Positions 1 to 25,417 of a stretch of DNA of 25,417 bases are shown here, piece after piece (the first letter of the stretch is position 1; each line of letters opens with the position of its first letter). The DNA is from a virus, in IMG/VR virus record IMGVR_UViG_3300042311_000711, positions 1 to 25,417 of that record, one strand, 5' to 3'. The position numbers and the translations under genes were made by a program. The notes below the pieces were generated by a model. The model did not search any database. It saw only the letters and a program-made list of their open reading frames with translations, and had not been told where the DNA came from.

Positions 1-191
1 ACAGAGGTACAATTGCTTCTCCTTGGACTGGACGTATATTTGATATGACTTGGAAACTTGATGAGTGTACAGGTGATGTTATCTATACATTGGCTTACAA
101 CGAAACTCTTTTGGATATCCCACAACACTTCTGTGCTGGTGATAACAGAGAAGGAGTAAATGGTATTCAATATTTCAAAATCGTAAACTAA
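1..191 (+). CDS. C-terminal end of a phage structural protein (partial)
   Basis: An open frame enters from the left edge (codons in phase with base 3) and stops with tandem TAA TAA at 189-194. The 62 visible residues end in YFKIVN and include GRIFDMTWKLDE and LAYNETLLDIPQHFCAGD. Codon use is less A/T-biased than in the genes that follow (many C-ending codons), as is common for a very highly expressed phage gene. With putative connector genes downstream, the likeliest identity is the major capsid or another abundant virion protein, but the visible part has no motif that decides this. Confidence 0.6.
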   Translation, partial: RGTIASPWTGRIFDMTWKLDECTGDVIYTLAYNETLLDIPQHFCAGDNREGVNGIQYFKIVN

Positions 192-196
192 TAACT

Positions 197-1000
197 TTGA
201 GTTGTATAGATTTTACTTTATTAAAATGTAGAAAGGATGAGTCCTCCGATGCTTATGTATTGGAGGATTTCTTCCCTTCTTTATCCTCAAAAGATATCTT
301 TAGTTGGTTTGAAAACCCCTATAGAACTATTGAGAACGCAACAAATATGGCTTACCAAGAAATGGTAGTCAAATTATTAGCAAAAAGTGGCAAAGAAAAT
401 AGAAAGTTAAACGCTAGAATTGGAGATAGATTTGATAAAAACTATTATTCTGTAGGTAGCTATGTAGAAATTGAAGCGCCAAGAGATAAATATTCAATGA
501 TTACTATCAATAATATAGTAGTAAATGTGCAATTTACAGGAACAGTTAATATTGTTTTTGAAAACGAGTTAGCTGTATTAGATGTAGTAGAGGTAGAAGT
601 TGTGAGTGGTGAAACAACAATAAAAACGATAAATAAATCTTTTAAATATGTAAAAATATATTTTGAGGATAAAACAATTAAAGGACGCGAGGTTTTAGGT
701 TGTAGCGCATTAAATGGTGTTATGATTGATTATTCAATGGGATGCGATTATAATGAGTTTATTTGCCAAAATAAAGAGCTTTTTGTTAATGCTATGGCTT
801 ACAAAATAGCTTCTATTTTAATAACTGAAGGTCAATTTAGTGGAGAATATAATCAAAGAATAATGCAAGCCGAAGACTATGCCGAATTAAAAGCGGAATA
901 CGAAACACAATTTGGTTTGCAAATATTGAATTTGAGCTTATTAGAAAGTGGGTGTTTTAATTGCTGCAATAAAATTAGTTTTCCAGTTAATTTGCCCTAA
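197..1000 (+). CDS. Putative head-tail region structural protein, 267 aa
   Basis: I do not recognise the family. The frame is open from 146 (after stops at 140-145), and the only usual start before an internal ATG near 344 is TTG at 197, three bases past the tandem stops of the upstream gene. Termination-reinitiation or coupled translation is therefore likely. The protein is mixed alpha/beta: helical around residues 40-70, a central beta-rich part (TINNIVVNVQFTGTVNIVF and neighbours), a helical part near 195-240, and a Cys-rich tail (CFNCCNK). Its last base is shared with the A of the next ATG. Its place between an abundant virion protein and tail-completion-like genes suggests a connector or neck role; this is inference from order only. 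If the ATG near 344 were used, about 49 residues would be lost. Confidence 0.75.
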   Translation: MSCIDFTLLKCRKDESSDAYVLEDFFPSLSSKDIFSWFENPYRTIENATNMAYQEMVVKLLAKSGKENRKLNARIGDRFDKNYYSVGSYVEIEAPRDKYSMITINNIVVNVQFTGTVNIVFENELAVLDVVEVEVVSGETTIKTINKSFKYVKIYFEDKTIKGREVLGCSALNGVMIDYSMGCDYNEFICQNKELFVNAMAYKIASILITEGQFSGEYNQRIMQAEDYAELKAEYETQFGLQILNLSLLESGCFNCCNKISFPVNLP

Positions 1001-1458
1001 TGACAACGATAGAAGATATATTGCAAAAACAACTAGAGCAAATTGAAAAAAAGTTCTATTTTGCCGTTTTAGATACACACGATGAAATGGTCAATAGAAT
1101 ATTTGAGCAGCAAAAAGATGCAAATGGAGGTGCGCCAAAACCATATAGCACCGAGCCATTATGGATTAGTAGAGCTTCATTAGAAGGAGTTAAAGATACT
1201 GGTAGAAAATCAAAGAGTGGCAAAACAAGATATTTTGAAGATGGATATAAAGAATTAAAAGCATCAATTGGCCGTCCACCATTAGAGTTAAGAGGTTTTT
1301 TAAAATTAGATTTTACAAACGGAATAAGACAAGTAGGCCCATTACAATTTGATGTAGATGTAAATAAAGAAAGTTTAAATAAAATAAATGGAAATTTTAA
1401 AACATTCTTTGAGTTGAGTAGAAATGAAAAAGAAAATTTATTAAAAAGATTAGAATGA
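1000..1458 (+). CDS. Putative tail-completion / neck protein
   Basis: A 152-residue soluble protein. It starts with a helical region (residues 1-40), then a Pro/Gly-rich loop (GGAPKPYSTEPLWIS) and a segment GKTRYFEDGYKELKASIG followed by LELRGFLKLDF. The combination of a YFEDGYKEL-like segment with a following LxLRGxLxxDF stretch recalls small phage neck or tail-completion proteins of Bacteroidota phages. This is by memory of the pattern, not a search. It overlaps both neighbours (1 base upstream, ATGA overlap downstream), showing tight translational coupling within a morphogenesis operon. An opposite-strand frame over the same bases is a shadow of this gene. Confidence 0.6.
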   Translation: MTTIEDILQKQLEQIEKKFYFAVLDTHDEMVNRIFEQQKDANGGAPKPYSTEPLWISRASLEGVKDTGRKSKSGKTRYFEDGYKELKASIGRPPLELRGFLKLDFTNGIRQVGPLQFDVDVNKESLNKINGNFKTFFELSRNEKENLLKRLE

Positions 1459-1889
1459 TTAACGAGATAATATCGGATTTGATAAAAATAGAACTTGCGC
1501 ACGTTTTCCAATTTGAAAAAAACGGCGAAATTGTATTATATAATTTTGACTCTGATTTGATTTTTGACAACAAACATTTTGGAGGTTATTTAAGACAAAT
1601 AAAAAGCAGCAAAATAGAAGATAATAATGTGTCTAATTATTTTCGTACTGATTATAAATTAGTATTGATGTTTGACCCTAAAAAATGCTTTGACGATATT
1701 AAAAACATTTTAGCAAATGTAGAAAGCACAAAAAGGATTGATAATATTGTGTCTATTAAAGTTAAAACTTTTTATTTAGATTCAGTGTTAAATATGAAAC
1801 AAGAAAAATTGAAAGGATTAAATAAAAAAGTAATAATTGCAGATATAGAGGTAAACGAAATTATCTGTAAAACACTAATAAATTGTTAA
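1455..1889 (+). CDS. Putative tail-terminator-like structural protein
   Basis: A 144-residue protein of unrecognised family whose start codon overlaps the stop of the upstream gene (ATGA). Size, position after the neck-like protein and mixed alpha/beta composition fit a tail terminator or head-tail joining protein, but I see no diagnostic motif. The beginning (MINEIISDLIKIELAHVFQF) is amphipathic helical and the middle holds alternating hydrophobic strands (YKLVLMFDP, IVSIKVKTFYLDSVL). Treat the function as a guess from gene order. Confidence 0.6.
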   Translation: MINEIISDLIKIELAHVFQFEKNGEIVLYNFDSDLIFDNKHFGGYLRQIKSSKIEDNNVSNYFRTDYKLVLMFDPKKCFDDIKNILANVESTKRIDNIVSIKVKTFYLDSVLNMKQEKLKGLNKKVIIADIEVNEIICKTLINC

Positions 1890-1907
1890 AAATTAAAATA
1901 TAAAATT

Positions 1908-2504
1908 ATGGCTATAATAAACGGATGTTGTGGATTTGGTAATTCATACACTTTTGTAAAAAATGAAAATCAATACAACTTTGACGTAGATGCAGAAAAT
2001 TGGGCTAATAAAAATATAACAGACCAAGCAAGTTTTAATGCTGCATTGGGTGTTACTACTGATGCTTTTCAATTAAATGGTACTAATATTAAAGCAAATA
2101 TAACTTCATTGTCAAATAATGAATTGAATTTTAATTCATATGATTTAACTAATGTTAATTATATTACAGTTGAAGGATTGATAAGATTAAACCTTGAAAC
2201 AAATAAATTGAGAGAATTTAATCCTATTAAAAAATTACCTTCTACACTTGAAGAAATAAACTTTTTTAGAAACTATTTAAGATTTTTTACACCAGATTTA
2301 AAATTGCCTAGCAATGTAGATTATTTGAATTTTAGTGAAAACGAATTTACTACAATTGGTTATGCAGCTTCGGAAGTTTGGGCAAATTTAATGTATATAG
2401 CACCTGTACCAGGAACAATATATTTTGAAAATAATACAAATTCAGTTTCTGGAACTAATTTAGAATCTATTTTGATAGGCAAAGGTTGGACAGTAGTTGC
2501 ATAA
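1908..2504 (+). CDS. Leucine-rich-repeat protein, probably virion-associated
   Basis: A 198-residue protein. Residues about 65-145 carry degenerate leucine-rich repeats of about 22 residues: LIRLNLETNKLREFNPI, LEEINFFRNYLRFFTPD and VDYLNFSENEFTTIG follow the LxxLxLxxNxL pattern. The end (ESILIGKGWTVV) resembles the closing segment of bacterial surface LRR proteins. The start follows the A-rich leader TTAAAATATAAAATT. It lies 10 bases before a fibre-like gene and after connector genes, so a place on the virion, possibly in receptor contact, is reasonable but inferred. No signal peptide is visible, against a host-secreted role. Confidence 0.7.
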   Translation: MAIINGCCGFGNSYTFVKNENQYNFDVDAENWANKNITDQASFNAALGVTTDAFQLNGTNIKANITSLSNNELNFNSYDLTNVNYITVEGLIRLNLETNKLREFNPIKKLPSTLEEINFFRNYLRFFTPDLKLPSNVDYLNFSENEFTTIGYAASEVWANLMYIAPVPGTIYFENNTNSVSGTNLESILIGKGWTVVA

Positions 2505-2514
2505 TATTTAAAAA

Positions 2515-3723
2515 ATGGCATTAGAGGATAATTATATTTATAGAGTTTTAGATAGGATTTCTAAAATTGAAAATAATTCTATCCTATGGGAATATTCTGA
2601 CACCGACCCATTAGAAATTGGAAATGAGGCCGGAATTAGATGGGTAAGAAATTATTTGAATGAAACTTATTGGTTTATTGATGCCGATGGGAATGCTATT
2701 CAAATAGATATTGACCGTTGGAATTTAAGAGGAAATATTGGCATAAATCCAGAAATTAATTACATTGGAAATTATGACTATGTAGATTTACCTTTTAGAA
2801 CAAATAATGAGGAAAGATTAAGAATAACAGCAGATGGAAATGTTATAATAGGAGGTGGAGCTGATTCAATATCGGCTCTATTAAACCTAAATTCTACTTC
2901 TAAGGGGTTTTTGCCACCTAGAATGGATACAAGTCAAAAAAGCGAAATAGAAACGCCAGAAGATGGCCTAATCGTATTTGATACGACTTTAAATAGTTTG
3001 TCTATTTATTACGATTCAGCTTGGCATCAACTTGTTTTTAGTGATGGCTGTGTTACAAGTTTTAATGAAAGGACTGGAGATGTAACATTGCTAGATACTG
3101 ATGTAACTACAGCATTAGGATATACACCGGAAAATGTAGCTAATAAAGTTACTACAATAGTTCCAGAATTAATTAATGATACAGAATATCCAAGTACAAG
3201 CGCAGTTTATAATTATATTACAACTGCAGTTTCAAAATCTTTTGGAGCGTTTCAAGATGACGCAACTCAATATGCAGCTGCTAGTAATATCGGTTATGGA
3301 GTAAAATTTAACACGATAGATATTGGAGGTTATGGTGTTAGCATAGAAGCTGATTCATTAGGAGATAAAACTTTTATCCAGTTTGAAAAAGCTGGATTTT
3401 ATAATATACAATTTAGTTTTCAATTTCAAAATTTACACAATCAAATAGAAGATGTAACTATTTGGATTAGAAAAAATGGTGAAACTACTGCAGAAGATGT
3501 ACCTGCTACTGCTGGTTTTGTTTCAGTTCCAAACTCACACGGAGGTAGACCGGGAACTATTATAGCAGCTTGGAATTATTTTGTACAAGCAAACGCTGGA
3601 GATTTTTATCAATTAGTATGGTCTACAACAGACCACACAAACGTATCAATGGAATATTATCCTGCTGGGAGTCCACCACCGAGTGCAGCTTCTGCTATCT
3701 TAACTGTTAATCAAGTCAATTAA
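2515..3723 (+). CDS. Tail-fibre-like / receptor-binding structural protein
   Basis: A 402-residue protein built from modules seen in phage fibres and Bacteroidota surface proteins. Residues about 95-120 have NNEERLRITADGNVIIGG, a fibre/adhesin repeat. Residues about 125-172 have SKGFLPPRMDTSQKSEI ... GLIVFDTTLNSLSIYYDSAW, a segment very common in Bacteroidota phage and adhesin proteins. Residues about 180-205 have VTSFNERTGDVTLLDTDVTT followed by ALGYTPEN, the classic fibre linker. The last about 150 residues are beta-rich and look like a TNF/C1q-type jelly-roll head (DKTFIQFEKAGFYNIQFSFQF, then VTIWIRKNGE). This order suggests shaft then C-terminal knob. The gene sits between the LRR protein and the holin. 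Exact virion position cannot be read from the sequence. Confidence 0.8.
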   Translation: MALEDNYIYRVLDRISKIENNSILWEYSDTDPLEIGNEAGIRWVRNYLNETYWFIDADGNAIQIDIDRWNLRGNIGINPEINYIGNYDYVDLPFRTNNEERLRITADGNVIIGGGADSISALLNLNSTSKGFLPPRMDTSQKSEIETPEDGLIVFDTTLNSLSIYYDSAWHQLVFSDGCVTSFNERTGDVTLLDTDVTTALGYTPENVANKVTTIVPELINDTEYPSTSAVYNYITTAVSKSFGAFQDDATQYAAASNIGYGVKFNTIDIGGYGVSIEADSLGDKTFIQFEKAGFYNIQFSFQFQNLHNQIEDVTIWIRKNGETTAEDVPATAGFVSVPNSHGGRPGTIIAAWNYFVQANAGDFYQLVWSTTDHTNVSMEYYPAGSPPPSAASAILTVNQVN

Positions 3724-3728
3724 TTAAA

Positions 3729-4181
3729 ATGAGAAATTATAATGAATATTTTATAGCTTTTTTGAAAACATTATTTTTAAGTATATTTGCATTTTTATCT
3801 CCCATAAATGGTTTACTGTTTTTAGTGGGTTTATTTGTGTTTTCAGACACTTTTTTCGCAATATATACAAGTATTAAACTAAATGGATTTTATTCGTTTA
3901 AAAGCCATAAATTATTCAATATAGTAGTTAAATCATTTTTCTATTTAGGTAGTGTATTTTTGGCATATTGTATTGACAAGTATATAATAAATAGCAATAT
4001 TATTTTTGGTATTGAACTTTTAATAGCAAAAGTTACTTCTTTGTTTTGGATTTATATCGAAATGAAGTCAATCGATGAAACTTCGCAAAAATTAGGTAAC
4101 AGGCCTTTTATTTTTGTTTTAAAGGATATAATTGAAAAAGCAAAAAGCTTTAAAAAAGATATTAACGAAATAACAGAATAA
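3729..4181 (+). CDS. Phage holin, four membrane segments
   Basis: A 150-residue membrane protein with hydrophobic segments at about 7-27, 28-50, 62-82 and 88-110, then a charged cytoplasmic tail (residues 113-150, many Lys and Glu). The segment WIYIEMKSIDETSQKLGN just after the last helix resembles the conserved region of the Bacteroidota phage holin family. The gene is the first of three lysis genes and lies one base before the lipoprotein/spanin candidate. Holins permeabilise the inner membrane to release or activate the endolysin. A promoter-like string lies inside its 5' end (3762-3790), but I do not rely on it. Confidence 0.8.
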   Translation: MRNYNEYFIAFLKTLFLSIFAFLSPINGLLFLVGLFVFSDTFFAIYTSIKLNGFYSFKSHKLFNIVVKSFFYLGSVFLAYCIDKYIINSNIIFGIELLIAKVTSLFWIYIEMKSIDETSQKLGNRPFIFVLKDIIEKAKSFKKDINEITE

Positions 4182-4182
4182 A

Positions 4183-4659
4183 ATGAAAAAATTATTAGTA
4201 TTATTATTGATTTTGACTTCTTGTAGTAGTCAAAAGCAACTAATTAGAAAGCAAAAGAAAGCAAACAAATTAGAATTTGAGATTAATGAGCTTAAAAAAG
4301 AGCTTAATTTGCCATTGGATTCTACGATTATTAGACTTGATACCATTATAAGTATTGATTCATTTGTAAAATACGACACTATTAAGCTAAAATGTAATGA
4401 TAGCAATGAAGTTGTTTATATTACAGGTGAGAAAACTAATGGCGAAATAATTACCAAAACAAAGTATATCTATAAAGATAAAATTATAAATAAAGAGGTT
4501 GGTAAAGTAAAAAAAGAAATAGTTTTTAAGGAAAAAGAATTTAAAAAATATCAAATAGTATTGATGGGTTTTGGGTTTATAGTTGTAATTGGAATTTTAT
4601 TCTACTTAATTACAAACTTTGCATTTTTAGTTATGAAATATTTAAAAATAAAATTATAA
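4183..4659 (+). CDS. Lipoprotein with C-terminal membrane anchor, unimolecular-spanin-like
   Basis: A 158-residue protein. Residues 1-14 form a lipoprotein signal with a Bacteroidota-type lipobox (LILTSC, acylated Cys14, then SSQ). Residues 18-42 are a charged helix. The middle (50-118) is hydrophilic and strand-forming (DTIIRLDTIISIDSF and following). Residues about 124-151 form a C-terminal transmembrane segment (YQIVLMGFGFIVVIGILFYL), then KYLKIKL. An N-terminal outer-membrane lipid anchor plus a C-terminal inner-membrane helix in one chain is the layout of unimolecular spanins, which fuse the two membranes at the end of lysis. It lies between holin and endolysin, where Rz-type genes occur. 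Function is inferred from topology and place. Confidence 0.7.
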   Translation: MKKLLVLLLILTSCSSQKQLIRKQKKANKLEFEINELKKELNLPLDSTIIRLDTIISIDSFVKYDTIKLKCNDSNEVVYITGEKTNGEIITKTKYIYKDKIINKEVGKVKKEIVFKEKEFKKYQIVLMGFGFIVVIGILFYLITNFAFLVMKYLKIKL

Positions 4660-4663
4660 AAAG

Positions 4664-5194
4664 ATGGATAAAAATACCTTTGTAAAAACTTTTTTTTCTG
4701 AAGCTAAAAAAGCAAGTGATTTAATTTATTCTCAAAAAGGAAAGGTTGTATTTCCAGCCACAATCTTAACAAGAGCAGCAATAGAGTCTGGATGGGGAAA
4801 GCACGTTGTAGGAAATAACTTTTTTGGAATAAAAGATTTTGATGGAGTAAACGGAAACGAAATACTTATAACTACTCACGAATATCATAAAACAAAAAAT
4901 GTAAAATACCCAAAAGTATTGAGCGTGGTTTGGGATGCAGTTCGCAAATTATTCAAATATAAAGTACAGGATTATTTTAGAAAATACAATACAGCTTCGG
5001 AGTCTTTTTATGATTTTTGTATGTTTTTAGTTAAAAATCCTAGATATTCAAAAGCATTTGACGCAAAAAATGCTTATGACCAAGGTTCTACAATTTGTTT
5101 TGCAGGTTACGCAACACACCCAGAAGCGGTAAAACTTACAAGACAGGTTACAATATCAATTGAAAAAATTATTATTGATTTAAAATTAAATTAG
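4664..5194 (+). CDS. Endolysin, glucosaminidase (GH73-like)
   Basis: A 176-residue murein hydrolase of the glucosaminidase family, which cuts the glycan chain after N-acetylglucosamine. The signature TRAAIESGWGKHVVGNNFFG lies at residues 36-55; Glu41 is the likely catalytic acid, and NNFFGIKDF is the conserved substrate-cleft segment. The second part has the family's usual KYPKVLSVVWDAVRKLFKYK and NPRYSKAF, and ends with YATHPEAVKLTRQV. No signal peptide or anchor is present, so export depends on the holin. It is the last gene of the lysis cassette and is followed by a strong terminator. Its final codons carry the -33 part of a promoter. Confidence 0.9.
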   Translation: MDKNTFVKTFFSEAKKASDLIYSQKGKVVFPATILTRAAIESGWGKHVVGNNFFGIKDFDGVNGNEILITTHEYHKTKNVKYPKVLSVVWDAVRKLFKYKVQDYFRKYNTASESFYDFCMFLVKNPRYSKAFDAKNAYDQGSTICFAGYATHPEAVKLTRQVTISIEKIIIDLKLN

Positions 5195-5203
5195 TATTTT
5201 TGC
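5175..5203 (+). promoter_or_regulatory. Putative promoter inside the 3' end of the endolysin gene
   Basis: TTG at 5175-5177, 17 bases, then TATTTTTGC at 5195-5203 matches the Bacteroidota promoter layout, though the spacer is at the short end. The only thing between it and the terminator 60 bases on is non-coding sequence, so it would make a short RNA. In such AT-rich DNA a chance match is possible. Confidence 0.5.
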
Positions 5204-5207
5204 ATAG

Positions 5208-5288
5208 TTGTTTAATAAGAATAACATTCTTATCATTTTTTTTAGTTCAGTTGTTTATTTAGCCATCCTTTTAGGGTGGCTTTTTTTT
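5208..5288 (+). ncRNA. Predicted short RNA ending at the late terminator
   Basis: Bounded by the promoter at 5175-5203 and the terminator at 5261-5288; the start is estimated from the usual distance to the -7 box. Near its 5' end a perfect 8-base inverted repeat (ATAAGAAT at 5215-5222, loop AAC, ATTCTTAT at 5226-5233) would form a hairpin. A single-stranded T-rich linker and the terminator hairpin follow. There is no ATG-started frame in it. It could be a regulatory RNA or simply a by-product; the hairpin could also be a protein-binding site in DNA. Confidence 0.4.
5261..5288 (+). terminator. Rho-independent terminator of the late/lysis operon
   Basis: AGCCATCC (5261-5268) pairs over 8 bases with GGGTGGCT (5274-5281), including one T-G pair, around loop TTTTA, followed directly by a T run to 5288. 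It is the strongest stem-loop plus T-tract in the window and separates the lysis genes from the first early promoter. Confidence 0.9.
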
Positions 5289-5309
5289 ATTATTTAATTT
5301 AAAAAAAAG

Positions 5310-5339
5310 TTGCATTGTTAAAAAATATTGTATATTTGC
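5310..5339 (+). promoter_or_regulatory. Early promoter, class A (GTTGCATT type)
   Basis: TTG at 5310-5312, 18 bases, TATATTTGC at 5331-5339. The flank AAAAAAGTTGCATT (5303-5316) is identical over 14 bases to the promoter at 16571-16584. It lies right after the late terminator and 20 bases before the ATG at 5360, and it rules out the upstream TTG start at 5315, which falls in its spacer. Confidence 0.8.
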
Positions 5340-5359
5340 ATAAATTTCAAACAATTAGA

Positions 5360-5572
5360 ATGAAAGATGACCATATAATGCCATCAGACCCAAATGAGAT
5401 ATTGGGTTTAAAAGCAAAAATAAAAGACTTAGAGGAAGAAATAGACTTTTTGACTTTTAACACTACAATTGGTTTATCTATTTTAAAAGCAGTTATAAAC
5501 GGTAAAAAAATTAATCCACAAGAATTACAATATCTGCAAAATTCTACATTTGAAATTGATTTTACTGAATAA
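5360..5572 (+). CDS. Small early protein, 70 aa, unknown function
   Basis: An unrecognised 70-residue protein. I choose ATG 5360 because the longer frame would begin at TTG 5315, inside the promoter. Residues 9-28 (DPNEILGLKAKIKDLEEEID) form a short amphipathic, coiled-coil-like helix. A second helix (TTIGLSILKAVING) follows, then a Lys-Asn-Pro turn, KKINPQELQYL. It is the first gene after an early promoter and lies 14 bases before the metallophosphoesterase gene. Confidence 0.7.
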   Translation: MKDDHIMPSDPNEILGLKAKIKDLEEEIDFLTFNTTIGLSILKAVINGKKINPQELQYLQNSTFEIDFTE

Positions 5573-5586
5573 AAAAAAGAAAAAAA

Positions 5587-6708
5587 ATGAAAGTTTGTAA
5601 AAAATGCAACAAAAAAGAGGGAGAAGTTAAGTTCCCAAAAGTAGGTTTAATATGTAAACCCTGCAAAAATGAAACAGACGCCTCAAGATATATTAATATT
5701 AAAGTATCTAGGGAAATTGTAGACGAAGCTAAAAAAGCTGTAGGTTTAATTCGAGAGGCACATAAAGCTGGAGTCGATGTAAGCACAATCAAACACGCTT
5801 GGTTAAAAAATGATGAGTCTAGTTTGTTTGTTACCAATCCATTATTCAAAGGTGCAGGTCAAAAAACAGAATTTTATAATAAAATCATAGAAGATTTAAA
5901 GCAATATTCTCCTAAATTCCCAAAAATTAAAAGGCAAAATATTGAGCAAGGTCATTTATTAGTAGTTGACCCAGCTGATATTCATATAGGTAAATTAGCT
6001 AGTTCATTTGAAACAAACGATGAATATAATAACAATATAGCCGTTAAACGCGTTTTAGATGGTGTACAAGGGATTTTAGATAAGAGTTCTGGGTTTAACA
6101 TTGACAAAATAGTTTTTGTAGGTGGTAACGATATTTTGCATATTGATACTCCAAAGCGACAAACAACAAGCGGAACGCCACAAGATACTGATGGAATGTG
6201 GTATGATAATTTTTTAATAGCAAAACAGCTTTATATTGATGTTTTATCTACGCTTTTATCATTTGCAGACGTTCATTTTATTTTTAATCCATCTAATCAC
6301 GATTATACCAATGGTTTTTTTTTAGCAGATGTAATACAAACATATTTTAGGAATTGCGAAAATATTACTTTTGACTGCAATATTAATCACCGAAAGTATT
6401 TTAGGTATTACGATAATTTAATTGGTACAACTCACGGAGATGGAGCAAAACAAGGAGATTTACCTTTATTAATGGCACACGAAAGTAAAGAATGGAGTGA
6501 ATGCAAACATAGGTATATTTATACGCATCACGTACATCATAAAACTGCAAAGGATTTTATAGGAGTTACGATTGAAAGTTTAAGAAGTCCAAGCGGTTCG
6601 GATAGCTGGCATCACAGAAACGGCTATACAGGTGTTCCAAAAGCAATTGAAGGATTTATACATCATAAAGAATTTGGTCAAGTAGCAAGATTATCTCATA
6701 TATTTTAA
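5587..6708 (+). CDS. Zinc-ribbon calcineurin-like metallophosphoesterase
   Basis: A 373-residue protein with two parts. Residues 1-28 hold a zinc ribbon (CKKC at 4-7, CKPC at 23-26). Residues about 122-373 are a metallophosphoesterase with its metal-binding motifs in order: DIH at 131-133, GGND at 179-182, NHD at 237-239, THGD at 282-285 and HHVHH at 314-318. The GNHD box reads SNHD, a tolerated change. Between them, residues 30-120 look like a helical linker with a possible DNA-binding element. Phage members of this superfamily are often annotated as phosphoesterases or nucleases; the substrate (nucleic acid or nucleotide) cannot be read here. Position in the first early operon suggests a role in DNA metabolism or host takeover. 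Confidence 0.8.
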   Translation: MKVCKKCNKKEGEVKFPKVGLICKPCKNETDASRYINIKVSREIVDEAKKAVGLIREAHKAGVDVSTIKHAWLKNDESSLFVTNPLFKGAGQKTEFYNKIIEDLKQYSPKFPKIKRQNIEQGHLLVVDPADIHIGKLASSFETNDEYNNNIAVKRVLDGVQGILDKSSGFNIDKIVFVGGNDILHIDTPKRQTTSGTPQDTDGMWYDNFLIAKQLYIDVLSTLLSFADVHFIFNPSNHDYTNGFFLADVIQTYFRNCENITFDCNINHRKYFRYYDNLIGTTHGDGAKQGDLPLLMAHESKEWSECKHRYIYTHHVHHKTAKDFIGVTIESLRSPSGSDSWHHRNGYTGVPKAIEGFIHHKEFGQVARLSHIF

Positions 6709-6710
6709 CT

Positions 6711-6839
6711 ATGGAAAAAATACCATTGCAAAATCTTTATGCTTACTATATTAGGCACAGGAATTGTGAATTTAGTATGATGAATTATAACATATTTGTG
6801 TATTATTATACAAAATATATCAATGATTTTTATAGTTAA
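6711..6839 (+). CDS. Possible small protein, 42 aa
   Basis: An ATG-started frame of 42 codons begins two bases after the phosphoesterase stop and ends in AGT TAA. It is rich in Tyr and Asn (LYAYYIRHRNCE, YYYTKYINDFYS). The spacing suits coupled translation, and the next feature is non-coding, so it may close the first early operon. I do not recognise it; chance is possible at this length. Confidence 0.4.
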   Translation: MEKIPLQNLYAYYIRHRNCEFSMMNYNIFVYYYTKYINDFYS

Positions 6840-6857
6840 AAAATTAATTTAGATTAA

Positions 6858-6900
6858 TTTTTTCTATTTTTTTTCTATTTTTTTCTATTTTTTTTTACTA
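6858..6900. other. Phased T-tracts, probable bent DNA
   Basis: Four T-tracts of 6-9 bases are interrupted by CTA at 6864, 6875, 6885 and 6898. The first three interruptions are 11 and 10 bases apart, close to one helical turn, which is the arrangement that curves DNA. The tract ends 17 bases before the -7 box at 6918 and precedes the replication genes, so it may act as an upstream promoter element or part of a replication origin. Confidence 0.55.
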
Positions 6901-6917
6901 ATTAAAAAAATATGTTT

Positions 6918-6926
6918 TATATTTGT
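6918..6926 (+). promoter_or_regulatory. Putative promoter -7 box of the replication operon
   Basis: TATATTTG at 6918-6925 is a perfect -7 box, but no TTG lies at the usual distance upstream; only T-tract DNA is there. A start about 7 bases downstream would place the structured RNA (6944-7035) in the 5' part of the transcript for the replication genes. Confidence 0.55.
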
Positions 6927-6943
6927 ACTTTAAATTAATAAAA

Positions 6944-7035
6944 CGCTTTGTGGTAGAAGCGATAAGATAAAAGGTTTAAAAACCTTAAAGCCTTATAAGA
7001 TACGGACTACCACACGTATTTTGTGAGGCTTTTTT
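6944..7035 (+). ncRNA. Structured leader RNA with a perfect loop-to-strand pseudoknot
   Basis: Hairpin 1: CGCTT (6944-6948) pairs with AAGCG (6957-6961). All 8 bases of its loop, TGTGGTAG (6949-6956), are complementary to CTACCACA (7007-7014). Hairpin 2: AAGGTT (6971-6976) pairs with AACCTT (6981-6986), loop TAAA. Long stem: AAAGCCT (6987-6993) pairs with AGGCTTT (7026-7032), running into T6 (7030-7035) like a terminator. A small stem CACA/TGTG (7011-7014/7022-7025) competes with the pseudoknot strand, and ATAAG/CTTAT (6962-6966/6992-6996) competes with the long stem. Two exclusive folds, one terminator-like, suggest a riboswitch or attenuator ahead of the replication genes. I do not recognise a known RNA class. 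Confidence 0.65.
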
Positions 7036-7048
7036 AATTTAATTAATT

Positions 7049-7720
7049 ATGATAGGATGGATAAAAATACATAGGTCGTTATCAGAGCATTGGATTTATA
7101 ATGAAAAAAGAAAATTTTCTAAATTAGAAGCTTGGATTGATTTGTTAATTAATGTAAATTATGAAGATAAAAAAATTTTAATAAAAGGAAAATTATATGA
7201 AGTTAAAAGAGGCCAAAGTATATTATCTTTAGATAGTTGGTCAAAAAGGTGGAATTGGAATAAAAGTTCTGTAAGAAGATTTTTTGATTTATTGCAAAAA
7301 GATTCAATGATTGAATTGATTTCTGACAATATAACGACACACATAACTATTTGTAAATATGATAGTTATCAAGGTTTAGAAAACGCAAATGAAACGCAAA
7401 AGAATTGCAAACGAAACACAGAAGAATTTCAAACGACACCAACTAAAGAAGTTAAAGAAGATAAAGAAATTAAAGAAATAAATAATATACCTACGTTTGA
7501 AGAATTTTTTAACTTTTTAACTGAAAAATATAATGAGCTTAATTTGGTAGCTGAAAATTATAGATATGGATGGAAATTAAAATTTGACTCTTGGGAATCT
7601 AATAATTGGATAGATGGAAATGGCAAAAAAATTAAAAATTGGAAGTCAAAAGCGCTAAATACTTTAAAGTATATTGAGCCAAAAAAAGAGAAGCCAACTT
7701 ATTATGAGATGCCACTTTAA
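7049..7720 (+). CDS. Winged-helix replication-initiator-like protein
   Basis: A 223-residue protein. Residues 1-110 resemble the N-terminal winged-helix domain of phage replisome organisers (GWIKIHRSLSEHWIYNE, then KFSKLEAWIDLLINVNY, GQSILSLDSWSKRWNWNKSS with VRRFFDLLQ as recognition helix, and a wing ending ITICKYDSYQ). Residues about 118-145 are a charged linker rich in Lys and Glu. The C-terminal part has WIDGNGKKIKNWKSKALNTL, a segment typical of phage replication proteins that recruit the helicase. It is the first gene after the structured leader and lies 38 bases upstream of the primase-helicase, so it probably marks the origin and loads that enzyme. Confidence 0.75.
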   Translation: MIGWIKIHRSLSEHWIYNEKRKFSKLEAWIDLLINVNYEDKKILIKGKLYEVKRGQSILSLDSWSKRWNWNKSSVRRFFDLLQKDSMIELISDNITTHITICKYDSYQGLENANETQKNCKRNTEEFQTTPTKEVKEDKEIKEINNIPTFEEFFNFLTEKYNELNLVAENYRYGWKLKFDSWESNNWIDGNGKKIKNWKSKALNTLKYIEPKKEKPTYYEMPL

Positions 7721-7731
7721 AAAAAAAATTA

Positions 7732-7740
7732 TATTTTTGC
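7732..7740 (+). promoter_or_regulatory. Possible -7 box ahead of the primase-helicase gene
   Basis: TATTTTTGC at 7732-7740 matches the -7 consensus and lies 18 bases before the ATG at 7759. No TTG or TTTAC is found at the expected distance upstream, so it is a weak candidate. Confidence 0.3.
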
Positions 7741-7758
7741 AATAAACAACAAAAAAAA

Positions 7759-9549
7759 ATGAAAAAATACATAGATTACGGAATAGATATTGATGATACA
7801 AAATTAAGAGGCGAGCAAAAAACAACTTGCCCACAATGTAGCGAATCAAGGAAAAAGAAAACAGACAAGTGTTTGTCGGTTAATATGATTAAAAGAGTTT
7901 GGAGGTGCAACCATTGTGATTGGAGTGGTGGTTTGCCACCAGTAGATGGTCAAAAGATTGATTTTAAAATAGAATATAAAAAGCCAGATTGGAAAAACAA
8001 AACACAACTTTCAGAAAAAGCTGTAAAATGGTTTGAAAGTAGAGCAATTAGTCAGACTACTTTAAAAAATATGAAAATAAGCGAAGGACTAGAGTGGATG
8101 CCTAAATTTGAAAAAGAAGTTAATACAATCCAGTTTAATTATTTTTATTTAAACGAATTAATTAATATTAAATATAGAGATGCTTTAAAAGGGTTTAAAT
8201 TGGCAAAAGATGCTGAAAAAATATTTTATAACATTGATTCAATTATTGGTAGTGATTTAATTTACATAGTAGAAGGCGAAATTGACGTTTTAAGTTTTGT
8301 TGAGGTAGGTATTAAAAATTGTATATCAGTTCCCAATGGTGCAAAAAGTAGCTTGGATGAATGTTTAAATAATTACATTGATTTATTTGAAGACAAAGAA
8401 ATAGTAATTGCAGTAGATGCTGACAAAGATGGTAGAGAATTACAAGATAAGTTATTAGAAAGATTTGGAGCTGAAAATTGCAAGTTTTTGGATTGGAAAG
8501 ACTGCAAAGATGCAAATGAATTTTTAATAAAGTATGGCTCAATAGAATTTTTAAATAATGTAAACAATCCAAAAGAATTTCCATTAAGTGGTGTTTTTAG
8601 TCTTGAAGATATTCAGTTAAAAATACACGATTTGTATTACAATGGATTGGATAAAGGTATTGATTTAGGAATAAAAGGATTTAATTTAAACATAGTTAAA
8701 GGATATTTAACAATTATAACAGGAATACCATCACACGGAAAGTCTGATTGGTTAGATTATATGCTTTTAATGGCTACTATAAAACACAAATGGAAAGGTG
8801 CTTTATATTCACCAGAAAATAGACCTTTGGAATTACACTTCAGTAAAATGGCTAGAAAAATAATTGGTAAGCCCTGGGACGACTCACCAATGGAAAAAAG
8901 AATGAATATTGAAGAAGTTTTGCAGGTGCAAAGTTACTTATCTGACAAAATGTTTTTTATAAAACCAGAACACGATTTTACTTTGGATAATATTTTAGAA
9001 AGCGCACGAAAAATTCAAAAAAGAAATGGACTAGATTATATAGTTATTGATGCTTGGAATAAATTAAATCACGCTGAGATAGATACAGACTCAATTGGTA
9101 AAACTTTGGATAAATTAACTAATTTTTTAGAGCAAAATAAGGTACATTGCTTTTTAGTAGCACACCCTACAAAAATGGGAGTTGATATTAATACAGGAAA
9201 GGTAAGAGTTCCAAATTTATATGATATAAAAGGTAGCTCTACTTTTTATGATAAAGCAGACAACGGAATAACTGTTTATAGAGATTTTAAAGAAAATCAG
9301 ACTCACATATATGTAAATAAAGTTAAATTTGACCATTGGGGGGAAGTAAATACTATACCTTCTATATTTAAATATCATATTGACTCAAAAAGATACTACA
9401 ATATAGAGGACAATTTTGATAAAAATTCTTGGATTTCAAAGCCAGCTCAAAAAGAAATAACTTTTAAGGCAAAAGATATTAAGATAAAAGATAATGATTT
9501 TTTAGATGCTGATGGATTTAGTTATTCATTTACAGAAACACCATTTTAA
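7759..9549 (+). CDS. DNA primase-helicase (T7 gp4-like)
   Basis: A 596-residue replicative enzyme that primes and unwinds DNA at the fork. Residues 24-53 form a zinc-binding domain (CPQC at 24-27, CNHC at 50-53). A TOPRIM domain covers about 165-260: VEGEIDVLSF at 171-180 supplies the catalytic Glu, and VDADKDGREL at 219-228 the metal-binding Asp pair. A DnaB/RecA-type helicase domain covers about 285-540: Walker A GIPSHGKS at 322-329, Walker B DYIVIDAWNKL with Asp431, then VAHPTKMG as the following conserved segment. Length matches bifunctional phage primase-helicases. No DNA polymerase gene is seen in the window, so host polymerase is probably used. NinB follows three bases later. Confidence 0.92.
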   Translation: MKKYIDYGIDIDDTKLRGEQKTTCPQCSESRKKKTDKCLSVNMIKRVWRCNHCDWSGGLPPVDGQKIDFKIEYKKPDWKNKTQLSEKAVKWFESRAISQTTLKNMKISEGLEWMPKFEKEVNTIQFNYFYLNELINIKYRDALKGFKLAKDAEKIFYNIDSIIGSDLIYIVEGEIDVLSFVEVGIKNCISVPNGAKSSLDECLNNYIDLFEDKEIVIAVDADKDGRELQDKLLERFGAENCKFLDWKDCKDANEFLIKYGSIEFLNNVNNPKEFPLSGVFSLEDIQLKIHDLYYNGLDKGIDLGIKGFNLNIVKGYLTIITGIPSHGKSDWLDYMLLMATIKHKWKGALYSPENRPLELHFSKMARKIIGKPWDDSPMEKRMNIEEVLQVQSYLSDKMFFIKPEHDFTLDNILESARKIQKRNGLDYIVIDAWNKLNHAEIDTDSIGKTLDKLTNFLEQNKVHCFLVAHPTKMGVDINTGKVRVPNLYDIKGSSTFYDKADNGITVYRDFKENQTHIYVNKVKFDHWGEVNTIPSIFKYHIDSKRYYNIEDNFDKNSWISKPAQKEITFKAKDIKIKDNDFLDADGFSYSFTETPF

Positions 9550-9551
9550 TT

Positions 9552-9989
9552 ATGAAAAAAATACAAATAAATAGTTCTGTAAAAGATGGTATTTTAGCTA
9601 CAAATAGAAATAAAATTGCTGAAGCTATAAAATCTTTTGATGGAAAAAATATAGTTATAACAATTGAAAAAAGCAAAAAAAAACGAAGTAATAATCAAAA
9701 TGCTTTTTATCACGGTATAGTTATTCCAATAATGAAGGACGCATTTAAGGACGCTTGGGGAGAATATTACTCTGCTACTGAAATACACGAAGCATTAAAG
9801 GCAAAATATTGTTTTAAAGAGCAAATAAATGAAGCTACAGGCGAAATAATACAGATACCTATTTCAACTACAAATTTTAATACAATTGAGTGGGAAGAAT
9901 ATATTGATAAAATTAGGACTTTTTCAATGGAGTGGTTTAATGTAATTATTCCAATGCCAAATGAAAATATTATAATAGAATTAATGTAG
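9552..9989 (+). CDS. ninB: NinB-like recombination protein
   Basis: A 145-residue protein resembling the NinB/Orf family, which binds single-stranded DNA and helps recombination replace RecFOR functions. The family hallmark is seen at residues about 40-62: KSKKKRSNNQNAFYHGIVIP. The rest keeps the usual pattern, with AWGEYYSATEIHEALKAKY and a C-terminal YIDKIRTFSMEWFN helix. It sits three bases after the primase-helicase, so it is likely co-transcribed with it. It is one of three recombination genes here, with the Rad52-like protein and NinG. Confidence 0.8.
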   Translation: MKKIQINSSVKDGILATNRNKIAEAIKSFDGKNIVITIEKSKKKRSNNQNAFYHGIVIPIMKDAFKDAWGEYYSATEIHEALKAKYCFKEQINEATGEIIQIPISTTNFNTIEWEEYIDKIRTFSMEWFNVIIPMPNENIIIELM

Positions 9990-10021
9990 ATTAATTTTTT
10001 AAAATAAAAACATTTTTTTTC

Positions 10022-10052
10022 TTTACATTTGTAAAAAACATTTTATTTTTGC
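10022..10052 (+). promoter_or_regulatory. Early promoter, class B, with palindromic operator
   Basis: TTTAC at 10022-10026 serves as -33 and TATTTTTGC at 10044-10052 as -7, with 22 bases from box start to box start. The perfect palindrome TTTACA-TT-TGTAAA (10022-10035) covers the -33 region. The same module, with a similar upstream ACATTTTTTT tract, recurs at 11502 with identical spacing, suggesting a shared regulator. Confidence 0.7.
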
Positions 10053-10091
10053 TTTGTAAATAATTAATAAAATATTTTAAAATTAAAAAAA

Positions 10092-10313
10092 ATGGAAACT
10101 TTTGAAAATATAGGTTATTTTAAAGAATATTACCAAGATAATAAATTTATAGGATGTATTAATAATGTACAAAAAGATAGAGATATAATTGGATATTATG
10201 GAAGAAAAATTGAAATATTAGAAAATGATATTTTTATAGGAAAAAAGAAATTAAAAAAAGGTAGCGAGGTATATACAATGTTATATCCACTTTGTGGAAA
10301 TAAAATTATATAA
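10092..10313 (+). CDS. Small early protein, 73 aa, unknown function
   Basis: Not recognised. A basic, beta-rich 73-residue protein (IGYFKEYYQDNKFIGCI, EILENDIFIGKKKLKKG) with a Cys near each half. It has an A-rich leader (TTAAAATTAAAAAAAATG) and is the first gene after the class B promoter at 10022. No membrane segment or signal is visible. Size and place are those of a phage early accessory gene, for example a host-takeover or defence-blocking protein, but nothing in it shows this. Confidence 0.65.
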   Translation: METFENIGYFKEYYQDNKFIGCINNVQKDRDIIGYYGRKIEILENDIFIGKKKLKKGSEVYTMLYPLCGNKII

Positions 10314-10331
10314 TAATTAAAATGATTAAAA

Positions 10332-10616
10332 ATGGAAAAAATTAAAGTAGACGTTTATTACGAAAAAGAAAACAAATTTGTAATTACAAAAATGGAATGC
10401 GATGTTATTGATGGGAATATTATTGTAGGTTCTAGTAAAAAACAAATTCCAGACTATGTAAATTATGAAATATTTGACTACAAAGACAAAAAGTTTTTAG
10501 TATTAATAAATCCGATGCACCGAATTGAAGCTATAAAGGATTACGAATATGAATTATTCAAAGAAACTCCATTATATGCAGCGCTTCAAGAATTAAAACA
10601 ATTAGTAAATAATTAA
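10332..10616 (+). CDS. Small early protein, 94 aa, unknown function
   Basis: Not recognised. A 94-residue soluble protein with a beta-strand pattern in the first two thirds (KVDVYYEKENKFVITKMECD, GNIIVGSSKKQIPDYVNYEI) and a helical end (ETPLYAALQELKQLVNN). Eighteen bases separate it from the gene before it, and it shares the A-rich leader type. It is probably part of the operon from the 10022 promoter. Confidence 0.65.
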   Translation: MEKIKVDVYYEKENKFVITKMECDVIDGNIIVGSSKKQIPDYVNYEIFDYKDKKFLVLINPMHRIEAIKDYEYELFKETPLYAALQELKQLVNN

Positions 10617-10637
10617 TAACAATTAAAATATAAAAAA

Positions 10638-10958
10638 ATGAATCAAGGACAAATCAATCCAGATGCTTTTCGACTTTTTAAATTAACGCATTTTACCGAA
10701 ATTGTAAACGAATATGTAGAGAGTTTGCAAAAATTTGAAAATTTAAAAATTAAAAATCAATTAAATGCAATTTATAACAGAAACAAACAATACAAAAAAG
10801 AGCTTAAAAATTGTTTGGGAAATCAATTTGATATCATATTCCCAGAGCTAAATAGTGAAAGGATTTTTTTATATATGGATTTGCACGACAAATTGGTATA
10901 TTTAGATGAAAAACAACTGCAGGAGGTAATAGATTCAATTGAAATAGTAAACGAGTAA
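10638..10958 (+). CDS. Small early protein, 106 aa, unknown function
   Basis: Not recognised. A mostly helical 106-residue protein with charged amphipathic stretches (ESLQKFENLKIKNQLNAIYN, NKQYKKELKNCL) and an acidic C-terminal helix (LDEKQLQEVIDSIEIVNE). No membrane segment. Its leader ATTAAAATATAAAAAAATG is a near copy of those before 1908, 13012 and 14662. The next gene begins two bases after its stop. Confidence 0.65.
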   Translation: MNQGQINPDAFRLFKLTHFTEIVNEYVESLQKFENLKIKNQLNAIYNRNKQYKKELKNCLGNQFDIIFPELNSERIFLYMDLHDKLVYLDEKQLQEVIDSIEIVNE

Positions 10959-10960
10959 AT

Positions 10961-11464
10961 ATGATACGATACAATAAAGAAACATTACAATTTGAAAATG
11001 TAGAAAATAGCTATAAAAAGCCGTTTTATATTTTGCTTTTAATATCCTTATTTTTGACTGCAAGTATTTGTTTGTCTTTTAATTTATTAAACCAGCAGAA
11101 TATAGAATTAAATATTAAAACAGGCGAAAGGATAGATTTTGAAATCCACAATCTAAATACATTAAAAAAAGTAGATAGCTTCATCGACATTTTGCCATTT
11201 AAAGATAAAAATTTAATAAAAAGACAATACAGATTGGAGTCTGGAAACTTAAAATCCAATGTAGTTAGAAAAAATAACAATATTTTTGGTATGCGAGCCA
11301 GCAAAAGAAGACACACATACATAGGAATATGCGAAAATGGTTATGCTATTTATTCAAATATTCAGATGAGCGTATTAGATAGATTAATGTATGAAATCTA
11401 TGTAAACAATCTAAAAACCTATGCAGAAGATAAAAATTATCTAAAAAAACTTAATCTAGATTAA
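10961..11464 (+). CDS. Membrane-anchored glucosaminidase-like murein hydrolase
   Basis: A 167-residue protein. Residues 1-20 are charged, 22-44 form one transmembrane segment (FYILLLISLFLTASICLSF), and residues about 65-167 form a compact lysozyme/glucosaminidase-like domain. RQYRLESGNLKSNVVRKNNN followed by IFGMRA repeats the endolysin pattern ESGxxxSxxxxxNNxFG; Glu93 is the likely catalytic residue, and YAIYSNIQMSVLDRLMYE matches the family's second half. Predicted topology is N-in with the enzyme domain in the periplasm. It lies in the early region, far from the lysis cassette, as last gene of the 10022 operon. It may cut murein locally for a structural or exclusion role rather than lysis. 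Activity is inferred. Confidence 0.7.
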   Translation: MIRYNKETLQFENVENSYKKPFYILLLISLFLTASICLSFNLLNQQNIELNIKTGERIDFEIHNLNTLKKVDSFIDILPFKDKNLIKRQYRLESGNLKSNVVRKNNNIFGMRASKRRHTYIGICENGYAIYSNIQMSVLDRLMYEIYVNNLKTYAEDKNYLKKLNLD

Positions 11465-11501
11465 GAATATTAAAAAAAATACAATTTTTTACATTTTTTT
11501 C

Positions 11502-11532
11502 TTGACAATTGTAAAAAGTGCTTTATCTTTGC
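11502..11532 (+). promoter_or_regulatory. Early promoter, class B, with near-palindromic operator
   Basis: TTGAC at 11502-11506 and TATCTTTGC at 11524-11532 give an excellent promoter with a 19-base spacer after TTG. TTGACA-AT-TGTAAA (11502-11515) is a palindrome with one mismatch, and the upstream ACATTTTTTTC matches the module at 10010-10052. It drives the block of small genes beginning at 11565. Confidence 0.85.
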
Positions 11533-11564
11533 AAAACAATTTATAACAATTAAACTAAAAAAAA

Positions 11565-11690
11565 ATGATAGAAGCATTAAAAGAAGTATTAGGAGCAGCA
11601 ATTACATTTATATCACTTGTTTCATTAGTATTTATATGGGCATCTGCTAACGTATTATTTAATGAAATTAAAAACTATTTTAAAAAATAA
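11565..11690 (+). CDS. Small membrane protein, 41 aa
   Basis: A 41-residue protein with one transmembrane segment (residues about 10-31: GAAITFISLVSLVFIWASAN) and a basic tail (NEIKNYFKK). It is the first frame after the strong promoter at 11502, with an A-rich leader (AACTAAAAAAAAATG). The reading frame ends just before the next gene's ATG at 11695, which is why that gene should not start at 11662. Function unknown; single-pass peptides like this are common in phage early regions. Confidence 0.6.
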   Translation: MIEALKEVLGAAITFISLVSLVFIWASANVLFNEIKNYFKK

Positions 11691-11694
11691 TAAT

Positions 11695-12012
11695 ATGAAA
11701 AAGAATATAGAAAATATTGAGATATTATCAGAAAAAAACGTAGTTAAGTTTCATATCGAATGCGATTGTGGATTTACTCAAACATACTTTGCTAAAGAAG
11801 TATTGAATTTCTTTAAAGAAAACGATATAATTAAATATTACGAAGTAGATGTATACAAAGATGAAGTTCACGGTGAAATAGATTTGATTCATTGGTATGA
11901 TAAAGGACTTGATACAGAAAAAATATCTATTGAGGAACTTACTATTTATGAATTTGTAGATGAGAATTACGATTTATTCGAATACTTTTTAAACCAAAGA
12001 TTTAACAACTAA
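11695..12012 (+). CDS. Acidic protein, 105 aa, unknown function
   Basis: Not recognised. ATG 11695 is preferred to the in-frame ATG at 11662, which lies inside the preceding small gene. The product is acidic, with a short CDC motif in a strand pair (VVKFHIECDCGFTQTYFAKE) and an acidic C-terminal half rich in Glu, Asp and aromatic residues (IYEFVDENYDLFEYFLNQ). Highly acidic small early phage proteins are sometimes DNA mimics, but this is only a compositional hint. Confidence 0.65.
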   Translation: MKKNIENIEILSEKNVVKFHIECDCGFTQTYFAKEVLNFFKENDIIKYYEVDVYKDEVHGEIDLIHWYDKGLDTEKISIEELTIYEFVDENYDLFEYFLNQRFNN

Positions 12013-12023
12013 AACATAAAAAA

Positions 12024-12209
12024 ATGAACGAAAAAAAATTACAAGAGCAAATCCTTGAAATAGTCAATAGGATAGCAAAAGCAAAAGAAGATAGGAATGT
12101 AGAGTTTTATCAGCATAAACCCTATCACAAAGCAAATGAGCTGTATATTTCTATGTTAGAAGATGCAGAGATTAAATTGATAATGGAATTAAATGATTTA
12201 TTAAAATAA
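12024..12209 (+). CDS. Small helical protein, 61 aa, unknown function
   Basis: Not recognised. A 61-residue, almost wholly helical protein (KKLQEQILEIVNRIAKAKED, then LEDAEIKLIMELNDLLK) with a short YQHKPYHK turn in the middle, suggesting a helical hairpin. The leader is A-rich and the gaps of 11 and 12 bases to its neighbours indicate one operon. Confidence 0.6.
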   Translation: MNEKKLQEQILEIVNRIAKAKEDRNVEFYQHKPYHKANELYISMLEDAEIKLIMELNDLLK

Positions 12210-12221
12210 AAACTTAAAAAA

Positions 12222-12428
12222 ATGGAAAATTTGCAATACGAAATCAAAAAATTAAACACAATTATAGCACGTCAATTATTTACAATTGATATTGACCACA
12301 AAATAACTATTTTAATATGTGAAAAAAACATAGTAGAAATAGAATTTAACAATGGAGAACGACATTTGTTGCCATATAATCAATATTTAACAGAAACAGT
12401 AGAAAATTTAATTAAACAAGTAAAATAA
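12222..12428 (+). CDS. Small protein, 68 aa, unknown function
   Basis: Not recognised. A 68-residue protein with an N-terminal helix (LQYEIKKLNTIIARQLF), a beta meander (HKITILICEKNIVEIEFNNG) and a C-terminal helix (YLTETVENLIKQVK). It lies five bases before the Rad52-like gene, so it is co-expressed with recombination functions. Confidence 0.6.
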   Translation: MENLQYEIKKLNTIIARQLFTIDIDHKITILICEKNIVEIEFNNGERHLLPYNQYLTETVENLIKQVK

Positions 12429-12433
12429 GAAAA

Positions 12434-12964
12434 ATGGAAAGATTACAATTAAATACACCTTTGTCAATAGAAGATATTGATTTTAGAGTTCAGTCAATTA
12501 ATAAAGGTGGTTATGCTACGATATTAGCTTACAAAGATGCTAGAGTAGATATGAATCGATTGGATGCTGTTTATGGCGTTGGATTTTGGCAAAAAAAATA
12601 TGATTTAATTAATGGAAATTTGTTTTGCTCTGTAGGAATTTACAATAAAGATATATCACAATGGGTTTGGCTTCAAGATGTAGGAACTGAAAGTAATACT
12701 GAAAAAGAAAAAGGTCAAGCAAGTGATGCTTTTAAGCGCGCCTGTTTTAATTTAGGGATTGGACGAGAGTTGTATGATTATCCAATTATTCAAGTTAAAC
12801 TTGAAGATAACGAGTTCGATAAATCAACTGGAAAACCTACATTTAATTTTAAACTAAAGGAATGGGTTTGGTTTTCGCAATTTAAAGATGGTAAATTAAG
12901 CTATTTGGGATGCAAAGATAATAATGGTAAATTAAGATTTCAATTTGGGATTTTAAATAAATAA
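12434..12964 (+). CDS. Rad52/22-type single-strand annealing protein
   Basis: A 176-residue member of the Rad52/22 family, which anneals complementary single strands during phage recombination. The core is seen at residues about 18-116: RVQSINKGGYATILAYKDAR, then MNRLDAVYGVGFWQKKYDL, KDISQWVWLQDVGTESN, and the hallmark EKEKGQASDAFKRACFNLGI with GRELYDYP. The C-terminal 60 residues are more variable (VWFSQFKDGKLSYLGCKDNN). The protein is short compared with eukaryotic Rad52 but normal for phage versions. The next gene, the methyltransferase, starts after a 47-base leader containing a direct repeat. Confidence 0.85.
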   Translation: MERLQLNTPLSIEDIDFRVQSINKGGYATILAYKDARVDMNRLDAVYGVGFWQKKYDLINGNLFCSVGIYNKDISQWVWLQDVGTESNTEKEKGQASDAFKRACFNLGIGRELYDYPIIQVKLEDNEFDKSTGKPTFNFKLKEWVWFSQFKDGKLSYLGCKDNNGKLRFQFGILNK

Positions 12965-12978
12965 AAAATTAAATTCAT

Positions 12979-13016
12979 AAAATAAATTATTAATAAATTA
13001 AAATATAAAAAATGGA
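12979..13016 (+). repeat. Direct repeat, left copy (leader of the methyltransferase gene)
   Basis: 38 bases matching 14629-14666 with one mismatch (12988); the last 28 bases are identical and include ATGGA, the first five bases of both genes. The copies are 1650 bases apart and bracket exactly the methyltransferase and PLP-enzyme genes. Both copies also work as A-rich translation leaders. Confidence 0.75.
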
Positions 13017-13881
13017 AGTAGATTTATTTGGAAACAAAATTATAAAAGATGCTTTGCTTAGAGATAAGTATATTGAGCCACCATTTACAAGATTAGATGC
13101 AGTTAGTGGAAGTTGGCAAAAACGTAAAAACTTATGGAAACAAAAAGGTATTAAAAGCGAATTAGGTCGCGATGGTGCTTTATGTTTAGCACAAGGTTTA
13201 AATGCATTTGACCCAAGAGAAAGTTATACAGGAACATCAATTTTTGACCCCGTATTATGCGAATTAATGTATAAATGGTTCTGTCCAGAAGGTGGTACAA
13301 TATTAGACCCTTTTGCTGGTGGTTCTGTCCGTGGAATTGTTGCAAATTTTTTAGGATTTAATTATACTGGATTGGAGTTGAGACCAGAGCAAGTTAAAAG
13401 TAATATTCAACAAGGGTTAGATATTTTATCAAAAGACAATCAGCCAAAATGGTACGAAGGAGATAGTGATGTATTATTAGATAATAAATGGAGTTTTGAT
13501 TTTGATATGATTTTTAGTTGTCCTCCTTATATGGATTTGGAGGTTTATAGTGATAGAAATGATGATTTAAGTACATTAAGTGATGATGATTTTATTTTAA
13601 AATATGAAAGTATAATTAAAAAAAGTTGTGATAAATTAAAAAAAGATGGATTTGCAATTTTTGTTGTTGGTGATGTAAGAGATAAAAAAACTGGATTTTA
13701 TAAAGACTTTATAACTATTACTAAAATGGCTTTTTATAAATCTGGATTAAAACTTTACAACGAAGCTATTCTTTTAGAGAATGGATTAAATACAGCAGCT
13801 ATGAGAGCAGATAAACAATTTACTGCTGGTAAAAAACTTGTGAAAGTGCATCAAAACGTATTAATATTTAAAAAACCATAA
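13012..13881 (+). CDS. DNA methyltransferase, amino-group (N4/N6) type
   Basis: A 289-residue S-adenosylmethionine-dependent DNA methylase. The SIFDPVLCELMYKWF segment (residues 76-90) looks like motif X, followed by motif I DPFAGGS (99-105, cofactor binding) and motif IV SCPPY (169-173, catalytic). The order X-I-IV is the gamma-class arrangement. SCPPY, in place of DPPY or SPPY, leaves open whether adenine or cytosine is modified. The N-terminal segment SGSWQKRKNLWKQKGIKSE followed by LGRDGALCLAQ (32-61) is what I recall from a phage-associated methylase family without a partner endonuclease. No restriction gene is nearby, so self-protection of phage DNA is likelier than a restriction system. 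The PLP-enzyme gene starts two bases after its stop codon. Confidence 0.88.
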   Translation: MEVDLFGNKIIKDALLRDKYIEPPFTRLDAVSGSWQKRKNLWKQKGIKSELGRDGALCLAQGLNAFDPRESYTGTSIFDPVLCELMYKWFCPEGGTILDPFAGGSVRGIVANFLGFNYTGLELRPEQVKSNIQQGLDILSKDNQPKWYEGDSDVLLDNKWSFDFDMIFSCPPYMDLEVYSDRNDDLSTLSDDDFILKYESIIKKSCDKLKKDGFAIFVVGDVRDKKTGFYKDFITITKMAFYKSGLKLYNEAILLENGLNTAAMRADKQFTAGKKLVKVHQNVLIFKKP

Positions 13882-13882
13882 A

Positions 13883-14575
13883 ATGATTACAATAGAAAAA
13901 CATAAAGGAATAAATGTATTGAGAGATGATTTATTGACTGGAGGAACAAAGAGCATTTTAATGCCTTCAATAATTGGAGATGATTTTGAGTATGTTTATG
14001 CTTCTCCCGTTTATGGTGGTTTTCAAATAGCTTTATCAGCATATTGTCAAAGCGTTAATAAAAAAGCTACTATATTTTGTGCAAAAAGAAAAGAGATGCA
14101 TCCAAACACGCTAAAATGTATCGAATATGGTGCAAATGTTGTTGAAATACCTTATGGATATTTAACAGTAGTTGAAAAACACGCTAAAGATTATTGTTTA
14201 CTTACTGGAGCTAAAAAGCTGGTATTTGGGGCAAATACAATTGAAAATAAGGAATTGATAGGAAATAGAATGGTACAAGTTATAAATCAATTGGGTAAAG
14301 AACCTAGTGAGATTTGGTGTGCTATAGGAAGTGGAACACTTGTCGATAGCATTTTATTGTCTACAAAAACAGCTAAAATATATGGTGTTCAAGTTGGAGC
14401 TGAATATACTGGAAAACACGAAAGATTAACAGTTTTAAAATATCCAAAGTCTTTTGATAAGTTAAGTAAGTTTAACGCTGGTTTCCCATCGATGCCTAAC
14501 TATGATTTAAAAGCATTTGAGTTATGTGTAAAGCATAAAAATTCGGATGATGTTTTATTTTGGAATGTTCTTTAA
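13883..14575 (+). CDS. PLP-dependent fold-type II enzyme (ACC-deaminase / cysteine-desulfhydrase-like)
   Basis: A 230-residue member of the tryptophan-synthase-beta superfamily. VLRDDLLTGGTKSIL (residues 12-26) matches the family's K-R-x-D-L-x-x-G-G-x-K start; Lys23 is the expected PLP Schiff-base residue. ASPVYGGFQIALSAY (40-54) stands where the substrate-binding S-x-x-G-G-N-x loop lies, here with Phe instead of Asn. IGSGTLVDSILL (148-159) is the phosphate-binding Gly/Ser/Thr loop. The protein is about 100 residues shorter than free-standing family enzymes, so parts of the small domain are missing. It starts two bases after the methylase stop and is surely co-expressed. It could make or use an amino-acid-derived group in DNA modification; that link is a hypothesis. 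Confidence 0.8.
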   Translation: MITIEKHKGINVLRDDLLTGGTKSILMPSIIGDDFEYVYASPVYGGFQIALSAYCQSVNKKATIFCAKRKEMHPNTLKCIEYGANVVEIPYGYLTVVEKHAKDYCLLTGAKKLVFGANTIENKELIGNRMVQVINQLGKEPSEIWCAIGSGTLVDSILLSTKTAKIYGVQVGAEYTGKHERLTVLKYPKSFDKLSKFNAGFPSMPNYDLKAFELCVKHKNSDDVLFWNVL

Positions 14576-14628
14576 TAATTTTTTTATTAAAGTTGTTATA
14601 AAAAAAATAAAATAAATTATATATTTAA

Positions 14629-14666
14629 AAAATAAATCATTAATAAATTAAAATATAAAAAATGGA
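14629..14666 (+). repeat. Direct repeat, right copy (leader of the 14662 gene)
   Basis: Second copy of the 38-base repeat described at 12979-13016. A weak promoter-like pair (TTG at 14593, TATATTTA at 14618) and a small AT hairpin CTTTAAT/ATTAAAG (14570-14576/14586-14592) lie just upstream, at the end of the PLP gene. Confidence 0.75.
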
Positions 14667-15114
14667 TAGTTTGCATATAAATTCAATAACCCAATCAAGC
14701 AAGTCAGAACTAGAAAATTTGGCTGGGATTTTATTTGAAAATTCAGAGGGTTACGAAATGGATTTGTATATTTTTGCAAAGAAATTAGAAATGTTATCTA
14801 AAATGTTGCAGGAATTAAGTAATGAAACTGCTTTAAATGAAGCTGAAAAAATCAAAGGTGAGATAATGTATGGATATGAGATTAATGTTCGTGAAACAGG
14901 TGTTAAATACGACTATTCAAAATGTAATTATGCACCATACAATAGCTTAATTTCACAAAAAAAGGAAATTGAAAGTGAGCAGAAAACAATGGAGGCACTT
15001 TTAAAAGCAATTTCAAAGCCAACGGAGATAACTGATTCTGAAACTGGTGAAATCTTAACAGTAAAGCCACCAATTAGAACAGCAGGTACTAGCATAATAT
15101 TAACAATTAAATAA
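14662..15114 (+). CDS. Conserved-looking phage protein, 150 aa, unknown function
   Basis: A 150-residue protein whose first 75 residues are helical (LENLAGILFENSEGYEMDLY, then IFAKKLEMLSKMLQELSNE). A segment NVRETGVKYDYSKCN (78-92) follows, then a coiled-coil-like stretch (ISQKKEIESEQKTMEALLKA) and a beta C-terminus (ETGEILTVKPPIRTAGTSII). I recall the ETGVKYDYSxCN plus coiled-coil layout from other Bacteroidota phage replication regions, without a known function. It stands directly after the methylase/PLP cassette and would follow the Rad52-like gene if the cassette were absent. Confidence 0.7.
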   Translation: MDSLHINSITQSSKSELENLAGILFENSEGYEMDLYIFAKKLEMLSKMLQELSNETALNEAEKIKGEIMYGYEINVRETGVKYDYSKCNYAPYNSLISQKKEIESEQKTMEALLKAISKPTEITDSETGEILTVKPPIRTAGTSIILTIK

Positions 15115-15119
15115 TTAAT

Positions 15120-15539
15120 ATGAAAAAGGCACAAATTAATGAGGAAGAGCAAAAAAAGCAATTAATAAAAAAATATACGGAGGAATTATTTGGAGATAAA
15201 TATTCAATAACTTTTATCTGTAGAGGCAAAAAATCAAATTATAGTGAGGAAATTATCAAAGAAATATCTGAGATAGAGTCTATATTACAATTGGTTCAAG
15301 ATAAATTAGATTTTTGCAAAAATTTAAGAAAAAGAAATTCGGAAAATGTAGCCGAAAAATACGCTTTGATTTATTGCTTACGAAATAGATTAGGATATAG
15401 ACCTAGAGCAATTGCTCACGTATTAACTAATCGCGACCACACCACAATACCATACGCTTGTCAAAAAGCGGAAGACTGGATATATACAGAAGACCCAATT
15501 TTTACCGATATTATTTTTCAAATTACACAAATCATATAA
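15120..15539 (+). CDS. DnaA domain IV-like DNA-binding protein
   Basis: A 139-residue protein without an ATPase domain. Residues about 92-128 (LGYRPRAIAHVLTNRDHTTI, then PYACQKAEDWI) match the origin-binding signature of DnaA domain IV, whose core is G/N-R-D-H-T-T-V/I-x-x-A-x-x-K. The first 80 residues are charged and helical. It may recognise DnaA-box-like sites in the phage or host origin, either to recruit host DnaA partners or to compete with host DnaA. It is the first of four closely spaced genes up to NinG. An in-frame domain match this clear is unlikely to be chance. Confidence 0.75.
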   Translation: MKKAQINEEEQKKQLIKKYTEELFGDKYSITFICRGKKSNYSEEIIKEISEIESILQLVQDKLDFCKNLRKRNSENVAEKYALIYCLRNRLGYRPRAIAHVLTNRDHTTIPYACQKAEDWIYTEDPIFTDIIFQITQII

Positions 15540-15540
15540 A

Positions 15541-15828
15541 ATGAACGAGCAAATTAAGCAAATAAAAGCAGAATTAAGACAAAAACTAGGAGATGATTAT
15601 GAAATTATAATTAAACTCAAAAAAACTAAAAAAATGCGCGATAAAACGCAAAAAGAAATTAAAGAAATACAGGATGCTATTTTATCTGAGGGGATTGATA
15701 TGAGTAATAAAAAACTTCGGATTCAATTTTTAAAAGATTTGAGGCAAAATGAATTTTCTATTGTAGCTTTAAAGGAAGTATTTGGATTTAAATCGCATAC
15801 AAATATTTATCACTATTTAAAAAAATGA
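15541..15828 (+). CDS. Small helix-turn-helix protein
   Basis: A 95-residue basic protein. The first 60 residues are a charged helix (KLKKTKKMRDKTQKEIKEIQ). Residues about 70-94 (FSIVALKEVFGFKSHTNIYH) look like a helix-turn-helix, distantly resembling the DnaA-type end of the preceding protein. It begins one base after that gene's stop and overlaps the next by ATGA. A duplication-derived relationship to the upstream protein is possible but not shown. Confidence 0.65.
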   Translation: MNEQIKQIKAELRQKLGDDYEIIIKLKKTKKMRDKTQKEIKEIQDAILSEGIDMSNKKLRIQFLKDLRQNEFSIVALKEVFGFKSHTNIYHYLKK

Positions 15829-16058
15829 GTATAGAAGAGGCAGAAAAATTGATATTTTCGCAAAGATATAGTATAGATATAGAACCTAAAAATGCATATA
15901 TTGAAATAACAACTACAGAAAAAAAGAAAATTGTAAAAAAAAGGCAAAAATGTTTTATTTTAGCAGTCGCAATAAGTCAAAATAATGAGATAATGTACTT
16001 GATAGAATTAAACAATAAACGTTTTTACAAATTGAAATCTGAAGTGTATGGAGATTAA
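15825..16058 (+). CDS. Small basic protein, 77 aa, unknown function
   Basis: Not recognised. A 77-residue protein with a helix (IEEAEKLIFSQRYSI) and a beta-rich rest, containing a very basic stretch (TTTEKKKIVKKRQK). It overlaps the upstream gene by four bases and the downstream ninG by 11, so the three are translated as a coupled block. The basic patch could contact nucleic acid. Confidence 0.6.
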   Translation: MSIEEAEKLIFSQRYSIDIEPKNAYIEITTTEKKKIVKKRQKCFILAVAISQNNEIMYLIELNNKRFYKLKSEVYGD

Positions 16059-16572
16059 ACCTAAAATTTGTGTAATTTGCGAAAAAGAATTTATTCCATA
16101 CCGAACTACTCAAAAAGTATGCAGTAATAATTGCGCTATAAAAGATGCAAAAATTAAGGTAGCTAAAAAGGAAAAAGTAAAAGGTAAAAAAGAAGTAATG
16201 ACGTTGGCTGAATATTTAAAGCTAGCTCAAAGTATATTTAATCAATACATAAATTTAAGAGATAAAGGTTTACCTTGTATAAGTTGTGGATGTGAGGTCA
16301 AATCTCCAAATGCAAGCCACTTTTTTTCAGTAGGTTCTACACCAGAATTAAGATTTAATGAGTTAAATGTACATACTTCGTGCATAAGATGCAATTTATA
16401 CTTGCACGGCAATATATTAGAATATGCAATAAGATTGCCAAAAAGAATAGGTCAAGAAAACTATGAATTGCTGGTATCTTTGCGAAATATTTCAAAAAAA
16501 TACACTATTGAGGACTTAAAAGATTTGATAAAAGAGTATAGACAAAAAATAAAAATATTAAAAAATACATAA
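16048..16572 (+). CDS. ninG: NinG-like recombination endonuclease/accessory protein
   Basis: A 174-residue protein of the lambda NinG (Rap) family, which acts on branched recombination intermediates. The N-terminal zinc ribbon CVICEKEFIP followed by VCSNNC is present. The middle helix MTLAEYLKLAQSIFNQYINL leads into a second metal site, LPCISCGCEVKSPNASHFFS, then VHTSCIRCNLYLHGN, an HNH-like arrangement with His and Cys ligands, and finally the family's YELLVSLRNISKKYTIEDLK. It is somewhat shorter than the lambda protein (204 residues). The start overlaps the preceding gene, and a new promoter follows its stop. Confidence 0.88.
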   Translation: MEIKPKICVICEKEFIPYRTTQKVCSNNCAIKDAKIKVAKKEKVKGKKEVMTLAEYLKLAQSIFNQYINLRDKGLPCISCGCEVKSPNASHFFSVGSTPELRFNELNVHTSCIRCNLYLHGNILEYAIRLPKRIGQENYELLVSLRNISKKYTIEDLKDLIKEYRQKIKILKNT

Positions 16573-16577
16573 AAAAG

Positions 16578-16608
16578 TTGCATTTTAAATAAATGTTTGT
16601 ATCTTTGC
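16578..16608 (+). promoter_or_regulatory. Promoter, class A (GTTGCATT type)
   Basis: TTG at 16578-16580, 19 bases, TATCTTTGC at 16600-16608. The 14-base flank AAAAAAGTTGCATT (16571-16584) is identical to that at 5303-5316. It fixes the next gene's start at ATG 16623, because the in-frame ATG at 16593 falls in the spacer. Confidence 0.85.
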
Positions 16609-16622
16609 CAAAATTTAATAAT

Positions 16623-16880
16623 ATGACACTCAAAGAAATAGCACAAAGGATATTGCTACAACAAGGTCAAAAAACAGAGGAAAAACATCTATCTGATTGT
16701 ATTACTAAATACAAAATTGCAATAAACAATACACAAAGGATAGAAGCTATAACAGAATTGGAAATTGAAATAGAAAAAATCAAAGATTCTATGGATTTAG
16801 CAGGTTATAGAAGAAGCGACCAATTTGAAGCACGTTATTATCATCTTAAAAAGATAGCAAAAGAGCTTAAAATAATATAA
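16623..16880 (+). CDS. Small helical protein, 85 aa, unknown function
   Basis: Not recognised. Start chosen at 16623 because the promoter at 16578-16608 excludes the upstream ATG. The 85-residue product is helical throughout (LKEIAQRILLQQGQKTEEKH, then AITELEIEIEKIKDSMDLAG) with an aromatic-basic end (FEARYYHLKKIAKELKII). It begins a new transcription unit that probably runs through the SSB-like gene towards the terminase. Confidence 0.65.
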   Translation: MTLKEIAQRILLQQGQKTEEKHLSDCITKYKIAINNTQRIEAITELEIEIEKIKDSMDLAGYRRSDQFEARYYHLKKIAKELKII

Positions 16881-16897
16881 AAAAATCAAATTACAAA

Positions 16898-16948
16898 ATG
16901 AAAGTTTTTGAAATTGTAATTGAAGATGTATTAGGATTTATAAAGTAA
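16898..16948 (+). CDS. Possible micro-peptide, 16 aa
   Basis: An ATG frame of 16 codons (MKVFEIVIEDVLGFIK) with an A-rich leader fills the gap between two genes. It may be a real leader peptide or only chance; no other evidence supports it. Confidence 0.2.
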   Translation: MKVFEIVIEDVLGFIK

Positions 16949-16977
16949 AATTATTTAAAAATTAAAATTATAAAAAA

Positions 16978-17241
16978 ATGTTAATCAATTTGTACGTAAA
17001 AGAGTTAAAAAAGAGCATTACTATTTCAGTAAATGAGAATGTAGACCAATTTGGAAACAATGTTTCAGCTTGGGAAAGTCAAACAAAAGAGCAAAGAGAT
17101 GCAAAAACTGCTAGGAACTATGTAGGAAATGGTACTGTAGTGTTTTCAAAAGCAAAAGAATATCCAGTAGCACCAAAAAAGGAATTTACACCAAAATCTC
17201 AAACAAATGATTCTGGATTAAGCGATGATTTGCCATTCTAA
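16978..17241 (+). CDS. SSB-like protein with acidic tip
   Basis: An 87-residue protein with an N-terminal beta region (LINLYVKELKKSITISVNEN), a segment SQTKEQRDAKTARNYVGNGT, then a Pro/Lys-rich flexible linker, and the end SGLSDDLPF. That last segment copies the acidic tip of bacterial single-strand binding proteins (DDLPF/DDIPF), which docks repair and replication proteins. The body is shorter than a full OB fold (about 110 residues) and I cannot confirm one. It probably binds ssDNA or its protein partners during replication. Leader: ATTAAAATTATAAAAAAATG. Confidence 0.6.
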   Translation: MLINLYVKELKKSITISVNENVDQFGNNVSAWESQTKEQRDAKTARNYVGNGTVVFSKAKEYPVAPKKEFTPKSQTNDSGLSDDLPF

Positions 17242-17257
17242 AAAATAAAATAAAAAA

Positions 17258-17818
17258 ATGGAAAATAGAAATGTTTTTGAAATAAAAAATATTTATGACC
17301 TATCTTTTATAAAAGTGGGAATGAAATTTGGTTCTGAGTTATATGGTATTGTAGGTGAAATTTTAGATTTTGAGGCACAAGATAATCCTATAGCTGATGG
17401 AAATGGTGATATAATAGTAACCGATGTTAAATTTAAACTATTAGAAAATGAAGAGGTTTTTAACTTTGGGCCACATACATTTATTGCTTTTGTAAAAGAC
17501 TACAAATTTATACAACCAATTCAAAAAGAAACTGAAATTGAATCTGAAAAAAAACTTGGAAAAGAACCTATAAACACAAAAAATCTTATAGACAAACAAA
17601 GACTGCTTATCAATTTAAGCTCAAGTGAAACACCAAAATACTACGATAATTCAAAAGGTAGTTTATATAAGTTTGCCGAAGACCATAATTTAAACTCGTG
17701 GGAGTTTGATATTATAAAAAGGATTACACGTTGTAGAAAAAAAGGTGCATTTAAAGAAGATTTAGAAAAAACAAAGGTCGTAATTGACTTATATTTAAAA
17801 GAATATATAGAAAAATAA
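17258..17818 (+). CDS. Protein with DUF3310-like C-terminus
   Basis: A 186-residue protein. The C-terminal part (about residues 125-186: KYYDNSKGSLYKFAEDHNLN, then WEFDIIKRITRCRKKGAFKE and DLEKTKVVIDLYLKEYI) resembles the DUF3310 (SaV-like) domain found in many phages near nucleotide-metabolism genes. The N-terminal half is beta-rich (VGMKFGSELYGIVGEILDFE, and strands to KDYKFIQPI) and is separated by a charged linker. Function of DUF3310 is not firmly known. MazG and a HAD phosphatase follow nearby, consistent with a nucleotide-related module. Confidence 0.6.
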   Translation: MENRNVFEIKNIYDLSFIKVGMKFGSELYGIVGEILDFEAQDNPIADGNGDIIVTDVKFKLLENEEVFNFGPHTFIAFVKDYKFIQPIQKETEIESEKKLGKEPINTKNLIDKQRLLINLSSSETPKYYDNSKGSLYKFAEDHNLNSWEFDIIKRITRCRKKGAFKEDLEKTKVVIDLYLKEYIEK

Positions 17819-17829
17819 ACAATAAAAAA

Positions 17830-18204
17830 ATGAAAAAAGGAACATCAATAGTAAGTACAGAAGAGTATATGGAATTGCTCGAGTTTAAAAAAGCAATGAC
17901 AAAAGAATTTGTAGTTTTTGATTTTGGAAATCATAATAAAAAAATATTTGCTTATTCAAAGGATAATTTCTTGGATAAATATGAGGAGGGTATTAACAAT
18001 ATAAATAAAATTTATAAATCACAAAATGAAAAATTTTATAAAATGTGTGATGAACTTCACGAAACTAAATTAAAGCTAATAGATACAGAAACTAAATTAG
18101 AAAATAATATAAATATTTTTGGCTTAAGTTCATTTATTAAAGGAGCTATTTTTGGATTATCTATTTCTGCGTCATTATCAATAATTTATTTAATAATTAA
18201 ATAA
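17830..18204 (+). CDS. Coiled-coil protein with C-terminal membrane anchor, 124 aa
   Basis: Not recognised. Residues 10-25 form a helix, then a strand (FVVFDFGNHNKKIFAYSK), a long coiled-coil-like helix (about 50-92, YKMCDELHETKLKLIDTETK) and one transmembrane segment at the C-terminus (FIKGAIFGLSISASLSIIYL). The tail-anchored layout places the coiled coil in the cytoplasm. Its role is unknown. The ATG follows ACAATAAAAAA. Confidence 0.6.
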   Translation: MKKGTSIVSTEEYMELLEFKKAMTKEFVVFDFGNHNKKIFAYSKDNFLDKYEEGINNINKIYKSQNEKFYKMCDELHETKLKLIDTETKLENNINIFGLSSFIKGAIFGLSISASLSIIYLIIK

Positions 18205-18212
18205 AAAATACC

Positions 18213-18221
18213 TATATTTGC
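18213..18221 (+). promoter_or_regulatory. Possible -7 box directly before the 18225 gene
   Basis: TATATTTGC at 18213-18221 ends only three bases before the ATG at 18225. If used, the transcript would be leaderless or nearly so. There is no TTG or TTTAC at the expected upstream distance, so the call is weak. Confidence 0.3.
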
Positions 18222-18224
18222 ACT

Positions 18225-18518
18225 ATGGAAGAGTTATTACAGGCCAGATTGGATAAGATTTTTGAGATTAATAGACACGACAGAAACATTCAGTTTTTAA
18301 AAGAATTAGGATTAGATGAAATTAACCTATTTACAAAGGAAATAATGAATATTCACCATAAAGAGTCAGAATTAAGCTCAAAAAATAGACTTTTAATGAG
18401 CAGAATTTACTTTAATTTATATAGGACAGTACAAGCAGAAAAAGAACGCCAAGAAAAAAAAGAAAAAGAAATCGATGCTTGCCCAGAGGGTGGCGAAGGC
18501 ATAGTAATTAAAAAGTAA
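18225..18518 (+). CDS. Small helical protein, 97 aa, unknown function
   Basis: Not recognised. A 97-residue helical protein (LQARLDKIFEINRHDRNIQF; LFTKEIMNIHHKESELSSKN) with a lysine/glutamate-rich region (AEKERQEKKEKEI) and a Gly-rich tail (CPEGGEGIVIKK). The -7-like sequence lies almost on its start. A 22-codon membrane-peptide gene follows three bases later. Confidence 0.6.
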   Translation: MEELLQARLDKIFEINRHDRNIQFLKELGLDEINLFTKEIMNIHHKESELSSKNRLLMSRIYFNLYRTVQAEKERQEKKEKEIDACPEGGEGIVIKK

Positions 18519-18521
18519 AAT

Positions 18522-18590
18522 ATGGAAATATTATCAATAAGTTTTATACTAATAGTTGTATCATTATTTTGGGCAAGAGATAGAAAATAA
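18522..18590 (+). CDS. Possible membrane micro-protein, 22 aa
   Basis: ATG-started frame giving one hydrophobic segment (LSISFILIVVSLFWA) followed by RDRK, a typical single-pass layout with a positive cytoplasmic end. It fills the gap between two genes exactly (3 and 4 bases). Its presence argues that mazG starts at 18595 rather than 18556. Confidence 0.4.
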   Translation: MEILSISFILIVVSLFWARDRK

Positions 18591-18594
18591 TATT

Positions 18595-18930
18595 ATGAAT
18601 TATCAAGAATTAGAAAAATTAATAATAGAGTGGGCAAACCAAAAAGGAATACTTGAAAAAGGAACTTCGTTGGCTCAATGGAATAAAACAGCTGAAGAAG
18701 TTAATGAGTTGAATGATGCTTTACTTGAGGATAATAGAGCAGAAATAATTGACGCACTAGGTGATATTTTGGTTACGATTATAATACAAGCCGAAATGCA
18801 AGGATTAAAACTTGAAGATTGTTTGGAGTCAGCTTATAATGTAATTGCAAAAAGAACTGGTAAGATGGTTAATGGTCAATTTGTAAAAGATGACAACGCT
18901 TTAAACGATTATAATAATTTAATTTATTAA
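18595..18930 (+). CDS. MazG-like nucleotide pyrophosphohydrolase
   Basis: A 111-residue MazG-family enzyme, which hydrolyses NTPs to NMP and pyrophosphate. Metal-ligand motifs: EEVNEL at 34-39 (Glu34, Glu35 and Glu38) and DALGDILV at 53-60 (Asp53 and Asp57). The length suits the single-domain phage form. ATG 18595 is chosen because the longer start overlaps the small membrane peptide. Phage MazG proteins may lower alarmone or aberrant-nucleotide levels; which applies here is unknown. A HAD phosphatase starts three bases later. Confidence 0.85.
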   Translation: MNYQELEKLIIEWANQKGILEKGTSLAQWNKTAEEVNELNDALLEDNRAEIIDALGDILVTIIIQAEMQGLKLEDCLESAYNVIAKRTGKMVNGQFVKDDNALNDYNNLIY

Positions 18931-18933
18931 AAT

Positions 18934-19233
18934 ATGAAAGTTTCTTTTGATGTAGATGGTACTTTGACCACCGAAAAAGGTCAAGCATATTTGAAAAAAA
19001 AGCAAAGTAATCCTATATATGTAATTTATATAGTTACTGGTCAATGCCAAAATCAAAAAACATTGGATTTGGCTAAAGAATTAGGAATACCACAATATAG
19101 AGTGTATTTTACCTGTGGCAAACCAAAATGGAAAACATTAAAAGCATTAGGAATTGAAATCCATTTAGATAACAATCCAAATGTAGCAAAAGAAATTAGA
19201 GAAAATACAGACGTAAAAGTAGAATTGGTATAA
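18934..19233 (+). CDS. HAD-superfamily phosphatase-like protein
   Basis: A compact 99-residue HAD protein. Motif I DVDGTL is at residues 6-11 (Asp6 nucleophile, Asp8 acid/base); motif II is VTGQ (about 32); CGKPKWKTLKALGI (about 66) supplies the lysine of motif III, and HLDNNPNV (about 81) the acidic motif IV. No cap domain fits in this length, so a macromolecular or nucleotide substrate is possible. Its TAA overlaps the ATG of the terminase small subunit by one base. Confidence 0.8.
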   Translation: MKVSFDVDGTLTTEKGQAYLKKKQSNPIYVIYIVTGQCQNQKTLDLAKELGIPQYRVYFTCGKPKWKTLKALGIEIHLDNNPNVAKEIRENTDVKVELV

Positions 19234-19733
19234 TGAGTAAAGAAATATACATTGATTTTATTATAGAAGAGCTTGAAAAAGGTAACGTCAAATATAATGA
19301 TGTATGTATACTTTTTTGTACTAAATTTGACTTAACAAAACAATCATTTAATAAATATTGGTTAATTGCTCAAGAAACATATTCAGAGCGCCGTAGTTTA
19401 ATTAATGAGGCAAAGTTCAATGAAACTATCATTGCAGAAAAAGAGGCCGTTAAATCGATTATAAAGAGCAAAATTGAGCGTCTTGAAATTTACCAAAAAG
19501 AAATTGAAAATTGCATAAAAGAATTAACTCACGGATTTACCGAAGAAACCAAAAGCAATGGCGAATTAATAACAAGACCTTTGACCATTAGCGAAAAATC
19601 ATTGTTGCGTAAAACAATAAAAGATTTACAAAGTGAAATATCAAAAATAGAGGGTGATTATGCCATAACAAAAGTAGAAAACACAAATACCGTAATAGAA
19701 GTAATAAGAAGAGATGCGAGTTCTATTGAATAA
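19233..19733 (+). CDS. Terminase small subunit (putative)
   Basis: A 166-residue protein directly before the large subunit, overlapping it by 20 bases. The N-terminal region (FDLTKQSFNKYWLIAQETYS) looks like a helix-turn-helix for packaging-site recognition. The middle is a long helical region (KSIIKSKIERLEIYQKEIEN, then SEKSLLRKTIKDLQSEISKI) of the kind that oligomerises. The tail (NTNTVIEVIRRDAS) is short and probably contacts the large subunit. The assignment relies mainly on position and overall build. Confidence 0.75.
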   Translation: MSKEIYIDFIIEELEKGNVKYNDVCILFCTKFDLTKQSFNKYWLIAQETYSERRSLINEAKFNETIIAEKEAVKSIIKSKIERLEIYQKEIENCIKELTHGFTEETKSNGELITRPLTISEKSLLRKTIKDLQSEISKIEGDYAITKVENTNTVIEVIRRDASSIE

Positions 19734-20991
19734 TTTACACGCTGGTCAAAAAGAAATAATACAAGATAGAAAAAGATTTAATGTTATAGCTTGTGGACGT
19801 AGATTTGGAAAAACTGCATTAGCCGAGCAATTAATAATAGATGACAATCAATTAGCAATTGGATTATTACACGGTAGTAGAATAGCTTATTTTTGCCCTA
19901 CATATAAAATGCTTGGAGAAGTATTTAAGTCGGTTGTTTTAATTTGTAAGGATATTATAGCTAAAAAAGATGAGCAAAACAAAAGAATTGAAACAATTAC
20001 AGGCGGTATATTAGATTGTTGGAGTTTGGACTCAATTGATTCTGTAAGGGGACGCAAATATCATAGAGTAATATTAGATGAGTATGCGATGCTCAATACA
20101 ATGAAAGCACAAGAAGCGTGGGAACAATCTATAAGGCCTTTATTGACAGATTATAAAGGAGACGCCTACTTTTTATCAACTCCAAAAGGCAAAAATCACT
20201 ATTTTTTTGAGCTTTTTAACTATCAAAATAAGTTAGATAATTGGAAATCATTTCAGATGCCTACTGTTTCTAATCCTTTTATTGATAAAAGCGAAGTAGA
20301 AGAGGCCAGATTATCTTTGCCGATGACTGCATTTGAGCAAGAATATTTAGCTCAATTTACAGACAAGGTACAAAATGTGGCTATGCACAATTTTAACGAG
20401 GATATTCACGTAAAACCTTGCGAAAATAATCCACTATATCCTTTGATATTTTCAATTGACTTTAACACAAGCCCATTAGCTTGTATTGTTATGCAGGAAT
20501 ATAAAGAAGGCACAAACCATTATATCAATATAATCAATGAAATTAAGATTGAGAATGCAAAGACTCAAGATTTAATCAATGAAATAAGTGCAAGATATAC
20601 ACCAATTGAATTAAGCAGAGCAAAGTTTACAGGAGATGCAACTGGACGTACAGAAACAACCGCAAACCTATCTAACTGGCTACAAATTCAAAAAGCGTTT
20701 AATTTAGGTACTAGATTAGAAGTTCCAAGAGCAAATCCAAGTGTGATTTCTTCAATTGAATTGTGTAATTTTGTATTTTATAGGCACAAAAACATATCAA
20801 TTGACCCTAAATGTAAGAATTTAATATACGAATTAAAATATACCGAAGCTGATGACAAAGGATTAGTAAAAAAAGATAGAAATGATTTAGCACAAAGAGC
20901 TGACTTTTTAGATACTTTGAGATATGCTTTTAATACATATTTTTTAATTAAGCGAAATATTTTAAAGGAAAATATTTACTTTAACATTTAA
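19714..20991 (+). CDS. terL: Terminase large subunit
   Basis: A 425-residue packaging motor and nuclease. ATPase: Walker A ACGRRFGKT (26-34), Walker B VILDE (119-123), coupling motif STPKG (155-159). Nuclease: IDFNTSP with Asp249, TGDATGR with Asp308, and DFLDTLRYAF with Asp400 as the expected metal ligands. All motifs are intact and the length is typical. It translocates genomic DNA into the procapsid and cuts it. The ATG lies inside the small-subunit gene. Unusually, no portal or capsid gene follows; the tail genes do. Confidence 0.95.
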   Translation: MRVLLNNLHAGQKEIIQDRKRFNVIACGRRFGKTALAEQLIIDDNQLAIGLLHGSRIAYFCPTYKMLGEVFKSVVLICKDIIAKKDEQNKRIETITGGILDCWSLDSIDSVRGRKYHRVILDEYAMLNTMKAQEAWEQSIRPLLTDYKGDAYFLSTPKGKNHYFFELFNYQNKLDNWKSFQMPTVSNPFIDKSEVEEARLSLPMTAFEQEYLAQFTDKVQNVAMHNFNEDIHVKPCENNPLYPLIFSIDFNTSPLACIVMQEYKEGTNHYINIINEIKIENAKTQDLINEISARYTPIELSRAKFTGDATGRTETTANLSNWLQIQKAFNLGTRLEVPRANPSVISSIELCNFVFYRHKNISIDPKCKNLIYELKYTEADDKGLVKKDRNDLAQRADFLDTLRYAFNTYFLIKRNILKENIYFNI

Positions 20992-21004
20992 TTTGTATAT
21001 TTGC
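20975..21004 (+). promoter_or_regulatory. Putative promoter of the tail gene segment
   Basis: TTTAC at 20975-20979 as -33 and TATATTTGC at 20996-21004 as -7 (21 bases from box start to box start) lie at the end of terL. It excludes the TTG start at 20993 and points to ATG 21020 for the next gene, leaving a leader of about 10 bases. Confidence 0.6.
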
Positions 21005-21019
21005 ATAAAAAATTATTAT

Positions 21020-21316
21020 ATGATTTTATTTAATTTGATAGAAATATTCTCAATTAGCTTAATGGTAGCTTTTGCTATTAATTCATTTAAGTTAGCTTCT
21101 GGAGAAGATATGATATTCGGTAAATTATACGACTTTTTGGATTTAATAATCAAAAATAAGTACATTAAAAAACCTACAATAGGATGCCCAACTTGTATGA
21201 GTAGTGTATGGAGTTTACCAGTATTATTTATTGAGCCTATTTACTATCCTTTTGTCGTTATTAGTGTGAGTGTAATAGCGACTTTGATTTATGATAAACT
21301 ATTTCCAAACTATTAA
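21020..21316 (+). CDS. Small membrane protein with CPTC motif, 98 aa
   Basis: A 98-residue protein with a hydrophobic N-terminus (LFNLIEIFSISLMVAFAINS, residues 3-22), a charged middle, the motif GCPTCMSSVWSLPVLF (about 57-72) and a second hydrophobic region (YYPFVVISVSVIATLIYDKL). The C-P-x-C followed by a Trp-containing membrane segment recalls the DUF1360-type small membrane proteins, by pattern only. It sits between terL and the tail genes, with ATG chosen after the promoter. Function unknown. Confidence 0.6.
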   Translation: MILFNLIEIFSISLMVAFAINSFKLASGEDMIFGKLYDFLDLIIKNKYIKKPTIGCPTCMSSVWSLPVLFIEPIYYPFVVISVSVIATLIYDKLFPNY

Positions 21317-21319
21317 CCT

Positions 21320-21667
21320 ATGAGTTCATATTGTTATCCATTATTAGAAGCATCAATTTGCGAAACAAATCTTTTGTTGGCACATTCAGCAGTTGATTGC
21401 ATACTTTCATTTAAAAAGAAAGGGCAAACCTGCAAAATAAACTTGCCAGAGCAAGGAGGCGAAATATACCTTACAGATGATGAGATTTTGGCAAATTTTG
21501 ACAACGCTAATATCTTTACATTAACTTTAACCGACATTACTGGAACTATTATACCAATTGAATATATCAATTGTGCTGGTAGTTTTGATGAGGCCAACGT
21601 TATAAAATTAAAATTTAATGATTGTGAGTTTACAAGTGATGTTTTGTATGAAACTTGCGAATTTTAA
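21320..21667 (+). CDS. Beta-rich tail-region protein, 115 aa, unknown function
   Basis: A Cys-containing, mostly beta-strand 115-residue protein (GQTCKINLPEQGGEIYLTDD; FTLTLTDITGTIIPIEYINC), no membrane segment. It lies 12 bases before the tail chaperone gene, where a major tail or minor tail protein might be, but it is short for a major tail protein. No motif identifies it. Confidence 0.65.
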   Translation: MSSYCYPLLEASICETNLLLAHSAVDCILSFKKKGQTCKINLPEQGGEIYLTDDEILANFDNANIFTLTLTDITGTIIPIEYINCAGSFDEANVIKLKFNDCEFTSDVLYETCEF

Positions 21668-21679
21668 AAAATAAAAAAA

Positions 21680-22270
21680 ATGAAAAATCCATTTAAAAAC
21701 ATTTTTGGTAAAAAAGTTAAAACACCACACGGAAATCAAAAGATGATTTATGCATTTACTTCAGTAGGTGGATATAAGTATTATCGTTTTAGCGATACTA
21801 TGAGTCAAATTAATTTTGAACGTTACCACGCACAATACACTACTAGATTAATGGAAATGCAGAATAGAATAACAAATGTTACTCTAAATGAATGGATTGA
21901 GGCAACAAGAAGTTTTAATAACATAAACCAATATAGGTCTGCAGTTGAGGCATTAGATATTAGAAGACAAATTGCAATGGACACAAATATGTTATATGAG
22001 TTGATGGCTGTATTATATTTACGAGAGGATGAGAAGAACGAAGCCATATCAAATGAGTTTCTACTTGAAAAAGCCAAAGATATAAGAGATACTTTAATGA
22101 CTGCAGAGGATAGCGAGGTTTTTTTTTGCGAGCCAATGTTAGCGGACTTTTTGAAATCGCAAAATTTATCAGCATTGAACTTGAATATATTAGCACAAAA
22201 TTTGGAATCGCAAATGGAGGTGTTTCGGAAAGTAATGAAGCAGATACAACAAAAAACCCAGCCAAGCTAA
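21680..22270 (+). CDS. Tail assembly chaperone, gpG-like (unshifted product)
   Basis: A 196-residue soluble helical protein directly upstream of the tape measure gene, the place of lambda gpG. The N-terminus is basic (NPFKNIFGKKVKTPHGNQK), then a beta part (YAFTSVGGYKYYRFSD), and long helices (LNEWIEATRSFNNINQYRSA; EKAKDIRDTLMTAEDSE). After residue 149 (the T9 run) the frame continues to a Gln-rich tail (VMKQIQQKTQPS). This unshifted form would be the abundant chaperone that coats the tape measure; the shifted form is listed separately. Confidence 0.75.
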   Translation: MKNPFKNIFGKKVKTPHGNQKMIYAFTSVGGYKYYRFSDTMSQINFERYHAQYTTRLMEMQNRITNVTLNEWIEATRSFNNINQYRSAVEALDIRRQIAMDTNMLYELMAVLYLREDEKNEAISNEFLLEKAKDIRDTLMTAEDSEVFFCEPMLADFLKSQNLSALNLNILAQNLESQMEVFRKVMKQIQQKTQPS

Positions 22271-22431
22271 TATTTGACTATCAAAGGCAAATAGAACAAC
22301 AAATAACATATATAAGTGAAAGCGTAGAAGAAGAAAATTTGATTAAACAAAGCCCAATGAGTGTGTATTTTTCGGCTTTGCGTAAATTTCAAATAAAAAT
22401 AAAAAACCTAGAAAAACAAAACAAGAAATAA
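21680..22431 (+). CDS. Tail assembly chaperone gpGT-like, made by -1 frameshift
   Basis: Predicted fusion: residues 1-149 of the chaperone, then after a -1 slip on T TTT TTT (22120-22126) 101 residues from the -1 frame, about 250 in total. The -1 frame is closed by TAG at 22111-22113, so it is open only from 22114; the T9 run (22119-22127) lies just inside and the frame runs to TAA 22431. The extension begins LRANVSGLFEIAKF and ends SALRKFQIKIKNLEKQNKK. It has no ATG near its start, as expected for a T domain reached only by slippage. The tape measure ATG follows its stop by one base. Layout matches lambda G/GT. Confidence 0.75.
22120..22126 (+). promoter_or_regulatory. Programmed -1 frameshift slippery site
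   Basis: The heptamer T TTT TTT, read in the 0 frame as GTT TTT TTT TGC, lets both tRNAs re-pair perfectly after a -1 slip; the full T run is 22119-22127. No obvious strong stem follows by eye. Confidence 0.75.
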
Positions 22432-22432
22432 T

Positions 22433-25417
22433 ATGGCAGACGAGATAATAATAAAGTATAGAGCCGACATATCAGAGCTTAAAACCGATTATGAAACAAT
22501 TAAAAAGGAATCAAAAGAAGTTGAAAAAGCCGTTGGCAAACCTATAAAATTAGATTTAGACACTAAAGAAGTTGAAAAAGACCTAAATAATGTATCAAAA
22601 GCAATAGATAATACAAATAAGTCTACAGGTGGCTTAAGCGGATTGACTGACAAGTTAAAAGGTGGTTTTAAAGATTTAGGTAGTTCAATTGGTGGTTTAT
22701 TTAATCCTATGACAGCAATGGCAGCTGCTGGAACTGCTATTGTTGGTGTTTTTTATAAAATGATTAGTGTAAATTCTGAATTTCAACAATCATTAGCAGA
22801 ATTGCAGTCTATTACAGGTGTAACTACAAAAGATTTAGAATTTTACCGAAATCAAGCTAAAGAGATAGCTCAAGATAAGACATTAAGTTCAAGCTTAAGC
22901 GAAACAGTAAATGCTTTTAAATTAGTAGGTAGTGCAAAACCAGATTTATTACAAAATAAAGAAGCATTAGCAGAGGTAACAAAACAAGCTATTTTATTAA
23001 GTAAAGCGAGTGGTGATTCATTAGAGAGTTCTGTAAACTCTTTGACTGGTACATTAAATCAATTTAATTTTGGAGCTGAAGAAAGTGCAAGAGTTATTGA
23101 TGTGCTTGCAGCTGGTTCAAAAGCAGGAGCTGTAGCTATTCCAGATTTGGCCCAAGGATTGGAGAAGTTTGGTGCTGTAGCTAAAGCCAACAATGTAAGT
23201 GTAGAGCAAGCTGTAGCATTACAAGAAACTTTAGGAGACAAACAAATAAAAGGGGCTGAAGCTGGTACACAATTAAGAAATATTATATTAAAACTAGCAA
23301 ATGCTGGAAAGGGATATGTAAATGGTCAATTTGATATTAATGCTGCATTAGAGCAAACAAAAAATGAATTTGCTAATATACAAGACCCTATTAAACGTTC
23401 TCAAGAATTAACCAAGTTATTTGGATTGGAATCAGTTACTGCTGGTCAAATATTATTAGATAGTACAGACAAATTTAAACAATATACAGCAGCGGTTGGT
23501 GAGCAAGGCGTGGCTTTAACACAAGCCCAAACAAATACCAACACATTTCAAGGCGCTTTAACAAGATTGTCAAACAGTTTTGGGGCATTTCTTGCCGGAG
23601 GTAGTGGAATATTAAATGTATTTACTCCAATTATAGATGTAATTGCTGAAGCTTTGCCATATATAGGTAACTTTTTTGCAGCACTTGGTAGTGGTATATC
23701 CACATTTTTTAGCGAAAGTCAATATGTAGCTAGAATAGGTGATTTGTTTATGGCTTTATGGAATACAGTAAAAGAAGTAGGAGTTGCTATTATAGATGTA
23801 TTTGCTGAAATAGGTAGTTCTTTTGGTGGAGTTTCAAATGGTGCTTCTATATTTGCAAAAGTGTTTGATATTGCAATGAGTCAAGTTAGAGCAGCATTAG
23901 AATATGTATTATTAGGAATAAAAACTTTTAAAGATGTTTTAGTTGGCGCGCTTCAAATAATTAAATTACAAGTTCAAACATTTGTAGACTTTTGGGGTGC
24001 TATTTTTAGAGGTGATTTTAAAGGTGCAATTGGTGTCGTTGGAGATTATATTAAAGGATTGTCTACGATATTTAATAATACATTTGGCAAAATTAAAAAT
24101 AATTTGATTGATTTTGTAAAAGGAATGCTTAAAATAGTAGAACCTTTTGCATCAATGTTTAATATAGATATTAATAAACTAAATAAAAATTTAGATAAAG
24201 CTAAAACGGTATTTGCAACGGCCGCAAAACAAACGCAAAAAGAACAGCAAAAAAATTTAGCTACAACTACTTCTGGTGCTACAACGTCTGTAACTGGTGA
24301 AGCGCAAATGGTATCAGAAAAAGCAGGAAAAAGCAAAAAAGGCAAAACAGCTGCTCAATTAGAAAAAGAGGAATTGGATGAGATAATAAAAGTTAGGGAA
24401 AAAGCTATCAAAGATTTATCTAATTTAGATATAGTAAATCAAAAAAATTACATTGCTGATTTAGAGGCAAGAAAAGAAGACCCACAAAAAATAGCAAAAG
24501 AAAAAGAAAAACTAAAGCAACTTGAAATAAAATATCAAGATGACATTTTACAAATAATAACAGACTCTAATAATAGATTAGCGGAAGAAGCTAAAGTTAG
24601 AGATAAAAATGGATTTTTAGTTAATAAAGATATTTTAGATAAAGAATTAAGTTTTGCTAATAAAACTTTTAACGATATTATTCAATTGCAAAAAGACGCT
24701 GATAGAGATTCTGTTAAAAATAAAATTGATTCTATATTAGGCGAAAAAAGTACATTGGTAAAGGCATTTGAGGACAGAAAAAAACAAATAGAAGACGAGG
24801 TAACTACTACAAAAGAAGCCGAAAATGCTAAAAAATTAGCAATTATACAAGCTGAAAGAGATATAATTAGTGCAAAGATACTTGCAAATGATATTTATAA
24901 ACAAAAACTACTTGATGCTGAAGTTAGTGCGGATAGTGAGTTAATTAAAAATATAATAGCTTCAAATGAAGATTTAAATAAACAATTAGCTGCTCAAGAT
25001 ACAAAATATCGTAATGAAAAAAATGCACAAGAAATAAAACAAGAGCAAGAAAGGGCAGCAAGGTTAAAAGCTCAATTTGATGAATTATTCGAATTTGCAA
25101 ATAATGGCTTATTAATTCAATTAGGTTTTAATCCTCAATCTGTTAGTAAATTTAAAAGTCAAGTTGAAGGTTTTGCAGCTTCTATAAAACAAATAAATAA
25201 AGAAGGTGCAACAAAAGAGGAAAAAGAACAAGCTACAAAAGACGCAATATTAGCTGGTTCAGCTGCAGCAAGTACAGCAGCAATGGCCGCAATTGATATG
25301 GTAAGTGCAAGCGAAAAAGCTGCAAGTGAAGAAAGGATTGCTCAATTAAATGCAGAAAAAGAAGCTGAATTAGCAATTGCTGGAGATAATGAGCAAAAAA
25401 AAGAAATTATTAGACAA
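22433..25417 (+). CDS. Tail tape measure protein, TP901-type (partial)
   Basis: 995 codons without a stop, running off the right edge, so the full length is unknown. The start (MADEIIIKYRADISELKTDY) and a first coiled coil lead to the conserved TP901 core at about 90-330: NPMTAMAAAGTAIVGVFYKM, FQQSLAELQSITGVTTKDLE, SSSLSETVNAFKLVGSAKPD and AAGSKAGAVAIPDLAQGLEK are typical. Hydrophobic segments around residues 380-500 may insert in or cross the host membrane at DNA ejection. From about 610 to the edge it is long charged coiled coil (for example KEKEKLKQLEIKYQDDILQI). The protein sets tail length and is bound by the G/GT chaperones. Two bases separate it from the frameshift frame. Confidence 0.9.
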   Translation, partial: MADEIIIKYRADISELKTDYETIKKESKEVEKAVGKPIKLDLDTKEVEKDLNNVSKAIDNTNKSTGGLSGLTDKLKGGFKDLGSSIGGLFNPMTAMAAAGTAIVGVFYKMISVNSEFQQSLAELQSITGVTTKDLEFYRNQAKEIAQDKTLSSSLSETVNAFKLVGSAKPDLLQNKEALAEVTKQAILLSKASGDSLESSVNSLTGTLNQFNFGAEESARVIDVLAAGSKAGAVAIPDLAQGLEKFGAVAKANNVSVEQAVALQETLGDKQIKGAEAGTQLRNIILKLANAGKGYVNGQFDINAALEQTKNEFANIQDPIKRSQELTKLFGLESVTAGQILLDSTDKFKQYTAAVGEQGVALTQAQTNTNTFQGALTRLSNSFGAFLAGGSGILNVFTPIIDVIAEALPYIGNFFAALGSGISTFFSESQYVARIGDLFMALWNTVKEVGVAIIDVFAEIGSSFGGVSNGASIFAKVFDIAMSQVRAALEYVLLGIKTFKDVLVGALQIIKLQVQTFVDFWGAIFRGDFKGAIGVVGDYIKGLSTIFNNTFGKIKNNLIDFVKGMLKIVEPFASMFNIDINKLNKNLDKAKTVFATAAKQTQKEQQKNLATTTSGATTSVTGEAQMVSEKAGKSKKGKTAAQLEKEELDEIIKVREKAIKDLSNLDIVNQKNYIADLEARKEDPQKIAKEKEKLKQLEIKYQDDILQIITDSNNRLAEEAKVRDKNGFLVNKDILDKELSFANKTFNDIIQLQKDADRDSVKNKIDSILGEKSTLVKAFEDRKKQIEDEVTTTKEAENAKKLAIIQAERDIISAKILANDIYKQKLLDAEVSADSELIKNIIASNEDLNKQLAAQDTKYRNEKNAQEIKQEQERAARLKAQFDELFEFANNGLLIQLGFNPQSVSKFKSQVEGFAASIKQINKEGATKEEKEQATKDAILAGSAAASTAAMAAIDMVSASEKAASEERIAQLNAEKEAELAIAGDNEQKKEIIRQ

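Follow-up and report, generated by a model that had tools for sequence, protein, structure and literature searches.

A DNA methyltransferase and a fold-type II PLP protein as a possible DNA-modification cassette of phages

Why would a phage keep a PLP-type protein directly behind a DNA methyltransferase (MTase)? The question is raised by a virus record of 25.4 kb, here called the window (the whole stretch of DNA that was analysed, 25,417 nucleotides). Its plus strand carries an ORF for a DNA methyltransferase-like protein of 289 residues (13012..13881) and an ORF for a PLP fold-type II protein of 230 residues, a short form of the ACC-deaminase-like fold (13883..14575). The two ORFs, their strand and the 1-bp spacing between the end at 13881 and the start at 13883 had been described in a sequence-only reading of this DNA and were all reproduced. 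In the explanation favoured here, with a probability of roughly 0.4, the two genes form a phage DNA-modification cassette in which a 3-amino-3-carboxypropyl (acp) group is transferred to DNA and then decarboxylated by the PLP protein, the order being reversed in a branch of the MTase family that is paired with AdoMetDC. The sequence-only reading had likewise proposed a hypermodification cassette; co-occurrence, fusion, exchange of the partner for AdoMetDC and homology of the PLP family to a protein of Salmonella phage ViI support that proposal, the product being putative. Its remark that no restriction endonuclease is present holds for 41 window ORFs scanned against Pfam (excluding the ORF that runs off the right end) and for the best 25 of 42 PHROGs families, and a restriction-modification reading of the pair was rejected for want of an endonuclease beside the MTase in these scans. 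ParB and further hypermodification genes were likewise not found among the same 41 ORFs or the same 25 families. The cassette is followed, some 4 kb downstream, by an ORF (18556-18930) that resembles a MazG-type nucleotide pyrophosphohydrolase.

The window MTase is, as judged by Pfam and PHROGs, an N6/N4-type DNA MTase. It matches PF01555 above the profile cut-off (5.7e-10; 40 bits against a cut-off of 26.7) and phrog_498 "DNA methyltransferase" at 5.5e-66. Motif I (DPFAGGSVRG, residues 99-108, 13306..13335, plus strand) is of the "GG" type, and its DPFAGGS (residues 99-105) precedes SCPPY of motif IV (residues 169-173, 13516..13530, plus strand), which is the gamma order (motif I then IV); motif order and profile matches thus agree with the gamma-order methylase described earlier. 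In N6/N4 amino-MTases, motif IV usually has D, N or S where the CPPY family has Cys. The window MTase belongs by sequence with the ParB-MTase proteins of phrog_498 and phrog_12517 and with PF01555, but differs from them in motif IV, which reads CPPY and not (D/N/S)PP(Y/F). The unusual form S/T-C-P-P-Y is common to the surveyed MTases, although the loci were partly picked by the CPPY pattern and other forms could be missed. The Cys is invariant across the aligned family, and the motif would leave open even the target atom. The window lineage has no ParB domain. An AF2 model of the MTase (pLDDT 87) has TrmN, PrmA and Trm11 as its nearest folds, which are ordinary N-methyltransferases and not acp transferases. 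No description of partner genes for the phrog_498, phrog_12517 or PF01555 MTases was found in the literature sources searched.

The PLP protein is assigned to fold-type II by its modelled fold. Its match to PF00291 (1.5e-6, 28 bits) is under the cut-off of 35 bits, which is passed by fused relatives in Pam4 and ZS04, and it matches phrog_7093 at 1.8e-28. The AF2 model, built on the family alignment, has a pLDDT of 95.4; all of its top structure matches are of fold-type II, and the best TM-score among the listed PDB matches belongs to the ACC deaminase homologue 1j0a (TMq 0.80). A profile of 10 rows matched tryptophan synthase beta and others in the PDB, and a profile of 62 rows matched nothing there at E 0.001. 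With 1j0a at 325 residues, the protein falls short of it by about 95, close to the roughly 100 missing residues noted earlier. Lys23 (13949..13951, plus strand), the predicted Schiff-base lysine for PLP, does not vary among 62 aligned relatives or in the homologues from ViI and Vincenzo, and the PLP lysine is kept in all 65 distinct relatives. The phosphate-binding loop GSGT (residues 149-152, 14327..14338, plus strand) is conserved in its GSG, so that both features reported as retained are conserved across the family. The Tyr and Lys of the YDLK motif (residues 207-210, 14501..14512, plus strand) are invariant as far as the ViI and Vincenzo homologues, where the motif reads YEGK. The usual Asn of the cofactor loop (S-x-N) is missing, again as described earlier, and the family has P-x-x-G-G-x-Q in its place with a nearly invariant Gln48.

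Relatives of the PLP protein were sought in phages, IMG/VR and GTDB genomes, which gave more than 240 viral stretches, and 65 PLP representatives were defined at 85% identity. A CPPY MTase is found on the fetched stretch of 62 of these, and the two genes are at most 100 bp apart in 50 and at most 500 bp apart in 57 of the 65. The pair thus extends past its own lineage, which was the co-occurrence check suggested by the sequence-only reading, and a local or chance pair is ruled out by 65 representatives from many phages. The three exceptions differ in kind. L019 has an MTase elsewhere on its contig (E 3e-120). The contig of L036 encodes a highly diverged CPPY protein (L348 1327-2517, FCPPYFDLEVY, phrog_12517 at 5e-9), and its PLP gene is standalone. 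L022 is a distant PLP relative (31%) on a 6.7-kb contig with no CPPY MTase; at 143-4828 it lies beside a dCMP-deaminase-like gene, a weak UDG match and two large ORFs assigned to no family. L022 was considered as a hypermodification cluster and set aside, its neighbours being uninformative beyond the deaminase and the weak UDG match. Pam4 and the two Erythrobacter phages R6L and ZS04 carry a fusion: their ParB-MTase protein has the PLP domain inserted after motif I and before motif IV. Distances among the PLP proteins are correlated with those among the MTases (Mantel r 0.70, 0 of 2000 permutations). The MTases of the window and of L007 are just 61% identical and their PLP proteins 90%; because of this difference, the MTase is taken from sequence to have been exchanged or to be fast-diverging between the two lineages. 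The literature searched, with partial coverage, holds no description of this MTase-PLP pairing.

The partner of the MTase is not always a PLP protein. An AdoMetDC gene lies downstream of the MTase relatives of Pseudomonas phage ZRG1 and Croceibacter phage P2559S; in Mycobacterium phage Vincenzo the partner is again a PLP protein, though a longer one. A partner survey of 224 MTase representatives gave two types of motif I. The GD type (D-x-F-x-G-D-S/T-V-F-G) forms a sister clade with AdoMetDC in 51 of 55 representatives and PLP in none. The GG type (D-P-F-A-G-G-S-V-R-G) has no AdoMetDC and is found with PLP in 69 cases and without it in 93. Loci seeded with PLP push up the first of these two counts: among the phage loci and those seeded with the MTase, 12 have PLP and 92 lack it. 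In the aligned cores, every one of 143 GG sequences has G104 and R107; of the 44 AdoMetDC-paired MTases, all have D104 and 43 have F107, the remaining one having Met. The exchange of partner is thus accompanied by a change in motif I, and G104 to D with R107 to F would fit the loss of the SAM carboxylate. The AdoMetDC label changes 3 times on the tree, so the AdoMetDC link goes back to few evolutionary events; about 24 changes of the PLP label fall within GG, so this partner has often been gained or lost.

The AdoMetDC domain of the partner genes was confirmed by Pfam, and the pyruvoyl-site ESH motif is retained in nearly all 51. The AdoMetDC of P2559S, the partner of a GD-type MTase of the present family, is bona fide and restores spermidine in an E. 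coli speD mutant, and certain other phage SpeD homologues decarboxylate arginine instead (PMC9992855). That study frames the P2559S enzyme as polyamine metabolism, and the word "methyltransferase" is absent from its main text. A search of 28 GD-type records for spermidine synthase genes found none, which weakens the view that AdoMetDC serves polyamines, although hosts may supply the synthase.

The same survey bears on the plainest alternative, in which the MTase carries out ordinary DNA methylation and the PLP protein serves metabolism or regulation independently of it. Over half of the surveyed GG-type MTases lack a PLP partner and no residue on the aligned cores distinguishes paired from unpaired enzymes, and therefore GG enzymes may simply methylate; the N-methyltransferase folds nearest to the MTase model point the same way. 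The unpaired GG-type MTases in particular, which have the same motif and no PLP gene elsewhere on 43 contigs (many possibly fragments), could be plain methylases. Plain methylation across the pairs is nevertheless judged unlikely in view of the tight linkage, the PLP fusion inside the MTase and a SAM decarboxylase as partner in the sister clade.

The cassette reading draws further on a relationship to phage ViI. The Vincenzo PLP protein matches phrog_7093 (1.6e-11) and 335 phage records, ViI included, that come mainly from large phages of enterobacteria and Vibrio, and it aligns with Vi01_182 of ViI at 3e-16. Direct profile comparison of the window family with ViI is weak, and the link runs via Vincenzo; R14, D16, G21, K23, G116, Y207 and K210 are common to eleven aligned proteins from the window to ViI. 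Three PLP families were tested in ViI: Vi01_182 was the sole match with PF00291, and none was found with PF00155 or PF00282. Vi01_182 thus appears to be a fold-type II protein related to the window PLP family through Vincenzo, and the earlier statement that known hypermodification pathways use PLP enzymes of other folds looks wrong for ViI, as far as these three families go. The PLP decarboxylases of ViI reportedly act on amino acids attached to DNA (Lee et al.). The ViI protein is probably a DNA-acting PLP enzyme and a relative of the window family. The ViI pathway starts from 5-hmdU and involves a kinase and an amino-acid transferase. The window locus would resemble ViI thymidine hypermodification in encoding a PLP protein probably related to Vi01_182 but has an MTase in place of the 5-hmdU kinase and amino-acid transferase; neither a 5-hmdU kinase nor an aGPT-PPase was found in the window by Pfam or among the best 25 of 42 PHROGs families, in a record that may be a fragment. 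The DNA of ViI carries 5-(2-aminoethoxy)methyl-dU (PMC11721090).

CmoA/CmoX, part of the CmoA/CmoX/CmoY system for 5-carboxymethylcytosine in Synechococcus phage S-B43, sets by analogy the clearest precedent: there, a phage MTase has a partner that modifies SAM (PMC12783734). Both systems have a DNA MTase homologue, and in CmoX, as may be the case here, an Arg of the MTase recognises the altered portion of the donor (PMC12783734); ParB-domain proteins are common nearby in both. The systems differ in that CmoX is a C5-cytosine MTase with an SPPC motif that uses carboxy-SAM, whereas the present MTase is of the N6/N4 type with CPPY and is paired with PLP or AdoMetDC. Among 41 window ORFs, Pfam gave neither CmoA nor a C5-cytosine MTase, and it assigned the window MTase to PF01555. 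The precedent suggests that the PLP protein might act before transfer, altering SAM by decarboxylation, deamination or another change of the amino-acid end, and that the MTase would use the product as donor, as CmoX uses that of CmoA. AdoMetDC in the sister clade offers the same direct analogy, and a PLP domain inserted within the MTase would permit channelling. On the other side, G104 and R107 are alike in PLP-paired and unpaired MTases and give no sign of a donor change, and the unpaired MTases would be without a donor. Action before transfer is accordingly regarded as improbable.

For the cassette with transfer first, the common theme would be the amino-acid end of SAM, given that one partner is a SAM decarboxylase and the other is related to a PLP enzyme that probably acts on DNA. 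The CPPY MTase would bind SAM with Arg107 placed, by inference, for the carboxylate, and would put on a DNA base a SAM-derived group with an alpha-amino-acid end, most likely acp. Since Arg107 is kept in the window branch, carboxylate-bearing SAM is presumably bound and the PLP step would come after transfer. The PLP protein would then act on the DNA-borne amino-acid group, most likely by decarboxylation, to give a cationic aminopropyl group, and the modified base may have an anti-restriction role. Against this step, decarboxylation by a fold-type II enzyme is not known outside ViI. In the AdoMetDC branch, decarboxylated SAM would be made first and its aminopropyl group transferred by the GD-type MTase, with the same end product. 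The stronger claim that one MTase family holds two routes to N-(3-aminopropyl) DNA bases, one by aminopropyl transfer from decarboxylated SAM and one by acp transfer followed by PLP-dependent decarboxylation on DNA, is viewed as doubtful. If the proposal is true, a widespread family of DNA MTases annotated as methylases transfers the other side chain of SAM, a new class of cationic DNA bases exists, and the presence of AdoMetDC without spermidine synthase in some phages is explained.

Two further explanations are much less probable. The PLP protein could be a purely structural partner of the MTase without catalytic activity, an option raised by the sequence-only reading and consistent with the protein's reduced length, the missing loop Asn and the fusions seen in some phages; the invariant Lys23 disfavours it, as does the retention of the GSG loop, Tyr207 and Lys210 over large divergence, and it is given very little weight. 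Least probable is that the AdoMetDC and PLP partners reduce SAM, or yield an inhibitor of host restriction that depends on SAM, and lie beside the MTase for regulation: AdoMetDC consumes SAM and phages are known to encode SAM-destroying enzymes that counter restriction, but the neighbouring MTase would be starved, and the linked motif I change and a SAM synthetase beside a GD-type MTase would be left unexplained.

Several related loci show additional neighbours or conflicting names. In L150 (2937-6707), a GD-type CPPY MTase is immediately preceded by the SAM synthetase gene, which overlaps its start, and a PP-loop (weakly PAPS-reductase-like) protein is encoded downstream, with no AdoMetDC nearby. 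In the haloarchaeal virus HCTV-2 (L118 4033-4674) and in L298, the CPPY MTase is followed by a small second Rossmann MTase-like protein with an SxPD motif. Existing annotations of the PLP proteins conflict: a Vincenzo-type protein (L117 1406-2272) is named carboxylate deaminase or nucleoside deaminase, and the PLP protein of Mae-JY30 (L004 3983-4693) is annotated as a DNA modification methylase.
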